Assembly: GCF_004310325.1 (NCBI RefSeq)
Contig: NZ_SIRT01000009.1
Location: 62,001-126,000, forward strand
From: Hyunsoonleella flava
Lineage (GTDB): Bacteria > Bacteroidota > Bacteroidia > Flavobacteriales > Flavobacteriaceae
Reading direction: 5' to 3'
Length of the DNA stretch: 64,000 nt
Shown here: positions 1 to 64,000 of the stretch, piece by piece
Position numbering within the stretch: the first letter of the stretch is position 1
Layout: the number at the start of each line of letters is the position of its first letter
The notes under the pieces: model-generated
Told to the model about the DNA's origin: nothing
Database searches by the model: none
What the model saw: the letters and a program-made list of their open reading frames with translations, nothing else
Translations under genes and position numbers: made by a program

Positions 1-48
1 ACCAAAGAGAAAGCTAGAAAGTGGCTGCACCCGAATTTGGCGGAGTAA
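1..48 (+). CDS. metH: Partial CDS: C-terminal tail, probably methionine synthase MetH
   Basis: The first 48 bases read in frame 1 as 15 codons followed by TAA at 46-48, ending in KWLHPNLAE. Only the very end of a protein is present. The next gene is metF, which makes the methyl donor for methionine synthase, and metH-metF is a common pair. MetH C-termini of flavobacteria often end in a similar W-L-x-P-N-L sequence; that comparison is from memory. The start of a dispersed repeat abuts the stop codon directly. Identity is an inference from context and a very short tail; the existence of a reading frame ending here is reasonably likely. Confidence 0.5.
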   Translation, partial: TKEKARKWLHPNLAE

Positions 49-135
49 CCCGCGTTAGGGATTGAACGGCATGTTTGAAATCCCCGACGCAGGAGGGATT
101 GAGTAGTGAAAGCCCGACCCGACAGGGGAACGCCC
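49..135 (+). repeat. Dispersed structured intergenic repeat, copy 1
   Basis: This 87-bp element begins CCCGCGTTAGGGATTGAACG and ends GGGGAACGCCC. It shares most of its sequence with copies at 12369-12463 and, inverted, 23263-23391. Visible folding: closing stem GCGTT (52-56) with AACGC (129-133); inner stem AATCCC (79-84) with GGGATT (95-100); a small 3' hairpin CCC/GGG around 118-127. A second GGGATT at 58-63 could pair with the same AATCCC, giving an alternative fold. It lies between the probable metH stop and metF, so it is likely transcribed. Function unknown. Confidence 0.85.
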
Positions 136-195
136 AAAAAATAAAAATAATAATGAAGAGATTCCCGCCACCATGGGAATGACAAGAAAAGATAA

Positions 196-1152
196 ATGAA
201 AGTAACAGACCATATTAAGAACGCTAACGGAACAACGTTGTTTTCCTTTGAGGTGATTCCGCCTAAGAAGGGGAAGAATATTCAGGATTTGTATAATAAT
301 ATTGATCCGTTAATGGAGTTTAAACCGCCTTTTATTGATGTGACAACTTCGCGTGAGGAGTATGTGTATATTGATAAGGGAAACGGACTCTTGGATAAGC
401 GTATTACGCGTATGCGCCCAGGTACAGTGGGAATTTGTGCTTCCATAATGCATAAGTATCAGGTGGATGCGATTCCGCATTTATTATGTGGTGGTTTTAC
501 GAAAGAAGAAACTGAATATGTGTTGGTGGATTGTCATTATTTAGGCTTGGATAATGTGATGGCGTTGCGTGGAGACTCGATGAAAGAGGAGGCGTATTTT
601 AAGCCTTGTGAAGGTGGACATGCTTTTGCTAGCCAGTTAGTTGAGCAAATAGCAACGTTAAACCGGGGTAAATATTTGCATGATGAGGTTGAAGCGGAGC
701 ATTACTCTGATTTTTGTATTGGTGTAGCGGGCTATCCCGAGAAGCATATGGAAGCGCCGTCTTTGGCAACCGATTTAAAGCGTTTAAAGGAAAAAGTAGA
801 TGCTGGTGCGGATTACGTGGTAACACAGATGTTTTTTGATAATCAGAAGTATTTTGAGTTTGTAGAAAAAGCTCGAGAAATTGGAATTGATGTACCAATA
901 ATTCCAGGAATAAAGCCGATAGCTGTGAAACGGCATTTGCAACTGTTACCACAAGTTTTTAAAATAGACTTACCACAAGATTTAATTGACGCCGTAGAAC
1001 ATTGTAAGGATAATAAAGCGGTAAGGCAAGTAGGTATTGAGTTTGCCATTCAACAATCAAAGGAACTATTGGACTTTGGTGTTCCTGTATTGCATTATTA
1101 TTCCATGGGAAAAAGTGATAATATACATGCGATTGCCAAAGCATTGTTTTAA
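196..1152 (+). CDS. metF: Methylenetetrahydrofolate reductase
   Basis: Cytosolic FAD enzyme that reduces 5,10-methylene-tetrahydrofolate to 5-methyl-tetrahydrofolate, supplying the methyl group for methionine synthesis. At 318 residues it has the normal length of bacterial MetF and fills a single TIM-barrel domain. Family motifs are visible: SFEVIPPK near residue 17 with the conserved Glu, MALRGD near 123-128, VAGYPEKH near 178 and VVTQMFFD near 209-217, which line the flavin and folate sites in the E. coli enzyme. It follows the probable metH tail, separated by the structured repeat, and probably belongs to the same operon. No promoter of its own is obvious. Confidence 0.95.
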   Translation: MKVTDHIKNANGTTLFSFEVIPPKKGKNIQDLYNNIDPLMEFKPPFIDVTTSREEYVYIDKGNGLLDKRITRMRPGTVGICASIMHKYQVDAIPHLLCGGFTKEETEYVLVDCHYLGLDNVMALRGDSMKEEAYFKPCEGGHAFASQLVEQIATLNRGKYLHDEVEAEHYSDFCIGVAGYPEKHMEAPSLATDLKRLKEKVDAGADYVVTQMFFDNQKYFEFVEKAREIGIDVPIIPGIKPIAVKRHLQLLPQVFKIDLPQDLIDAVEHCKDNKAVRQVGIEFAIQQSKELLDFGVPVLHYYSMGKSDNIHAIAKALF

Positions 1153-1182
1153 ATATTACATTTGTGGTGCTTTAAGCCCGAT

Positions 1183-2283
1183 ATGAAATTAATTTACACC
1201 TGCGTTTTAGTATTATTTTGTTTTAGCGGTTTTGCACAAAACAAAAAACATACTTCATATATTGATTTAAATAATTTTAAAGGGTATATCGCGCTGCATA
1301 ACAATGAGATTCTACATTTAATTCAAGAGCACCCTCAGGGTTTTATTCTTAGTTGGAATAAAAAAACTTACGGTTTCGAGGATTGGGAACAACGTTTTAA
1401 TTATCCAGATTACGGGTTTTCGTTTGCATATCAAAATTTCAATAATGACGTTCTAGGGAATAATGTTTCTGTTTATGTGCATTATAATTTCTACTTTTTA
1501 AATCGAAATTTGATGTTTCGTATTGGGCAAGGATTGGCTCATAATTCTAATCCCTACGATAGGGAAACTAACTTTAAAAATGTGGCGTTTGGGTCTACGC
1601 TTATGAGTAGTACCTATGCGATGATAAATTATAAAAGGGAACGTATTTTTGATAGGTTTGGGTTACAAGCTGGATTTTCTTTGATGCACTATTCTAATGC
1701 AAATTTTAGAGCTCCAAATAATGGTACAAATACTATAGCGTTTAATATAGGGATGACCTATAATTTAGACGAAAAGGAACTGGAGTATCAAGACACTTTA
1801 GATAGAGTCGCCGATAAAAAGTTTACAGAACCCATTAAGTATAATGTAGTATTTAGAAGTGGATTAAACGAGAGCGATTTAATAGGGAGTGGGCAATTTC
1901 CATTTTATGTTTTTTCTGGGTATGCGGATAAACGTTTAAATAGAAAAAGTGCGTTACAAGTAGGTGCTGATGTATTCTTCTCAAACTTTTTAAAAGAATT
2001 AATTCGATATAGAAGTGTGGCGTTTCCTGATGAAAATCTTTCGGGTGAGGAAGATTTTAAGCGTGTTGGGGTATTTGTTGGTCACGAGTTGTTTGTAAAT
2101 AAAACCAGTTTATTGTCACAACTGGGGTATTATGTATATTATCCTTTTGAGTTTGAAGGCAGAGTATATATTAGGGCAGGTTTAAAACGCTATTTTGGTA
2201 AGAAATGGTTTGGAGCTTTAACCTTAAAATCGCATGGATTTAGGGCGGAAGCTGTAGAATTTGGTGTCGGCATAAGATTATAA
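1183..2283 (+). CDS. PagL-like acyloxyacyl hydrolase / lipid A deacylase family protein
   Basis: Predicted exported outer-membrane protein of 366 residues. I choose the ATG at 1183 because the protein then opens with a typical signal peptide (MKLIYTCVLVLFCFSGFAQ); the frame extends upstream only to a TTG at 1162 that would add seven residues ahead of the signal. The middle part contains FSLMHYSNANFRAPNNGTNT, matching the His-x-Ser active-site region of PagL-type lipid A 3-O-deacylases, with many alternating hydrophobic strands. The C-terminal half is longer than PagL and of unclear role. It starts 30 bp after metF, is followed closely by a VOC gene, and may be read through from metF. Substrate unproven. 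Confidence 0.65.
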   Translation: MKLIYTCVLVLFCFSGFAQNKKHTSYIDLNNFKGYIALHNNEILHLIQEHPQGFILSWNKKTYGFEDWEQRFNYPDYGFSFAYQNFNNDVLGNNVSVYVHYNFYFLNRNLMFRIGQGLAHNSNPYDRETNFKNVAFGSTLMSSTYAMINYKRERIFDRFGLQAGFSLMHYSNANFRAPNNGTNTIAFNIGMTYNLDEKELEYQDTLDRVADKKFTEPIKYNVVFRSGLNESDLIGSGQFPFYVFSGYADKRLNRKSALQVGADVFFSNFLKELIRYRSVAFPDENLSGEEDFKRVGVFVGHELFVNKTSLLSQLGYYVYYPFEFEGRVYIRAGLKRYFGKKWFGALTLKSHGFRAEAVEFGVGIRL

Positions 2284-2292
2284 TTTGAAATT

Positions 2293-2721
2293 ATGGATCA
2301 GCGATTAACTATAGTAACATTAGGTGTGAAAGATTTGAAAAAGGCTACTTTATTTTATGAAGATAGTTTTGGTTGGGAAAAGATGCCGTCTAGTAATAAT
2401 GACATTTCGTTCTTTCAGCTAAATGGGATATTATTGTCTTTTTATCCCAGAGAAAAACTAGCAGAAGACGCTCAGGTACCCCATGAAGGAAATGGTTTTA
2501 AAGGGGTTACTTTGGCCTATAATACAAGGTCTAAAGAAGAGGTTGATAAGTTGTTTTCGGAACTGGAACGAAAAGGCGTCACCATTTTAAAAGCACCTGA
2601 AGATGTTTTTTGGGGAGGCTATAGTGGTTATGTGTCTGATTTAGACAAAAATTTATGGGAAATAGCGTTTAATCCATTTTTACAAATGGACGAAAAAGGG
2701 AGTGCTGTGAAAGAATCGTAA
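2293..2721 (+). CDS. VOC (glyoxalase/bleomycin resistance/dioxygenase superfamily) protein
   Basis: A 142-residue cytosolic protein of the vicinal oxygen chelate fold. It shows the standard opening (RLTIVTLGVKDLKKATLFYED), a central strand-rich section and the second half-motif ending in YSGYVSDLDKNLWEIAFNP, where the Glu of WEIAFNP is the usual metal ligand. Members bind small ligands or metals in very different reactions, so the substrate cannot be told from sequence. It lies 9 bp after the PagL-like gene and 3 bp before the next lipoprotein gene, so the three are probably cotranscribed. Confidence 0.8.
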   Translation: MDQRLTIVTLGVKDLKKATLFYEDSFGWEKMPSSNNDISFFQLNGILLSFYPREKLAEDAQVPHEGNGFKGVTLAYNTRSKEEVDKLFSELERKGVTILKAPEDVFWGGYSGYVSDLDKNLWEIAFNPFLQMDEKGSAVKES

Positions 2722-2724
2722 GGA

Positions 2725-3471
2725 ATGAAAAGCATAAAATATATCATACTAATAGTTTTAGTTTTTGCCTGTGACAGTGAGAACGCAAACGATTGTTTTC
2801 AGAAAACTGGAAATATCGTTCAGGAGGAAGTGGTTTTGAATGCGTTTAACAAAATTTTGGTGAACAGGGATATAGCGTTGATTTTGAAAGATGGTCCTGA
2901 ACAAAAAGTGGTCATAGAAACCGGAAAGAATCTATTAAATGATGTGGAAGCTAAGGTTGAATCTGCAAGACTTATTTTAACCGATAACAATACCTGCAAT
3001 TATGTGCGTGATTATGGTATTACAAAAGTATATGTCACTTCACCAAACATTACTGAAATACGAAGTTCTACACAGTATGATATAAGATCTGACGGTGTTT
3101 TAACCTATCCAACAATTAATATTCTTTCTGAAGATTTCAATGTTCCAGATACATTTACGGTTGGCGATTTTGTTCTTCAGATAGATAGTAACAGCTTCAG
3201 TACTGTATTTAATGGGTTGTCTATTGCCTATATTTCTGGTGCTACTAACAGTTTGAATGTGAATTTGGCTGGTGGTGATTCAAGATTTGAAGCCAGAGAT
3301 TTAGTGGCCCAAAATGTCACTATTTTTCAACGTAGTTCAAATGACATCATTGTAAATCCGCAACAGGAAATTAAAGGTAAAATCTTCAGTACTGGAAACG
3401 TTATTTCAGTAAATACCCCAGCTACTATAGATGTTGAGGAATTGTATAAAGGACGCCTAATCTTTGAATAA
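2725..3471 (+). CDS. Head-GIN domain (DUF2807-like) lipoprotein
   Basis: A 248-residue protein with a lipoprotein signal: hydrophobic residues 5-14 followed by FAC, making Cys16 the likely lipidated residue. The rest reads as a right-handed beta-helix-like domain (VLNAFNKILVNRDIALILKD early, then repeated short strand segments), typical of the DUF2807 'head GIN' family common in Bacteroidetes. Function of the family is not established; a surface or periplasmic binding role is often assumed. Its last 15 bases overlap the end of the convergent ackA gene, so the two transcripts are antisense at their 3' ends. Confidence 0.7.
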   Translation: MKSIKYIILIVLVFACDSENANDCFQKTGNIVQEEVVLNAFNKILVNRDIALILKDGPEQKVVIETGKNLLNDVEAKVESARLILTDNNTCNYVRDYGITKVYVTSPNITEIRSSTQYDIRSDGVLTYPTINILSEDFNVPDTFTVGDFVLQIDSNSFSTVFNGLSIAYISGATNSLNVNLAGGDSRFEARDLVAQNVTIFQRSSNDIIVNPQQEIKGKIFSTGNVISVNTPATIDVEELYKGRLIFE

Positions 3472-4644
3472 TGCTATGGATTGCTTTGCGATTTCCAATT
3501 CTTCATTAGTTGGGATAATCAATACTTTAACTTTTGAAGACGCGGCGCTAACATCAGCTAATTTATTTGGTCTTATATTGTTTTTTTCTTTGTCCAAAAC
3601 AATACCTAAATAATCTAATTCTGCACAAACACGTTCTCTGGTTTTGATTGAATTTTCACCAATACCAGCCGTAAATACAATCGCATCCAGTCCGTTCATT
3701 ATAGCAGCATAACTTCCTATATATTTTTTAATACGATAGGCATTCATAAAAAGTGCCAACTGAGAGTTTTTATCGCCAGTTTCCGCCTTAGTTTCAATTT
3801 CGCGCAAATCACTATGTCCTGTTAAGCCTAGCATCCCACTTTTCTTTTGAAGAATTGTATTGATTTCGGACAAACTCAGTTTAAAACGTTCGGCCATATG
3901 GAAAATGATAGATGGGTCAATGTCTCCAGAGCGTGTTCCCATAATTAATCCGTTAACAGGAGAAAACCCAAGGGTATGGTCAATACTTTGTCCGTTCTTT
4001 ACGGCGGTCATACTGCATCCATTTCCAAGATGAATAGTAATAATTTTAGAGTTTTGTTTTCCTAAATACTCAATTGTTTTTTCTGAAACATATTTGTGGC
4101 TTGTACCGTGAAATCCATATAAACGAATGCTATGCTCTTCTAAATATTCGTTTGGAATGGCATATTTATAGGCATGTTCAGGAATGGATTGATGAAACGC
4201 GGTATCAAAAACTGCAACTTGTTTGGCATTGGGGAAAATCGCTTCGGCAACTTCAATCCCTTCTAAATTTGGAGGATTGTGTAAAGGAGCTAAGGAAGAT
4301 AAAGCTTTTATTTTTGACTTAACAGTCTCTGTAATTTCTGTTGTATTACTAAAATGCTTACCACCATGAACCACACGATGCCCAACAATATCAATATCAT
4401 CAGCAGATTTTATAATGCCTGTGTCCTTGTTTAATAACTGCTTGGACAAAAGCTCTAAACCTACTTTGTGATTTGGAATAGCCTGAACAACCTCAATAGA
4501 ATCTTTTTCAGTATTGAATTTGAATTTTGCATCCTTAAAACCAATTCGTTCAACGATGCCAGAACACAAAATAGTTTCTTCTGGCATTGAGAATAGTTGA
4601 AATTTTAGTGAAGAACTTCCTGAGTTTAATACTAGTACTTGCAT
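3457..4644 (-). CDS. ackA: Acetate kinase
   Basis: Interconverts acetyl phosphate + ADP and acetate + ATP in the cytosol, working with Pta in overflow metabolism and acetate activation. At 395 residues it has the family length. The N-terminus VLVLNSGSSSLKFQLF is the phosphate-binding signature of the ASKHA fold; HRVVHGG near residue 90, FDTAFHQSIP near 147, the ATP-site HLGNGCS near 207 and FTAGIGENS near 327 are all present. It follows pta on the same strand with a one-base gap, so the pair is translated from one mRNA. The 3' end overlaps the convergent lipoprotein gene by 15 bp. Confidence 0.97.
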   Translation of the reverse strand: MQVLVLNSGSSSLKFQLFSMPEETILCSGIVERIGFKDAKFKFNTEKDSIEVVQAIPNHKVGLELLSKQLLNKDTGIIKSADDIDIVGHRVVHGGKHFSNTTEITETVKSKIKALSSLAPLHNPPNLEGIEVAEAIFPNAKQVAVFDTAFHQSIPEHAYKYAIPNEYLEEHSIRLYGFHGTSHKYVSEKTIEYLGKQNSKIITIHLGNGCSMTAVKNGQSIDHTLGFSPVNGLIMGTRSGDIDPSIIFHMAERFKLSLSEINTILQKKSGMLGLTGHSDLREIETKAETGDKNSQLALFMNAYRIKKYIGSYAAIMNGLDAIVFTAGIGENSIKTRERVCAELDYLGIVLDKEKNNIRPNKLADVSAASSKVKVLIIPTNEELEIAKQSIALFKD

Positions 4645-4645
4645 A

Positions 4646-6736
4646 TTACAAATCTTGTGCTTGAATAGCAGTTATAATTACTGTGCTGTAAATATCGTCA
4701 GCAGTACAGCCTCTACTTAAATCGTTAACGGGTTTGTTTAGTCCTTGTAACATTGGACCAATGGCTAAAGCCCCAGTTTCTCTTTGTACTGCTTTATAGG
4801 TATTGTTTCCTGTGTTTAGATCAGGGAATATTAAAACACTGGCTTGTCCAGCAACTTCAGAGTCGGGTAATTTGCTTTTACCTATTCTTAAATCTACAGC
4901 AGCGTCATATTGAATTGGACCCTCTATTTTTAGCTCTGGCTCTTGAGCTTTAGCAATTTCAGTTGCTTTTCTCACCTTATCCACATCTTCGCCTTTACCC
5001 GATGCTCCAGAGGAGTAGGATAGCATAGCTACTTTAGGCTCAATGCCAAAATCTCTTGCCGTTTTTGCGGAAGAAATGGCTATTTCAGCCAATTGTTCAG
5101 CATTTGGGTTTGGGTTGATAGCACAATCTCCAAAAATTGAAACCCTGTCTTCTAAACACATAAAGAATACGGACGATACAATGTTTACGCCTGGTTTTGT
5201 TTTTATGAATTGCAGCGCAGGGCGCAATGTATGCGCTGTGGTATGTGCAGCTCCGGAAACCATGCCATCTGCATGCCCCTTGTAAATCATCATAGTGGCG
5301 AAATAGGACACATCTGCCATTGCGTCACGAGCCATGTCCATATTCACATTTTTGTGCTTTCTAAGTTCGTAAAACGTATTCGCATAATCTTCAAAGTGAG
5401 GCGACATTAAAGGTGATGTTATATTGATTTCTGATAGATCAAGTGGGATGTCTAATTTCTCAATTTTTTCTTTGATGATAGTTTCGTCACCGATTAATGT
5501 TAAGTCCACAACGTGAGCATCTAATAATCTAGAAGCGGCTCTCAAAACACGGTCGTCTGATCCTTCAGGAAGTACAATATGCTTTTTGTTTTTTAAAGCG
5601 CGTTGCAACAACGTGTACTGGAACATTCTTGGTGTGAAGATGTCCGACTTAAACGTGATTAAATCATTTGCCAATTTATCTGTATTCACGTATTTTTCGA
5701 AGGTAGCAATAGATGTTTCTATTTTTTCGATGTTCTCTGCATATATCCTAGATCGAATTTTTCCAATTTCATTGGCTACAATAAAGGTTCCTTTGTCTAC
5801 GCTTATTACTGGTACAACGGTTGATACACCTTCTATTAGTTTTAAAATAGTGTCTTCTGGAGTTAACCCACCAGTTAAGATAATACCTGAGATTTTTGGA
5901 TAATTTTTTGAGACATGTGCTTGTAGAGCACCTAAGATAATATCAGCTCTATCACCTGCTGTAATTACCAAGCAATCATCGGTGAGACGATTAAGATAAT
6001 TTCGTAATTGCATTGTGGCTACATTAAAATTATCAACTTGGTTATTCAGCATATTCTGCCCAAAGAGTACTCTACCATCAAGTTTTTTTATAATTTCTTT
6101 TAGCGTAGGACTGGATAAACTTTTAATCTTAGGAATAACAGTAATATCGGTTCCTGATTTTATTCGAGATTGTAATAATGTTTTTAGTTGTTGTACCTCG
6201 TCAATATTTACCTTATTAGTCATTATTGATAGCACATCAACTTCCTCTTTAAAAGTGTCATGTGCTAGCTGAACATTATCCACAATTTCAGATAGTTCAA
6301 TGCCATCACCTTTGGACACAATAATAACTGGAAGTCCGAGGTTTTTAGAAATTAACATATTGATATCTAGTTCTAAACTGGAATTTTCGTGTGAAAAATC
6401 GGTTCCTTCAACTAATACAATATCAAATCGCTCTTCTAAGTATTTATATTTTTTGATAATATGATCTATAACATCGCCAGACTTCCCCTTGTTATAAAGC
6501 TCTAAAACTTCACTTCTTTTGTAGGCAAAAGCCTTTTTATAGTTTATGTCAAGTTCAAAATAGGATACAACGGTATTAATGTGGTTGTCCGGATCTCCAT
6601 TCTTAGTATCTTCTATAATAGGTCTGAAATAGCCGACTTTTGCAGTTTTACCTAAAAGCATACGCATTAAACCAAGAACTACAACGGATTTTCCACTATT
6701 TGGCTCTATAGTGGCTACGTAAATTCCTTTACTCAT
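4646..6736 (-). CDS. pta: Phosphate acetyltransferase (long form)
   Basis: Transfers an acetyl group between CoA and phosphate, producing the acetyl phosphate used by AckA. This is the long three-part form (696 residues): an N-terminal BioD-like P-loop domain with EPNSGKS near residue 12, a central DRTGG domain around 215-320 and a C-terminal catalytic PTA_PTB domain from about 370, with LPEGSDDR, SGAAHTTAHTLRPAL and SYSSGASGKGEDVDKV. The N-terminal part is regulatory in characterised homologues. It is the first gene of the pta-ackA operon; a perfect TAnnTTTG -7 element on the minus strand lies 22 bp upstream of the start. Confidence 0.97.
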   Translation of the reverse strand: MSKGIYVATIEPNSGKSVVVLGLMRMLLGKTAKVGYFRPIIEDTKNGDPDNHINTVVSYFELDINYKKAFAYKRSEVLELYNKGKSGDVIDHIIKKYKYLEERFDIVLVEGTDFSHENSSLELDINMLISKNLGLPVIIVSKGDGIELSEIVDNVQLAHDTFKEEVDVLSIMTNKVNIDEVQQLKTLLQSRIKSGTDITVIPKIKSLSSPTLKEIIKKLDGRVLFGQNMLNNQVDNFNVATMQLRNYLNRLTDDCLVITAGDRADIILGALQAHVSKNYPKISGIILTGGLTPEDTILKLIEGVSTVVPVISVDKGTFIVANEIGKIRSRIYAENIEKIETSIATFEKYVNTDKLANDLITFKSDIFTPRMFQYTLLQRALKNKKHIVLPEGSDDRVLRAASRLLDAHVVDLTLIGDETIIKEKIEKLDIPLDLSEINITSPLMSPHFEDYANTFYELRKHKNVNMDMARDAMADVSYFATMMIYKGHADGMVSGAAHTTAHTLRPALQFIKTKPGVNIVSSVFFMCLEDRVSIFGDCAINPNPNAEQLAEIAISSAKTARDFGIEPKVAMLSYSSGASGKGEDVDKVRKATEIAKAQEPELKIEGPIQYDAAVDLRIGKSKLPDSEVAGQASVLIFPDLNTGNNTYKAVQRETGALAIGPMLQGLNKPVNDLSRGCTADDIYSTVIITAIQAQDL

Positions 6737-6757
6737 TTTTCAAGTTTTGAAGTCTTA

Positions 6758-6765
6758 CAAAGATA
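6758..6765 (-). promoter_or_regulatory. Probable -7 promoter element of pta-ackA
   Basis: The minus strand reads TATCTTTG, a perfect match to the Bacteroidetes -7 consensus TAnnTTTG, 22 bp upstream of the pta ATG. No clear -33 TTTG was found at the usual spacing, so confidence is moderate. Confidence 0.55.
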
Positions 6766-7085
6766 ACTTATCACAATTATTAATATTGGAGTTATCATTT
6801 TATATTTTGGGCAAAATTAATGCGATATATCTGTTGTGAATATGATATTTGTCATGCATTCTCTTTAATGCAATAGATTTTTTTAGCAAATTTAATTCAA
6901 CACCTTTACCATATAATGTATGGGGAATTTATGTTACAACACATTCTATAATAGATGATAAGAAAAAAAGATCATTACATTATGAATAGACTATGGGAAT
7001 AAAACCGTGAGAGGCTTTTTGTTTTGACAATTTGTAACCTCAAAAAAAAGGAGAAGTTATGCCTATGTTTTGTGAGTTTGTATGT

Positions 7086-7127
7086 TAAAAGTTTGTCTAC
7101 TTATCGAGACAAGTAGACAAACTTTTA
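7086..7127 (-). terminator. Long perfect hairpin after the kduD-like gene
   Basis: A 17-bp perfect inverted repeat (7086-7102 with 7111-7127; arms AAAAGTTTGTCTACTT / AAGTAGACAAACTTTT) surrounds an 8-base loop and begins about 10 bp after the kduD stop codon. The A-rich start and T-rich end fit a Rho-independent terminator in either direction. It is unusually long and perfect for this window. Confidence 0.75.
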
Positions 7128-7136
7128 CTTAATGGT

Positions 7137-7907
7137 TTAGCGCCCCATCCAGCCGCCATCAACTACTACGATCGTACCATTCATATACGACGCAGCTTCT
7201 GAGGCAAGAAATACTGTTGGTCCAGCAAAATCTGTTGGTTTGCCCCATCTCCCAGCAGGGATTCTAGATAAAATAGATTCAGCACGTACAGGGTCTTTTC
7301 TTAAGGCTTCAGTATTATCTGTGGCAATATAGCCAGGAGCAATGGCATTTACATTCACACCTTTGCCAGCCCATTCGTTAGCAAAAGCCATGGTTAACTG
7401 CCCTATAGCTCCTTTACTTGCTGCATATCCAGGAACGGTAATACCTCCTTGGAAAGTAAGTAATGAAGCTGTAAAAATAATTTTACCAGAGCCTCTTTTT
7501 ATCATTTCTTTCCCTATTTCCCTTGTAAGGATGAATTGTGCGTTTTGGTTTACCTCAATAACTTTATCCCACATTTCATCGGGATGTTCAGCGGCAGGTG
7601 TTCTTAAAATTGTACCAGCGTTATTAACCAAAATATCTATTTGTGGATGATCCGCCTTTACGGCTTCAATGAATTTATATAACGATTTTCTATCTGAAAA
7701 ATCACATTGATATGCACTAAAATTTTTGCCCACAGCTTGTACTTCTTTTTCAACATCACTTCCAGACAATTCCAGCGATGTAGACACACCAATAATATTT
7801 GCACCAGCTTCAGCTAAACCAATGGCCATGGCTTTTCCTATGCCTCTCTTACAGCCAGTAACCAAAGCTGTTTTTCCTTCTAAACTAAATGTGTTTAAGA
7901 TACTCAT
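7137..7907 (-). CDS. kduD: SDR family oxidoreductase, KduD-like (2-deoxy-D-gluconate 3-dehydrogenase / DEH reductase type)
   Basis: A 256-residue classical short-chain dehydrogenase. Cofactor motif TGCKRGIG (residues 17-24), NNAG near 94-97, catalytic Ser in FTASLL and Tyr-Lys in YAASK near 160 are intact, and the C-terminus ends in VVVDGGWMGR as in KduD. KduD enzymes oxidise or reduce keto-sugars from pectin or alginate breakdown (2,5-diketo-3-deoxygluconate, or 4-deoxy-erythro-hexoseulose uronate). No other uronate gene is nearby, so the substrate is not certain. The gene is isolated: 400 bp and 356 bp gaps flank it, with a strong hairpin at its 3' end. Confidence 0.75.
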   Translation of the reverse strand: MSILNTFSLEGKTALVTGCKRGIGKAMAIGLAEAGANIIGVSTSLELSGSDVEKEVQAVGKNFSAYQCDFSDRKSLYKFIEAVKADHPQIDILVNNAGTILRTPAAEHPDEMWDKVIEVNQNAQFILTREIGKEMIKRGSGKIIFTASLLTFQGGITVPGYAASKGAIGQLTMAFANEWAGKGVNVNAIAPGYIATDNTEALRKDPVRAESILSRIPAGRWGKPTDFAGPTVFLASEAASYMNGTIVVVDGGWMGR

Positions 7908-8263
7908 GTTTTAAGTTTTAATTAAGATTATTTTAGTTTGTAACGTAAAATCTATTAACGATTTTAAGCCTTTTGTTTGCCAACACTAATAAGGGTAAGC
8001 ATACATTAATGGGATGTTTTTAGTATTGTTTTTTATTTTATACGTTAAGTTTATTAGTGTTTTTTGATATGAAATACACAGTTGTTTTCATCTGATTCAA
8101 ATTTATTGGTTTTTCCCGAAATAAACTCTAGTAGCATAAATTTTTTACCTACATATCAAAATATAAGAAAATATAGGAACCATTAACGTGCTTGTTTTTT
8201 TAGAATTGAAAAGGTATTTCCTAAGGCTAGAAATAAAGTGCTAATGAGTGATGTCTTAAAACT
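7908..8263. other. 356-bp non-coding gap upstream of the kduD-like gene and after gldA
   Basis: This gap is upstream of the kduD-like gene and downstream of gldA, both on the minus strand. It must contain the kduD promoter but I see no perfect TAnnTTTG match on that strand. No open frame, RNA gene or strong inverted repeat was recognised in it. Confidence 0.5.
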
Positions 8264-9154
8264 TTAATTGGTCAATTCTCTAAAGAGCGATTCCAAACTC
8301 GCATTCTTTTGGTTTAATTGTAAAATCTTTAATTGATTGTCATGGGCAAAATCAAACACGTAAGATCGCATATCCTCTGAAGTTTTAAAGGTTATTTCAT
8401 ATACAAAATCATAAGTATTTACCACCTTTTCAACTTTTGGGAGTTTTAATAAGAAGGCGTCTTCTACACGATAATCAAACTCTACAATAACGGTTTGTTC
8501 TTTTTCGTCCCTTAAATCTTTAAGTTTTTTATCGGCTACAATTTCGCCTTTGTTAATGATGATAACGCGGTCGCACATAGCTTCCACTTCTTGCATGATA
8601 TGAGTGGAAAGAAACACAGTTTTTGTTTTGCCAATGGTTTTAATGAGATTGCGAATATCAATCAATTGGTTGGGGTCCAAGCCCGTTGTAGGTTCGTCCA
8701 AAATTAAAACTTCTGGATCATGCAGTAAGGCGGTAGCTAAACCCACGCGCTGGCGATAGCCCTTTGATAATTGTCCTATTTTTTTGTGAATTTCCGGAGT
8801 GAGCCCCGTCATTTCAATAACTTCGGTAATTCTAGATTTCTCAACTTTATAGATACTGGCGTTGAAGGCCAAATATTCCCTGATATACATATCAAGGTAT
8901 AGCGGGTTGTGTTCTGGTAAATACCCTACACTTTTTTGAATGTTTTGAGTTGTATCGGTTCCATACCCATTTACTTTTGTTTCTCCTGAGGATGGTTGGA
9001 TATAGGTGGTTAAAATCTTCATCATCGTAGATTTTCCAGCACCGTTTGGTCCAAGAAACCCAACTATTTCAGGGCGATCAACACTAAAAGAAATGGTGTT
9101 TAATGCTTTTTGGTTTCCGTAAAGTTTTGATATGTTGCTTACTTCAATAGACAT
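8264..9154 (-). CDS. gldA: Gliding motility ABC transporter ATP-binding protein GldA
   Basis: Cytosolic ATPase subunit of 296 residues with a full set of ABC motifs: Walker A GPNGAGKST near residue 35, Q-loop region PEHNPL near 80, signature LSKGYRQR near 129, Walker B VLILDEPTTGLD near 150 and the switch His in STHIMQEVE. The length and the C-terminal extension after residue 220 match GldA of flavobacteria, which works with the GldF and GldG membrane proteins in gliding. Those partners are not in the window, so another drug- or lipid-export ATPase is possible. A TAnnTTTG element lies just upstream on the minus strand. Confidence 0.75.
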   Translation of the reverse strand: MSIEVSNISKLYGNQKALNTISFSVDRPEIVGFLGPNGAGKSTMMKILTTYIQPSSGETKVNGYGTDTTQNIQKSVGYLPEHNPLYLDMYIREYLAFNASIYKVEKSRITEVIEMTGLTPEIHKKIGQLSKGYRQRVGLATALLHDPEVLILDEPTTGLDPNQLIDIRNLIKTIGKTKTVFLSTHIMQEVEAMCDRVIIINKGEIVADKKLKDLRDEKEQTVIVEFDYRVEDAFLLKLPKVEKVVNTYDFVYEITFKTSEDMRSYVFDFAHDNQLKILQLNQKNASLESLFRELTN

Positions 9155-9171
9155 ATTCCGAAAATGTTTGT

Positions 9172-9179
9172 CAAAAATA
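9172..9179 (-). promoter_or_regulatory. Probable -7 promoter element of gldA
   Basis: The minus strand reads TATTTTTG, a perfect TAnnTTTG match, 17 bp upstream of the gldA ATG, giving a very short untranslated leader. No -33 element was recognised. Confidence 0.5.
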
Positions 9180-9259
9180 GTGATTATGTAATGTAATTTG
9201 AATTTTACTGTAAAATCTTTAAATCTTTTACTAAAACAGGAAAAAAGGTTTTATTGTAT

Positions 9260-9289
9260 TTTGATTTCTTAAAATATTATTTACTTTAG
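9260..9289 (+). promoter_or_regulatory. Probable promoter of the aromatic amino acid operon
   Basis: TTTG at 9260-9263 and TACTTTAG at 9282-9289 (7 of 8 matches to TAnnTTTG) are separated by 18 bp, close to the Bacteroidetes -33/-7 arrangement. Transcription would start about 6-8 bp before the leader peptide ATG at 9301. Confidence 0.45.
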
Positions 9290-9300
9290 CCGTCGTAATT

Positions 9301-9381
9301 ATGAGAACAACAACGTATTATACATATTTTAACTTTTTTTATTTCTTTTTCAGTAGAGAAATCGAGACGTTGTGTGTATAA
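9301..9381 (+). CDS. Phe/Tyr leader peptide of the pheA-tyrA operon
   Basis: A 26-codon frame (ATG at 9301, TAA at 9379) contains four Tyr and six Phe codons between codons 6 and 17 (YYTYFNFFYFFF, 9316-9351). Such a run directly before a phenylalanine/tyrosine operon is the hallmark of a ribosome-sensed attenuator. The codons just after the run (21-23, bases 9361-9368, ATCGAGAC) form the antiterminator segment complementary to 9408-9415. Charged Phe-tRNA or Tyr-tRNA shortage would stall the ribosome on the run and leave that segment free. The peptide itself probably has no other function. Confidence 0.88.
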   Translation: MRTTTYYTYFNFFYFFFSREIETLCV

Positions 9382-9415
9382 TTAAGTAACAATATATTTA
9401 AATACAAGTCTCGAT
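9361..9415 (+). promoter_or_regulatory. Antiterminator pairing of the pheA attenuator
   Basis: ATCGAGAC at 9361-9368, inside the leader frame, is perfectly complementary to GTCTCGAT at 9408-9415, the 5' arm of the terminator. Pairing of the two excludes the terminator. This is the alternative structure expected of an attenuator. Confidence 0.8.
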
Positions 9416-9434
9416 GAAAATCGAGACTTTTTTT
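9406..9434 (+). terminator. Attenuator terminator directly before pheA
   Basis: A perfect 10-bp stem (9406-9415 with 9420-9429) closes a GAAA tetraloop and is followed by T at 9430-9434; the next base is the A of the pheA ATG at 9435. The 5' arm also pairs with the leader segment at 9361-9368, so the structure is conditional. Confidence 0.88.
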
Positions 9435-10262
9435 ATGATTAATACCGTAGCCATACAAGGAATTAGAGGGAGTTTTCACCATATTGTATCTCAGGAGTAT
9501 TTTAATAAACCTGTGGATATTATTGAGTGCATGACCTTTGGTAGAGTGGTGGACGCACTGATTGATGGAGAGTGTGATGCCGCAATTATGGCTTTGGAAA
9601 ATTCCATTGCGGGGTCTATTATACCAAATTACGCCTTAATTGACGATTATCAATTGCATATTGTTGGTGAACATTATTTGGATATTCAGCATAATTTGAT
9701 GGCTTTGCCCAACCAAAGTATTAATGATATTGAAGAGGTGTATTCGCACCCAATGGCGTTATTACAATGTAAGGAGTTTTTTAAGGAGCACCCGCACATA
9801 AAACTTGTTGAAGATAAGGATACAGCTGAGGTTGCGGAGCGAATTAAAAAAGGAGGTTTGAAAAGTATTGGAGCCATTGCAAGTACTTTGGCTGCAGATA
9901 TTTTTGAATTGGATGTGCTAGCGCACAGCATACAGACTATTAAGCATAATGAAACTCGTTTTGCAGTGGTGAAACGTACAAATTCTGAAGTGCCAGAGCA
10001 CGAGATAAACAAGGCATCCATTAAGTTTGAAGCAGATCATAAGCGTGGTAGTTTGGCAACTATTTTAAATGTGATGAGTGATTGTAAATTGAATTTAACG
10101 AAGATTCAATCTTTGCCCATCATTGAAACACCTTGGAAATATGCCTTTTTTGTGGATGTAACTTTTGATGCGTATGCAGATTTTTTAAAAGCAAAGTCGG
10201 TTATTGAAATAATGGGACAGAATTTTAAATTACTAGGTGAATACAAAAATGCTAAGTTATGA
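9435..10262 (+). CDS. pheA: Prephenate dehydratase
   Basis: Converts prephenate to phenylpyruvate, the phenylalanine branch step. I choose the ATG at 9435 (275 residues, starting MINTVAIQGIRGSFHH); the upstream in-frame ATG at 9414 lies inside the attenuator stem and its codons are only the stem and T-run. The catalytic domain covers about residues 1-180, with the Thr-Arg-Phe motif in NETRFAVV; an ACT regulatory domain follows (KRGSLATILNVM onward). The usual ESRP phenylalanine-binding motif of the ACT domain reads QSLP here. It overlaps the next gene by 4 bp (ATGA) and heads the operon controlled by the leader peptide. Confidence 0.95.
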   Translation: MINTVAIQGIRGSFHHIVSQEYFNKPVDIIECMTFGRVVDALIDGECDAAIMALENSIAGSIIPNYALIDDYQLHIVGEHYLDIQHNLMALPNQSINDIEEVYSHPMALLQCKEFFKEHPHIKLVEDKDTAEVAERIKKGGLKSIGAIASTLAADIFELDVLAHSIQTIKHNETRFAVVKRTNSEVPEHEINKASIKFEADHKRGSLATILNVMSDCKLNLTKIQSLPIIETPWKYAFFVDVTFDAYADFLKAKSVIEIMGQNFKLLGEYKNAKL

Positions 10263-11404
10263 TTGAGGTAGCAAAGCGATTACATACAGTTGAAGAGTAT
10301 TACTTCTCAAAAAAACTACGAGAGGTGGGATTGCTTATGGCTAGTGGAAAACCAATTATTAATTTAGGAATTGGAAGTCCAGATTTGCAGCCACCTCAAA
10401 AAGTAATTGATGCTATTTCTGGAAGTCTTGCTGATCCTACAGCACATAAATACCAAGGATATCAAGGGTTGCCCGAATTGAGAGAGGCCATGGCAGCGTT
10501 TTACAAGGAGCATTTTTCGGTAAACGTAAATGCTACAAATGAAATACTACCACTCATGGGCAGTAAGGAAGGTATTATGCACATTTCTATGGCATATTTA
10601 AATGAAGGAGATGAGGTGTTGATCCCAAATCCTGGATACCCAACGTATCAAGCTGTTACCAAATTGGTAGGTGCTAAGATTGTAACTTATGATTTGGATG
10701 CGAGTAATAATTGGATGCCAAATATTGAAGCTTTAGAACAAACAGATTTAAGCAAAGTGAAGTTGATGTGGGTAAATTATCCGCATATGCCAACAGGTGC
10801 AACGCCTACAGAAACGGTTTTTGAGGATGTGGTGGCGTTTGCAAAACGTAATAATATTTTAATCGTTAATGATAATCCGTATAGCTTTGTCTTAAACGAT
10901 AACCCGAGGAGTATTTTAAGTGTTGAAGGCGCGAAAGATGTGTGTTTGGAGTTAAACTCGTTGAGTAAAACGTTTAATATGGCTGGATGGCGTGTGGGGA
11001 TGGTTTTAGGCAATAGTGAGCACATCAGCAATATTTTAAAAGTGAAAAGCAACATGGACTCTGGGATGTTTTATGGCATTCAAAAGGGAGCTATTGAGGC
11101 TTTAAAATGTTCTAAAATGTGGTTTGTAACGCTTAATAGCGTTTATAAAAGGCGCCGTGATTTGGTATGGAAATTGGCCGAAGCGTTGAACTGTACTTAT
11201 GATAAGAACGCTACAGGCATGTTTGTGTGGGCAAAATTACCACCATATCTAAAATCTGAAGAATTTATTGACCTCGTATTAAAGAACAACCATATATTCA
11301 TTACGCCAGGAACTATTTTTGGCAGTCAGGGTGAAGGATATATTCGGTTTTCGCTTTGTGCATCAACTGAGATTTTAGAGGAAGCTATAGCCCGAGTAAA
11401 ATAG
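10259..11404 (+). CDS. PLP-dependent aminotransferase class I, probably aromatic aminotransferase
   Basis: A 381-residue fold-type I aminotransferase. The PLP lysine is in SLSKTFNMAGWRVG (about residue 240), the PLP-ring Asp in NDNPYSFV and the substrate-carboxylate Arg in YIRFSLCAS near the C-terminus; the NPxNPTG loop appears as NYPHMPTG. It sits between prephenate dehydratase and prephenate dehydrogenase with a 4-bp overlap to pheA and 2 bp to tyrA, so the natural role is transamination of phenylpyruvate and 4-hydroxyphenylpyruvate to Phe and Tyr. The family also contains aspartate and diaminopimelate enzymes; the aromatic role rests on context. Confidence 0.85.
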   Translation: MIEVAKRLHTVEEYYFSKKLREVGLLMASGKPIINLGIGSPDLQPPQKVIDAISGSLADPTAHKYQGYQGLPELREAMAAFYKEHFSVNVNATNEILPLMGSKEGIMHISMAYLNEGDEVLIPNPGYPTYQAVTKLVGAKIVTYDLDASNNWMPNIEALEQTDLSKVKLMWVNYPHMPTGATPTETVFEDVVAFAKRNNILIVNDNPYSFVLNDNPRSILSVEGAKDVCLELNSLSKTFNMAGWRVGMVLGNSEHISNILKVKSNMDSGMFYGIQKGAIEALKCSKMWFVTLNSVYKRRRDLVWKLAEALNCTYDKNATGMFVWAKLPPYLKSEEFIDLVLKNNHIFITPGTIFGSQGEGYIRFSLCASTEILEEAIARVK

Positions 11405-11406
11405 AT

Positions 11407-12258
11407 ATGAAGAATATATACGCCATAGGAGTTGGTTTAATAGGAGGCAGTCTTGCTATCGATATCAAGAAGCATCGTCCAGATACTGTAATTCATGGTA
11501 TTAGTAGAAAAGATGCCACCCTCAACAAAGCGCTGGAGTTGGGCTTAATTGATGAAAAAGCCACTTTGGATGATATTGAAAATGCTGATTTGGTAATTGT
11601 TTCTATTCCTGTGGATGCTACAGTAAAATTGTTACCAACTATTTTAGATAAGATATCTGATACAGGTTTGGTAGTGGATGCAGGTTCAACGAAAGAAGAT
11701 ATCTGCAAAGTTGTTGAAAACCACCCAAAACGCAGAAATTTTTTAGCGATGCACCCCATAGCAGGTACTGAACATTCTGGACCAACGGCTGCGATTGAGG
11801 GTTTGTTTGTCGGGAAAACTAATATTGTTTGTGAGGTTGAAAAAACAACGTTTAAGTTGCAGGAAAAGGCTTTGAAGTTGTTTACAGATATAGGTATGCG
11901 TATTCGATATATGAATCCTGTGGAGCACGATAGGCACATTGCTTATGTATCACATCTGTCACATATCAGCTCGTTTATGTTAGGGAAAACGGTAATTGAA
12001 AAAGAAAAAAACGAACGTGATATTTTTGATATGGCTGGCAGTGGATTTGCATCAACAGTACGTTTGGCAAAAAGTTCGCCAGAGATGTGGACGCCTATTT
12101 TTAAGCAGAATAAGACTAATGTAATTGAAACATTGGACGAGTATATTAATAACCTTACACATTTTAAGGAATTAATGAAGGATGATAATTTTGAAGCAAT
12201 TTATGAGGAGATGAAAAACACCAATCATATTAAGGATATTTTGAATGGGATAATTTAA
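11407..12258 (+). CDS. tyrA: Prephenate dehydrogenase
   Basis: Oxidatively decarboxylates prephenate to 4-hydroxyphenylpyruvate, committing to tyrosine. 283 residues: an N-terminal NAD(P) Rossmann domain opening IGVGLIGGSLAIDIKK, then the substrate site with the conserved His in MHPIAGTEHSGP (near 118) and a helical C-terminal domain (HIAYVSHLSHISSF). No fused chorismate mutase is present; that activity is on the next gene. Third gene of the attenuated operon. Its stop is followed within 7 bp by ten copies of a heptamer and then the second dispersed repeat, both inside the presumed operon. Confidence 0.93.
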   Translation: MKNIYAIGVGLIGGSLAIDIKKHRPDTVIHGISRKDATLNKALELGLIDEKATLDDIENADLVIVSIPVDATVKLLPTILDKISDTGLVVDAGSTKEDICKVVENHPKRRNFLAMHPIAGTEHSGPTAAIEGLFVGKTNIVCEVEKTTFKLQEKALKLFTDIGMRIRYMNPVEHDRHIAYVSHLSHISSFMLGKTVIEKEKNERDIFDMAGSGFASTVRLAKSSPEMWTPIFKQNKTNVIETLDEYINNLTHFKELMKDDNFEAIYEEMKNTNHIKDILNGII

Positions 12259-12261
12259 AGG

Positions 12262-12335
<74 letters not shown>

Positions 12336-12368
12336 AATAAGGGTGAAGGAATGATGTTTGTAGACTTG

Positions 12369-12463
12369 CCCGCGTTAGGGATTGAACGGCATGTTTGATA
12401 TCCCCGACGAAGGAGGGATTGAGTAGTGAAAGCCCGACGCCGAGGATAGGAGGCGTAACGCCC
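12369..12463 (+). repeat. Dispersed structured intergenic repeat, copy 2
   Basis: This 95-bp copy matches copy 1 almost base for base over its first 70 bp. Closing stem GCGTTA (12372-12377) with TAACGC (12456-12461); a 3' hairpin ACGCC/GGCGT with a purine-rich loop replaces the CCC/GGG hairpin of copy 1, so the pairing is kept while the sequence changes. It sits between the heptamer array and aroF, probably inside the operon transcript. Confidence 0.88.
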
Positions 12464-12535
12464 AAATAAATGTGATTAGACAACAAGAATTAAATAGTAA
12501 ATGACATAGCCATAACGGCTAAATATTAAGTAAAA

Positions 12536-13618
12536 ATGGAAAACAAAAAAGAAATGAGAACTTGGTTGGATGATTTAGGATTAGATCATCCGTTAGTAAT
12601 TGCAGGCCCGTGTAGTGCCGAGACAGAAGAGCAGGTTTTAAAAATTGCACATGAGTTAAAAGATACTGACGTAAATTACTATAGAGCCGGTATTTGGAAA
12701 CCAAGAACTCGCCCAGGGAACTTTGAAGGCGTGGGGCATTTGGGCCTAAAATGGCTACAAAAAGTGAAGGAAGAAACTGGGATGAAAACAGCCACTGAGG
12801 TTGCTAATGCGGCACATGTGAAGTTAGCCTTGGAGCATGATATTGATTTATTGTGGATTGGGGCACGCTCTACGGTGAGTCCGTTTATTGTTCAGGAAAT
12901 TGCTGATGCGTTAGAGGGAACAGATAAAATAGTTTTGGTGAAAAACCCTGTAAACCCAGATTTACCGCTATGGTTAGGCGCTATTGAGCGTTTGTATTCT
13001 TCTAACATCAAAAAATTGGGGGTAATACACAGAGGGTTTTCTACTTATGAAAAAACAAAGTATAGAAACAAACCAAAATGGCAATTGGCTATTGAGTTAC
13101 AAAGAAGATTTCCGGATTTACCGATAATTAATGATCCTTCGCACATTACAGGTAAAAGGGATATGATTTTTGATGTGTCTCAAACGGCCTTGGATTTAAA
13201 CTTTGATGGTTTGATGATTGAAACGCACATTGATCCTGATAATGCTTGGAGTGATGCGGCGCAACAGGTAACGCCATCAACATTAGTTCAGATTATGGAA
13301 GATTTAAAAATTAGAAAGGAAACGGATGCTGAAGCAGAGTATAACAGTGCTTTGGATAACTTAAGAGCTCAAATTGATGTTGTAGACAATCAAATTATTG
13401 AATTGCTTGGAACCAGAATGAAGGCTTCAGATGGGATAGGTGCCCTTAAAAAGCAAAAGAATGTTGCTGTTTTACAGAGCAAACGTTGGAATGAAATTTT
13501 AGGACGTATGGTACTTGAAGGTCAAGATCATGGTTTGAGTGAAGAATTTATATTGAAGATGTTTAAGGCGATTCACCAAGAATCTATTAACCATCAGGAA
13601 AAGATTATCAATGGTTAA
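12536..13618 (+). CDS. aroF: Bifunctional DAHP synthase / chorismate mutase
   Basis: Fusion protein of 360 residues. Residues 1 to about 260 are a type I-beta DAHP synthase (AGPCSAE near residue 23, RAGIWKPRTRPGNFEGVG near 50, NDPSHITGKRDM near 200), which condenses phosphoenolpyruvate and erythrose 4-phosphate to start the shikimate pathway. From about residue 273 an AroQ-type chorismate mutase follows (LRAQIDVVDNQIIELLGTRM), which makes prephenate for the neighbouring TyrA and PheA. In related fusions the mutase domain gives prephenate feedback control. It closes the aromatic operon and is followed by a strong terminator; the 277-bp gap from tyrA leaves room for a separate promoter, though none is clear. 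Confidence 0.95.
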   Translation: MENKKEMRTWLDDLGLDHPLVIAGPCSAETEEQVLKIAHELKDTDVNYYRAGIWKPRTRPGNFEGVGHLGLKWLQKVKEETGMKTATEVANAAHVKLALEHDIDLLWIGARSTVSPFIVQEIADALEGTDKIVLVKNPVNPDLPLWLGAIERLYSSNIKKLGVIHRGFSTYEKTKYRNKPKWQLAIELQRRFPDLPIINDPSHITGKRDMIFDVSQTALDLNFDGLMIETHIDPDNAWSDAAQQVTPSTLVQIMEDLKIRKETDAEAEYNSALDNLRAQIDVVDNQIIELLGTRMKASDGIGALKKQKNVAVLQSKRWNEILGRMVLEGQDHGLSEEFILKMFKAIHQESINHQEKIING

Positions 13619-13640
13619 TTTTTAATATCTGATAAATATA

Positions 13641-13676
13641 AAAAGCCTGTTCTTATTTGATAGAACAGGCTTTTTT
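13641..13676 (+). terminator. Terminator of the aromatic operon
   Basis: A 13-bp stem (AAAAGCCTGTTCT / AGAACAGGCTTTT) with an 8-base loop is followed by a T run, 22 bp after the aroF stop. The symmetric A and T flanks also allow it to serve the convergent gene at 13719-14165. Confidence 0.9.
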
Positions 13677-13718
13677 GTCTTGTATGCTATTTTGAATTTA
13701 TTTCAGCATTTAAGGTTT

Positions 13719-14165
13719 TTATTTGTTTCTTTTAAAAATATACCTTGTGATGAAAATCCCTTGTCCATCTTTATAGCCAGCACTTTCTACGGCACTAGTT
13801 ACAAATGCTAAATCCCATCCTTCTTCGATCATTGTATTTATTTTAGACGTAATCAAAGCATCATTCGCCGCAATATTTTGAAAACGAATACCTCCCAGAT
13901 TAAAGAAGTTCAAAAGTTTAGTTTCATCAAAATCCTTAACTCTAATTTCACCACGTTTAGATTTGTTTCTCGTATTATCCTCTTCAGTTTGAGTTGAGGT
14001 GTACTCTTTATAATCTTTCTTCTCATTTGCACTCACGATTCTAGAACGACCAATACCACTTGGTACGATAGACTCTACACTTGTAATTACCTTGTATTCT
14101 ACTTGCGCTTCAGCATCAATAAGGCCAAAAGCGAAAAATGCTACTACTAATACTAATTTTTTCAT
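13719..14165 (-). CDS. Exported protein of unknown function
   Basis: A 148-residue protein with a signal peptide (MKKLVLVVAFFAFGLIDAEAQ, cleavage after the AEA). The mature part is charged and polar, with a Lys/Glu/Thr-rich stretch around 45-75 and a C-terminal section (MIEEGWDLAFVTSAVES) that resembles the 'GWEL' core of DUF4177-like small domains, where a beta-hairpin follows. I do not recognise the family firmly. It is divergent from the sorting-domain protein at 14346 across 180 bp and convergent with aroF. Confidence 0.7.
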   Translation of the reverse strand: MKKLVLVVAFFAFGLIDAEAQVEYKVITSVESIVPSGIGRSRIVSANEKKDYKEYTSTQTEEDNTRNKSKRGEIRVKDFDETKLLNFFNLGGIRFQNIAANDALITSKINTMIEEGWDLAFVTSAVESAGYKDGQGIFITRYIFKRNK

Positions 14166-14345
14166 GTTGTTAAAATTAAAAGGTTAAAATGCTAATATAA
14201 AAATACTCTTACATAAATCGTTTTTCATTTAAAAGTATTTTCTATTAAGGACAGTTTACGAATTAAAAGGTTGCATACACTCATTCATTCTTTCTCAGAA
14301 AAATAGTTTCATCTAGGTTTGAAGTATAAACCAAAATTTTAAATT

Positions 14346-14981
14346 ATGAAACTAATAATTACGTTATGCTGCGTGTTCTCTTTCTGCACATTAATTTCAC
14401 AAACAAAAATTAAGGGAAGCGTTTTTGATAAAGAAGCACCACTTGTAGGGACAAATATCATCATAAAACATTCAGATAAAGGAACAATATCTGATTTTGA
14501 TGGCAATTTTGAAATAAATGCTAAGGCTAGCGACACCTTAATCATATCTTATTTGGGATATGATTCGAAAGAAATAGCTGTTGGAAACAAAAAAGAAATG
14601 AATGTTGTTTTAAAAGGGAGTATTGCTTTGGATCAGGTAAAGATAGTTGCTTATGGCAGTTATAAGTGTGAAACCATTTGCTGCGAGATAGGAGTAATAC
14701 AAACTGGGTACTGTAAAGTGTTTAAATCAGATTTGTTAACAGAAAAACTCTATCCAAATCCTTCAAAAACAGGTCGTTTTCAATTGCATCTTATTGAAGA
14801 TTATAAAAATGTTCAATTACAGGTGTTTAATATGTCTGGTCAATTAATAATGACAATTAAGGCTAAACCAATGCATAAATCTTTAAATTTAGATTTAAGT
14901 CATTTTTCCTCTGGAATGTACATTGTAGGTATTTACGTAAATGGGCAACAAATTGGAGTTAAAAAAGCAATTATAGATTGA
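14346..14981 (+). CDS. Small secreted protein: carboxypeptidase-regulatory-like domain plus type IX sorting domain
   Basis: 211 residues. A signal peptide (about 1-19) is followed by a CarboxypepD_reg-like beta-sandwich (residues 20-95: KIKGSVFDKEAPLVGTNIII, then DFDGNFEINA and SYLGYD), the module normally found at the N-terminus of SusC-type TonB receptors; even a TonB-box-like IALDQVKIVAYG follows it. Next comes a Cys cluster (CETICC and GYC, about 117-136), and residues 140-211 form a type A T9SS sorting domain (LYPNPSKTGRF, then FSSGMYIVGI). So a receptor-like plug module is attached to a secretion signal instead of a barrel. Role unknown; probably cell-surface or secreted. Confidence 0.75.
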   Translation: MKLIITLCCVFSFCTLISQTKIKGSVFDKEAPLVGTNIIIKHSDKGTISDFDGNFEINAKASDTLIISYLGYDSKEIAVGNKKEMNVVLKGSIALDQVKIVAYGSYKCETICCEIGVIQTGYCKVFKSDLLTEKLYPNPSKTGRFQLHLIEDYKNVQLQVFNMSGQLIMTIKAKPMHKSLNLDLSHFSSGMYIVGIYVNGQQIGVKKAIID

Positions 14982-15025
14982 TAAATTCAAATTAAATATT
15001 GTTATTTTGTTGTACAATTTAATGC

Positions 15026-15976
15026 ATGACAGGACAGGTTTATAAATCTACAGGAAGCTGGTATACGGTAAAAACCCAATTGGGAGAGTTCTATCAATGC
15101 CGTATCAAGGGGAAGTTTCGCATTAAAGGCATTAAAAGTACCAATCCTATAGCTGTTGGAGATGTAGTGGATTTTGAATTGGAAACCTCCAATGATGAAG
15201 TGTCTGGAGTAATTTATAATATCCACGACAGAAAGAACTTTATTGTTAGAAAGTCGGTAAACCTATCCAAGCAAACACATATCATTTCAGCTAATATCGA
15301 TCAGGTGTTTTTAATGATTACCATTGATAACCCTCCAACATTTACCAGTTTTATTGATCGGTTTTTGGTTACTGCAGAAGCGTATTCCATTAAAACTATT
15401 TTGTTGTTTAATAAAATTGATACTTACAATGAGGAAACCTTGCTTGAAGTAAAATATTTAGCGCACGTCTATCGAAAAATTGGTTATGAATGTATCGGTA
15501 TTTCGGCCAAAACAGGAAAGAACGTCGACAAAGTAAAATCCTTGATGAAAGATAAAGTGAGCATGTTTTCGGGGCATTCAGGTGTGGGCAAATCTACTTT
15601 GGTAAATGCCATTGAACCTTCATTAAATTTGAAGACCAAGGAAATATCTAACCAGCACATGCAAGGGCAGCACACTACGACTTTTGCAGAAATGTTTGAC
15701 ACCAGTTTTGGGGCAAGAATAATCGATACCCCAGGGATTAAAGGCTTTGGGGTGGTAGATATGGATAAAGAAGAGGTGGGCGATTATTTCCCAGAGATTT
15801 TCGAGTTGAAGCAAGATTGTAAATTCAATAACTGTTTACATTTACAAGAACCTAAATGTGCAGTTAAAAAAGCATTAGACGATGATGAAATAGCGTATTC
15901 TCGGTACCGTAGCTATGTACAAATTTTAGAGGGAGAGGACGAAAATTATAGAACCGATAATTGGGATAACGAATGA
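15026..15976 (+). CDS. rsgA: Ribosome small subunit-dependent GTPase A
   Basis: Late 30S assembly GTPase, 316 residues. It has an N-terminal OB fold (GQVYKSTGSWYTVK), a circularly permuted GTPase domain in which NKID (G4, about 130) precedes GHSGVGKST (G1, about 189) and DTPGIKGFG (G3, about 237), and a C-terminal zinc-binding region (C-K-F-N-N-C-L-H-L then C, about 272-286). These features in that order identify RsgA. Its TGA overlaps the dtd start by 4 bp (ATGA), so the two are translationally coupled. Confidence 0.96.
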   Translation: MTGQVYKSTGSWYTVKTQLGEFYQCRIKGKFRIKGIKSTNPIAVGDVVDFELETSNDEVSGVIYNIHDRKNFIVRKSVNLSKQTHIISANIDQVFLMITIDNPPTFTSFIDRFLVTAEAYSIKTILLFNKIDTYNEETLLEVKYLAHVYRKIGYECIGISAKTGKNVDKVKSLMKDKVSMFSGHSGVGKSTLVNAIEPSLNLKTKEISNQHMQGQHTTTFAEMFDTSFGARIIDTPGIKGFGVVDMDKEEVGDYFPEIFELKQDCKFNNCLHLQEPKCAVKKALDDDEIAYSRYRSYVQILEGEDENYRTDNWDNE

Positions 15977-16425
15977 AAGTTGTCATCCAAAGAGTATCTC
16001 AAGCAAGTGTAACCATCGAAAACACAAAAGTAGCCTCTATAGGTAATGGTTTATTGGTGCTTCTGGGTATTGTAATTGAAGACACCCCACAAGATATTGA
16101 ATGGTTGTGTAACAAAATTGTGAATTTGAGAATTTTTGGAGATGAAAATGGAGTGATGAATACATCTGTTAGAGATATTGATGGCGATATTATTGTGGTA
16201 AGTCAGTTTACCTTGCATGCATCAACCAAAAAAGGTAATAGACCAAGCTATACACAAGCAGCTAAACCAGATATTGCTATCCCACTGTACGAATCATTTA
16301 TAAAGCAGTTAGAAAGTAGCTTGGGTAAACCTATTCAGACAGGAGAATTTGGAGCTAATATGCAAGTAGAACTTGTAAATGATGGTCCTGTAACCATTAT
16401 AATCGATTCAAAGAATAAAACATAG
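15973..16425 (+). CDS. dtd: D-aminoacyl-tRNA deacylase
   Basis: Removes D-amino acids (and glycine mischarged on tRNA-Ala) from tRNA in the cytosol. 150 residues, the family norm. Both active-site signatures are present: SQFTLHAST near residue 77 and the cross-subunit proline loop in NDGPVTIII near 136. It overlaps rsgA by 4 bp and is followed by 147 bp of AT-rich sequence with an inverted repeat before the DUF3857 genes. Confidence 0.95.
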   Translation: MKVVIQRVSQASVTIENTKVASIGNGLLVLLGIVIEDTPQDIEWLCNKIVNLRIFGDENGVMNTSVRDIDGDIIVVSQFTLHASTKKGNRPSYTQAAKPDIAIPLYESFIKQLESSLGKPIQTGEFGANMQVELVNDGPVTIIIDSKNKT

Positions 16426-16516
16426 CGTTTATCTAATATTCAGTATTTAATTATTCTCTTTGTACGACTTTTATTTAATTTGTGAAAAACCAAATTGAAA
16501 TAACATGATATTTCTC

Positions 16517-16549
16517 ATAAAATTATAAGTCTATTTCCTATAATTTTAT
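16517..16549. repeat. AT-only inverted repeat upstream of the DUF3857 operon
   Basis: ATAAAATTATA (16517-16527) and TATAATTTTAT (16539-16549) form a perfect 11-bp inverted repeat with an 11-base spacer, 24 bp before the first DUF3857 gene. It could be an operator or a weak hairpin; there is no T run for a terminator. Confidence 0.5.
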
Positions 16550-16572
16550 AGCCCAAAATTTAAATTTACTCA

Positions 16573-18510
16573 ATGAGTTTAAAGAACTTTTGTATTCTTA
16601 TAGCGTTGCTTATCTCTTTTTTAGGCGTTTCCCAAGACCAATATTATTCTAGTTTAACTCTACCAGAAGCATTGACAGAGCATGCTAATGCGGTAGTGCG
16701 TTTAAGTGAGGTTTCTGTAGAAATAAAGACTATAGACCATATGGTAGAGCAAGAACGTAGAATTGTTACAGTTTTAAATAGTAAGGGTCAAAACGCTGTA
16801 GGCGCAAGAGTTTATTATGATGACGATGTGAAGGTGAGATCCGTTCAAGCTATAATATTTGATGCCTTTGGAAATGAAATAAAAAAAATAAGAAAAAATG
16901 ATTTTAAAGATGTAAGTGCCGTAGACGGAGGTACATTATATTCAGATTCAAGGATATTATATCTTGATTATACGCCTATTTCTTATCCATATACTGTTGA
17001 GTTTATATCAGAGACCACTACAAGTAATACAGCTTTTATTCCATCTTTTATACCTGTGTGGAGTTATTTTGTAAGTGTTGAAAACAGCAGATATAAAATA
17101 AATTATCCAGATGATATAACCTTACGAAAGAACGAAAAGAATCTGGAAGATGTTGATTTTGAGTCAACTAATTATGAAAATTGGAAACAGGTTTATAATA
17201 TAAAGAACATTAAACCCTTTAAACCAGAAGATCATAGTCCGTCTTTCAGAAATGTTATACCAAAAGTAATGTTTGCTACCAACGAATTCAATTATGAAGG
17301 AGTTCAGGCAGAAGTTGATGATTGGAACAGTATGGGGGAATGGTTTAACAACAATCTCTTGAATGGTAGGGCCAGTGTTTCTCCCGAAACGATAAACCAT
17401 GTGAAATCTTTGGTGGCAAATGAAACCGACGATCTAGAAAAGGCAAAGAAAATATACCAGTTTGTTCAGGACAATACCCGATACATAAGTGTGCAAGTAG
17501 GTATTGGCGGTATGCGCCCTATTTCTGCAATGGAGGTGGACAAAGTAAAATATGGCGACTGTAAGGGGTTAACCAATTACACGAAAGCCTTACTAGATTT
17601 GGTTGGGGTAAAATCCTATTATACAAGATTGTACGCTTCTCCTTCTCAGCAACTAAGCGTAGATAAGGATTTTGTGTCTTTCGGTGGACAAACTAATCAT
17701 GTAATACTCAATATCCCTCAAGAAAACTCAGAAGATGTCTGGTTGGAATGTACAAGTCAAGATATGCCTTTTGGCTTTATAGGTGATTTTACCGACGACC
17801 GAGATGTTTTAGTGATAACCCCCGAAGGCGGTAAAATTAAGCATACCAAGAAGTATAAAACAGAAGAGAATACGCAGGTTTTAAAAGGAAGTTATTCACT
17901 TTCCAAAGATGGAAATATAACAGGAGAGCTAGAGATGTGTTCTAAAGGTATACAATACGATGATAAATATAGAATTGGAAATTATGAAGAAAGAGATAAA
18001 GACATGGCTTATAAAAAGCGATGGAGCTATATAAACAGCATTGCTTTTGATGATATTAAAACTATAAATGATAAGGACAGTATTCAGTTTAAAGAAATAA
18101 TAAAATTTAGAGCAAATAATTATTCTAAGAAAGCAGGAAGCAGAATTTTATTTACGATAAATGCTCTAAACAGGAGCAGGTATATTCCAGATCGTTACAG
18201 AAATAGAACTCTGCCAGTAAAGATAAAACGAGGCTTTATTGATGCGGACGAGATTAGAGTGAAATTGCCTAGTGGTTACAAGGTGGAATCTTTACCGAAA
18301 AGTACAGTTGTAGAGAATAAATTTGGTAGTTATAAAACCGATATCATTGCTGAAAGTGATACTGTTTTGGTATACAAAAGAGAGTTTATCGTAAAAGACG
18401 GCTCATACCCTAAAGAAGATTATAGTGCCTTTAGGGCCTTTTATAAAGAAGTTTCAAAATTAGATAATGCAAAAGTGGCATTAGTAAAAATAAGCAACCA
18501 TGAGAATTAA
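16573..18510 (+). CDS. DUF3857/transglutaminase-like exported protein (active-site residues present)
   Basis: 645 residues with a signal peptide (about 1-20, ending LGVSQ). Residues about 50-210 are a DUF3857 domain, and a transglutaminase-like papain-fold domain covers about 270-420. The catalytic triad appears intact: Cys in KYGDCKGLTNY, His in GQTNHVILNI and Asp in CTSQDMPFG. The C-terminal 200 residues form a beta-rich DUF2569/DUF3858-like region. The family is widespread in Bacteroidetes and its substrate is unknown; a periplasmic or surface location is inferred from the signal. It overlaps its paralogue downstream by 11 bp. Confidence 0.8.
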   Translation: MSLKNFCILIALLISFLGVSQDQYYSSLTLPEALTEHANAVVRLSEVSVEIKTIDHMVEQERRIVTVLNSKGQNAVGARVYYDDDVKVRSVQAIIFDAFGNEIKKIRKNDFKDVSAVDGGTLYSDSRILYLDYTPISYPYTVEFISETTTSNTAFIPSFIPVWSYFVSVENSRYKINYPDDITLRKNEKNLEDVDFESTNYENWKQVYNIKNIKPFKPEDHSPSFRNVIPKVMFATNEFNYEGVQAEVDDWNSMGEWFNNNLLNGRASVSPETINHVKSLVANETDDLEKAKKIYQFVQDNTRYISVQVGIGGMRPISAMEVDKVKYGDCKGLTNYTKALLDLVGVKSYYTRLYASPSQQLSVDKDFVSFGGQTNHVILNIPQENSEDVWLECTSQDMPFGFIGDFTDDRDVLVITPEGGKIKHTKKYKTEENTQVLKGSYSLSKDGNITGELEMCSKGIQYDDKYRIGNYEERDKDMAYKKRWSYINSIAFDDIKTINDKDSIQFKEIIKFRANNYSKKAGSRILFTINALNRSRYIPDRYRNRTLPVKIKRGFIDADEIRVKLPSGYKVESLPKSTVVENKFGSYKTDIIAESDTVLVYKREFIVKDGSYPKEDYSAFRAFYKEVSKLDNAKVALVKISNHEN

Positions 18511-20506
18511 TAGTTTTATTGTATTTGTTTTAGCAGGATTTATGTTATCTGCACAGAATTATGATTTTGGTAAGGTTTCAAGAGCAGAACTGGAAGAAAA
18601 ATTCTATCCAACGGATTCATCAGCAAGTGCTGCTTATTTATATAAGAACAGAAGCACATATTTTACATATCAACAAAACGATGGTTTTGTGTTAGTCACA
18701 AAAATACATGAGAGAATAAAGGTTTATAATAAGGAAGGATTTACGTATGCCAATAAAAGTATACCATTATATAAAACCTCTAGGGATCGTGAAGTTGTAC
18801 AGGGCCTAAAAGGCTATACTTATAATCTTGTTGAAGGCAAAGTAGAAGAGTCTAAGCTCAAGAAAGATGGTATTTTCAAAACAGAAATGTCTAAATTTTA
18901 TAATCAAACTAAGTTTACTTTACCCAACATCAAAGAGGGTAGTGTTATAGAATATAAATATGAGATACAATCTCCGTTTTATACCAATGTTGATGTTTTT
19001 GAATTTCAACATGATATTCCTATTAAAAAATTAGAGGCTAAATTTTCTGCACCAGAATACTTTGTTTTTCAGGCCTCAAGTAGAGGTTTTCTTAGCGTAA
19101 TTCCGAAAGAGGATAAAGAAAATGACAAAATAATATTCAATAATAAAACCAGAAACAATGGGCGATATACAACATCAACAACATATTCAACCGATGAAGT
19201 ATCGTTCTATAATAACATATCTACTTTTGATTTATCTGATGTTCCAGCCTTAAAGGAAGAACCGCATGTAAATAATATAAGAAATTATCGTTCTGCTATG
19301 AAGTATGAGCTATCTTATACAAGTTTTCCAAATTCACCAATAAAGCATTATGCAACAACATGGGAAGATGTTGTGAAAACTATATACGAGAACCCAAGCT
19401 TTGGGAACGAACTTGATAAATCTGGCTATTTTGAATCTGATATTGATGCATTGCTTTCAGGAGTATCAGATCCCATGGAAAAAGCTGCACGCATTTTTAA
19501 TTATGTGAAATCTAACGTGAAATGGAATGGTTATTACAGCAAGTACTCGAGTAGTGGATTAAGAAAAGCTTACAGGGAACACACGGGAAATGTAGCCGAT
19601 ATTAATTTAATGCTCACTGCTATGTTGCGTTATGTAGGGTTAGATGCTAACCCGGTACTAGTAAGTACAAGAAAAAATGGTGTACCATTATTTCCTACGC
19701 GAGAGGGGTATGATTATGTAATATGTGGTATAGAAGCTCCAAATGACATTATTCTTTTAGATGCCACAAGTAAATATAGCGCTCCTAATGTTTTACCTTT
19801 TAGGACTTTAAATTGGCAAGGAAGAATTATTAGAAAAACAGGGAGTTCTGCTTTAATTGATTTGTATCCAAAACAGATTTCTAAAAACACTATATCTTTA
19901 TTTTTAAAACTGGATGATGCAGGATCTCTTGAAGGTAAAATGAGATCTACTAAAACAGGGCATAAAGCAAGAAACTATCGCAACAAATATAATGGTACCG
20001 ATGAAGAACAATTTATTGCGGATTTAGAAAACAAATTTGACGGTATGGAAATCGAAGAGTTTGCAGTTTCAAATAGTAAAGATTTAGGAAAACCTGTTGT
20101 GGAGAGTTGTGAATTCAGTATTGAAAGTCAAGCCGATATAATTGATGATAAAATATATTTCTCACCGCTGTTCTTCTTTAAAATGAATGAGAACCCTTTT
20201 AAGTTGGAAAAACGTGAGTTCCCTATAGATTTTGGATATCCTTCTGATGATATTTATCGTTTTAACATTATCCTGCCAGAAGGCTATACAGTGGTTTCTG
20301 CTCCTAAATCCAAAAAGCTACAATTACCTGATAACCTAGGCTCTTTTGTATACCAAGTTAAGGTGAATGGTGGCATGATACAACTTGTTATAGATTCAAA
20401 AATAAATGTGCCCATTGTTTCGCCTATCTATTATGATGCTTTAAAGTCGTATTTTAGTGGCTTAATAGAAGCTGAAAACGAACAAATAGTACTAACAAAA
20501 GCATAA
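18500..20506 (+). CDS. DUF3857 exported protein, transglutaminase-like domain lacking catalytic Cys and His
   Basis: 668 residues, paralogous to the preceding gene in layout: signal peptide (to about 18, LSAQ), DUF3857 domain, transglutaminase-like domain and a long beta-rich C-terminus. Where the upstream paralogue has GDCKG, this one reads TGNVADIN, so the catalytic Cys is Val; the His position reads YDYVICG, while the Asp-containing LDATSKY remains. It is therefore probably a non-enzymatic binding partner. It overlaps the upstream gene by 11 bp and the MazG-like gene by one base (TAATG), showing tight coupling. Confidence 0.8.
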   Translation: MRINSFIVFVLAGFMLSAQNYDFGKVSRAELEEKFYPTDSSASAAYLYKNRSTYFTYQQNDGFVLVTKIHERIKVYNKEGFTYANKSIPLYKTSRDREVVQGLKGYTYNLVEGKVEESKLKKDGIFKTEMSKFYNQTKFTLPNIKEGSVIEYKYEIQSPFYTNVDVFEFQHDIPIKKLEAKFSAPEYFVFQASSRGFLSVIPKEDKENDKIIFNNKTRNNGRYTTSTTYSTDEVSFYNNISTFDLSDVPALKEEPHVNNIRNYRSAMKYELSYTSFPNSPIKHYATTWEDVVKTIYENPSFGNELDKSGYFESDIDALLSGVSDPMEKAARIFNYVKSNVKWNGYYSKYSSSGLRKAYREHTGNVADINLMLTAMLRYVGLDANPVLVSTRKNGVPLFPTREGYDYVICGIEAPNDIILLDATSKYSAPNVLPFRTLNWQGRIIRKTGSSALIDLYPKQISKNTISLFLKLDDAGSLEGKMRSTKTGHKARNYRNKYNGTDEEQFIADLENKFDGMEIEEFAVSNSKDLGKPVVESCEFSIESQADIIDDKIYFSPLFFFKMNENPFKLEKREFPIDFGYPSDDIYRFNIILPEGYTVVSAPKSKKLQLPDNLGSFVYQVKVNGGMIQLVIDSKINVPIVSPIYYDALKSYFSGLIEAENEQIVLTKA

Positions 20507-20832
20507 TGGACATAAAGAATGCCCAAAAAATAGTTGACGACTGGATCAATGAACATGGTGTGCGTTACTTCAATGAACTTACCAATATGGCACAATTGAC
20601 TGAAGAGGTAGGGGAAGTAGCAAGAATTATTGCGCGTCGCTATGGAGAACAAAGCGAAAAAGAAACAGATAAAGATAAGGACCTAGGCGAAGAATTGGCC
20701 GACGTACTTTTTGTAGTGCTTTGTCTCGCTAACCAAACAGGAGTTGATTTGCAAAAAGCGTTTGATAAAGGGATGGATAAAAAAGCAAAACGAGACCACG
20801 ATAGGCACCATAATAACCAGAAATTGCGATAA
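20506..20832 (+). CDS. MazG-like nucleotide pyrophosphohydrolase
   Basis: A 108-residue all-alpha NTP pyrophosphohydrolase, cytosolic. The metal-binding pattern is visible as LTEEVGEVARI near residue 28 and LGEELADVLFVV near 61, matching the EExxE...ExxD arrangement of MazG and related dCTPase-type enzymes. It would hydrolyse a nucleoside triphosphate to the monophosphate plus pyrophosphate; the nucleotide is not known. Start ATG shares its A with the upstream stop. A terminator follows 17 bp after its stop, immediately before aroA. Confidence 0.85.
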   Translation: MDIKNAQKIVDDWINEHGVRYFNELTNMAQLTEEVGEVARIIARRYGEQSEKETDKDKDLGEELADVLFVVLCLANQTGVDLQKAFDKGMDKKAKRDHDRHHNNQKLR

Positions 20833-20840
20833 TTTATAAT

Positions 20841-20848
20841 TATATTTG
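20841..20848 (+). promoter_or_regulatory. Probable -7 promoter element of aroA
   Basis: TATATTTG is a perfect TAnnTTTG match. It ends one base before the 5' arm of the terminator at 20849, so transcription would start within the hairpin sequence and the aroA leader would be only about 20-25 nt. Confidence 0.5.
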
Positions 20849-20875
20849 ACGCTTCTAATTTTAGAAGCGTTTTTT
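20849..20875 (+). terminator. Terminator hairpin abutting the aroA start codon
   Basis: ACGCTTCT (20849-20856) pairs with AGAAGCGT (20863-20870), followed by five T. The aroA ATG begins at 20877, one base after the T run. It ends the DUF3857-MazG transcript unless read through. Confidence 0.85.
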
Positions 20876-20876
20876 A

Positions 20877-22094
20877 ATGGATATCACTCTACAACAGTCA
20901 ACAATAAAAAAACAGTCATCTATTGAAATTACTGGCTCTAAAAGTGAATCGAACCGATTGCTTTTGTTGCAGGCACTTTTCCCAGAAATTGAACTAAAAA
21001 ACGTCTCAAATTCTGATGATAGTAATTTGATGACCAAAGCTTTGTCTTCAAAAGATAGGGTAGTTGATATTCATCATGCGGGTACTGCAATGCGTTTTTT
21101 AACCGCTTATTTCGCTGTCCAAGAAGGGAGAGAAACCATTCTAACAGGTTCTAAACGTATGAAAGAGCGTCCTATAAAAATTTTGGTTGACGCATTAAGA
21201 GCGTTGGGCGCTGAAATAGATTATGTTGAAAATGAGGGCTTTCCGCCTATAACAATACACGGTAAACGGCTTTCTAAAAACAAAGTGTCGTTACATGCCA
21301 ATGTAAGCAGTCAATACATATCAGCATTGTTATTAATAGCTTCAAAATTAGAAAATGGTATTGAGCTTACTTTAGTTGGTGAGATTACCTCAGTACCTTA
21401 TATTAAAATGACCTTAAGTCTATTAAATGAAATAGGTATAGAAACCTCGTTTAAAAATAACGTTATAAAGGTTCACCCTTCAAAAGCTCAACCTAAGCCA
21501 TTAACCGTTGAGTCTGATTGGTCTTCAGCATCCTATTTTTTTAGTATCGTGGCCATTAGTGATGTAGGTACTGAAATTACATTGTCATCCTACAAAGAGA
21601 ATTCTTTACAAGGTGATTCATGTCTAGTTGATATTTATAAGCACTTTGGGGTTCGGACTGTGTCTGCAGAAAACAGCATTTTACTAAAAAAGGAATCATC
21701 AGAAATAAAACCTTTGGTCTTGGATTTGAAAAACGCCCCAGATATTGCGCAAACCATCGTGGTAACCTGTTTTATTCTAGGGGTACCTTGTGATTTAACG
21801 GGGCTACATACGTTAAAAATAAAGGAAACAGACAGACTTGTGGCTTTAAAAACAGAACTTGAAAAGTTAGGGGGATCAGTAGAAATTACAGATAAATCTT
21901 TGCATCTAAAAGTTTCAAAAGAGATTAAACCCATGGTTTCAATAGCTACTTACAACGACCATAGAATGGCCATGGCATTTGCGCCAGTGGCGATGAAGCA
22001 TGATGTAATTATTGAGGATGCAGGTGTGGTTTCTAAAAGCTACCCTACGTTTTGGGATGATTTAGAATCTATCGGATTTAAAATTACCAAATAA
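20877..22094 (+). CDS. aroA: 3-phosphoshikimate 1-carboxyvinyltransferase (EPSP synthase)
   Basis: Sixth shikimate pathway step: joins shikimate 3-phosphate and phosphoenolpyruvate. 405 residues, slightly shorter than the E. coli enzyme (427). Motifs: SKSESNRLLLL near residue 21 (the Lys and Arg of the shikimate site), HAGTAMRFLTAYFAVQEG near 62, SSQYISALLL near 143 and KETDRLVALKTEL near 316, followed by YNDHRMAMAFAP near 360. It sits apart from the pheA-tyrA-aroF operon and has its own probable promoter overlapping the upstream terminator. No leader peptide rich in aromatic codons is visible here. Confidence 0.96.
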   Translation: MDITLQQSTIKKQSSIEITGSKSESNRLLLLQALFPEIELKNVSNSDDSNLMTKALSSKDRVVDIHHAGTAMRFLTAYFAVQEGRETILTGSKRMKERPIKILVDALRALGAEIDYVENEGFPPITIHGKRLSKNKVSLHANVSSQYISALLLIASKLENGIELTLVGEITSVPYIKMTLSLLNEIGIETSFKNNVIKVHPSKAQPKPLTVESDWSSASYFFSIVAISDVGTEITLSSYKENSLQGDSCLVDIYKHFGVRTVSAENSILLKKESSEIKPLVLDLKNAPDIAQTIVVTCFILGVPCDLTGLHTLKIKETDRLVALKTELEKLGGSVEITDKSLHLKVSKEIKPMVSIATYNDHRMAMAFAPVAMKHDVIIEDAGVVSKSYPTFWDDLESIGFKITK

Positions 22095-22109
22095 TAATCA
22101 GTCATTTAC

Positions 22110-22141
22110 TTGACAACCCCTGCCTCCAGATTGTATATTTG
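22110..22141 (+). promoter_or_regulatory. Probable promoter of queA
   Basis: TTG at 22110-22112 and a perfect TATATTTG at 22134-22141, 21 bp apart, match the Bacteroidetes -33/-7 pattern. The queA ATG is 34 bp downstream. Confidence 0.65.
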
Positions 22142-22174
22142 CAACTTTGTAAAAATTACTTAAACACATAATCC

Positions 22175-23224
22175 ATGAAATTATCGAACTTCGGTTTTGA
22201 TTTGCCAGCAGAATTATTAGCAGAATATCCCTCAGAGAATAGAGATGAATCTCGTTTGATGGTATTAAATAGAAAAGATGAGACTATAGAACATAAGCAG
22301 TTCAAGGATCTTATTGACTATTTTGATGAAGATGATGTAATGATTTTGAATAACACCAAGGTGTTTCCAGCACGTTTATACGGAAACAAGGAAAAAACAG
22401 GCGCAAGAATTGAGGTGTTTTTGTTGAGAGAACTAAATGAAGAGCAACGCCTTTGGGATGTGTTGGTAGATCCGGCTAGAAAAATAAGAATAGGTAATAA
22501 ATTGTATTTTGGGGATGACGAGAGTTTAGTTGCCGAAGTGATTGATAATACAACATCTAGAGGGCGTACATTACGCTTTCTTTACGATGGTTCTTATAAA
22601 GAATTTAGAATTAAGCTTAATGAATTGGGGCAAACACCATTGCCCAAATACATTAAAAGAGAGGTAGAGCCAGAAGACGAAGAGCGCTACCAAACCATTT
22701 TTGCAAAAAACGAAGGTGCCGTTGCAGCTCCAACAGCAGGCTTACATTTCTCAAAGCACTTGCTAAAGAGACTGGAAATTAAAGGTATTAACTTTGCAGA
22801 GGTAACGTTGCACGTAGGTTTAGGTACTTTTAATCCTGTTGAGGTAGAAGATTTATCTAAGCATAAAATGGATAGTGAAGAGATTAAAATAGGTCCGGAA
22901 GCTGTAGATATTATCAATACTGGTATTAAAAACAGAAAACGTGTATGCGCGGTTGGTACTACGGCAATGCGTACCATAGAAAGTGCCGTGTCCTCAAGCG
23001 GAATGCTTAATGAGATGGAAGGTTGGACCAATAAATTTATATTTCCGCCCTACGATTTTAGTATTGCCAATTGCATGGTAACTAATTTTCATACGCCTAA
23101 ATCTACGCTCTTAATGATGATTTCGGCTTTCGCAGGTCACGACTTTGTAATGCATGCTTACCAAGAAGCCATCAAAGAGAAGTACAAGTTTTACAGCTAC
23201 GGCGATGCCATGCTAATTATATAA
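22175..23224 (+). CDS. queA: S-adenosylmethionine:tRNA ribosyltransferase-isomerase
   Basis: Transfers and isomerises the ribose of SAM onto 7-aminomethyl-7-deazaguanine in tRNA, giving epoxyqueuosine at the wobble position. 349 residues, the usual length. Recognisable parts include [12 protein letters not shown] at the N-terminus, [12 protein letters not shown] near 61, [14 protein letters not shown] near 184, [12 protein letters not shown] near 212 and [11 protein letters not shown] near 308. Own promoter upstream, terminator immediately downstream. Confidence 0.96.
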
Positions 23225-23229
23225 ATATA

Positions 23230-23256
23230 AAGTCTCGTTTGAAGCGAGACTTTTTT
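23230..23256 (+). terminator. Terminator of queA
   Basis: AAGTCTCG (23230-23237) pairs with CGAGACTT (23245-23252) and runs into T at 23251-23256, six bases after the queA stop codon. Confidence 0.88.
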
Positions 23257-23262
23257 GTTTTT

Positions 23263-23391
23263 GGGCGTTCCATAAGGGTCGGGCCTGCCTGCCGATAGGC
23301 AGGCTTTCACTATTCAATCCCCTCTGCGTCGGGGGTTTCAAACATCTGTGCTGAGCGCATTCGAAACATGCCGTTCAATCCCAATCGCGGG
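23263..23391 (-). repeat. Dispersed structured intergenic repeat, copy 3, with two nested inserts
   Basis: This is the same element as copies 1 and 2 but inverted and 129 bp long. Two insertions account for the extra length: 23346-23363, flanked on both sides by AAACAT and containing CTGAGCGCATTCG; and a 7-bp-stem palindrome GCCTGCC/GGCAGGC at 23287-23304. Core sequences GGGATTGAACGGCATG and GGGATTGAATAGTGAAAGCC (minus strand) are retained, as is the terminal GGAACGCCC. Confidence 0.87.
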
Positions 23392-23429
23392 TCTAGTCTT
23401 TATAATTCGTAAATAGGCATAACATTCAC

Positions 23430-23437
23430 TATTTTTG
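23430..23437 (+). promoter_or_regulatory. Probable -7 promoter element of rlmN
   Basis: TATTTTTG is a perfect TAnnTTTG match ending 9 bp before the ATG at 23447. Transcription would begin about 5 bases before the start codon, giving a nearly leaderless mRNA, and it rules out the TTG at 23435 as the start. Confidence 0.55.
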
Positions 23438-23446
23438 CAATCGCAA

Positions 23447-24487
23447 ATGAAAACTACCAAGAAGGACATACGTGCATTAACAAAAGATCAACTCAGAGAT
23501 TTTTTCATCAGCCAGGGCGATAAAGCGTTTCGAGGAAATCAGGTGTATGAATGGCTATGGCAAAAATCAGCGCATAGTTTTGAGGAAATGACCAACATTT
23601 CCAAAGAAACCAGACAAATGCTAGAAGATAATTTTGTCATTAATCACATTCGGGTAGATACCATACAGCGCAGTAGTGATGGCACCATAAAAAATGCTGT
23701 AAAATTACATGACGGATTGGTTGTAGAATCTGTCCTTATTCCAACCAGTACAAGAACAACAGCTTGTGTGTCAAGTCAAGTAGGTTGTAGTTTAGATTGT
23801 CGTTTTTGTGCAACGGCAAGATTAAAACGTATGCGAAATCTCAATCCAGACGAAATTTACGACCAAGTAGTCGCTATCGACAACGAAAGCAGATTGTACC
23901 ATAATCGTCCATTGAGTAACATTGTATTTATGGGCATGGGCGAACCTTTAATGAATTACAACAATGTTTTAAAGGCGATTGATAAAATCACATCTGATGA
24001 AGGCTTGGGAATGTCTCCAAAGCGTATTGTAGTATCCACATCTGGCGTGCCAAAGATGATTAAAAAAATGGCAGATGATGATGTGAAATTTAAACTGGCT
24101 GTGTCTTTACATTCTGCAATTGATGCGGTAAGAACATCCATTATGCCGTTTAACGAAACCTTTCCGTTGGCAGATTTAAGAGAGGCCTTAAAGTATTGGT
24201 ATGCAAAAACCAAGAACAGAATTACCTACGAATATGTAATTTGGAAAGGTATAAACGACCAAAGAAAAGACGTAGACGCCTTGGTGCAGTTTTGCAAATT
24301 TGCACCTAGTAAAGTCAATCTTATTGAATACAACCCTATTGACGATGGTGAATTTCAGCAAGCAGATTCAAGAGCAATAGATATGTATCAAAATGTATTG
24401 GAAGCCAACAACATAACGGTAACTATTCGAAGAAGTAGAGGGAAAGATATTGATGCTGCTTGTGGACAATTGGCTAACAAATCCTAA
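23447..24487 (+). CDS. rlmN: 23S rRNA (adenine2503-C2)/tRNA(A37) methyltransferase
   Basis: Radical SAM enzyme of 346 residues. I use the ATG at 23447 (MKTTKKDIRALT); the frame is open to a TTG at 23435 but that lies within the -7 element. The [4Fe-4S] motif CSLDCRFCATA (CxxxCxxC) is near 107, the methyl-carrying Cys is in the C-terminal DAACGQL, and the other catalytic Cys in TACVSSQVGC; GMGEPLMNY near 162 binds SAM. It sits between queA and the polyprenyl synthase with its own promoter. Confidence 0.95.
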   Translation: MKTTKKDIRALTKDQLRDFFISQGDKAFRGNQVYEWLWQKSAHSFEEMTNISKETRQMLEDNFVINHIRVDTIQRSSDGTIKNAVKLHDGLVVESVLIPTSTRTTACVSSQVGCSLDCRFCATARLKRMRNLNPDEIYDQVVAIDNESRLYHNRPLSNIVFMGMGEPLMNYNNVLKAIDKITSDEGLGMSPKRIVVSTSGVPKMIKKMADDDVKFKLAVSLHSAIDAVRTSIMPFNETFPLADLREALKYWYAKTKNRITYEYVIWKGINDQRKDVDALVQFCKFAPSKVNLIEYNPIDDGEFQQADSRAIDMYQNVLEANNITVTIRRSRGKDIDAACGQLANKS

Positions 24488-24506
24488 AAAATTCTATCCT
24501 AACACT

Positions 24507-24514
24507 TATCTTTG
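24507..24514 (+). promoter_or_regulatory. Probable -7 promoter element of the polyprenyl synthase gene
   Basis: TATCTTTG, a perfect TAnnTTTG match, 20 bp upstream of the TTG start at 24535. No -33 element was recognised. Confidence 0.5.
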
Positions 24515-24534
24515 CATTTCCTTAAACCAATCAA

Positions 24535-25512
24535 TTGAAAGTAGTAGAACAAATAAAAGCACCAATAGCATTTGAAATGGAACTTTTCGAACAAAAGTTT
24601 CAGTTGTCCATGTCTAGCAAGGTGGCTTTATTAAATAGAATTACGCATTACATTGTAAACCGAAAAGGGAAGCAAATGCGCCCTATGTTTGTGTTTTTAG
24701 TGGCCAAAATGGTTTCTGATGGTGAGGTGAGCGAACGCACATATCGTGGTGCTTCGGTTATAGAGTTGATTCATACTGCCACATTGGTGCATGATGATGT
24801 GGTGGATGACAGTAATCGTCGTAGAGGTTTTTTCTCGGTAAATGCACTTTGGAAAAACAAAATTGCGGTTTTGATTGGAGATTATTTACTTTCCAAAGGT
24901 TTATTGCTTTCAATAGATAATAATGATTTCGATTTGCTAAAAATCATTTCTATTGCTGTTCGCGAAATGAGTGAGGGCGAATTACTTCAAATTGAAAAAG
25001 CACGAAAACTGGATATTACTGAAGAAGTGTATTATGAAATTATCCGTCAAAAAACGGCAACACTAATAGCTGCTTGTTGTAGTTTGGGTGCTGCTTCTGT
25101 AAAACCAGATTCTCAACATGTAGACGTAATGCGAAAGTTTGGAGAACTCATAGGTATGGCATTTCAAATAAAGGATGATTTATTTGATTATGGAGAAACG
25201 CAAATTGGCAAACCCACAGGTATAGATATTAAGGAGCAAAAAATGACCTTACCTTTAATTTACGCTCTCAACAACGCCAATAAGAAAGACAAGAAATGGT
25301 TGATCAATTCCATTAAAAACCACAATAAAAATACAAAACGGGTTAAGGAAGTGATTGATTTTGTAAAAGATAATGGTGGATTGGACTATGCAATTTCCAA
25401 AATGAAAGCCTTTCAGGAAGAAGCGCTACAACTGTTGCGAAATTACCCAGATTCTGAGTACAGAGATTCACTGGAGCTTATGGTGAATTATGTTATAGAT
25501 AGGAAGAAGTAA
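24535..25512 (+). CDS. ispB: Polyprenyl diphosphate synthase (octaprenyl type)
   Basis: Long-chain trans-prenyltransferase of 325 residues that extends farnesyl diphosphate with isopentenyl units, supplying the quinone side chain. Both aspartate-rich motifs are intact: LVHDDVVDD near residue 82 and FQIKDDLFDYGE near 208. I keep the TTG start at 24535 (MKVVEQIKAPIAFEM), since that N-terminus looks conserved in flavobacterial homologues from memory; the next ATG at 24577 would remove 14 residues. It uses isopentenyl diphosphate from the mevalonate route, part of which is encoded at 37.7-39.9 kb. Confidence 0.88.
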   Translation: MKVVEQIKAPIAFEMELFEQKFQLSMSSKVALLNRITHYIVNRKGKQMRPMFVFLVAKMVSDGEVSERTYRGASVIELIHTATLVHDDVVDDSNRRRGFFSVNALWKNKIAVLIGDYLLSKGLLLSIDNNDFDLLKIISIAVREMSEGELLQIEKARKLDITEEVYYEIIRQKTATLIAACCSLGAASVKPDSQHVDVMRKFGELIGMAFQIKDDLFDYGETQIGKPTGIDIKEQKMTLPLIYALNNANKKDKKWLINSIKNHNKNTKRVKEVIDFVKDNGGLDYAISKMKAFQEEALQLLRNYPDSEYRDSLELMVNYVIDRKK

Positions 25513-25705
25513 GTCTACAGTCTTCTCCAGAATAAATTTCTATAAGTTGTTTTCGATCTTTTAACTTTTTTTATTTCAATGATACGTTGTAAATAAGTGC
25601 ATTATTATTCTAATGTTAAGGCCTTTCATCTTAATACTATATCGAATTTGTATTATTATAGGTAAAATCAAATGATATAGCTTTAAAAATTTATTTTTAT
25701 CATCA

Positions 25706-25732
25706 GGCAACCATTTTAAAACCTTTTGCGTC
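25706..25732 (+). promoter_or_regulatory. Likely ECF sigma-dependent promoter of the sigma factor operon
   Basis: GGCAACC (25706-25712) and CGTC (25729-25732) are separated by 16 bp, the arrangement of ECF sigma promoters (AAC -35, CGTC -10). It lies 20 bp upstream of the ECF sigma gene and suggests autoregulation. Confidence 0.6.
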
Positions 25733-25752
25733 TTTATAAATAGAAAGCAACA

Positions 25753-26328
25753 ATGAAATCTCTCTTGAAAGTAATACAACTGCATAAAAACGAAGGCGCA
25801 TTGATAAAAAAGGCGATAAAGAACAATCGTGAGGCGCAACATGTGCTTTTTGAGATGCATGCTCCAAAAATGCTAAGTGTGTGCAGATACTACATAAAAG
25901 ATATTCATCAAGCAGAGGAAGCTATGCTTAATGGGTTTTTTAAAGTATTCAAAAATTTAAAATCCTACAAGGGCGAAGGTAGTTTTGAAGGGTGGATACG
26001 CCGTATCATGATTCGGGAATCTATTTCATATTTAAGGCAAAAAAAAAGCGTTGAATTTATTTCAGATGAAGATGTAAGTACCAATCAGCATAGTAACAGT
26101 ATACAAACAGATTTAGAAGTTAACGACATACAAAAACTAATAGATGCTTTACCAGAAGGTTACCGAATGGTATTTGTAATGTATGCTATTGAAGGATATA
26201 AGCATTATGAGATAGCCGAACTTTTGAATATTAGTGAGGGCACCTCAAAATCGCAATTATTTAAAGCACGAAAAATGCTTCAAGAACAAATTAAGACATT
26301 AAATAAAACAAGCTATGGCACCAATTAA
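25753..26328 (+). CDS. ECF-type RNA polymerase sigma factor
   Basis: A 191-residue sigma-70 family protein with only regions 2 and 4. Region 2 spans about 30-100 (LFEMHAPKMLSVCRYYIKD, then AEEAMLNGFFKVFKNL and GWIRRIMIRESISYLR), region 4 about 120-180 with the helix-turn-helix HYEIAELLNISEGTSKSQLF. The next gene overlaps by 14 bp and looks like its membrane anti-sigma partner. A well-spaced GGCAACC/CGTC promoter directly upstream suggests it transcribes its own operon. The signal it answers to is not evident; the third gene encodes a barrel protein, pointing to the envelope. Confidence 0.9.
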   Translation: MKSLLKVIQLHKNEGALIKKAIKNNREAQHVLFEMHAPKMLSVCRYYIKDIHQAEEAMLNGFFKVFKNLKSYKGEGSFEGWIRRIMIRESISYLRQKKSVEFISDEDVSTNQHSNSIQTDLEVNDIQKLIDALPEGYRMVFVMYAIEGYKHYEIAELLNISEGTSKSQLFKARKMLQEQIKTLNKTSYGTN

Positions 26329-27079
26329 ATATGAAAACGACTTTAAAGAGAAGTTAGAAAAGCGCACCATTGCCCCGTCTGAAAGGGCTTGGGAGACGTT
26401 AACTGAACGACTGGATGCCGAGGAAAAAGCATCAAGCAACAAAGGATTTTGGTGGATAGGCATTGCTGCAAGCGCTATAGGAATTCTATTTATAGCAACT
26501 CAGTTTTTTAGCAATGATAAAGACACTCATATTCCTGAAGTTGTAAATACCGAGGAGGCAGTTGAAACCCCAATGGATACCTCAGTAAAAAAAGATGTTA
26601 TAGTTACCAGAGTAGAGACAACTATAGCCAAAGAGGATGCTGATAACCAAAGTAATAAGGAAGGCCTAAGCCTGATTATAAACAAAGCAAAGAACTATCA
26701 AGATGAACCTTCAAAACGTATTGCAGAAGAACCGATAATTCAAAATATAAAGAAAGAAAAAGATTTAGAGCAATCCGAAGCTGTTGAGATCATATCTTTT
26801 GAGAATAGAAAGGCACAAGAGGTAGCAGATGCTATTCATGCATTGAGCGAAAAAAAATCTGGGGTTTCTGATGCATCCATCGATTCACTTTTAAAAGCTG
26901 CACAACGCGATATTCTTTTAAGTAGAATGCAGAATGAGGATCAAGTTGCAATTGATGCGGCTTTATTGCTCCAAGAAGTGGAGTTTGAGTTGGATGAATC
27001 CTTCCGAGACAAAGTTTTCAAGGCATTTAAAAGTAGCTACGGTTCTATAAAAACGGCAGTTGCCCAACGTAACGATTAA
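26315..27079 (+). CDS. Probable membrane anti-sigma factor
   Basis: 254 residues with a single membrane span (about residues 44-66, FWWIGIAASAIGILFIATQF). The cytosolic N-terminus (YENDFKEKLEKRTIAPSERAWETLTERLD) is the segment that would bind the sigma factor; no zinc-finger HxxxCxxC is present. The long periplasmic part is charged and helical, without a recognised domain. The anti-sigma role is inferred from a 14-bp overlap with the ECF sigma gene and this topology. Confidence 0.65.
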   Translation: MAPIKYENDFKEKLEKRTIAPSERAWETLTERLDAEEKASSNKGFWWIGIAASAIGILFIATQFFSNDKDTHIPEVVNTEEAVETPMDTSVKKDVIVTRVETTIAKEDADNQSNKEGLSLIINKAKNYQDEPSKRIAEEPIIQNIKKEKDLEQSEAVEIISFENRKAQEVADAIHALSEKKSGVSDASIDSLLKAAQRDILLSRMQNEDQVAIDAALLLQEVEFELDESFRDKVFKAFKSSYGSIKTAVAQRND

Positions 27080-27109
27080 CATCATCAATCAATTAATTTA
27101 ATAAATCAT

Positions 27110-27121
27110 CAACACGTGTTG
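27110..27121. promoter_or_regulatory. Perfect palindrome CAACACGTGTTG upstream of the barrel gene
   Basis: A 12-bp perfect palindrome (14 bp with the outer T/A pair) lies between the anti-sigma gene and the outer-membrane gene, 31 bp before the latter's ATG. It has the form of a dimeric regulator's operator. No factor can be assigned. Confidence 0.35.
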
Positions 27122-27152
27122 AAGCTAATTCAGCACCAAAAAACGAACAGTT

Positions 27153-28238
27153 ATGCAAACAATTACAAAGTATTTCGTATTAATTATTCTAAGCTTATGT
27201 GTGCAACTCATCACTGCACAAGACACTATTCCAAAAACAGTAAATCAGGCTGAAATACAAAAGCTAAAAGAAACCATAAAAAAGGTTGAAGCTGAAGAGA
27301 AAGCGCTTTTAAAAGCCGAAGTAGAGGCCATCGATGCACGTTTAAAAAATGGAGAAATAACCCAAAAGGAAGCCCAAGACCTAAAAATGGAAATGGCAAA
27401 AAAACGCGCGTTGAATATTGAAAATCGTACCGCAATCCTAACAAATAAAATTGCCTTATTGGAACGCAATGAAAAAGGATATGGAGAAGAAGAGGATGAT
27501 GACGTGGATTATATAAGAATTGGATCGGACGATGAAGATCTTAGTTGGATTTATATCGGTAAAAAGAAAAACGATAAACCAAAGTACAGAAAATATGACC
27601 GACGTACCAAAAGTGATTTTGTTTTAGCCTTTGGACTGAACAACGCTATCATAGACGGACAGAGTTTTGACGATACGCCATATAAAATTGGTGGCTCCCG
27701 CTTTTTTGAGATGGGTTGGGCATGGAAATATCGTCTGTTTAAAAACTCAAACTTTGCACGTTTTAAATACGGTGTGTCTTTACATATTAATGGCTTAAAA
27801 CCTAATGATAACCAGTATTTTGTAAAGAATGGCAACCAAACTATGCTCGAGGAATTCCCTGAAAACCTAAGAAAATCAAAGCTAACAGTGACGAATTTGG
27901 TATTCCCTGTACATTTTGAGTTTGGCCCATCTAAGAAAATTGAAAGAGACACCTATTTTAGATATTCAACAAAAAGGAAGTTTAAGATTGGGGTTGGCGG
28001 ATATGCTGGTTTCAATATTGGGACACGCCAGAAACTAAAATATGATTTGGATGGAGAACGAATAAAAGACAAGCAAAAACGAGGCTTAAATACTACCGAT
28101 TTAGTTTACGGACTAAGTGCCTACGTGGCCTTTGGTAATACAGCATTATATCTTAAATACGATTTGTCACCTATTTTTAAAGACCAAATTGTAGATCAAA
28201 ATAACATATCATTAGGTGTACGATTTGATATGGATTAA
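27153..28238 (+). CDS. Outer-membrane beta-barrel protein with periplasmic coiled coil
   Basis: 361 residues. A signal peptide (about 1-22, ending ITAQ) precedes a strongly charged helical segment (residues 27-110, rich in Lys, Glu and Ala, probably a coiled coil), an acidic patch EEEDDDVDY near 112, and a C-terminal porin-like domain from about 150 with alternating aromatic strands and a final strand NNISLGVRFDMD. The family is unnamed to me. Being the third gene of the sigma operon, it may be either the regulon's output or its sensor of envelope state. A hairpin follows 22 bp after the stop. Confidence 0.7.
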   Translation: MQTITKYFVLIILSLCVQLITAQDTIPKTVNQAEIQKLKETIKKVEAEEKALLKAEVEAIDARLKNGEITQKEAQDLKMEMAKKRALNIENRTAILTNKIALLERNEKGYGEEEDDDVDYIRIGSDDEDLSWIYIGKKKNDKPKYRKYDRRTKSDFVLAFGLNNAIIDGQSFDDTPYKIGGSRFFEMGWAWKYRLFKNSNFARFKYGVSLHINGLKPNDNQYFVKNGNQTMLEEFPENLRKSKLTVTNLVFPVHFEFGPSKKIERDTYFRYSTKRKFKIGVGGYAGFNIGTRQKLKYDLDGERIKDKQKRGLNTTDLVYGLSAYVAFGNTALYLKYDLSPIFKDQIVDQNNISLGVRFDMD

Positions 28239-28259
28239 GTGTTATTTGAGTTAGTCAAA

Positions 28260-28284
28260 GAAAGCTCCCAATCGGGGGCTTTTC
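28260..28284 (+). terminator. Terminator after the sigma operon
   Basis: AAAGCTCCC pairs with GGGGGCTTT (one G-T pair) around a 4-base loop, followed by a short T run. It lies between the barrel gene and the convergent LacI-type gene and may serve both. Confidence 0.65.
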
Positions 28285-28321
28285 TCTCTAATCCTTTTCT
28301 ACTTTTTTACAGGAAAACACA

Positions 28322-29344
28322 CTATAACTGCCTTGTGCTTTCCCGTTCAATCCAACTCGTCTTTACAACTCTGGTGGTAAAGGGTTTATTTTGATCTTCA
28401 TTTTCTATGCGGTCTATCAAAATACTTGCAGCTGTTTCGCCAATGTATTTTCCGTGTTGACTAATTGCAGAGATTGAGGGCGTTAAATGTTGTAGCATTT
28501 TTCCGTTAGTAAAACAGGCGATAGACATTTCCTCCGGGATATTGTAACCCATATGTTTTACTATACGCAATGCGTTTACAGCAGCACTTTCTTCTAAGCA
28601 TAATAAACCATCAATTGTTTTGTCGGCCAATATAATTTTTAAAGCAGTATCAAAATCCTCAAACTTTCCGATACGTACTATAAGCTTTTCATTAACAGGA
28701 ATATTGTGTTGCAGCAATGCTTTCTTATAACCTTCAACCCTAAGTTTACCAACACTTAAATTATCAATTACTGAAATTAATGCAATACGTTTGCAACCTG
28801 TTTTAATTAGATGTTCTGTGGCTTCAAAAGCCCCTTCCGTATCGTTCACTATTACTTTGTCGCATGCAATTTCTTCTGAAACTCTATCAAACATCACGAT
28901 AGGTACACCTTCATTTATAGCATTCTTTAAATGTGCAAATTGTTGGTTTACTTGGGTTTCTTCTGCTAGGGAGATAATAATGCCGTCAAGCGTATCGCTC
29001 TTCAATAATTCCATCGTCTTCACCTCTTTTTCAAAAGATTCGTTGGAGATACAAGAAATTAAATGATAACCTTTTTCATTGGCTTTAGCCTCTATCCCCA
29101 CAAAAACCTTAGCAAAAAAACTATTCATAATATTTGGGATAATAACCCCTATGGTTTTAGTTTTTTTATGCAGTAAGCTTAAATCGATACTTTTAGACTT
29201 GTAATTGTGCTCACGTGCATAGGCTATTATTTTCTCCTTTGTACTGGTGCTAATTTCATAGCTGTCGCTTAACGCTTTGGATACCGTGGCGATGGATACG
29301 CCAAAGGTATTGGCAATATGTTTTAAAGTAATGCGTTTTGGCAT
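28322..29344 (-). CDS. LacI family transcriptional regulator
   Basis: 340 residues. The N-terminal helix-turn-helix with hinge (TLKHIANTFGVSIATVSKALSDSYEIS, about 5-32) is followed by a periplasmic-binding-protein-like effector domain (TIGVIIPNIMNSFFAKVFVGIE from about 64). Such regulators respond to sugars. No sugar operon adjoins it, so the target is elsewhere; the solitary KduD-like gene at 7.1 kb is a conceivable but unsupported candidate. It ends next to a terminator and its 5' side faces the tRNA-Phe gene. Confidence 0.9.
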   Translation of the reverse strand: MPKRITLKHIANTFGVSIATVSKALSDSYEISTSTKEKIIAYAREHNYKSKSIDLSLLHKKTKTIGVIIPNIMNSFFAKVFVGIEAKANEKGYHLISCISNESFEKEVKTMELLKSDTLDGIIISLAEETQVNQQFAHLKNAINEGVPIVMFDRVSEEIACDKVIVNDTEGAFEATEHLIKTGCKRIALISVIDNLSVGKLRVEGYKKALLQHNIPVNEKLIVRIGKFEDFDTALKIILADKTIDGLLCLEESAAVNALRIVKHMGYNIPEEMSIACFTNGKMLQHLTPSISAISQHGKYIGETAASILIDRIENEDQNKPFTTRVVKTSWIERESTRQL

Positions 29345-29408
29345 TGTTGTGCTAAGCGTTTTTTGGATTTATTCTTATACTAAAATAGAATAGATAAATG
29401 ACTAAAAC

Positions 29409-29447
29409 AAAAAATCCCGTAAACAATAAAGTTTCGGGATTTTTTTT
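29409..29447 (-). terminator. Terminator of tRNA-Phe
   Basis: On the minus strand, AATCCCG and CGGGATT arms bracket a loop and are followed by a T run, just after the tRNA. The forward strand also ends in eight T, so it can act in both directions. Confidence 0.85.
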
Positions 29448-29448
29448 G

Positions 29449-29521
29449 TGGTACCTCCAGGAATCGAACCAGGGACACAAGGATTTTCAGTCCTTTGCTC
29501 TACCAACTGAGCTAAGGTACC
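29449..29521 (-). tRNA. tRNA-Phe (GAA)
   Basis: The minus strand folds as a complete cloverleaf: acceptor GGTACCT/AGGTACC, D arm GCTC...GAGC, anticodon stem AAGGA/TCCTT with loop CTGAAAA (anticodon GAA), and T arm CCTGG-TTCGATT-CCTGG, with discriminator A at 29449. The 3' CCA is not encoded. It lies between the LacI gene and coaX. Confidence 0.97.
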
Positions 29522-29668
29522 TCGCCAAAGCGGTTGCAAATATAAATTCATTTTTATTATTCACCAAAATAAAAATAATAAAAAGTGAGCTATTCTTTAT
29601 CCTAATAATTATAGATTTTTTAAGATTTAAGTAAATGTGGTTTCGTAGTTTTACGTTTTTCTTACAGA

Positions 29669-30397
29669 ATGAATTTAATTATAGATGTTGGGAATACTTA
29701 TGTGAAACTTGCTGGTTTTGAAAGGCATGAACTTGTTTTTAAAAAAACAACAAAGTTATCTGGTGTTGTTGATGAGGTAAATAAGTTGAAGTCAACATAC
29801 CCAAGGCTTAAACAAGGTATTGTTTCGTCCGTGGGGAGGCTAAAAAAACCCCAGATAAAAGCTGTTAATAAGGGTTTTAATCTTTTAGAGCTTAATCATA
29901 AAACAAAAGTCCCTTTTAAAAATAGTTATGACACCCCAGAAACATTAGGCATTGATAGGATTGCTTTGGTGAGCGCATCGGTATACCACTATCCAGATAA
30001 TAATGTGTTGATTATTGATGCAGGCACTTGTATTACATATGATTTCATTACTAATGACAATGAATACTTAGGAGGTGCTATTTCACCTGGAATAAGAATG
30101 CGCTATCAAGGGCTACATAATTTAACAGCAAATTTGCCGTTATTAGAAACTGAAACTCCAGATAAGATAATAGGTACATCAACTAGTAATTCGATACATT
30201 CAGGAGTTGTTAATGGTGTTGTAAATGAAATAGATGGCTTTATTGGTAACTATCAAGAAAAATATTCAGATTTAACAGTTATTTTAACAGGCGGAGATGC
30301 TAATTTCTTGTCAGAACAATTAAAAAGTAGCATATTTGCCACCTCGAATTTTCTGTTGGAGGGTTTAAATTATATACTAGAATTCAATTCAAACTAA
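29669..30397 (+). CDS. coaX: Type III pantothenate kinase
   Basis: First step of coenzyme A synthesis, phosphorylating pantothenate. 242 residues of the ASKHA fold: DVGNTYVKLAGF at residue 6 (phosphate-binding Asp), TLGIDRIALVSA near 92 and DAGTCITYDFI near 117, where the Asp residues correspond to the catalytic and metal sites of characterised CoaX. It shares its last base with the start of the next gene (TAATG), making it first of an envelope-related run of genes. Confidence 0.95.
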   Translation: MNLIIDVGNTYVKLAGFERHELVFKKTTKLSGVVDEVNKLKSTYPRLKQGIVSSVGRLKKPQIKAVNKGFNLLELNHKTKVPFKNSYDTPETLGIDRIALVSASVYHYPDNNVLIIDAGTCITYDFITNDNEYLGGAISPGIRMRYQGLHNLTANLPLLETETPDKIIGTSTSNSIHSGVVNGVVNEIDGFIGNYQEKYSDLTVILTGGDANFLSEQLKSSIFATSNFLLEGLNYILEFNSN

Positions 30398-31713
30398 TGA
30401 TAAAAAAACTTTTAGTAGTTTTTGTTGCTATTTTTACTTTCTCGTCTTATGCTCAAGAGGGTACAGCTTCTCCCTATTCCTTTTATGGAATAGGAAGCCT
30501 AAAGTTTAAAGGTACTGTTGAAAACAGAAGTATGGGAGGTATTAGCATATATGCTGATAGTATACATATGAACCTTCGAAACCCAGCTACATTTACCGGT
30601 CCCAATCTATTAATGTTTAATAATGAAAGTAGGCCAGTAAAATATACCATTGGTGGAAGTTACTCTAGCACAGGCTTAAAAAGTGATTCTGGTACAGCAA
30701 ATGTATCCTCAACAACATTTGATTATTTTGCATTAAACTTACCTGTTGGAAAATTTGGTGTAGGATTGGGCCTAATGCCTTACACTGCAGTTGGCTATAG
30801 ATTAGATACAGAGAATGAAGATGGGCGAACAACAAGTAGGTTTGATGGTGAAGGTGGTTTAAATAAGGCATTTTTAGGATTTGGTTATAGTATTTTGGAT
30901 AATTTGAGTATCGGTGTTAATGCACAATATAATTTTGGAAACATTCAAAATAGTGCGATACAGTTTCGTTTTGATAATGATGGCGTGCCATTATTTGCCC
31001 AATCTAGAGAAAATAACCGTTCAGATTTAAGTGGATTAAATGTTGATTTTGGGATGTATTATAAAACAAATCTCAATGAATCTTTAGAGCTAACAACAGC
31101 ATTTACATTTACACCTGAAAGTAGTATTACTTCTAAAAATAGAAGGGCAATCTCAACAGTTAACGTTGGAAACTCAGGACAAGAAGTGATAACAAGTCAA
31201 ATTGAGGTAGATTTGGTAGCGCAAGGGTTATTGGAAACCGATTTAGTTTTGCCGTCAAAGTATTCAATTGGCGCCGGAATTGGCGCTCCAAGAAAATGGT
31301 TTGTAGGAGCTGAGTATGAATCACAACAATTAAGTAATTTTAACAATCCGTTCTATACTTCTGGAGCAACAATTTATGACGATGGGTATCGTTACTCTAT
31401 TGGTGGTTTTTATATACCAGAGTATAATGCGTTTTCAGGTTACTTTAAGCGATTGGTGTACAGGGCTGGTTTTAGGTTAGAAGATACTGGTCTGGTTATC
31501 TTTAATTCTGGTAATAAACAACAAATTAAAGAGTTTGGCATATCTTTTGGAGTAGGTGTACCAGTTGGAGATTTTGGTTCTAATGCAAATATAGGATTGG
31601 AGATTGGAAGAAGAGGTACCACCAATAACAATTTAATAGAAGAGAACTTTATAAATTTTCAGATTAGTTTATCTTTGAACGATAGATGGTTTCAAAAACG
31701 GAAATATGATTAA
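30397..31713 (+). CDS. Outer-membrane beta-barrel protein
   Basis: 438 residues with a signal peptide (about 1-19, SSYAQ). The N-terminus (TASPYSFYGIGSLKFKGTVENRSMGGISIY) has the Gly-rich, 'asymptomatic' look of FadL/PorV-like barrels: a small N-terminal hatch with RSMGG followed by many amphipathic strands to the end (FINFQISLSLNDRWFQKRKYD). Lipid or hydrophobic-compound transport is typical of FadL relatives, but the function here is not shown. It overlaps coaX by one base and precedes a TPR gene by 18 bp. Confidence 0.7.
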   Translation: MIKKLLVVFVAIFTFSSYAQEGTASPYSFYGIGSLKFKGTVENRSMGGISIYADSIHMNLRNPATFTGPNLLMFNNESRPVKYTIGGSYSSTGLKSDSGTANVSSTTFDYFALNLPVGKFGVGLGLMPYTAVGYRLDTENEDGRTTSRFDGEGGLNKAFLGFGYSILDNLSIGVNAQYNFGNIQNSAIQFRFDNDGVPLFAQSRENNRSDLSGLNVDFGMYYKTNLNESLELTTAFTFTPESSITSKNRRAISTVNVGNSGQEVITSQIEVDLVAQGLLETDLVLPSKYSIGAGIGAPRKWFVGAEYESQQLSNFNNPFYTSGATIYDDGYRYSIGGFYIPEYNAFSGYFKRLVYRAGFRLEDTGLVIFNSGNKQQIKEFGISFGVGVPVGDFGSNANIGLEIGRRGTTNNNLIEENFINFQISLSLNDRWFQKRKYD

Positions 31714-31731
31714 CAGAGTAACACGATTATC

Positions 31732-33123
31732 ATGAAAACAAAAATTACATTATTAACTTCTTTATTCGCTTTCTTAATAGTAGGTGTAAGCGGTTTAAAT
31801 GCGCAAACACAAGAAGAGAATATGGCTAAATTGTCAATTATGACAGAATATGCCAAGGCAAAGAACTATGAGGCGGCGTATAAACCTTTTACCGAGCTAT
31901 GGGCAAGCAATCCCAAGTTTAACCGTGCAATATATGTTTACGGAGAGAAAATTTTAAATTATAAAATAGATAAGACCTCAGGTGATGAGAAAGTAGGTTT
32001 TTTAAATGATTTAATGAAGCTGTGGGAAGATAGAAGAGCCCATTTTGCATCCAAAACACCGCAGGGAGAATATGCTGCAAAGGCATGTCAGCTGATGTTT
32101 GATAACAAATCGGTTCTAGGAAAAACCGATGAGGAGCTATACGAATGCTTTGATACAGCCTATACTACAGATAAAAAATCATTTGATAACCCTAAAAGTT
32201 TATACACTTACTTTTATTTGATGGTGAAGCTGTATGATGCTGGTAAAAAACCAGCAAAGGACTTATTTAATAAGTATGATGATGTAGTTGAAAAAATTGA
32301 AGAAGAAGTACAGATAGCTTCTGAAAAGCTGAACAAACTAGTACAAAAAGAAGAGGCTGGAACACCATTGACTTCAAAAGATAAAAAATATCAAAAATAT
32401 TATGGTCAAGTTTTAAATGCCTTTGATCAAATATCTGGAAGTGTGGATACACAATTAGGAGACCGTGCAAATTGCGCTAACTTAATTCCACTATACAATA
32501 AAGACTTTGACGCTCACACTAACGATGCAATTTGGTTAAAACGTGCAGTAAGTAGAATGTATAACAAAGAATGTACTGATGATCCTCTATATGAGAAGTT
32601 GGTAAAAGCATACGATGCTACTGCGCCTTCTGCAGATACAAAGTATTTTGTTGCTACTATTTTGCTTAAAAATGGAAAAACGTCAGAAGCTGAAAGCTAT
32701 TTGAAAGAAGCTTACGATTTGGAGTCAGATACATTCAAAAAAGCTAAATTGGCTAATAGAATTGGATTGATTTTAAAGAAAAAAGGAAGATACGGACAAG
32801 CTAGAGGTTATTTTAGAAATGCTTTAAAGCTTAATCCATCAAATGGACGTCCACATTTATCAATAGCATCTATGTATGCGGCAAGTGCCAAAAATTGTGG
32901 TACAACTAACTTTAATAAAAGAGCCGTGTATTGGTATGCTGCACAAGAAGCAAGAAAAGCATCGCGTGTAGACCCAACGTTAAAGAAATCTGCAGCTCAG
33001 AGTGCTGCAAATTATGAAGCTAAGGCACCTCAAAAAGCTGAGATATTTACCGAGGGTAATAGCGGACAAGTAATTCAAATTGGTTGCTGGATTGGAGGTT
33101 CGGTAACAGTGCCAAGTATTTAA
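31732..33123 (+). CDS. Exported TPR repeat protein
   Basis: 463 residues with a signal peptide (about 1-24, LNAQ). Helical repeats include early units (YAKAKNYEAAYKPFTELWASNPK) and two clear tetratricopeptide motifs near 305-385 (KNGKTSEAESYLKEAYDLES and KKKGRYGQARGYFRNALKLN followed by NPSNGRPHL). TPR proteins act as periplasmic scaffolds. It lies 18 bp after the barrel gene and is followed by a strong terminator, so coaX, barrel and TPR form a likely operon. Confidence 0.8.
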   Translation: MKTKITLLTSLFAFLIVGVSGLNAQTQEENMAKLSIMTEYAKAKNYEAAYKPFTELWASNPKFNRAIYVYGEKILNYKIDKTSGDEKVGFLNDLMKLWEDRRAHFASKTPQGEYAAKACQLMFDNKSVLGKTDEELYECFDTAYTTDKKSFDNPKSLYTYFYLMVKLYDAGKKPAKDLFNKYDDVVEKIEEEVQIASEKLNKLVQKEEAGTPLTSKDKKYQKYYGQVLNAFDQISGSVDTQLGDRANCANLIPLYNKDFDAHTNDAIWLKRAVSRMYNKECTDDPLYEKLVKAYDATAPSADTKYFVATILLKNGKTSEAESYLKEAYDLESDTFKKAKLANRIGLILKKKGRYGQARGYFRNALKLNPSNGRPHLSIASMYAASAKNCGTTNFNKRAVYWYAAQEARKASRVDPTLKKSAAQSAANYEAKAPQKAEIFTEGNSGQVIQIGCWIGGSVTVPSI

Positions 33124-33154
33124 TGCAGAACAGCATATTAAAATATTATATATT

Positions 33155-33191
33155 AAACATAGTCATAGCGTTAGTTATGACTATGTTTTTT
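33155..33191 (+). terminator. Terminator after the TPR gene
   Basis: A 13-bp stem (AAACATAGTCATA / TATGACTATGTTT) with an 8-base loop runs into a T tract 31 bp after the TPR stop codon. Confidence 0.9.
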
Positions 33192-33217
33192 TATAGGATA
33201 AGTTTTATTTCTTCTTA

Positions 33218-33766
33218 ATGGTTATATGTAATTCATATCAGCAACTATTTGCAATAGGGCTTTTTTTGATAATGCTCACTTCATGCACAAACAATCTCAA
33301 GGATGTTCAGAATATTGGTATTTCAGATAACGAACCCATCGGTGTAGCTGAAAATATCAATTTAAAATATACAGATTCAGGAAAGGTTAAAGCCATATTA
33401 AAGAGTCCGAAGATGTATGACTATAGCAATATGAAATTTGCTTACAACGAATTTACAGATGGTGTTAACTTAGAGCTTTTTGAGGACGGTAAAAAAAGCG
33501 TAGTAATTTCAGATTACGCCATTATTTACAATAAAACCAATATTATTGATTTGCAAGGCAATGTGAAAATTACCACCCATAGTAATGATACCCTTTTTGC
33601 AGAGCAATTGTACTACGACCAGGAAAAAAATTGGCTGTTTACAAATAAACCAGTAACATTCAGAACTGGACAAGATATCATAAACGGTAATGGCTTCGAT
33701 TCTAATTCTAAATTCACAAATGCTGAGGTTTTAGAAATTACTGGCCTTATCACTGTTGATGAATAA
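33218..33766 (+). CDS. lptC: LPS export system protein LptC
   Basis: 182 residues. The N-terminal hydrophobic segment ends in the lipobox LTSC (Cys about 23), and the rest is a beta-jellyroll with the LptC pattern (NIGISDNEPIGVAENINLKY, IIDLQGNVKITT, LFAEQLYYDQ). In the Lpt bridge it passes lipopolysaccharide from the inner-membrane ABC transporter towards LptA. A lipid-anchored rather than transmembrane LptC is usual in Bacteroidetes. It follows a terminator, so it is transcribed separately from the TPR gene. Confidence 0.85.
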   Translation: MVICNSYQQLFAIGLFLIMLTSCTNNLKDVQNIGISDNEPIGVAENINLKYTDSGKVKAILKSPKMYDYSNMKFAYNEFTDGVNLELFEDGKKSVVISDYAIIYNKTNIIDLQGNVKITTHSNDTLFAEQLYYDQEKNWLFTNKPVTFRTGQDIINGNGFDSNSKFTNAEVLEITGLITVDE

Positions 33767-33808
33767 TATTTGAGTCTTCATCTATACCATTAAAACCCTC
33801 AATTTAAG

Positions 33809-33816
33809 TATCTTTG
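33809..33816 (+). promoter_or_regulatory. Probable -7 promoter element upstream of the small membrane protein
   Basis: TATCTTTG is a perfect TAnnTTTG match 21 bp upstream of the ATG at 33838. Confidence 0.5.
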
Positions 33817-33837
33817 CGGTATAATTATTAAAAGTAT

Positions 33838-34026
33838 ATGAAATACGCTAAGTTTTTTCAATTTGTTTACTTAGTCTTTGCAGCATTATTTATTTATGAT
33901 GCAATTTCAAAATATTCTGCAAATGGGGAAATTGCTTATCCTTCAATATTATTGGGGATTACGGCAATTTTCATGTTCTTCTTCAGAAGAAAGTTTATGA
34001 AAAAATTTGAAAATAGAGACAAATAA
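33838..34026 (+). CDS. Small two-span membrane protein of unknown function
   Basis: 62 residues with two membrane segments (about 9-24 and 36-50) and a basic C-terminus (FRRKFMKKFENR), which places both ends in the cytosol. Its stop is directly followed by the ATG of the CBS-domain protein (no gap), so the two are coupled. I do not recognise a family; a small accessory subunit is possible. Confidence 0.7.
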   Translation: MKYAKFFQFVYLVFAALFIYDAISKYSANGEIAYPSILLGITAIFMFFFRRKFMKKFENRDK

Positions 34027-35316
34027 ATGACACTTTATGTTGTTATAATTGTATTGTCTTTAATTCTTTCTGCATTCTTTTCTGGGATGGAGATTGCTTA
34101 TGTGTCCTCTAACAAAATTCATATTGAAATTGAGAAGAAGCAAGAAGGCATTCTCGCTACTGTTTTAAGACGATTAACTGCAAAACCATCAAAATTTATT
34201 ACCACTATGCTTATTGGAAACAATATTGCACTAGTGATTTATGGATTTTTTATGGGAGATGTTTTGGTAAACTGGTTTCAAACGCTATTGCCCACTAATA
34301 ATACCTTCGTTAATTATTTATTGACTGACTTAAGCTTATTAACACAAACCGTTATTTCTACGTTTGTTATTTTAATCACGGCAGAATTTTTGCCAAAAGT
34401 GTTTTTTCAGATTTACGCCAACACACTTGTAAAAGTTTTGGCAATTCCGGCCTACATCTTTTATGTACTATTTACTTGGATATCAGATTTTGTAATCTGG
34501 ATATCAGATTTGGTTTTAAAGTATTTTTTTAAAACCGAGGGTGACAACATTCAAATGGCATTTTCTAAGGTTGAACTTGGGAACTATATTAGCGAACAAA
34601 TGGAATCTGTTGAAGCGCATGATGAGATAGATTCAGAGATTCAAATCTTTCAGAATGCATTGGAATTTTCAGAGGTGAAAGCAAGGGAAGTCATGGTGCC
34701 CAGAACTGAAATTATTGCTGTTGAAATCAATGACACCGTAAAATCTCTAAATAGTTTGTTTACTGAAACTGGCTGCTCCAAAATATTGGTGTATAAAGAC
34801 TCAATAGATGATATTTTAGGATATGTACATTCCTTTGAGCTGTTTAAAAAACCAAAGACCATCAAATCTATTCTTCTACCTGTAGAGTTTGTGCCAGGAA
34901 CCGTTTTGGTGAGCGATGTATTAAATATTCTAATAAAAAAAAGAAAAAGTATTGCTGTGGTTTTAGATGAGTATGGAGGAACTTCTGGGATAATGACAGT
35001 GGAAGATATTGTTGAAGAACTATTTGGTGAAATTGAGGATGAACATGATACTGTTGTGTTCAAAGAACAACAAATAGACGATGAAACCTACCAGTTTTCA
35101 GCAAGAATGGAGGTAGATTATATTAATGAAACCTATAAAATTAATCTTCCAGAAGATGAAAACTATGAAACCTTGGGAGGGTTAATCGTAAATCATACCG
35201 AAGAAATTCCCCAAAAGGATGAAGTTATTGCGATAGATGCTTTCGAATTCACAATTTTAGAAGTTTCCAATACTAAAATTGATTTAGTAGAGGTTAAACT
35301 TATGAACGAAGATTAG
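34027..35316 (+). CDS. CNNM/CorC-type membrane protein (hemolysin family)
   Basis: 429 residues. An N-terminal CNNM (DUF21) domain with several membrane spans (about 1-165) is followed by a tandem CBS pair (about 205-325; VMVPRTEIIAVEI and LDEYGGTSGIMTVEDIVEE) and a CorC_HlyC domain (about 345-425; YETLGGLIVNHTEEIPQKDE). Such proteins act in magnesium or cobalt efflux; the name hemolysin is historical. GldE of flavobacteria belongs to the same family but normally adjoins gldD, which is absent here. Confidence 0.88.
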   Translation: MTLYVVIIVLSLILSAFFSGMEIAYVSSNKIHIEIEKKQEGILATVLRRLTAKPSKFITTMLIGNNIALVIYGFFMGDVLVNWFQTLLPTNNTFVNYLLTDLSLLTQTVISTFVILITAEFLPKVFFQIYANTLVKVLAIPAYIFYVLFTWISDFVIWISDLVLKYFFKTEGDNIQMAFSKVELGNYISEQMESVEAHDEIDSEIQIFQNALEFSEVKAREVMVPRTEIIAVEINDTVKSLNSLFTETGCSKILVYKDSIDDILGYVHSFELFKKPKTIKSILLPVEFVPGTVLVSDVLNILIKKRKSIAVVLDEYGGTSGIMTVEDIVEELFGEIEDEHDTVVFKEQQIDDETYQFSARMEVDYINETYKINLPEDENYETLGGLIVNHTEEIPQKDEVIAIDAFEFTILEVSNTKIDLVEVKLMNED

Positions 35317-35496
35317 ATGTTTTACCCTTCAAAGGTTCAACTAGCAATAATTGCCTGTTTCTCCTTTTATTATTTGATATAAAATGGTATTTTCGCGCAC
35401 GATATTTTTTCAAACATCAATATTAAAATTTGATATTGAAGCATTAGTTGAAGAATTGATAAAAAATAGCTCAACGACTTAAAATTTACAAAGCAC

Positions 35497-37638
35497 ATGG
35501 CAGTTTTAAATAAAATTAGACAACGCTCATTATTTTTGATATTAATTATTGCATTGGCATTATTTTCCTTTGTATTAGCAGATTTGTTTAGAAATAGCGA
35601 TGCACTTTCAGCAAGGTCACAAAATACCGTGGCAACCATTAATGGTAAGGACATCAATCGTGAGGACTTCTTGAAAAAAGTGGAAATTATGCAGCGTCAA
35701 ATGGGGCCAAATGCTACAAGTACACAGGTAATGAACCGTGTTTGGGATCAAGAGGTAAGAGAAGCTGTCTTGTCCGCTCAATATGAAAAATTAGGAATTT
35801 CAATTGAGAAAGACCAAATGCGAGATTTATTAAAGACTGCCTTGGCTGGTAATCCGCAATTCTCAAACGAAGCAGGGATATTTGATGAGGGTAAATTGAA
35901 CGAGTACATTGCTAACTTAAAAAACACTTCAGAAGAACAATACCAAAGCTGGATAAACTACGAACAAAATGTTGCTGCAAATGCATTACAGCAAAACTAT
36001 TTTAATTTAGTTAAGGCTGGTTTAGTGGGCACTCTTGCTGAAGGGGAGTTGGAGCATCAGCTAGAAGGAAATAAGGTAGATATTAAATTTGTGCAAATAC
36101 CTTACACTAAAATTGCCGATAGTACTATTTCGGTTACTAAATCAGACATACAAGCATATATTAAAGATCACAAAAGTGAGTATGAAGTTGAAGCTTCTAG
36201 GGATATTAAATTTGTTGAATTTAAAGAAACGGCAACTGTAGGTGATGAAAATGCTATAAAGGATGACCTTAAGGTTTTTAAAACAGGAAGAATAAAAGAT
36301 AAAGATGGAAGAACTGATCCTATAGACGCGTTTTCAGCTGTAGAGAATCATGAAGAATATATCAATTTAACTGCAGAGTCGGACGTGAAGTTTCAAGATC
36401 GCTTTGTTTTTAGAGAAAGTTTTTCTGGGATTGTTGTAGATAGTATTTATAATCTAAAGAAAAATGAAGTTTATGGACCTTATAAGGATAATGGTTACTT
36501 CAAATTAACCAAAGCAATTGGATTCAAAAAGATTTTAGACTCAATCGAATCTAGTCATATTATTGTTCCTTTCTTGGGTTCTAGAGCAGCTACTGCCGAA
36601 ACTATTTTGACTGAAGAACAAGCAAAGGCGAAGGTGGATAGTTTGCTTCCGTTGGTGAAGAATAATAAAGCTAAATTTAATGAAGTGGCCAACGAGATAA
36701 ATACTGATGGATCAAAAGGAAATGATGGGAGTATTGGTTGGGTACGTTACTCTACATTTAATCCATTGGCTTTTGATCCAGCATTTGCTAAATTTTTATT
36801 TGACAACAAAAAAGGTTCAGTGGATATTGTGAAATCTCAATTCGGATATCATATTATAAGAATTGATGACAAAAGACATGAAAAAGAAGGTGTTAAGGTA
36901 GGTACAATTGCTAGAAAGATAGAACCTTCTGAAGAAACCATAAACGCTGTTTTTAGAGATGCTTCAAATTTTGAGATTAAAGCAAAAGAAGGTGATTTTG
37001 AAGAAGTAGCAAAAGCAAACAATTATGCGGTTCGTCCGGTAAATGGTGTGAAAGCTCTTGATGAGAACATTCCCGGTATTGGTAATCAAAGACCTATAGT
37101 GCGTTGGACGTTTGAAGATGAGGCCGAGATAGGCGATATAAAGCGTTTTACAATTTCAGGAGGATATGTAGTGGCGCAACTGGTTGCAAAACACGAGGAA
37201 GGTTTAATGGCTGTAGAAGATGCTTCGGCAACAGTATTGCCTAAGATAAGAAAAGAGCGTAAGGCTGAAATGATTAAAGAACGCGTTACGGCAACTACTT
37301 TAGAGGATGTTGCTACTGCCGAAAACACAACTGTTAGAACAGCTCTAGCGGTGAATATGAAAAACCCTACCATTTCTGGTGCAGGTAGAGAGCCAATGGT
37401 TGTAGGTGCTGCATTTGCCCTGGAAGAAGGCGAAACTTCAAAACTAATTTCAGGAGAAAGAGGTGTGTACATGGTGCAGGTTACTAAAAAAACACCAGCG
37501 GTGGAATTGGAGAATTACCAATCGTTTGCAAATAGAGTAGAGACCCAAAAGTCTAGTGTTGTAAACTCGAAGTTGTACAATGCACTAAAGGATGCAGCTG
37601 AAATTGAAGATAATAGAGCTGAACTTCAAATACAATAA
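35497..37638 (+). CDS. PpiD/SurA-like periplasmic peptidyl-prolyl isomerase
   Basis: 713 residues, anchored by one N-terminal span (about 12-31, LFLILIIALALFSFVLADLF), with the chain in the periplasm. A SurA_N-like chaperone region covers about 40-230; a parvulin rotamase domain covers about 340-460 (SHIIVPFLGSR, DGSIGWVRYSTF, KSQFGYHIIRIDD). A second substrate-binding region and a degenerate rotamase-like part follow. It likely helps fold outer-membrane proteins leaving the Sec channel. It is followed by a bidirectional terminator shared with the GHMP kinase gene. Confidence 0.9.
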   Translation: MAVLNKIRQRSLFLILIIALALFSFVLADLFRNSDALSARSQNTVATINGKDINREDFLKKVEIMQRQMGPNATSTQVMNRVWDQEVREAVLSAQYEKLGISIEKDQMRDLLKTALAGNPQFSNEAGIFDEGKLNEYIANLKNTSEEQYQSWINYEQNVAANALQQNYFNLVKAGLVGTLAEGELEHQLEGNKVDIKFVQIPYTKIADSTISVTKSDIQAYIKDHKSEYEVEASRDIKFVEFKETATVGDENAIKDDLKVFKTGRIKDKDGRTDPIDAFSAVENHEEYINLTAESDVKFQDRFVFRESFSGIVVDSIYNLKKNEVYGPYKDNGYFKLTKAIGFKKILDSIESSHIIVPFLGSRAATAETILTEEQAKAKVDSLLPLVKNNKAKFNEVANEINTDGSKGNDGSIGWVRYSTFNPLAFDPAFAKFLFDNKKGSVDIVKSQFGYHIIRIDDKRHEKEGVKVGTIARKIEPSEETINAVFRDASNFEIKAKEGDFEEVAKANNYAVRPVNGVKALDENIPGIGNQRPIVRWTFEDEAEIGDIKRFTISGGYVVAQLVAKHEEGLMAVEDASATVLPKIRKERKAEMIKERVTATTLEDVATAENTTVRTALAVNMKNPTISGAGREPMVVGAAFALEEGETSKLISGERGVYMVQVTKKTPAVELENYQSFANRVETQKSSVVNSKLYNALKDAAEIEDNRAELQIQ

Positions 37639-37665
37639 AAACACAACTAAAACTAACTAAAACTG

Positions 37666-37696
37666 AAAAGTCTCATTTTTAAAATGAGACTTTTTT
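37666..37696. terminator. Bidirectional terminator between the ppiD-like and GHMP kinase genes
   Basis: AAAAGTCTCA (37666-37675) pairs with TGAGACTTTT (37685-37694), A-rich on one side and T-rich on the other, between two convergent genes; it overlaps the end of the minus-strand gene. Confidence 0.9.
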
Positions 37697-38606
37697 ATTT
37701 TAAAATCATATCGGTATAAGGTATTACTGTATCAAAACCTTTTTCGTGAAAGTAATTTGTGGGATTGGTTTCAGAACACACCAAAACAAAGTCGCCTCCC
37801 CAAGCACCAAGACTTTTTATTGCACCGTCAAAATCATTAAAATAGAGAGATTGTACTGTGTGTTGTTTAGTTGTTGCTGCTATTATCTTTTCATGAGCGA
37901 ATATCAACTCTTGAAATTGATTTAAGTTTTTGCACAAGGTTATCGCTTTCGTAATGGCATTTATATCGGCAATAATAGGTGTTAAATCAGCTTTTAAAGC
38001 CTTGTAATGGGCAATACCCTCTCTACTGTTTTGCTTTTTATTTAGAAAAACAAAGTAAAGGTGCTCCTTAAATGGCGGATTAAAATCTACTTGGGTTACA
38101 ATAGGTGCTTTATTGTTCAATTGGTAGGTGATTGGTGTATCATGTTGAGCGCAAGCAATATCATATCCACTGCCTCCAAAGGTGTGTTCTAATAATTGAA
38201 ATGCATCAACATGTGCCCATTGCGCCATATTATTGATTAAGGTGGACGAGGTGCCAAGTCCCCAGTTTTTTGGAAAGTCTAAATGTGTTTCAACCTTGAA
38301 ACCATTTTCAGATGACAGGAAATTTTCATCTAAAGACCGCGCTGCTTGTAATATTTGCTGTAGTCTTTCTGATGTATCGTCATCCTGAAGTTGAGTCAGA
38401 ATCTCGAAATTATTCAAGCCAAATTTACCCTCGAACCAAATATTTTTTTTGTGATCAAAACTCTGCCAATCCATATGTTGTGATTTAACTGATTCAACAT
38501 GAAGTGATTGTCCATATTTGGTAGGAATAGCTAAAGCAACGGCGCCATCAAGAACTACGTATTCTCCTGTTATTAATAATTTACCGTTACTTTTAAATGT
38601 TTTCAA
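37695..38606 (-). CDS. GHMP kinase, probably a mevalonate pathway kinase
   Basis: 303 residues. It opens FKSNGKLLITGEYVVLDGA, the substrate-binding start of GHMP kinases; the ATP loop reads NWGLGTSSTLINN (near residue 110) and a further conserved stretch GGSGYDIACAQHDTP is near 145. Its position 20 bp downstream of HMG-CoA reductase on the same strand indicates mevalonate or phosphomevalonate phosphorylation towards isopentenyl diphosphate. Which of the two steps it performs cannot be decided from sequence alone. Confidence 0.8.
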   Translation of the reverse strand: MKTFKSNGKLLITGEYVVLDGAVALAIPTKYGQSLHVESVKSQHMDWQSFDHKKNIWFEGKFGLNNFEILTQLQDDDTSERLQQILQAARSLDENFLSSENGFKVETHLDFPKNWGLGTSSTLINNMAQWAHVDAFQLLEHTFGGSGYDIACAQHDTPITYQLNNKAPIVTQVDFNPPFKEHLYFVFLNKKQNSREGIAHYKALKADLTPIIADINAITKAITLCKNLNQFQELIFAHEKIIAATTKQHTVQSLYFNDFDGAIKSLGAWGGDFVLVCSETNPTNYFHEKGFDTVIPYTDMILK

Positions 38607-38626
38607 TATGATGGATTAGAGCGTGA

Positions 38627-39946
38627 TTAATTGCGTAAGTTTTTCAGAGCTTGCACTACAGCATTATGAGTTACAGTTTCCGTTTTAAAATGCTCAACTA
38701 AGTTTTGTTTTTCAGAATCGGTAGCTCCAAACTGATTTAAAATATTTATCAGATGCATTTTCATGTGTCCTTGTTGAATACCAGTAGTTGTAAGAGAGCG
38801 TAGCGCTGCAAAATTTTGGGCTAAACCAGCAACTGCTACAATTTGCATTAACTCTTTTGCCGAGGGTTTATCTAATAATTCCAAAGCTAACTTAACCAAC
38901 GGATGTAAGCCTGTTAGTCCGCCAACGGTACCTAGAGCTAATGGTATTTCCATCCAAAATGTAAATATACCATCCTTAACTTCAGCATGCGATAAACTAC
39001 TATATGAACCATTTCGAGAAGCATAAGCATGTACACCAGCTTCCACAGCTCTAAAATCGTTGCCCGTTGCTAAAACTACAGCATCAATGCCATTCATAAT
39101 GCCTTTATTATGCGTAACTGCACGATACGGTTCTATTTCTGCTATCTTTACAGCCTCAACAAATTTACTAGCAAAAGCGTCACCTGAGACACCGTTGTTT
39201 TCGGATAATTGTTCAACAGGACAACTAACTTCGGCTCTCACTATACAATCAGGGACATAATTGGATAAAATACTCATTACTACATCAATATGCCTCTCAT
39301 CCTCGGCAAAGCCGTCAAAATCCAATGCACCGCTTTTAAACGTTTTTGCAAATTGTTCTAAACATGAATTGATGAAATTAGCACCCATGGCATCCAATGT
39401 TTCAAAAGAAACGTGCAGTTGGTAATAGTCTTTAATAGCTTCAGTTTTATCCCGCAATTCAATATCTAAAATACCACCACCGCGTTTTTCCATATTTGCG
39501 GTAATATGTTTTGCTTCTTCAATTAATCGGGGTTTTATAAATGCGAAATATGATGATAAGTGTTGCTGGTTTCCATTGAATTTAAAATGAACCTGTCCTA
39601 TTTTTTTTGTAGAAATTACTTCAGCTGTAAAACCACCTCTATCTAACCAAAATTTAGCGGCTTTACTAGCGGCCGCCACAACAGAACTTTCTTCGATAGC
39701 CATGGGTATGGTATACGTTTTACCGTTGATTAAAAAATTTGGCGCTACACCTAGTGGTAAATAATAGTTGCTTATGGTGTTCTCAATAAACTCATCATGT
39801 AATTGCTGTAATTTTACATCAGTATTCCAGTATTGCATTAAAACACCCTTGGCATTCCTGTTATTTGGGAAATACGTATCAACTATCCAATCAATTTTGT
39901 CAGATTTTGAGAGTTTAGAAAAACCAGAAATTGTTTTGCTCATCAT
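38627..39946 (-). CDS. Hydroxymethylglutaryl-CoA reductase, class II (degradative type)
   Basis: 439 residues. Converts HMG-CoA to mevalonate. Catalytic residues of the class II enzyme are visible: Glu in PMAIEESSVVAAASKAAK (near 83), Lys in HNKGIMNGIDAV (near 277), Asp in ATGNDFRAVEA (near 290) and the His in QGHMKMHLINILNQFGA (near 393). Although named degradative, Bacteroidetes use this class for isoprenoid synthesis; the adjoining kinase supports that. Start preceded by a perfect -7 element. With ispB nearby in the window, isoprenoid supply is represented at both ends. Confidence 0.93.
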   Translation of the reverse strand: MMSKTISGFSKLSKSDKIDWIVDTYFPNNRNAKGVLMQYWNTDVKLQQLHDEFIENTISNYYLPLGVAPNFLINGKTYTIPMAIEESSVVAAASKAAKFWLDRGGFTAEVISTKKIGQVHFKFNGNQQHLSSYFAFIKPRLIEEAKHITANMEKRGGGILDIELRDKTEAIKDYYQLHVSFETLDAMGANFINSCLEQFAKTFKSGALDFDGFAEDERHIDVVMSILSNYVPDCIVRAEVSCPVEQLSENNGVSGDAFASKFVEAVKIAEIEPYRAVTHNKGIMNGIDAVVLATGNDFRAVEAGVHAYASRNGSYSSLSHAEVKDGIFTFWMEIPLALGTVGGLTGLHPLVKLALELLDKPSAKELMQIVAVAGLAQNFAALRSLTTTGIQQGHMKMHLINILNQFGATDSEKQNLVEHFKTETVTHNAVVQALKNLRN

Positions 39947-39960
39947 AGCGTTTTAAAGTG

Positions 39961-39968
39961 CAAAGATA
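39961..39968 (-). promoter_or_regulatory. Probable -7 promoter element of the mevalonate operon
   Basis: The minus strand reads TATCTTTG, 14 bp upstream of the HMG-CoA reductase start; a TTG lies 23 bp further upstream (39992-39994) as a possible -33. Confidence 0.55.
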
Positions 39969-40179
39969 CTACTCTTGGCAAGAAAATTGAACAACTAAGT
40001 AAACCGCATGATTTAACTGTTAATAATTTCGGTTAATTACATAATTTTTAGTAAACTTGAAATCGGTTTATGAATTAAGTAGTTTTTTCGGCTAAATGTC
40101 TATGATTTGTAATTTTATTTTAATGAAATAATTAGAAGTGGAAGTTGATAAACTATCGAAATAAGATAATGACGAACGT

Positions 40180-42411
40180 ATGAACTTTTTAAAATTAGCC
40201 CTTTGTGTTTGCCTTTTCCTTTCTCTATCACTAAATGCGCAAACTAAAGAAATTACCCTAGAAGATATTTGGAGTGGTGCTTTTAGAACTGAAAGAATGG
40301 ATGTATTGCATTCCATGAAAAACGGACAGCGCTATTCTGTTTTAAACTTTGATAGAGCAACACGATCAACATCCATTGATATTTACGATTACAAAACACT
40401 TCAGAATGTAAAAACCTTGGTGTCTTCTAGAGATATTCCAGAGTTAAATTATTTTACTGATTATACTTTTAGTGACGATGAGCAAAAGGTCTTGTTGGTA
40501 ACTGAGGAGGAATCCATTTACAGACGTTCGTCTTTAGGGTATTATTACGTGTATGATATTGACGATAAAACAGTTACCAAGGTTTCTGATGATAAAATAC
40601 AAGAGCCTACATTTTCGCCTGATGGCAATAAAATAGCATTCGGTTTTGAGAACAATTTATATGTGAAAGATTTAGGTTCAAATAAGGTTACTCAGTTTAC
40701 GTTTGATGGCGAAAAGAATAAAATTATAAACGGCATAGCAGATTGGGTTTATGAAGAAGAGTTTTCCATAGTACGGGCTTTTGATTGGAATGTAAACAGT
40801 AATAAAATTGCGTTCATTCGTTACGATGAAACTGATGTGCCTGAATTTTCCATGGATATATATGGCACAGAATTATACCAAAAACAGCAGGTGTTTAAAT
40901 ACCCAAAAGCAGGAGAAAAGAACGCTGAGGTATCACTTCATTTATATGATGTTGAGAAGGATAAACTTTCTGATATAGAAGTTGATAAAGCATACATGGA
41001 CTTTTATATTCCAAGAATTGAATGGACAAATGATGCCGATGTGTTGAGTGCGCAATTTATGAACCGTCAACAAAATGAACTGGACCTATGGTTTATAAAT
41101 GCAGAAACCAATACTTCAGAAATAGTACTTGCCGAAAAGGATAACGCTTATATTGATATTACCGATAACCTCACGTTTTTAAAAGATAATAGTTTTATTT
41201 GGACAAGTGAGAAGGACGGGTACAATCATATTTACCATTACGATAAAGATGGAGATTTAATCAATCAAGTAACCAAAGGAAACTGGGAAGTCACAAATTA
41301 TTATGGCTATGACGAAGATCGTAAAACTATTTTTTATCAATCTACAGAAAATGGTTCCATCAATCGGGATGTTTACAGTATAAAGTTAAATGGAAGAAGT
41401 AAAGAGCGATTAACCAAAACAAATGGCACAAATAGTGCGTCTTTTAGCGCAGGCTTCTCTTATTTCATAAATACATTCTCAAGTGCCACCACACCACCAG
41501 AGTACACTTTAAATAGTGCTTCATCAGGAAATCTCATCAAAAGCATAAAGGATAACGACAGGTTGGCCCAAAAACTTTCAGAGTTTACAACCTCAAAAAA
41601 GGAGTTCAGTACCATACATGTAAATGGAAATGACCTGAATATGTGGATGCTAAAACCTGTAAATTTTGATGCTTCTAAAACATATCCATTGTTTATGACA
41701 CAGTATTCTGGCCCGGGGTCGCAATCGGTTGCTAATAGTTGGAACAGTACAAATGATTATTGGTTTCAAATGTTAGCTCAAAAAGGTTACGTTGTGGTGT
41801 GTATTGATGGTAGGGGCACAGGTTTTAAAGGAGCCGCCTTTAAAAAAGTTACACAGAACGATCTTGGTAAATATGAAGTTGAAGACCAAATTCAAGCAGC
41901 CAGACAATTAGGAGAGTTGCCCTATATTGATGCAAATAGAATAGGTATTTGGGGTTGGAGCTACGGCGGATTTATGAGTAGCAACTGCCTATTTAAAGGT
42001 AACGATGTATTTAAAATGGCAATTGCTGTTGCACCAGTTACAAGCTGGCGTTTTTATGATACCATTTACACAGAGCGCTATTTAAGCACACCACAAAACA
42101 ACCCTGATGGTTACGATGATAATTCGCCTATAAACCATGTGGATAAACTAAAAGGTGATTTTCTTTTGGTTCATGGCACTGCCGATGACAATGTACATGC
42201 TCAAAATACCATGCGATTGGTAGAAGCATTGGTGCAAGCCGATAAACAATTTGATTGGGCAATGTACCCAGATAAAAACCATGGTATTTACGGTGGCAAT
42301 ACGAGAAAACACCTCTATAAAAAAATGACTAGCTTTATCAACGAAACCTTGGGAGATAAAATTAAGCAACCTAAAGAAGAAGAAAAGGTTGAATCGAATA
42401 TAAAGGGATAA
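40180..42411 (+). CDS. Dipeptidyl peptidase IV (S9 family), exported
   Basis: 743 residues with a signal peptide (about 1-20, SLNAQ). An N-terminal beta-propeller carries DWVYEEEF near residue 190, the Glu pair that holds the substrate amino terminus in DPP IV. The C-terminal alpha/beta-hydrolase has the nucleophile in GWSYGG (Ser about 594), Asp in HGTADDNVH (near 670) and His in NHGIYGG (near 702). It cleaves X-Pro or X-Ala dipeptides from peptide amino ends in the periplasm. The two genes that follow on the same strand are POT peptide transporters, the first only 22 bp away, so release and uptake appear coupled. Confidence 0.93.
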   Translation: MNFLKLALCVCLFLSLSLNAQTKEITLEDIWSGAFRTERMDVLHSMKNGQRYSVLNFDRATRSTSIDIYDYKTLQNVKTLVSSRDIPELNYFTDYTFSDDEQKVLLVTEEESIYRRSSLGYYYVYDIDDKTVTKVSDDKIQEPTFSPDGNKIAFGFENNLYVKDLGSNKVTQFTFDGEKNKIINGIADWVYEEEFSIVRAFDWNVNSNKIAFIRYDETDVPEFSMDIYGTELYQKQQVFKYPKAGEKNAEVSLHLYDVEKDKLSDIEVDKAYMDFYIPRIEWTNDADVLSAQFMNRQQNELDLWFINAETNTSEIVLAEKDNAYIDITDNLTFLKDNSFIWTSEKDGYNHIYHYDKDGDLINQVTKGNWEVTNYYGYDEDRKTIFYQSTENGSINRDVYSIKLNGRSKERLTKTNGTNSASFSAGFSYFINTFSSATTPPEYTLNSASSGNLIKSIKDNDRLAQKLSEFTTSKKEFSTIHVNGNDLNMWMLKPVNFDASKTYPLFMTQYSGPGSQSVANSWNSTNDYWFQMLAQKGYVVVCIDGRGTGFKGAAFKKVTQNDLGKYEVEDQIQAARQLGELPYIDANRIGIWGWSYGGFMSSNCLFKGNDVFKMAIAVAPVTSWRFYDTIYTERYLSTPQNNPDGYDDNSPINHVDKLKGDFLLVHGTADDNVHAQNTMRLVEALVQADKQFDWAMYPDKNHGIYGGNTRKHLYKKMTSFINETLGDKIKQPKEEEKVESNIKG

Positions 42412-42433
42412 TACTAACTAATCAACATAATTT

Positions 42434-44008
42434 ATGGCAACATCAACATTAAAGCCACACCAAAGAGAACTATTTGGACAACCTATTGGGCTATATATTT
42501 TATTCCTAACGGAAATGTGGGAGCGTTTTTCATACTATGGCATGAGGGCGCTTTTAGTTTTATATATGACAACATCTACTCTTGGCGATGATGCTAGAGG
42601 AGCTGGTTTAGGCTGGACAAGTAAGGAAGCTTTAGCGCTTTACGGCTGGTATACCATGCTTGTGTATGTAATGTCTATTCCTGGAGGAATGATTGCAGAT
42701 AAACTCATTGGCCAGAAAAAAGCGGTACTATGGGGAGCTATAGTGTTGTGTTTAGGGCACGGCGTTCTAGTACTTACTGATATTTGGGCGTTTTACACAG
42801 GTTTAGGTCTCGTTATTTTAGGTGTTGGCTTGTTGAAACCCAATATCTCTACTATGGTTGGAGGTTTATACAAAGAAGGAGATATCAGGCGAGATAAAGG
42901 GTTTAGTATCTTTTATATAGGTATTAACTTGGGGTCTTTATTGGCGACAATGATTGTTGGTTTAGTTGTTGCTGAATGGGGTTGGCATGCTGGTTTTGGT
43001 CTTGCTGGAATTGTAATGGTTTTAGGTTTGATAAATTATATCGCGGGACAGAAATATCTAACACAAGTTGGTAATTATGAACCACCTAAAGCAGATGACG
43101 CAGACGAGGTTTCCTATGGCAAATTGTATTCAAAATTGTTTAGCTCTCCAAAGCAACTATCAATTGCTGGGGTATTATTAGCAGCATCGTTGGTAGGATG
43201 GTATTTTATGGACTGGGGATATGGATTGTTATTCGTTTTTCTTACTGCTATTGCAGCGTTGTTAATGATGATTTATAAAGAATTAGAGACTCAAGTCTAC
43301 AAAGATCGTTTCCTAGTACTATTATTATCATTTATAATGGTTATAATCTTTTGGGGTGCTTTTGAACAAGCTGGAGGTTTGATGAATTTATATACAGAAA
43401 GTAACACTGACAGAAACTTTTTTGGATTGTTTGAGATACCGACAGTGATGTTTCAAAGTTTAAATGCAGGTTTTATAATAATGTTTGCAACATTAGTTGC
43501 CAGCATTTGGGCAAAACGCAAGTTAAAAGGAAAAGAGGCATCATCATTATTTAAAATGGCTTTAGGTATTATTATTATGGGCTTTGGTTTCTTGTTTATG
43601 GTATTTGCTGCCATGGAATTTCAGAAATCCGGAACGTCAAGCATGATTTGGTTAGTGTTAGCCTATTTGTTTCATACCATCGGTGAGCTATGTATATCTC
43701 CAGTTGCGCTGTCTTTTATTACTAAGCTCGCTCCAATAAAATATGCGTCTCTAATGATGGGTGTTTATTTTGCTTCAACAGGCTTAGGAAATAAAGTGGC
43801 TGGTATCGTTGGTGAGTCGGCTTCAGATTATGGAGAGTATGCTGTATTTCTTGGTATTCTGATCTTTACTGTAATTATTGGAGGCTTGTTTATTCTTCTT
43901 TTAAAACCACTTAAGCGATTAACGCATGGTGCTGAAGATAATGAGCGCATGATGCACAATGACGAAACAGAAGGTTTTGAGCTAGCTGATCCAGAAATCA
44001 ACGATTAA
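42434..44008 (+). CDS. POT family peptide:proton symporter (first of two)
   Basis: 524-residue inner-membrane MFS carrier of the proton-dependent oligopeptide family. The signature TEMWERFSYYGMRALLVLY (near residue 26; ExxER-x-YYG) is present, as is the PTR2 FYIGINLGSLLATMI near 160, with about 12-14 membrane spans. POT carriers take up di- and tripeptides with protons. It follows dipeptidyl peptidase IV by 22 bp and is followed by a paralogue 13 bp later. Confidence 0.93.
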   Translation: MATSTLKPHQRELFGQPIGLYILFLTEMWERFSYYGMRALLVLYMTTSTLGDDARGAGLGWTSKEALALYGWYTMLVYVMSIPGGMIADKLIGQKKAVLWGAIVLCLGHGVLVLTDIWAFYTGLGLVILGVGLLKPNISTMVGGLYKEGDIRRDKGFSIFYIGINLGSLLATMIVGLVVAEWGWHAGFGLAGIVMVLGLINYIAGQKYLTQVGNYEPPKADDADEVSYGKLYSKLFSSPKQLSIAGVLLAASLVGWYFMDWGYGLLFVFLTAIAALLMMIYKELETQVYKDRFLVLLLSFIMVIIFWGAFEQAGGLMNLYTESNTDRNFFGLFEIPTVMFQSLNAGFIIMFATLVASIWAKRKLKGKEASSLFKMALGIIIMGFGFLFMVFAAMEFQKSGTSSMIWLVLAYLFHTIGELCISPVALSFITKLAPIKYASLMMGVYFASTGLGNKVAGIVGESASDYGEYAVFLGILIFTVIIGGLFILLLKPLKRLTHGAEDNERMMHNDETEGFELADPEIND

Positions 44009-44021
44009 AAACATACCAATA

Positions 44022-45803
44022 ATGAGTACAGATATTGAAAATCTTTTTAAAGACAAAGTAATTGGCCATCCAGCTGGACTCTTTGTACTGTTCTTTACCG
44101 AAATGTGGGAGCGTTTCTCGTTTTACGGAATGCGTATTTTACTAGTACTATTTTTAACGGCACCATTTGCAAGTGATAACCCAGGTTGGGACTGGCCACG
44201 TGAGCATGCTTTATCGCTTATAGGAACTTACGCTTCTTTACTGTACTTAACTCCAATTATTGGAGGTTGGATAGCAGACAAAATTACTGGCTACCGAATG
44301 GCAGTGGTTATTGGTTGTGTAATAATGACTCTAGGGCATGCAGCTATGGCGTTAGAAACCACATTTTCCTTTTATTTAGGTTTGGCATTACTAGTAATAG
44401 GTACTGGTTTTTTTAAGCCCAATATCACATCTGTTATTTCTGAAATGTATAAAGGAAAAGAATCTAAAAAAGATGGGGCTTACACTATATTTTATATGGG
44501 TGTTAACGCAGGTGCATTTTTTGGGATGATGCTTTGTGGGTATCTGGCTGAAAATTTTGGATGGTCTTGGGGGTTTGGTTTAGCAGGTATTTTTATGTTT
44601 TTAGGAATGCTTCAATTTTGGTTGGCTGGTTCTCTTTTTGGAAGTATTGGAGCCAAACCGTCTAAAGTATACGAGGTGGAGTTGCCTCAAAATATAAATG
44701 AAGAAAGTCCTGAAGAACAAGAAGTAGCAACGGATATCAAGCTAAATCCCTTTACGCTTTTTGATAAAATCTTAATTGCCTTATCTACTATAGGAGGTTT
44801 GCTGTATTTGTTTAACGATCCGTTAGAAAAAATTAAAGATATAAACCTTTTGCCTTTTGAAGTTGCGGGCTTAAGCGGAACTAACTTTATTGTACTACTT
44901 GCACTAGTGCTATTTTTATTATTGCTTGTTACAAGGATTGCGAGATACTTGCCAGTGGTTAGGGATAGGATTATTGCTGTTTCTATTTTTGGTTTGTTTA
45001 CTGTGTTTTTCTTTGCGTTTTTTGAGCAATCATTAGGTTCAATGACATTATTTGCGAGAGACTATACAAATAGAGAATTAATTGGCTCTTCAGCAACTAT
45101 TTTTAAAATTGTAGATGCACTTTTAACAACAGTACCTTTAATAATTATAACCTGGGTACTATTTTTATTATTCAAAAAAACATACACAAGGATAGGTTTA
45201 TCTAACATTATTTTAGCATTAGCTTTCGTGGGTATTTGGGGCTTGGTAATGTATAGATTGTATGATAAGTTTATCAATCCTACTCTAGAGATCGATGCCA
45301 CTTGGTTTGGAATCTTAAATTCATTTTTCATTATTAGTTTAGCACCATTATTTTCTAAATGGTGGGAAAGCAAGTATAACCCAAGTGCGGCTATGAAATA
45401 TGGACTTGGGTTGATATTATTAGGATTAGGATTTGCTATTCTTTCCTACGGAGCATCAGATATTCCATCAGGAGCAAAAACGGCTTCCGTGAGTATTATA
45501 TTTTTAATTCTAGCCTATTTGTTTCATACCATGGGAGAATTGTGCCTCTCTCCAGTTGGTCTATCTTATTTAAGTAAGCTAGTGCCACCCAGAATGATTG
45601 GGTTTATGTTTGGCGTTTGGTATTTGGCAATTGCGGTTGGTCAGAAAGCTGCGGGTACTATGGGAGGAATGATTGATAAGATTTCGGAACAATATTCTTT
45701 AGGAACATTTTTCTTGATATTTACTTTAATTCCAATAGGTGTTGGACTTTTATCAATTGTTTTAAATCCTGTTCTTAAAAAACTAATGCACGGTGTACGT
45801 TAA
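44022..45803 (+). CDS. POT family peptide:proton symporter (second of two)
   Basis: 593 residues, paralogous to the preceding gene: TEMWERFSFYGMRILLVLFL near residue 27 and FYMGVNAGAFFGMML near 160. It is about 70 residues longer, mainly through a soluble loop and extra spans in the middle (residues 215-310, including a charged stretch NEESPEEQEVATD). Tandem duplication followed by divergence is likely, perhaps giving different peptide preferences. A strong terminator follows, ending the peptidase-transporter operon. Confidence 0.92.
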   Translation: MSTDIENLFKDKVIGHPAGLFVLFFTEMWERFSFYGMRILLVLFLTAPFASDNPGWDWPREHALSLIGTYASLLYLTPIIGGWIADKITGYRMAVVIGCVIMTLGHAAMALETTFSFYLGLALLVIGTGFFKPNITSVISEMYKGKESKKDGAYTIFYMGVNAGAFFGMMLCGYLAENFGWSWGFGLAGIFMFLGMLQFWLAGSLFGSIGAKPSKVYEVELPQNINEESPEEQEVATDIKLNPFTLFDKILIALSTIGGLLYLFNDPLEKIKDINLLPFEVAGLSGTNFIVLLALVLFLLLLVTRIARYLPVVRDRIIAVSIFGLFTVFFFAFFEQSLGSMTLFARDYTNRELIGSSATIFKIVDALLTTVPLIIITWVLFLLFKKTYTRIGLSNIILALAFVGIWGLVMYRLYDKFINPTLEIDATWFGILNSFFIISLAPLFSKWWESKYNPSAAMKYGLGLILLGLGFAILSYGASDIPSGAKTASVSIIFLILAYLFHTMGELCLSPVGLSYLSKLVPPRMIGFMFGVWYLAIAVGQKAAGTMGGMIDKISEQYSLGTFFLIFTLIPIGVGLLSIVLNPVLKKLMHGVR

Positions 45804-45828
45804 TCGAAAAAAGCGTTAAAAAATATTC

Positions 45829-45857
45829 AAAAAGCACCCATTTAGGTGCTTTTTTTG
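45829..45857 (+). terminator. Terminator of the peptidase/POT operon
   Basis: AAAAAGCACC pairs with GGTGCTTTTT around a 6-base loop and continues into a T run, 25 bp after the second POT stop. Confidence 0.92.
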
Positions 45858-45890
45858 TAAGTTCGGCACATCATTTGCAACAAATCGAGT

Positions 45891-46439
45891 ATGAAAAATT
45901 TAGTTTTAATAATAGCAGTTGCGCTCCTTACTTCCGTTTCGGGAATAGCGCAGGAGATAAACTGGGTATCGCTAGAAGAGGCGATTAAACTTCAGAAAAA
46001 GACTCCGAAAAAAATCATGATGGATGTGTACACCGTATGGTGCGGTCCATGTAAAATGTTGGATAAAAATACGTTTCACAATGCCGATGTCGTAGAATAT
46101 GTAAACGAAAACTACTATGCAGTAAAATTCAATGGAGAAGGCAATGAAGTAGTAAAGTACAAAGATAAAAGCTTTTCTAACCCCAACTACAACGAAGCCA
46201 AGGCAAAAACTAGAAATAGTGCTCATGACTTTGCCAGATACTTGCAAGTAAATGCGTATCCTACTATTGTGTTTTTTGATGAAAAAGCAGATGTCATTGC
46301 GCCAATACGCGGTTATCAACAACCGAAGCAACTGGAATTATATCTAAAGTTGTTTAAAAGTGATGATTATAAAAAAATAAAATCTCAAGAAGATTTTAAT
46401 GAATATTACAAAGCTTTTAAAGCCGAATTCGAAGGATAA
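45891..46439 (+). CDS. Exported thioredoxin-family protein
   Basis: 182 residues with a signal peptide (about 1-20, SGIAQ) and a thioredoxin fold with the active site WCGPC near residue 50 and the cis-proline in NAYPTIVFFDE near 121. An insert rich in Asn and Lys (about 78-105) lies between them. It would act as a periplasmic thiol oxidoreductase. The gene is convergent with comEC, with only 5 bp between the stops, and no partner redox gene is nearby. Confidence 0.88.
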   Translation: MKNLVLIIAVALLTSVSGIAQEINWVSLEEAIKLQKKTPKKIMMDVYTVWCGPCKMLDKNTFHNADVVEYVNENYYAVKFNGEGNEVVKYKDKSFSNPNYNEAKAKTRNSAHDFARYLQVNAYPTIVFFDEKADVIAPIRGYQQPKQLELYLKLFKSDDYKKIKSQEDFNEYYKAFKAEFEG

Positions 46440-46444
46440 ATAAC

Positions 46445-48484
46445 TTAGTAATCAATAACAAATGCTCCCTTTTTGCTAGTTTGGTGGAAAGGGATGTTTT
46501 GTTTTTGGCATATGCGTTCCCAACGTTCAACATATGATTTGTAATTGCTGCCGTCTGCAATTACGATTTCAGGTTTTAAGGTACTTATCAGGCGTTCTAA
46601 GTTTAATTTTGGCGATTGCCTCAACAACACATAATCAGGTTGTAACTTGATGGTATTGTAGGCACCCAAACTATCTACAACCAAAACTTTTTTTGAATTC
46701 AGGATATAAAATGAGGGAATGGTGTCAAAAACAGAATGGGCAATATGTTTTTTAACTTTAAAATCCCGTACAATTTTATATTTTGATGAAGCAATACTAT
46801 CAACATCATGAGTTACGGTAATTTGGTTGTTAAACACCTGTCCTATAATGCTATTCCTGCTTTTATGAAATACTATGAATTGGTTATTGGGCTTTGTGTA
46901 TTTGTTATAAATAAAAGCACTTTGCACTAAAACAATAGCAATTAAGGCATATTTTAAGTTTGAATAATTGTTCCTGAAAAACCATCTAAAACTTGTAATT
47001 ATAAGTCCATAAAACACTAAAACATACAGGAAATTAAAAGGAATGTTTTTAAACAAAAATGCTTCCTGATGTGATACCCAACCCACAAAACTGTTCATAA
47101 GGCTTATGGTGGTGCCAAAGATTGATGCTAATAGTTGAGGTAGCACATTTAAAACGGCCATTAAAATAACTAAGAGTCCTAGCCCTAAAACCACACCTAA
47201 AAATGGAATAATGACCAAATTAGAAATGAAGAACAACGCGGGAAACTGATGGAAATAATATAGGCTTATCGGAATGATGCCAAACTGAGCTGCAATGGTA
47301 ATGGTAAGCGTATGCCAATATTTGTCTAAAACCCAATTTTTTGGTTGCCAAAGTTTATATAAAAGGGGATCGATTGTAACTATTGCAAAAACAGCCATGT
47401 AACTTAGTTGAAACCCAACATCGAATAAAAATAAAGGTTTAAAAAGTAAAATGAAAAGTATGGAAATAGTAAGTGTGTTGTAAATATTTGTTGGACGGTT
47501 TAGGTTCATACCGATAGCAACGATGCTAAACATCGTAACAGCTCTTGTAACCGATGCTGATAAACCTGCAATAATGACGAAGCTCCAAAGCATTAAAACC
47601 AGTAAAATAATTTTAATTAGTTTACCGTGTTTAATCCTTTCAATAGGCTTTAAAACAAAACTTAGAATAAGAAGTATGATGCCAACATGTAATCCAGAAA
47701 CGGCTAGAATATGTATAGCCCCAGCGTTGGTATAACTGGTATAAACTTCCTCGCTAATATCTTGGCGCTGTCCAAGTAAAAGGGCGTTGATAATAGCTAA
47801 TTCATCCGGTTTAAAGTTGAAAGGTTTTAATTTGGAATTTACATGTGCCCTAAAGGTATTCGCCATTCCAAAAATGGTAGTTTGGCTATTGTCAAGCTTT
47901 AATAAACTGTTGGCTTCAATAAATAATTGATGATAAATGTATTTCTTTTTAAGATATGCCTTATAATTGAATTGACCTGGATTTAAAGGGTTTATCAGGT
48001 TTTTAAAGTCCGTTCTAACGATATAAGTATCATCAACCTTTAAAGGATTTAAAGTACTGTCTTTTTCAATATTCAAAAGCGATTTTCCAATAGCTTTATT
48101 TTCATCAACCTGAAGAATATCAATCACATATTTGTCGTAATAATTTCCAGGTTTTAAAACTTCTCTTATTCTGAAGTTTATGGTGTGAAGCGATGCTGTA
48201 TCTTCAACAATATAATTTGAATAATGATTGGAAAAGCTTTTTTGATTGTGAAGGTTTACAGTTAGTATGCCTGCATTCAGCATACATAAATATGCAACCA
48301 AGCCAAACCAGATGTTTTTAGTAAATAGACGTTTTTGGGCTACATAAAGAAGAGCGAGAACTATTACGGAAACAATATTTAAAACGATTACAGTATAAGT
48401 TTCAATAGAGAAATGATACCCAATTAAAATACCAACTATAAAGAAAATGGTAAGCTTTATTATGGTGAAGTTGAGTAATTTCAT
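46445..48484 (-). CDS. comEC: ComEC/Rec2-family DNA uptake channel protein
   Basis: 679 residues, inner membrane. An N-terminal DUF4131-like region with membrane spans (about 1-60) and a soluble OB-like part precede the Competence domain (about 230-500) with IINALLLGQRQDIS, HILAVSGLHVGIILLI and LSASVTRA. The last 150 residues correspond in position to the metallo-beta-lactamase domain of ComEC, but no HxHxDH motif is present (LVVDSLGAYNTI, then VLLRQSPKLNLERLISTLKPEIVIADGSN), so it is shorter and probably inactive. ComEC moves single-stranded DNA across the inner membrane in transformation. Confidence 0.88.
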   Translation of the reverse strand: MKLLNFTIIKLTIFFIVGILIGYHFSIETYTVIVLNIVSVIVLALLYVAQKRLFTKNIWFGLVAYLCMLNAGILTVNLHNQKSFSNHYSNYIVEDTASLHTINFRIREVLKPGNYYDKYVIDILQVDENKAIGKSLLNIEKDSTLNPLKVDDTYIVRTDFKNLINPLNPGQFNYKAYLKKKYIYHQLFIEANSLLKLDNSQTTIFGMANTFRAHVNSKLKPFNFKPDELAIINALLLGQRQDISEEVYTSYTNAGAIHILAVSGLHVGIILLILSFVLKPIERIKHGKLIKIILLVLMLWSFVIIAGLSASVTRAVTMFSIVAIGMNLNRPTNIYNTLTISILFILLFKPLFLFDVGFQLSYMAVFAIVTIDPLLYKLWQPKNWVLDKYWHTLTITIAAQFGIIPISLYYFHQFPALFFISNLVIIPFLGVVLGLGLLVILMAVLNVLPQLLASIFGTTISLMNSFVGWVSHQEAFLFKNIPFNFLYVLVFYGLIITSFRWFFRNNYSNLKYALIAIVLVQSAFIYNKYTKPNNQFIVFHKSRNSIIGQVFNNQITVTHDVDSIASSKYKIVRDFKVKKHIAHSVFDTIPSFYILNSKKVLVVDSLGAYNTIKLQPDYVLLRQSPKLNLERLISTLKPEIVIADGSNYKSYVERWERICQKQNIPFHQTSKKGAFVIDY

Positions 48485-48506
48485 GAGTTACAAGATAATA
48501 AAGAAC

Positions 48507-49046
48507 TTATAAAACACGCCTTACTTCTACGAAAGCAGATTTCCAATATGCATCGTTAATGGAAGAGATAATTACGCCCTTTGAAGTTGTGGCATGAATA
48601 AAATAGATATTATTGTTCTTTATTTCTACTACCAAACCTACGTGATTAATGGCATTTCTTCGGCTTTTACCTGTCTTAAAAAAGAGCAAATCTCCTTTTA
48701 AAGTTTGCTTAAGTTTTATCTTATTGCCTTTTTTTGCCATATCCCTAGAAATTCTTGGAAGATATATTTGATGGGCTTTAAAAGATTCATGTACCAAACC
48801 AGAACAATCCATTCCTCGTTTTGTAGTGCCTCCCCATTTATAGCGTGTGCCTAAAAATTGCTTGGAATAATCTACAATTTGGGTCGAGGTAGATGTAAGC
48901 TCTGTTGTGTTTGATTTAGTTCTGGAAGCAACTTTAGCGTCTTGTGTTTCAACACGAGATTTTTTGGTAACTACCTTGGTGCGTTTTGATGATTTGCAAT
49001 TGGCTAATCCTACCAACAAGAAAATATAAAGGATATATTTTTTCAT
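48507..49046 (-). CDS. C40 (NlpC/P60) family peptidase lipoprotein
   Basis: 179 residues. The lipoprotein signal LLVGLANC places the lipidated Cys at about 18. After a basic, low-complexity spacer (about 20-57) comes the NlpC/P60 domain: catalytic Cys in GMDCSGLV, His in NHVGLVVEI and the third polar His in YFIHATTS. It cleaves bonds in peptidoglycan stem peptides at the outer-membrane side of the periplasm. It lies 5 bp after lpxB and 22 bp before comEC on the same strand, suggesting one transcription unit. Confidence 0.92.
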   Translation of the reverse strand: MKKYILYIFLLVGLANCKSSKRTKVVTKKSRVETQDAKVASRTKSNTTELTSTSTQIVDYSKQFLGTRYKWGGTTKRGMDCSGLVHESFKAHQIYLPRISRDMAKKGNKIKLKQTLKGDLLFFKTGKSRRNAINHVGLVVEIKNNNIYFIHATTSKGVIISSINDAYWKSAFVEVRRVL

Positions 49047-49051
49047 AAAAA

Positions 49052-50164
49052 TCAGGAAATCAAATCTTTATAAATCAGTTTAGCTGTTTTCTCGCTAGCA
49101 CCTTTTCCGCCTAATTTTTTTTCCAATTCATAATAATTCAGATATATGTCGTGTCGTGCGTCAGCATCAAGAATTTTAGAAAGTTCAGTTTTTAATCGTT
49201 TTTTATTAAAATCACTTTGAATCAATTCGGTAACCACCTCTTTGTCCATCACTAAATTTACCAGAGAAATAAATTTCAAAGTAATAATGCGTTTTGCGAT
49301 ATGATATGAAATAGCGCTACCTTTATAACAAACCACTTGTGGGACTTTAAACAATGCGGTTTCTAAGGTTGCAGTACCAGAAGTGACTAAAGCAGCGTAG
49401 GACATGCTCAGTAAATCATAAGTTTTATTGGGAATAAAATGAACATTCTTGTTTTTTATAAAGGTTTGGTAGAACTCAAAATCCTGACTCGGCGCACCAC
49501 CAATTACAAACTGATAATCTGGAAAATCATCAATTAAGCTTAGCATTACTGCAAGCATTTTTGTTATTTCTTGCTTTCTACTCCCTGGGAGTAAGGCAAT
49601 TATCGGTTTGTTTTGGAGCTTGTATTCTGCCCTAAATTCATGTTCGTTAATTGGAGTTCTATTGGATATAGCATCAATTAAAGGATGTCCTACAAATTCA
49701 ACATCATAATCATATTTTTTATAGAATGATTTTACAAATGGCAGAATAACAAACATTTTGTCAATATCACGCTTAATAACTTTTACCCTGCTTGCTCTTG
49801 ATGCCCATACTTGTGGAGAAATATAATAGTTGGTTCTGTAACCTTGAGCTTTGGCCCACTTTGCAATACGTAAATTAAACCCAGAATTATCGATAAAAAC
49901 AATAACATCAGGTTTAAAATTATCGATATCATTTTTACAGAAAGAGATAAGTTTGAAGATTTTTCTAAGGTTGAACAATACCTCAGTAAATCCCATAAAG
50001 GCACGTTCCTTATAATGCTTTACTAGTTTGCCTCCAGCGTCTTGCATTAAATCACCGCCCCAACATCTAATATCAGCATCACTATCTACGTTTTGCAATG
50101 CCTTGATAAGGTTGGAACCGTGTAAATCTCCTGATGCTTCTCCTGCAAGAATGTAATATTTCAT
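49052..50164 (-). CDS. lpxB: Lipid-A-disaccharide synthase
   Basis: 370 residues, GT19 family, peripheral inner membrane. Joins UDP-2,3-diacylglucosamine and lipid X to form the lipid A disaccharide. Motifs: AGEASGDLHGSNLI near residue 4, FIDNSGFNLRIAKWAK near 92, YYISPQVWASRASRVK near 114, LLPGSRKQEI near 193 and SGTATLETALF near 264. Position after a small membrane gene and surE matches an arrangement often seen in this group (surE then lpxB, from memory). Confidence 0.96.
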   Translation of the reverse strand: MKYYILAGEASGDLHGSNLIKALQNVDSDADIRCWGGDLMQDAGGKLVKHYKERAFMGFTEVLFNLRKIFKLISFCKNDIDNFKPDVIVFIDNSGFNLRIAKWAKAQGYRTNYYISPQVWASRASRVKVIKRDIDKMFVILPFVKSFYKKYDYDVEFVGHPLIDAISNRTPINEHEFRAEYKLQNKPIIALLPGSRKQEITKMLAVMLSLIDDFPDYQFVIGGAPSQDFEFYQTFIKNKNVHFIPNKTYDLLSMSYAALVTSGTATLETALFKVPQVVCYKGSAISYHIAKRIITLKFISLVNLVMDKEVVTELIQSDFNKKRLKTELSKILDADARHDIYLNYYELEKKLGGKGASEKTAKLIYKDLIS

Positions 50165-50175
50165 TTAAAAGAGAA

Positions 50176-50457
50176 TCAAAATAATTTAATTACAAACGTA
50201 AAAACAGCAATAAACACTGTAATGAGTAAAACGCCCCTAGCTCTATAATCTTGTCGTTTTTTAATAAAAACAAAAAAGGCTATCAGGTTTAAAACCGCTC
50301 CTAAACTAATAAGTTTTCCTAAGAAGCCTTCGGTATATGCCGCCTTTATTACAGTGGTAAAATCATCCCCATTTCCCAAAATCTGTGCTGTAATAAATAA
50401 ACCTATAGCATTAGCTATTAAACCAACTAAAACGCCTATTCCAAGTTCTTTCTTCAT
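50176..50457 (-). CDS. Small three-span membrane protein of unknown function
   Basis: 93 residues with membrane spans at about 6-26, 49-65 and 76-92 and little else. It lies between surE (7 bp) and lpxB (11 bp) on the same strand, so it is cotranscribed with envelope genes. I do not recognise a characterised family; the conservation of position would be the main clue to function. Confidence 0.75.
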   Translation of the reverse strand: MKKELGIGVLVGLIANAIGLFITAQILGNGDDFTTVIKAAYTEGFLGKLISLGAVLNLIAFFVFIKKRQDYRARGVLLITVFIAVFTFVIKLF

Positions 50458-50464
50458 TCCGTTT

Positions 50465-51232
50465 TTATAAATTCCAATTATTTAAATTTTTTATAAACCG
50501 ATGTGCAGTCATATCAAACTGTACGGGTACAACAGATACATAATTGTGCTCCAATGCCCATTCATCGGTATCTTCGCCACCATCTAAATTTACAAATTTA
50601 CCTGTAAGCCAATAATAATCTCTTCCCTGCGGATTCTTACGTTTATCAAACTCTTCAACCCAGTTTGCTCTAGCTTGTCGGCAAACCTTAATGCCTTTTA
50701 TGTCGGCTTCTGGAATATCAGGAATATTCACATTTAGCACAACGCCCTCCTGTAAGCCATGTTGTAGTACGTTTTCAGTAATTGTTTTCACAAATGTTTT
50801 ACAGGCATCAAACTTCGCACTCCATTTATAATTTAATAGTGAAAACCCAACGGCTGGTATACCTTCAATTCCCGCTTCAATGGCAGCACTCATGGTACCA
50901 GAATAAATAACATTAATTGAAGAGTTTGAGCCGTGATTAATTCCAGAAACACAAATATCAGGACGCCTATCCAGAATTTCCCTAACTGCTAATTTTACAC
51001 AATCAGCTGGCGTTCCGGAACAGGTGTACTCTAAGTGGGTTTCTCCAGGAACTTCAATCTGTTCCACATATAAGGTAGAATCTACTGTGATGGCATGTCC
51101 TTTGGCACTTTGTGGGCTATCTGGTGCTACAACTACCACATCGCCAATAGGCAACATAACATCAACTAAAGTTCTAATACCTGGGGCGGTAATGCCATCG
51201 TCATTTGTGACTAAAATCAAGGGCTTTTCCAA
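50465..51232 (-). CDS. surE: 5'/3'-nucleotidase SurE
   Basis: 255 residues, metal-dependent phosphatase acting on nucleoside monophosphates in the cytosol. The metal-binding NDDG motif lies at about residues 10-13, the conserved Ser in VVAPDSPQSAKGHAIT near 36-46 and the Asn in SGINHGSNSSINVIYSGT near 98-115. It is the first gene of the minus-strand run surE, membrane protein, lpxB, peptidase, comEC. Confidence 0.95.
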   Translation of the reverse strand: MEKPLILVTNDDGITAPGIRTLVDVMLPIGDVVVVAPDSPQSAKGHAITVDSTLYVEQIEVPGETHLEYTCSGTPADCVKLAVREILDRRPDICVSGINHGSNSSINVIYSGTMSAAIEAGIEGIPAVGFSLLNYKWSAKFDACKTFVKTITENVLQHGLQEGVVLNVNIPDIPEADIKGIKVCRQARANWVEEFDKRKNPQGRDYYWLTGKFVNLDGGEDTDEWALEHNYVSVVPVQFDMTAHRFIKNLNNWNL

Positions 51233-51398
51233 TATAAAATAGGCTTAATTTTTAAGTAGTGCTAAAATACATAATTTCTTATGTAAACGCTTGTTTTGTT
51301 TGCTTTAACAAAAAATTAGCTGCTCATCCGTTCAATGGCACGGTTTTTTCAGTAATTTAGTAAATTGATAACTAAAAGAAATAGCTATTATTTAAGAT

Positions 51399-53546
51399 AT
51401 GATGAAAATGATGAAAAAGAATTATAAGGTTCTGTTGCTAGTATTGCTTTTGGCATTCGCTTCGTGCAGTTTTACTTCAAAAACATTTGATGACACTGAT
51501 AAAGATAAATTATTATTACAAGTAATCACTTATATACTGCAGAATGGGCATTTTGACCCAATCAAACTCAATGACAATTTCTCGGAAGAATTATTTAACG
51601 GCTACATTGAGCAAATAGACCCAGTAAAGCGTTATTTCTACGAATCTGATTACAAGGATTTTCAAAAGTACAAGACTGAATTGGACGATCAGTTAAAGGC
51701 CTTTGATATTACATTTTTTAATGTGGTTCATACACGTATGAAGCACCGTATTGATGAAGCTAAGGCTATCTATAAAGCAGTGTTGTCACAACCTTTTGAT
51801 TATACGATAGATGAGACGTTTGATACCAACTATGACAATATAGATTTTGTAAAAAACAAAAAGGAAATGAAAGAGCGTTGGAGAAAGCAATTGAAGTTTT
51901 CAACCCTTTCAAATTACGACGATATTATGCAGCAGGAGAAACAGGCAAAGGAAAAAGATCCGTCCTACGTCATGAAGACAGATGCAGAAATCGAGAAAGA
52001 GGCAAGAGAAGCCACTCTAAAATCAATCAACATCTATTTTAATGACAATATTGACGATCTAACTCGTGAAGATTGGTTTTCAACATATGTAAATGCTATT
52101 GTAGAGGAGTTTGATCCGCACACATACTATCTTGCTCCAAAAGGTAAGGAAGATTTTGATACGCAAATGTCTGGGAAACTAGAAGGTATTGGTGCGCGAT
52201 TAACAAAGCGTATGGATTACATAAAGATTGTAGAGCTTATTTCTGGTGGTCCAGCGTGGAGAAGTCAATTGCTTGAGGTAGAGGATGTGATACTGAAAGT
52301 GAAGCAGGAAGATGAAGAGGTGGGCATTGATATCGTTGGTATGCGCATTAGTGATGCGATAAAATATATTAAAGGTCCGAAAGGGACCAAGGTAACATTA
52401 ACCGTTAAGAAAGTAGATGGCACTATAGAAGACGTAACTATTGTAAGAGATGTGGTGGAATTGGGAGAAACTTATGCCAAAGCTTCACTGGTTGAGAAAG
52501 ATGATAAAAAGTATGGCATTATTAACCTGCCAAAGTTTTATGTAGATTTTAACGATTACAAAAACTTGAATGCAGCTATCGATGTTCGAAAAGAAATTGA
52601 ACGTTTAAAAGCTGAAGGAATGGAAGGTTTAATTCTAGATTTAAGAAATAACGGTGGAGGTTCTTTACCAGCCGTTGTGGATATGGCAGGATTGTTCATA
52701 AAAGAAGGTCCGGTTGTGCAAGTACGATCTACAGGAGTTCCAAAAGAAGTACTTCGCGATAGAGATGAATCTATTGCATGGGACGGTCCTTTGGTGATTT
52801 TAGTGAATGAATTGTCGGCATCTGCTTCAGAGATTATGGCAGCTGCAATGCAGGATTATAAACGAGCTATTGTTATCGGTAGTAAACAGACTTATGGAAA
52901 GGGAACGGTACAAAACGTTTACAACTTAAACAATGCCGTTCGAAATAATACCAGTGGAGATTTAGGAGCTTTAGCCTTTACAACGCAAAAGTATTACAGA
53001 ATTAATGGCGGTTCGGTACAGTTGGAGGGTGTGAAAAGTGATGTGCAAGTTCCTGGACGTTTTAGTTTTATCGAAGTAGGCGAGAAAGAAAAAGACAATC
53101 CTTTACCTTATGATGAAATAGATCCGGCCAATTATAAAATATGGGACAACTATTTTGATTATGACAATGCCATAAGTAAAAGTAAGGAACGTATGAGTAA
53201 TAACAATCAGTTAAAACTTATAGAAGAGAATGCCAAATGGGTAAAAAACCAAATTGATGAAACAGAGTTTTCTTTGAACTACGAAAGCTATAAAAAACAT
53301 ATTGAATTAAATGAGGAAGAAGCAAAACGCTTTGATGCGATTTCCAATTATAAAACCAATTTAACCTTTTTGCCAACAAGCTTTGAAAAACAATTATTTG
53401 AAAGTGATACAACCAGCTTAAAAGAGAAAAGAGAGCGTTGGTATAAAAATTTAAGTAAGGATGTTTATGTTGAAGAAGCTGTAAATGTGCTTGAAGATTT
53501 AAAAATGGCATACAGTATTAAAAAAGTAGCTAAGGTAAAAGACTAA
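51399..53546 (+). CDS. prc: Carboxy-terminal (tail-specific) processing protease
   Basis: 715 residues, S41 family, close in size and layout to E. coli Prc (682). A lipoprotein-like N-terminus ends FASC (Cys about 24). An N-terminal helical region (about 30-230), a PDZ domain (about 245-335; ISGGPAWRSQLLEVED), and the S41 protease core follow, with the Ser in ELSASASEIMAAAM (near 472) and Lys in SKQTYGKGTVQ (near 500), then a DUF3340 C-terminus. It degrades or trims periplasmic proteins from the carboxyl end. Several ATG codons within 15 bp of 51399 make the exact start uncertain. Confidence 0.93.
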   Translation: MMKMMKKNYKVLLLVLLLAFASCSFTSKTFDDTDKDKLLLQVITYILQNGHFDPIKLNDNFSEELFNGYIEQIDPVKRYFYESDYKDFQKYKTELDDQLKAFDITFFNVVHTRMKHRIDEAKAIYKAVLSQPFDYTIDETFDTNYDNIDFVKNKKEMKERWRKQLKFSTLSNYDDIMQQEKQAKEKDPSYVMKTDAEIEKEAREATLKSINIYFNDNIDDLTREDWFSTYVNAIVEEFDPHTYYLAPKGKEDFDTQMSGKLEGIGARLTKRMDYIKIVELISGGPAWRSQLLEVEDVILKVKQEDEEVGIDIVGMRISDAIKYIKGPKGTKVTLTVKKVDGTIEDVTIVRDVVELGETYAKASLVEKDDKKYGIINLPKFYVDFNDYKNLNAAIDVRKEIERLKAEGMEGLILDLRNNGGGSLPAVVDMAGLFIKEGPVVQVRSTGVPKEVLRDRDESIAWDGPLVILVNELSASASEIMAAAMQDYKRAIVIGSKQTYGKGTVQNVYNLNNAVRNNTSGDLGALAFTTQKYYRINGGSVQLEGVKSDVQVPGRFSFIEVGEKEKDNPLPYDEIDPANYKIWDNYFDYDNAISKSKERMSNNNQLKLIEENAKWVKNQIDETEFSLNYESYKKHIELNEEEAKRFDAISNYKTNLTFLPTSFEKQLFESDTTSLKEKRERWYKNLSKDVYVEEAVNVLEDLKMAYSIKKVAKVKD

Positions 53547-53553
53547 GCCTTTA

Positions 53554-54648
53554 ATGGGTAACACATCAAATTCACTGAGACAATTAGCGCTCCAAAAGTT
53601 TAAAAAGAACTTTTGGGGCGTTTTCAGTTTCTATTTTATCGTGTTTGTAGGATTGGTGTCCATTTTTGCTTATGCAGTTGCTCCAGATAATTCGCAATAC
53701 GCCAATCAAATGCATTTGTCCATACATTCAAAACCACCAGGATTTCAAGTAACAATGCTTACAATACCTTCTCAAGCTAAAAACAACCAAAATATGTTAA
53801 GTAAGTTGTTTTTTGGTGTTAAGAATACGGATACCGAAGTCCCTATTTCGGAATATGATATTGCAGGCAATAATTTGTCATATACTGAATATGCATCAGA
53901 TGGATTAAAAGGAGTTGAAAAAGTAATACCCTTATCAAGCTTTTCAGGCTCGGATGTAAAAGATTATATAAAAGAAAAAACATTCCTTTTTGGTACTGAT
54001 AAATACGGACGTGATTTGCTAAGTCGAATTTTAGTGGGTGCAAGAATTTCATTTTTTATAGGTTTTGTAGCCGTATTTATTTCCCTTGTTATAGGCGTTT
54101 TTATGGGGAGTTTAGCAGGATATTTTGGAGGAAAGGTTGATGCAATTATTATGTGGATAATTAATGTTACATGGTCTATTCCAACATTATTGCTGGTAAT
54201 AGCTATAACTTTGGCTTTAGGAAAGGGATTCTGGCAAGTTTTTATTGCAGTGGGCTTAACCATGTGGGTAGAGGTGGCTAGAGTGGTTCGAGGACAAATT
54301 ATTAGTACAAAAGAAATGCAATATGTAACGGCCGCAAAAGCTTTGGGCTATAATGATTATAGAATTATTACCAAGCATATTCTCCCCAATATCATGGCGC
54401 CAATTATCGTTATTTCAGCAGCGAATTTTGCTGCTGCTATTTTAATTGAAAGTGGTTTAAGTTTTTTAGGCATAGGTGCTCAACCACCTATGGCAAGTTG
54501 GGGGGCAATGATAAAAGATCATTACAATTATATCATTCTTGGAAAACCATATTTAGCCATGATACCAGGGCTCTGTATTATGGGGTTAGTAATGGCGTTT
54601 ATGCTTATTGGAAATGCATTAAGAGATGCTCTAGATGTAAAAGCCTAA
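53554..54648 (+). CDS. Peptide-type ABC transporter permease (DppC/OppC family)
   Basis: 364 residues. One membrane span at about 20-42, then an unusual hydrophilic region of about 100 residues, then the BPD_transp_1 domain (about 165-360) with five spans and the EAA-type loop TAAKALGYNDYRIITKHILPN (near 265). DppC-type permeases are usually near 300 residues; the extra length is in the periplasmic loop. No DppB partner, ATPase or binding protein is adjacent, so the rest of the transporter is elsewhere. It follows prc by 7 bp. Confidence 0.88.
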   Translation: MGNTSNSLRQLALQKFKKNFWGVFSFYFIVFVGLVSIFAYAVAPDNSQYANQMHLSIHSKPPGFQVTMLTIPSQAKNNQNMLSKLFFGVKNTDTEVPISEYDIAGNNLSYTEYASDGLKGVEKVIPLSSFSGSDVKDYIKEKTFLFGTDKYGRDLLSRILVGARISFFIGFVAVFISLVIGVFMGSLAGYFGGKVDAIIMWIINVTWSIPTLLLVIAITLALGKGFWQVFIAVGLTMWVEVARVVRGQIISTKEMQYVTAAKALGYNDYRIITKHILPNIMAPIIVISAANFAAAILIESGLSFLGIGAQPPMASWGAMIKDHYNYIILGKPYLAMIPGLCIMGLVMAFMLIGNALRDALDVKA

Positions 54649-54743
54649 AATAAAAGAACTATTCCGTTTTATAGATAAGTCTTTTTCATATCAAGTCAAT
54701 TTTCAAAAATTAGTACATTTACGTTTCTAATTAATTTAACGTA

Positions 54744-56702
54744 TTGATTGCAGCACATTCCATAGATCAAGTATTTGAAACCGCTCGTGTAGAAGAGGTT
54801 ATCGGAGATTTTGTGCAATTAAAAAAAGCAGGGAGTAACTATAAAGGTTTAAGTCCTTTTAGTGACGAGCGCACTCCAAGTTTCATGGTATCTCCAGTAA
54901 AGCAAATTTGGAAAGATTTCAGTACAGGAAAAGGGGGTAATGTTGTAGCTTTTTTAATGGAGCACGAACATTTTACGTACCCCGAAGCTATAAAATACCT
55001 CGCCAAAAAATACAATATCGAAATAGAGGAAACGGAGCAGAGCAATGAACAAAAAGAAGCTGCCAATGAACGGGAAAGCTTGTATCTGGTCAACGAGTAT
55101 GCAAACACCTATTTTCAAAAGATATTACATAAAACCGATCAAGGGAAATCTATCGGTTTAAGCTATTTTAAAGAGCGTGGTTTTACGGAAGAAACCATCA
55201 AGAAATTCGATTTAGGCTATGCTTTAAATGAATGGCAAGCCTTTACTGACGAAGCAATAAAAAAAGGATACCAACTTGAATTTTTAGAAAAAACAGGGCT
55301 CACTATTGTAAAGGGCGAGAAACAATTCGATCGCTTTAAAGGGCGCGTCATCTTTCCCATAAAAAGTATGAGCGGTCGTGTATTGGGATTTGGAGGACGT
55401 ATTTTAGTGAACGACAAAAAAGCTGCCAAATACCTTAACTCTCCAGAGAGTCTTGTTTATCACAAAAGTAAAGTGCTTTATGGTATTTATGATGCTAAAC
55501 AAAGTATTGCTAAAGAAGATAATTGTTACTTGGTTGAAGGCTATACAGATGTTATCCAGTTTCATCAAACAGGAATTAGAAATGTAGTGTCCTCCTCTGG
55601 AACTGCATTAACTTCAGAACAAATTCGATTAATAAATCGTCTAACCAAAAATATCACGGTGCTTTTTGATGGGGATGCTGCTGGAATGAGAGCATCTCTG
55701 CGAGGTATCGATTTGATTTTGGAACAAGGTATGAACGTAAAGGTGTGTTCATTTCCTGAAGGTGAAGATCCTGATAGTTTTGCAAAACAAAATACACTTG
55801 AGGAACTAACATTATATCTGGAAGAAAACGCTAAGGATTTCATTCAGTTTAAGGCTTCAATTTTGTATGAGGATTCTAAAAATGATCCTATAAAAAAGGC
55901 TGAAACTATCAGGGACATTGTAAATAGTATTTCAAAAATCCCAGATACGATAAAAAAGGAGGTTTATGTTCAAGAATGTGCTCGCATTATGGACATAAGC
56001 GAGGAGGTTCTGTTTACTACCTTGGCGCAAATCAATCAAAAAGAGTTAAAGGAAGAGAACAAAAAATACCAGCAGGAGCGAAAAAGTTTTGAAGTTATTA
56101 AGCATGAACAACCTGTAAAAAAGGTTGATGTTCAATACATATTAGAGCGAAAAATAATAGAAGTGCTACTGCTATATGGTGATAGAACAGAAGATTTTGA
56201 GGATTTAGTGCTTAAAGAAACAGAGGAAGGCGAATTACTTTTGGAGCCTATTATTCAAAAGGCAAAAGTTTTCGAAAAAATTTATTTAGATCTGCAAGAA
56301 GATGAAATGGAATTTTCAAACCCGCAATTCAAACATTTATATTACACTATTATTGATAAATTAAACCAAAGTCCGGAATTTGAATTGAAGACTTTTATCA
56401 ATACTGTAGATGCTGATATGGCAAATGAAATTACCAACATTCTAATGGAAGATGAGCGCTATAGTTTGAGTGATTGGCATCGTAAAAACATTTTTCCTAA
56501 GGAGAAAGGACAGAATGTGTCGCAATTGGTAGCCGAAACTATTCTAAGTTTACGTTGTTTTTTAATTGAGCAGAAGGTAGTTGAGTTTCAGCAAAAAACA
56601 ATAGAGCACAAATCTGAAATAAACAAATCTGTGCTCGAAGAAGTTAAAGAGTATTCTAGTTTAAAAATGTTGTTATCTAGAAAACTTAATCGTGTGCTAT
56701 AA
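54744..56702 (+). CDS. dnaG: DNA primase DnaG (zinc ligands replaced)
   Basis: 652 residues, makes RNA primers at replication forks. I take the TTG at 54744 as start because an in-frame TAA lies four codons upstream and no ATG gives the full N-terminus. The zinc-ribbon region NYKGLSPFSDERTPSF...DFSTGKGGN follows the usual pattern but all four metal ligands are absent (Ser37, Ser40, Asp58, Thr61 in place of Cys, His, Cys, Cys). The catalytic core (FGGRI, TOPRIM with VEGYTDVIQ and FDGDAAG) is intact. It overlaps the convergent response regulator by 6 bp. Confidence 0.93.
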   Translation: MIAAHSIDQVFETARVEEVIGDFVQLKKAGSNYKGLSPFSDERTPSFMVSPVKQIWKDFSTGKGGNVVAFLMEHEHFTYPEAIKYLAKKYNIEIEETEQSNEQKEAANERESLYLVNEYANTYFQKILHKTDQGKSIGLSYFKERGFTEETIKKFDLGYALNEWQAFTDEAIKKGYQLEFLEKTGLTIVKGEKQFDRFKGRVIFPIKSMSGRVLGFGGRILVNDKKAAKYLNSPESLVYHKSKVLYGIYDAKQSIAKEDNCYLVEGYTDVIQFHQTGIRNVVSSSGTALTSEQIRLINRLTKNITVLFDGDAAGMRASLRGIDLILEQGMNVKVCSFPEGEDPDSFAKQNTLEELTLYLEENAKDFIQFKASILYEDSKNDPIKKAETIRDIVNSISKIPDTIKKEVYVQECARIMDISEEVLFTTLAQINQKELKEENKKYQQERKSFEVIKHEQPVKKVDVQYILERKIIEVLLLYGDRTEDFEDLVLKETEEGELLLEPIIQKAKVFEKIYLDLQEDEMEFSNPQFKHLYYTIIDKLNQSPEFELKTFINTVDADMANEITNILMEDERYSLSDWHRKNIFPKEKGQNVSQLVAETILSLRCFLIEQKVVEFQQKTIEHKSEINKSVLEEVKEYSSLKMLLSRKLNRVL

Positions 56703-57323
56703 GTCCAAAAACTTCGCTTGATTAACTAAGTCTACTAAATTATCAACTTTGAGTTTTTTCATTAAGCGCGCTTTATACGTGCTTACAGTTTTTTCGTTAA
56801 TGTTTAGTTCTTTGGAAACCTCTTTGTTTTTCTTTCCGATAGCCAAAAGTTTTAAAACCTCTGTTTCTCTAGTGGATAGTTTTTTAAAGAATCTACCTTG
56901 TTTATTGTTTCTGGTTCCAAAAGCAAGTTCTTGGGTAAGCTCATTACTTAAATGAATCCCACCATTATGCACTTTCGTTACTGCTTCATTTACGGTAATT
57001 ACATTTTCATTTTTTGAAATGTAACCAGCAGCACCGGCTTTGATAGAGTTAAAACCATAAACATTTTCTGGTTGTGCGCTAAACATTAATGCTTTAACAT
57101 CAGGAAAATCTGCTTTTAAGTGCCTTAAAACCGTTAATCCATTTAGTTTTGGTAAATCAATTTCGGAGAGCAGTACATCAACTGGCTCCTTTTTCAGAAA
57201 TTCTAAAACGGCTTCGCCGTTGTCAACACTTCCAACAATTTTAATGTCAGAAGAAGCGGAAAATAAATGCTCAAGTCCTTTTCTGATAATAGGATGAGGG
57301 TCCGCTATCAATAATTTAATCAT
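56697..57323 (-). CDS. NarL/FixJ-type response regulator with Glu at the phosphoacceptor site
   Basis: 208 residues: receiver domain about 1-125 and a LuxR-type helix-turn-helix about 145-205 (LSTRETEVLKLLAIGKKNKEVSKE). In the receiver the stretch VDVLLSEIDLPKLNG aligns the usual phosphorylated Asp with Glu54, and the acidic pair near the N-terminus reads Asp8-Pro9. The conserved Ser and Lys (LMFSAQ, YISKNE) remain. It may be constitutively active or regulated without phosphorylation. An inverted repeat (57340-57348 and 57365-57373) lies just upstream. No kinase gene is adjacent. Confidence 0.88.
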   Translation of the reverse strand: MIKLLIADPHPIIRKGLEHLFSASSDIKIVGSVDNGEAVLEFLKKEPVDVLLSEIDLPKLNGLTVLRHLKADFPDVKALMFSAQPENVYGFNSIKAGAAGYISKNENVITVNEAVTKVHNGGIHLSNELTQELAFGTRNNKQGRFFKKLSTRETEVLKLLAIGKKNKEVSKELNINEKTVSTYKARLMKKLKVDNLVDLVNQAKFLDL

Positions 57324-57339
57324 ATTTTAGGGTTTTATG

Positions 57340-57373
57340 AACTATGATGGTTTTTTTTGAGAGAATCATAGTT
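57340..57373. repeat. Inverted repeat upstream of the response regulator
   Basis: AACTATGAT (57340-57348) and ATCATAGTT (57365-57373) form a perfect 9-bp inverted repeat with a T-rich spacer, 17 bp upstream of the regulator's start and after nadE. It may be an operator for autoregulation or the 3' hairpin of nadE. Confidence 0.45.
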
Positions 57374-57433
57374 TATCTTAGGGAATATACCCAATAGTCA
57401 AAAATACTAAAAAAAATATAGATATTACAACAC

Positions 57434-58222
57434 TTACATTAAATCACTGGGGATTTCGCAAATGGGAATAGGAATCATCTTATGCTTGTTATTGGCATTG
57501 TAACGCTTATATATTTTAAAAACCTCTTTTTCTCTTCCAGAAAATTCGTTTTCCGTCTTCCCTTCATCATCCATTTTCATGGCCCATTCCAGTTCTGGAT
57601 AGGAAGCGCCTATTTGGTCTTCATCACTTCTTGCATCACCAAAAAGCCCATCACTAGGGGCAGCGTTCATAATTGATTCTGGGACTTTTAAATAGCCTCC
57701 GAGTTCATAAACTTCAGACTTTAATAAATCTGCAATCGGACTCAAATCTACACCACCATCACCATATTTGGTATAAAAACCTACACCAAAATCTTCAACT
57801 TTATTTCCAGTTCCAGCTACAAGCATACCGTATAGACCTGCATAATAATATAATGTGGTCATTCTTAATCGTGCCCTGGTATTAGCCAATGCCATATCAA
57901 CCGTAGCTTGGTCACCATCTAAATGTACTTCAGTTTTAAATTCTTCAAAAACAGGAGTTAAATCAGTACGGGTATCATCAACATTATCAAAGCGTTTTTT
58001 AAGCTGAGCGATATGCTCATGGGCACGAGACACATGACTTTCTGCTTGGTGTATAGGCATTTCAACACATAAAACTTTTAAACCAGTTTTGGCTACAAGC
58101 GTTGATGTTACGGCAGAATCAATGCCTCCTGAAACACCAACCACAAAACCATTTACACCTGCGTTTGTGGCATAATCTTTTAACCAGTTTACAATATGAT
58201 TTACAACTTTTTCTGTTTGCAT
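57434..58222 (-). CDS. nadE: NAD+ synthase (ammonia type)
   Basis: 262 residues. Amidates nicotinic acid adenine dinucleotide to NAD+ using ATP. The PP-loop SGGIDSAV is near residue 31-38, with further family stretches LRMTTLYYYAG near 117, GTGNKVEDFGVGFYTKYGDGGVDLSPIADL near 137 and the Mg/ATP region around 200. No glutaminase domain is present, so ammonia is the nitrogen source. A divergent -7 element overlaps that of gldB. Confidence 0.95.
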   Translation of the reverse strand: MQTEKVVNHIVNWLKDYATNAGVNGFVVGVSGGIDSAVTSTLVAKTGLKVLCVEMPIHQAESHVSRAHEHIAQLKKRFDNVDDTRTDLTPVFEEFKTEVHLDGDQATVDMALANTRARLRMTTLYYYAGLYGMLVAGTGNKVEDFGVGFYTKYGDGGVDLSPIADLLKSEVYELGGYLKVPESIMNAAPSDGLFGDARSDEDQIGASYPELEWAMKMDDEGKTENEFSGREKEVFKIYKRYNANNKHKMIPIPICEIPSDLM

Positions 58223-58249
58223 AGCAAGGGGAATTAAATATGAGAATAG

Positions 58250-58257
58250 TACCTTTG
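58250..58257 (+). promoter_or_regulatory. Probable -7 promoter element of gldB
   Basis: TACCTTTG is a perfect TAnnTTTG match on the plus strand, 55 bp upstream of the gldB ATG. It lies within three bases of the divergent nadE element. Confidence 0.5.
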
Positions 58258-58260
58258 TAA

Positions 58261-58268
58261 CAAAAATA
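58261..58268 (-). promoter_or_regulatory. Probable -7 promoter element of nadE
   Basis: The minus strand reads TATTTTTG, a perfect TAnnTTTG match, 38 bp upstream of the nadE start and adjacent to the divergent gldB element. Confidence 0.45.
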
Positions 58269-58312
58269 ACCTATACTCTCAATTTATAAAAATTTACAGC
58301 GTTTAGATTTTC

Positions 58313-59275
58313 ATGAAAAATATATTGTTTGCTTTTTTGATAGCTATCCTCATGATATCATGCAAGGACGAAAACAAAGTAGAACGTGAGATAGCCAATA
58401 TAAATATTGATATTTCTGTTGAGCGTTTCGATCAATTTTTTGGCAATGCGCAGGAGCGTGATTTGCCTAAGTTAAAACAGGCGTATCCATTTATGTTTCC
58501 TAAAAAGTATAAAGATTCGTTTTGGATAACTAAGATGAAGGATACACTTCAGCAAGAATTGATTCATGAAGTCGAGAATAAATTCCAAACGTTTGATGAT
58601 GTTGAGCTTGAAATTGAAACGTTGTTCAATCATTTGAAGTATTATTTTCCAGAGTTTCATCCGCCTCGTATAATTACAACAACCTCAAATGTCGATTATA
58701 GAAACAAGGTTATAGTTACGGATACTATTGCGTTGATAGCACTAGATACCTATTTAGGAAAAGACCATTTTTTTTATGAAGGTATTCAAAAATTTATAAG
58801 GCACAATTTTGAGAGTGAGCAAATTGTAGTAGACATCGCTGGAGCATATGCTGAACGCTATATTTATCAGCCTCAAAGAAAAACACTACTGGATGAAATG
58901 ATCTATTTTGGAAAGCAACTTTATTTTAAGGATGTGATGCTGCCAAACAAAACGGAAGCTCAACGCATTAATTACACCGATGAACAACTGGATTGGGCGC
59001 AAACAAACGAGCATTTTATCTGGCGTTATTTTGTTGAGCGCGAGTTACTTTATAATAGTGACACCAAACTACCAAGTAGGTTTATCAACCCAGCACCTTT
59101 TAGTAAATTTTTCTTGGAACAAATAGATACAAACTCACCAGGGCGTATTGGACAATATATAGGTTGGCAGATTGTAAGGGCATATATGAAAAATAATGAT
59201 GTGTCTTTAAAAAACATGTTACAAACCAAACCACAAGATATTTTTAATAAATCAAAGTTTAAACCTCGTAAGTAA
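58313..59275 (+). CDS. gldB: Gliding motility lipoprotein GldB
   Basis: 320 residues with a lipoprotein signal (MKNILFAFLIAILMISC, Cys17). The body is mostly helical and carries the GldB pattern YPFMFPKKYKDSFW, YYFPEFHPPRI and FIWRYFVERELLY. It is required for gliding in Flavobacterium. The gldC ATG overlaps the gldB stop by one base (TAATG), matching the known gldB-gldC pair. Confidence 0.93.
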   Translation: MKNILFAFLIAILMISCKDENKVEREIANINIDISVERFDQFFGNAQERDLPKLKQAYPFMFPKKYKDSFWITKMKDTLQQELIHEVENKFQTFDDVELEIETLFNHLKYYFPEFHPPRIITTTSNVDYRNKVIVTDTIALIALDTYLGKDHFFYEGIQKFIRHNFESEQIVVDIAGAYAERYIYQPQRKTLLDEMIYFGKQLYFKDVMLPNKTEAQRINYTDEQLDWAQTNEHFIWRYFVERELLYNSDTKLPSRFINPAPFSKFFLEQIDTNSPGRIGQYIGWQIVRAYMKNNDVSLKNMLQTKPQDIFNKSKFKPRK

Positions 59276-59607
59276 TGGCGGAAAAAATACAATCTAAAAT
59301 AGAGTTGAATGTAGAACTTGATGAAAATCGTATACCAGAGAAATTATGTTGGACTGCTGAGGATGGTGGTATCACAAACGCTGAGGCTAAAGCAATGATG
59401 CTATCTGTTTGGGATGATAAAGCAAAAGAAATGTTGCGTATAGATTTGTGGACAAAAGATATGCCAGTAGATGATATGAAAATATTTTTTCATCAAACGC
59501 TTGTTGCTATGGCCAATACATTTCATCGGGCCACACAAGATGAAAAAATGACTGCTACTATGAAAGATTTTTGCGATTATTTTGCAGAGAAGTTGGAGCT
59601 GAAGTAA
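59275..59607 (+). CDS. gldC: Gliding motility protein GldC
   Basis: 110 residues, cytosolic, no signal peptide. The sequence begins with a beta-rich part (SKIELNVELDENRIPEKLCW) and includes WDDKAKEMLRIDLWTKDMPVDDM, as in GldC, which accompanies GldB and enhances gliding without being essential in F. johnsoniae. Translation is coupled to gldB by a one-base overlap. It ends 3 bp before the convergent deformylase-like gene. Confidence 0.93.
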   Translation: MAEKIQSKIELNVELDENRIPEKLCWTAEDGGITNAEAKAMMLSVWDDKAKEMLRIDLWTKDMPVDDMKIFFHQTLVAMANTFHRATQDEKMTATMKDFCDYFAEKLELK

Positions 59608-59610
59608 TAG

Positions 59611-60246
59611 TTAGCTATCATCTTTTTTGGCATCATTTACTTCCTTCTGAAGATGGTCTAAATATAAAATACCATTCAGATGGTCTATCTCATGCTGAAA
59701 AATTACAGAAGTAAAACCTTCGACGGTCTCAGATTGATGAACGCCATCCAGAGTATCGTATTCAATAATTATTTCTTTTGAGCGGCTATTTAAAATTTCA
59801 CTTCTATCCGGGATAGATAAGCAGCCTTCACGAACGGTTTGTGTGTCCTTGGAATAGTCTGTAATTATTGGATTAAGATATACTTCAAAGGGTAAACCGT
59901 CTTTATCTAAACGCTGTACCCAAATAATGTTTTTTAAAATACCCACTTGCGGTGCTGCAATACCTAAACCTAAAGACATACTATCTGTAACAGTAGCATA
60001 TAAACGTTTTACGAAATTTTGAAGAATACTGTTGTTTGGGTCAGGTTTGATGTAGGTACTTTTTTGCCTAAGTAAAAGCGAATCGGTTTTATTGGTAATT
60101 TTATAAACGCGCATAGGTTTTAAGCTATCTGCATCCATAATGCGTTTTTTTTCTTCTTTAGAAAATAAATCTGCTCCTAAATTTTTTGTACCAGAACACC
60201 CAGTAATCAAAAGCATACCAAAAGTTAGAAATAAGATGTTTTTCAT
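59611..60246 (-). CDS. Peptide deformylase homologue with a lipoprotein signal
   Basis: 211 residues from the ATG at 60246; the frame also opens at 60270, which would add eight residues. The N-terminus MKNILFLTFGMLLITGC is a clear lipoprotein signal with Cys17, so the protein is predicted outside the cytosol. Yet all three deformylase motifs are intact: GLGIAAPQVG (about 99), EGCLSIP (about 141) and the metal site HEIDHLNG (about 185). Ordinary deformylase acts on nascent chains in the cytosol. It is the last gene of the mreD-mrdA-rodA run, 7-31 bp after rodA depending on start. Catalysis is likely from motifs; substrate unknown. Confidence 0.85.
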   Translation of the reverse strand: MKNILFLTFGMLLITGCSGTKNLGADLFSKEEKKRIMDADSLKPMRVYKITNKTDSLLLRQKSTYIKPDPNNSILQNFVKRLYATVTDSMSLGLGIAAPQVGILKNIIWVQRLDKDGLPFEVYLNPIITDYSKDTQTVREGCLSIPDRSEILNSRSKEIIIEYDTLDGVHQSETVEGFTSVIFQHEIDHLNGILYLDHLQKEVNDAKKDDS

Positions 60247-60277
60247 AAAAATGAGGTAATCAAGCACCAATTATCTA

Positions 60278-61555
60278 CTACCATTCGTTGATGCGGTTAG
60301 AATCTAATTTAATAAAAATAAAGAGTAAAATGGTAAATGCCCATAAACCTGACCCGCCGTAACTAAACATTGGCAGCGGAATACCAATGGTAGGGATTAA
60401 ACCCATAACCATACCGATGTTAATCATAAAGTGCATAAAAATAATGGCTGCTACACCGTACCCATAAGCACGACTGAATTGGGATTTTTGAAGTTCAGCT
60501 AAATGTAGTATTCTTAAAATGAGTAAAACAAAAAGAATGACAACAAGCGTGGTGCCTAGAAAGCCCCACTCTTCACCAACGGTACTAAAAATATAGTCAG
60601 TATGTTGTTCTGGTACAAATTTCCCAGTAGTTCTAGTTCCTTCTAAAAAGCCTTTGCCGGTAAAACCACCTGAGCTAATCGCTTTTTCAGATTCGTTAAG
60701 GTTATAGGCAAATGTGCGTTTCATTTCCTCTAACTTTTCAGGGTCTTTTTCTAAACCTAGCCATAAACTAATACGATCTTGCTGGTGTGGCTTTAGGATA
60801 CTTTCATAAAAAAATTGCACTCCAAAACTTAGAGCGGCACTTACGGTAATAATAAAAATACTTTGTAAAATAGGATATTTACGCTTTCTAAAAAAATGAA
60901 GTAAAATCACAGCTAGAATAGCCGCAATTGTGGTGCTAATAGCTCCAAACTTTAGCGCAAGTATTGAAAGTAAAACGACTAAAAAGCCAATAATAAGATA
61001 AATTTTTGGTAGGCCTTCACGGTATAACACAAAAAAGAACGCACCGTATACTACGGTACTTCCTGTATCATTTTGCAGTAAAACCAAAAGTGCTGGAATT
61101 AATATAATCATAAAAGTTCTGAGCTGATCTTTTAATGTTTTAATATCAGTATTTAAATCACTTATATATTTTGCCACGGCTAGAGCTGTAGCTGCTTTTG
61201 CAAATTCACTGGGTTGAATAGTAAAGCTTCCAATGGCATACCAAGATGTAGCTCCGTTTACGTTTTTACCAAAAATAAAAAGTCCAACCAATGATAGCAT
61301 GGATAGGATGTAAAATACGCTAGAAAACCGTTCATAAAATTTTGCATCGAGGGCGAGGAGAAGTATTATAAGTATGAGCGTTAAGAAAATAAAAATGATC
61401 TGTTTAGCAAACGGCTGTGAGAAATCAAAATAGTCAATTTCTGTCCCAGTATGTGATGCTGATAGAATATTAAGCCAACCAAAAGCCACCAAAAGTAAAA
61501 AAAGTATGATAGTTACCCAATCAAATTTAAAGTATCGGTTAGTTTCTCTTACCAT
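60278..61555 (-). CDS. rodA: Rod shape-determining peptidoglycan polymerase RodA
   Basis: 425-residue SEDS-family glycosyltransferase of the elongation complex with about ten membrane spans. Conserved pieces include TSWYAIGSFTIQPSEFAK near 105-120 (with the WxxxGxxxxQPSE pattern), LQNDTGSTVVY near 160, and HTDYIFSTVGEEWGF near 320, plus the C-terminal PMFSYGGSGLW. It polymerises lipid II together with the class B penicillin-binding protein encoded directly upstream, with which it shares one base. Confidence 0.96.
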   Translation of the reverse strand: MVRETNRYFKFDWVTIILFLLLVAFGWLNILSASHTGTEIDYFDFSQPFAKQIIFIFLTLILIILLLALDAKFYERFSSVFYILSMLSLVGLFIFGKNVNGATSWYAIGSFTIQPSEFAKAATALAVAKYISDLNTDIKTLKDQLRTFMIILIPALLVLLQNDTGSTVVYGAFFFVLYREGLPKIYLIIGFLVVLLSILALKFGAISTTIAAILAVILLHFFRKRKYPILQSIFIITVSAALSFGVQFFYESILKPHQQDRISLWLGLEKDPEKLEEMKRTFAYNLNESEKAISSGGFTGKGFLEGTRTTGKFVPEQHTDYIFSTVGEEWGFLGTTLVVILFVLLILRILHLAELQKSQFSRAYGYGVAAIIFMHFMINIGMVMGLIPTIGIPLPMFSYGGSGLWAFTILLFIFIKLDSNRINEW

Positions 61556-63492
61556 CAGTTGCTGGTAGTATTAAGTTGATTTAACTTCTGTTTTAAGCGA
61601 TAATATTCAGCTTCTTCAACAATTTGTAATTGGGTTTTACCATTTATATTAAAAGGTTCGCCTGTGTATGGTTTTGCATATTCATTTTCTAAAGAATGTT
61701 TTAGAAGCCACTCTTCCATATCTTTTCTGGTAATATAGCCTTTGATGTGTTTTTCAATCATTAAGCTCGCAACTTTTCCAGCAAACCTACTTCCCCAATA
61801 ACCATTTTCGACAAAAACTGCAATGGCAATCTTTGGGTTTTCTTTAGGTGCAAAAGCTACAAAGATGGAATGATCTGTAAGCTGGGTCCTGACACTATCA
61901 ATTTTAATAAAATTTTCAACTGTTCCTGTTTTTCCACAGATTTCTATGTCTTTTACATTTAAGAACTTAGCGGTTCCATTTTTATAAACGGCATGCATAC
62001 CCTCAATTACAGGCTCAAAATGTTGCTTGTCAATCGTCGTATATTTTGGTTTGGTAAAATTTTCAGGTAGTGTTTCACCTTTAATATGTTTTATAACATG
62101 AGGTGTAAAGTAATGCCCTCTATTGGCAATGGCGCATACCATATTAGCTAGCTGAATTGGGGTGGTAGCTACTTCGCCTTGTCCTATAGCGTTTGAAATA
62201 GTATAGGTAGAATAAAATGTTTTGGGGTAGATGCGTTTGTAGTAAGCCCTATCAGGGATACGTCCTTTTTGCCCTACATATAAATCATTGTTTAAAAAAT
62301 TACCAAGTCCAAAACTTTTTGCATGTTTACTCCAAGTGTCAATGCCTTCGGAAGCATCTCCAGTTTTATCTAAAATTCGTCTATACGTAGTTGCAAAATA
62401 GGCATTGCAGGATTCTTGTATACCAGTAATCATGTTATTACGTCTTCCACGATAGCAATGGCACTTCATAAACCTATTGCCATATTTGTAACCTGCATAA
62501 CAGGTTATCTTTTCTTCAGGGGTGATCACATCTTCTTGTAAGCCTATCAAGGCATTCATCAATTTAAAAGGTGACCCAGGTTCATAAACGCCTTGAATAC
62601 TTCTATTAAATAGAGGATTTGCAATGTCATCTTTTAAAAGCTTAGTGAAATTTTTTGAACGTTCCCTACCTACTAAGATATTTGGGTCGTAAGTAGGTGC
62701 TGCAACCATTGACAAAATTTCCCCCGTAGCAGGTTCAATAGCTATAACGCCACCGCGCTTATTTTCCATAAGTAATTCGCCATAGGCCTGTAAATTGGCA
62801 TCAATAGTAATGGTAATGTCCTTACCTTGTTCTGGAATAATATCAAACTTTCCATTCTTGTGCGGACCAATATCTCTATTAAATCTATCTTTTTGAATAA
62901 ATTTAATACCCTTTACACCCCGAAGCGTTTTTTCATAAGAGGCCTCTATGCCATTTTTGCCTTTTAAGTCACCCATTTGATAATAGGGGTCGTTCTTAAT
63001 GTCTCTATTATTAACCTCACCTATATCACCTAGTACATTGGCTCCAATGGTAGTTTCGTATTTTCTCAAAGGTCTTTTTTGAATATAGAACCCATCGAAT
63101 TTTCGCATTTTTTCTTGCAGAACAGCATAATCCTCTTTTGAGAGTTGAGGAACAAATGGAGAGGCTAATCTTGGTGAATAGCGACGGGCACGCTCTAACT
63201 TTTTATCATAGGTTTCTCGTGATATTTTCAAAAGCTTACAAAATTCGTCCATATCAAAATCTCCTACTTCACGCGGAATTACCATCACATCATACGAAGG
63301 CTGGTTACCTACTAAAAGCTGCCCATTTCGGTCATATACGAAACCTCGTTTGGGATAGTTCCAAACCTTTCTAATGGCATTATCATCGTATAAATTATCT
63401 GATCCTCCCTTGTAAATCTGAAGATAAAACAATCTGCCAATAAAGGTAAAGCCACATAAAATGACCAAAAAGAAAAGTAAAAACTGCCTCAT
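61555..63492 (-). CDS. mrdA: Penicillin-binding protein 2 (elongation transpeptidase)
   Basis: 645 residues, anchored by one N-terminal span (about 3-22) with the chain in the periplasm. A pedestal domain (about 40-240) precedes the transpeptidase domain, with active-site SPFK (SxxK, near 300), ESCN (SxN, near 360) and CGKTGTVEN (KTG, near 510). It cross-links glycan strands made by RodA, the next gene. Start is directly coupled to mreD by a one-base overlap. Confidence 0.95.
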   Translation of the reverse strand: MRQFLLFFLVILCGFTFIGRLFYLQIYKGGSDNLYDDNAIRKVWNYPKRGFVYDRNGQLLVGNQPSYDVMVIPREVGDFDMDEFCKLLKISRETYDKKLERARRYSPRLASPFVPQLSKEDYAVLQEKMRKFDGFYIQKRPLRKYETTIGANVLGDIGEVNNRDIKNDPYYQMGDLKGKNGIEASYEKTLRGVKGIKFIQKDRFNRDIGPHKNGKFDIIPEQGKDITITIDANLQAYGELLMENKRGGVIAIEPATGEILSMVAAPTYDPNILVGRERSKNFTKLLKDDIANPLFNRSIQGVYEPGSPFKLMNALIGLQEDVITPEEKITCYAGYKYGNRFMKCHCYRGRRNNMITGIQESCNAYFATTYRRILDKTGDASEGIDTWSKHAKSFGLGNFLNNDLYVGQKGRIPDRAYYKRIYPKTFYSTYTISNAIGQGEVATTPIQLANMVCAIANRGHYFTPHVIKHIKGETLPENFTKPKYTTIDKQHFEPVIEGMHAVYKNGTAKFLNVKDIEICGKTGTVENFIKIDSVRTQLTDHSIFVAFAPKENPKIAIAVFVENGYWGSRFAGKVASLMIEKHIKGYITRKDMEEWLLKHSLENEYAKPYTGEPFNINGKTQLQIVEEAEYYRLKQKLNQLNTTSN

Positions 63493-63995
63493 TAATGTTT
63501 TCGACTAAAAATGATTGAAACCAATGTAATCATTAATATAGTAAATATACCCGAGAATAACGTTTTTTGAAACACCATTAGTATTCTTGAAATGCTAAAT
63601 ATTTCCAGAGAAAATAAGATGATATGGTGTAATACCGTTAATAGTGCTATGTAAACAAGTTTTGCACCAAAATCGTTATTGTTAAACTTTACGTTGTTGT
63701 GCTCATACATGGTACCAAATGCGAATTTTAAAAACACAGGTCTGGTGTAGGCAATAAAAACGGAAGCTGCCGCGTGGATACCTCCTGAATCTGAAAACAT
63801 ATCCACTGTGAGTCCTATTAAAAAACTTAGAAAAATAAATAACAATCGGTTATTTTTTATAGGAAAGAAAATGATAAAAATGATATAGATGTACGGATTG
63901 ATGTAACCCAGAAAGTTGATGTGGTTAAACAATATCACCTGAAATAAAACAAGTAACACAAATCTAATGCTATGTGCTGTAATAATACTATTCAT
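63492..63995 (-). CDS. mreD: Rod shape-determining protein MreD
   Basis: 167-residue integral membrane protein with five or six spans (LVLFQVILFNHINFLGYINPY at the N-terminus and a basic last stretch FSRKH), typical MreD size. It partners MreC and the cytoskeletal MreB. The start ATG is five bases from the window end, so mreB and mreC, usually just upstream, would lie beyond it. Overlaps the PBP2 gene by one base. Confidence 0.85.
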   Translation of the reverse strand: MNSIITAHSIRFVLLVLFQVILFNHINFLGYINPYIYIIFIIFFPIKNNRLLFIFLSFLIGLTVDMFSDSGGIHAAASVFIAYTRPVFLKFAFGTMYEHNNVKFNNNDFGAKLVYIALLTVLHHIILFSLEIFSISRILMVFQKTLFSGIFTILMITLVSIIFSRKH

Positions 63996-64000
63996 TGGTG

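Follow-up and report, generated by a model that had tools for sequence, protein, structure and literature searches.

A predicted leader-peptide attenuator pooling aromatic amino acids upstream of pheA in Hyunsoonleella flava and related Flavobacteriaceae

Directly upstream of pheA in Hyunsoonleella flava lies a short open reading frame dense in tyrosine and phenylalanine codons, followed by a hairpin; the locus raises the question of whether this arrangement is a ribosome-mediated attenuator and, if so, which amino acids it reads. The stretch analysed (64,000 nucleotides of contig NZ_SIRT01000009.1; hereafter the window) carries the leader and its downstream genes on the forward strand. The leader comprises 26 codons (9301-9381; ATG at 9301, stop codon at 9379-9381), reads MRTTTYYTYFNFFYFFFSREIETLCV, and contains four Tyr and six Phe codons within 9316-9351. 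Nine nucleotides past the last Phe codon begins segment A (ATCGAGAC, 9361-9368), the putative antiterminator strand. Segments B (AAGTCTCGAT, 9406-9415) and C (ATCGAGACTT, 9420-9429) are the 5' and 3' arms of a terminator with a 10-bp stem, a GAAA loop, and a T run that extends to 9434, immediately before the pheA ATG (9435). A scan of the window for terminators likewise returned a 10-pair stem followed by T before pheA. The eight letters of segment A are those of 9420-9427 in arm C, so that both can pair with positions 9408-9415 of B, which is a potential partner of either. Folding of the 140-nt leader gave a z-score of −3.5, with 1 of 200 dinucleotide shuffles equally good. An initial sequence-only reading of the locus had placed the leader, segment A, and the terminator at these positions, and rereading of the sequence confirmed each exactly.

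A predicted −7-box-like element, TACTTTAG (9282-9289), matches five of the six specified positions of TAnnTTTG, a consensus named in passages of PMC9723704; a promoter is predicted here, with the transcript starting a few nucleotides 5' of the leader ATG. In 174 of 189 loci, the 45 nt preceding the leader ATG include a site with at least five of the six positions; shuffled sequence gave 91 of 189.

The operon itself begins with the prephenate dehydratase gene pheA (9435-10262; Pfam PDT, E 4.9e-56, with NCBIfam matches below their cut-offs), followed by a class I/II aminotransferase (10259-11404; Pfam Aminotran_1_2), the prephenate dehydrogenase gene tyrA (11407-12258; NF006307 above its cut-off, Pfam PDH_N and PDH_C), and a DAHP synthase/chorismate mutase fusion (12536-13618; DAHP_synth_1, PF00793, and CM_2, PF01817). 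The best-scoring models for the aminotransferase at 10259-11404 describe LL-diaminopimelate aminotransferases, with scores below their cut-offs; given the operon, an aromatic aminotransferase is the more likely product. Upstream of the leader, on the opposite strand, is gldA. All 74 named relatives whose loci extend about 5 kb to either side keep the four genes in order and gldA upstream. It had been proposed that one device controls all four genes; the conserved order makes this likely, but tyrA and the DAHP synthase gene are 277 nt apart in the window, enough space for the latter to have a promoter of its own. This interval also holds a perfect tandem repeat of the 7-bp unit AGGAGAC (12265-12335; 10.1 copies), and strains could differ in how many copies they carry. 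Allowing up to two mismatches, a dispersed repeat that starts CCGCGTTAGGGATTGAAC was found at window positions 50-67, 12370-12387, and 23373-23390 (reverse strand), where shuffles gave an expectation of 0; by eye, it is also seen ahead of ilvD elsewhere in this genome (L251, about 1004-1155).

We read the structure before pheA as a classical ribosome-mediated transcription attenuator that pools Phe and Tyr and, in many relatives, Trp too; from comparative sequence evidence, we give this reading a probability of roughly 90%. The device would respond jointly to the supply of charged tRNAs for Tyr and Phe (and, in many relatives, for Trp), and for its operation we infer leader translation, ribosome stalling, termination, and a starvation response. 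With all of the charged tRNAs plentiful, the ribosome would reach the stop codon at 9379-9381 and cover A; B would then pair with C, the terminator would form, and the transcript would end before pheA. With any one of these tRNAs in short supply, the ribosome would stall within 9316-9351 and A would stay free, pairing with B once B had been made; C would be left single and the polymerase would enter pheA-aminotransferase-tyrA-DAHP synthase. The observations that bear on this reading are the anatomy itself, its conservation, the co-variation of A, B, and C between groups of loci, a fixed spacing, and a coding signature.

AT-rich DNA often contains Tyr and Phe codons, though not the Trp codon TGG; a chance ORF in such sequence was considered as an explanation for the leader and rejected on the basis of an 837-kb control. 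Under a rule specifying an ATG-initiated ORF of 8-45 amino acids, at least seven aromatic residues in 12, and a terminator within 95 nt, the combination of leader and terminator occurred nowhere away from pheA in 837,346 bases, both strands, of the 80 named loci. Aromatic ORFs lacking a terminator numbered 20 elsewhere in these loci, with one more upstream of pheA in L036. Within the 64-kb window, the single aromatic ORF with a terminator is the pheA leader; a second such ORF, at 27652 on the reverse strand, is without one.

The leader and terminator are also widely conserved. Of 283 relatives found, the 80 closest (the named relatives) were checked locus by locus, and 79 of them carry both upstream of pheA; in the 80th, L110, the contig starts inside the leader, and the leader tail and terminator are visible. 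Among 80 further loci of the family, 77 have both, 75 under the strict terminator rule and two (L133, L164) under a looser one; these upstream regions were drawn from 178 of 199 family genomes with pheA, and since the genomes omitted are mostly small or fragmented, the rate is perhaps somewhat high. Three loci did not score. In L172, a terminator is visible together with the end of an aromatic leader, YSGSFFYFFFKREAGLL, whose beginning falls outside the 450 nt covered. The other two, L129 and L189, have no device within 450 nt of pheA, which indicates that it is dispensable. In L129 (genome G013), the attenuator site upstream of pheA appears by eye to be filled by repeated stretches of an intergenic element. 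All 13 family genomes met again or anew in a search of the order also have leader and terminator. The expectation of aromatic-rich leaders in relatives is thus borne out in both sets, and the window, the 79 named loci, and the 77 further loci together make up the 157 family loci used below. In an alignment of 68 sequences, whose rows were picked from hairpin-bearing loci, 100% of cells in the intrinsic terminator before pheA are paired.

The predicted A/B complementarity and A/B/C co-variation were recovered between groups of family loci. Segments were compared by script; pair counts exclude an alignment of 86 leader ends, some rows of which were misaligned in the B arm. The A:B pairing score averaged 16.6 across the 157 loci, compared with 10.1 for dinucleotide-shuffled A regions and 12.9 for B segments taken from other loci. 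Family B segments fall into two main types, class I with GTCTCG and class II with GTCCCG, and the A found with each type suits its B. A windows of class I score 16.3 when paired with B of their own class and 9.0 with that of class II; those of class II reach 17.7 with their own B and, helped by G-U pairs, 15.0 with that of class I. Among 38 loci with other sorts of B, 22 have a B whose fit to its own A exceeds its fit to over 95% of common-class A windows (21 of 37 when genome G127, present twice, is counted once), though several of these loci are close relatives and do not represent independent events; the remaining 16 fall below the 95% line, and the choice of hairpin is perhaps wrong in three of them (L136, L212, L214). 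Co-varying A and B pairs include AGAGCGGTC / GACCGCTTT in L211, CGAGGCTTT / AAAGCCTCG in L207, and AGGCGGGA / TCCCGCCT in L221. Within class I alone (the 68-sequence alignment), 89.9% of A:B cells are paired, with no double-sided change and no excess over shuffles, because A and B hardly vary there. Together, the A:B scores and the class comparison identify a putative antiterminator that overlaps the leader end and is exclusive with the terminator.

The position of A relative to the codons is similarly constrained. With A defined as whichever segment between the last aromatic codon and B pairs best with B, its start lies 9-12 nt past that codon in 148 of the 157 family loci. The front edge of a ribosome should lie about 9 nt beyond the codon in its decoding site; a ribosome stalled at any of the aromatic codons would therefore leave A free, and one at the stop codon would cover it. 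This spacing is the arrangement that an attenuator needs.

The pairing of A with B before C has been made is predicted at −16.3 kcal/mol and the terminator fold available afterwards at −17.7 kcal/mol. A point against the reading is that, with no ribosome present, the fold up to 9415 prefers A:B over a covered A. Two further pairings may bear on the fate of A. Segment D (9317-9327), within the Tyr codons, is pairable with segment E (9372-9382), the leader end including the stop codon; additionally, segment 1 (9336-9348), in the Phe-codon stretch, is pairable with a purine stretch at 9355-9367 and could thereby cover A, giving a 1:2-like hairpin (−6.3 kcal/mol for 9330-9370). Across 68 class I leaders, 93.4% of D:E cells are paired. 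Twelve cells changed on both sides, all within D:E, compared with 3.3 for the whole structure in shuffles, but seven of the 12 reflect one U-A to C-G change, perhaps a single event, and the count of three D:E pairs changed on both sides was matched by 88 of 500 shuffles. RNAalifold, run on 68 class I leaders, favours the other pairing, that of the Phe codons with the A-bearing purine stretch. Both the D:E helix and the Phe-codon hairpin, as modelled, resemble a classical protector hairpin. Pairing of the 5' part of the leader with A showed no excess over shuffled sequence (scores of 10.25 and 10.85, respectively), with 13 of 189 loci below 0.05.

The hairpin could alternatively act mainly by blocking initiation of pheA translation, its opening or closing being set by the ribosome on the leader. 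In favour of this, only 5 nt separate the stem from the pheA ATG in the window, and at most 12 nt do so in 56 of 157 family loci; however, the stem ends 40-114 nt from pheA in 65 of the 157, a distance at which a direct block of initiation is hardly to be expected and termination is still feasible, and the T run is conserved. Passages of PMC6847099 describe initiation tuned by mRNA structure in Flavobacterium johnsoniae, as a translation block would have it, and report that Bacteroidetes mRNAs are without Shine-Dalgarno sequences and that an A at −3 favours initiation in this species. On balance we regard a primarily translational block as very unlikely. The leader ATG has A at −3 in 151 of 189 loci.

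The leader had been proposed to sense Phe and Tyr jointly, and the exchange of these residues at its last four codons supports that proposal. In 77 distant family leaders, codons −4 to −1 are aromatic in all 77, with Tyr and Phe both found at each position, though the definition of the last codon requires it to be aromatic and the way it is located favours aromatic neighbours; no residue other than Phe or Tyr occurs at these four codons in the 77. A few other residues appear there in loci from the wider order and class. None of the 157 family leaders has fewer than two Tyr or three Phe codons. The list of residues sensed does need correction: a Trp codon is present in 96 of the 157 leaders, of which the distant set contributes 58 (of 77) and the near set, which includes the window, 38 (of 80). 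None is present in the window, in Jejuia (L031), or in four Hyunsoonleella loci (L032, L036, L045, L069).

Codon usage carries a signature of its own. At the last four codons of the window and its 79 near relatives, the rarer letter falls in the third position 11 times, in the second once, and in the first never, as expected of translated codons. Over the last eight codons of all 157 leaders, however, summed entropies are 6.9 bits at second, 6.7 at third, and 3.9 at first positions; the similar variability of second and third positions arises in part because replacing Tyr by Phe, or the reverse, alters the second letter. Among 121 class I leaders, 112 have TTC as the third codon from the end, while the two codons after it are TTT in 113 and 114; this hints at an additional RNA-level constraint.

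These codon counts also bear on the possibility that the device senses Phe only, the Tyr (and Trp) codons being passengers of AT-rich sequence. Phe is the commonest residue (a mean of 5.36 per leader in near and 5.22 in distant family loci), codons −3, −2, and −1 are Phe in 64, 70, and 69 of the 77 distant leaders, and the E. coli pheA leader is Phe-based. Passengers, however, would hardly be expected to include at least two Tyr codons in 157 of 157 leaders or a Trp codon in 58 of 77 distant ones; nor does a Phe-only device fit the occurrence of Tyr instead of Phe, in part of the 77 distant leaders, at every one of the last four positions, or an operon that includes tyrA and DAHP synthase. We consider Phe-only sensing unlikely and favour pooling of the aromatic amino acids.

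Pooling through translation is in turn preferred over another kind of sensor, such as a tRNA-binding T-box, a riboswitch, or an RNA-binding protein, acting on an untranslated leader ORF. Such a sensor would account for the conservation of leader RNA sequence among near relatives; it would not account for the match between peptide residues and operon, a match repeated by His and Trp leaders before hisG and trpE, and the Rfam scan of the window at gathering level returned only a tRNA. It is the most improbable of the readings weighed here. T-box and riboswitch candidates were sought separately in a lax Rfam scan of 9150-9600 and rejected, the three subthreshold matches being to neither. Assignment to the Rfam Phe_leader family (RF01859) was likewise rejected, since its full-length match scored 25.6 bits (E 0.038), below the gathering threshold of 55.

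The hisG and trpE leaders are found in other operons of the same genome. The hisG leader reads MTFTQTHHHFYICSQAK and is followed by the segment CTCAAGCG, which starts 13 nt past the last His codon and fits the 5' arm of the hisG terminator, CGTTTGAG; leader, segment, and terminator lie in L246 at 1187-1303. The trpE leader, a WWW leader, reads MNKSLNNTWWWCFRN and is followed by a terminator (together L247, 2387-2510, reverse strand); no A segment was resolved in it by the script. The hisG leader thus resembles that of pheA in its matching codons, its terminator, and a segment fitting the 5' arm, and the trpE leader in its matching codons and terminator, each with a different amino acid. Within the family, hisG was located in 33 of 41 and trpE in 39 of 41 genomes, and the best 30 loci of each, the window's own genome included, were examined: a His-rich leader with terminator precedes hisG in 29 of 30 (27 with HHH; L260 is without), and a WWW leader with terminator precedes trpE in all 30. 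Between the trpE terminator and trpE in the window's genome is an ORF that by eye resembles a GIY-YIG nuclease. No leader was seen before ilvD in this genome (L251). Nor did one turn up in the stretches read at two homoserine dehydrogenase loci, although these stretches probably end short of the operon start.

Outside the Flavobacteriaceae, the pheA device becomes patchier. Fifteen loci from other families of the order, judged by a looser rule of 5 aromatic residues in 12, comprised nine with leader and terminator, two with the leader only, and four with neither. At the class level, both were found in 15 of 27 loci (L219-L245), five others having a leader without a recognised terminator and seven having neither; a later sample, scored by the rule applied to hisG and trpE, added five of six with both (L253, L255, L257-L259; L252 was negative). 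In that sample's loci from other classes of the phylum, leader and terminator were present in three of 22 (L254, L256, L318). The pheA proteins of these three are 43-45% identical to that of the window, above the rest of the sample, so that transfer is possible. It is about an even call whether these data reflect an ancient Bacteroidia attenuator, in which a single leader pools the three aromatics and selection acts on "any aromatic codon", forming a network with the trpE WWW and hisG His leaders and operating with ribosomes that do not use Shine-Dalgarno pairing.

Part of this picture has precedent. Passages of a 2021 paper on Flavobacterium psychrophilum (PMC9723704) describe 64 structured 5' regions and "strong clues" of leader-peptide attenuation before amino acid operons; the elements upstream of pheA and hisG are reported there as transcribed, present in other genera, and without Rfam hits, and are called original and worth study. 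These are the same genes in the same family as in our analysis, and we take the F. psychrophilum elements, as those passages present them, to be the leaders described here. The relevant section of PMC9723704 gives no leader sequence, pooled sensing, A/B/C co-variation, or broader distribution. The suggestion that such sensing is poorly documented in Bacteroidota consequently holds in part: passages of PMC9723704 already point to leader-peptide attenuation in Flavobacteriaceae, but among the titles, abstract openings, and passages of the literature matches listed, no description of a pooled Phe/Tyr/Trp leader in Bacteroidota was found. Short leader-peptide-like ORFs awaiting validation are mentioned for Bacteroides thetaiotaomicron in a passage of PMC7366714. 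From four Rfam attenuator motifs only, passages of PMC3766115 propose that amino acid attenuators are perhaps gamma-proteobacterial in origin, with very few transfers. In the present analysis, three attenuators (pheA, hisG, and trpE) are predicted in nearly all Flavobacteriaceae loci examined, and the aromatic one would pool two or three amino acids. The leaders described here also offer a concrete, testable reading of the F. psychrophilum pheA and hisG 5' elements. A 2004 survey of attenuators by Vitreschak and others reportedly mentions Bacteroidetes/Chlorobi in its abstract. Attenuation of this kind would imply tight timing between ribosome and RNA polymerase in a phylum that initiates translation without Shine-Dalgarno sequences.

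Among known systems, the closest parallel is E. coli pheL-pheA, in which a leader peptide with Phe codons and competing antiterminator and terminator structures precede pheA. The window shares with it the Phe-codon leader, the opposition of antiterminator and terminator, and pheA downstream. Unlike pheL-pheA, its leader adds Tyr (and, in relatives, Trp), its sequence and phylum are different, and its operon includes tyrA and DAHP synthase. The ilv and thr leaders of E. coli each pool several related amino acids in one leader, and the predicted device resembles them in this respect; those leaders read branched-chain amino acids or Thr and Ile, whereas the amino acids here are aromatic. Pooled aromatic sensing would be the distinctive trait of this well-conserved device among ribosome-mediated attenuators.
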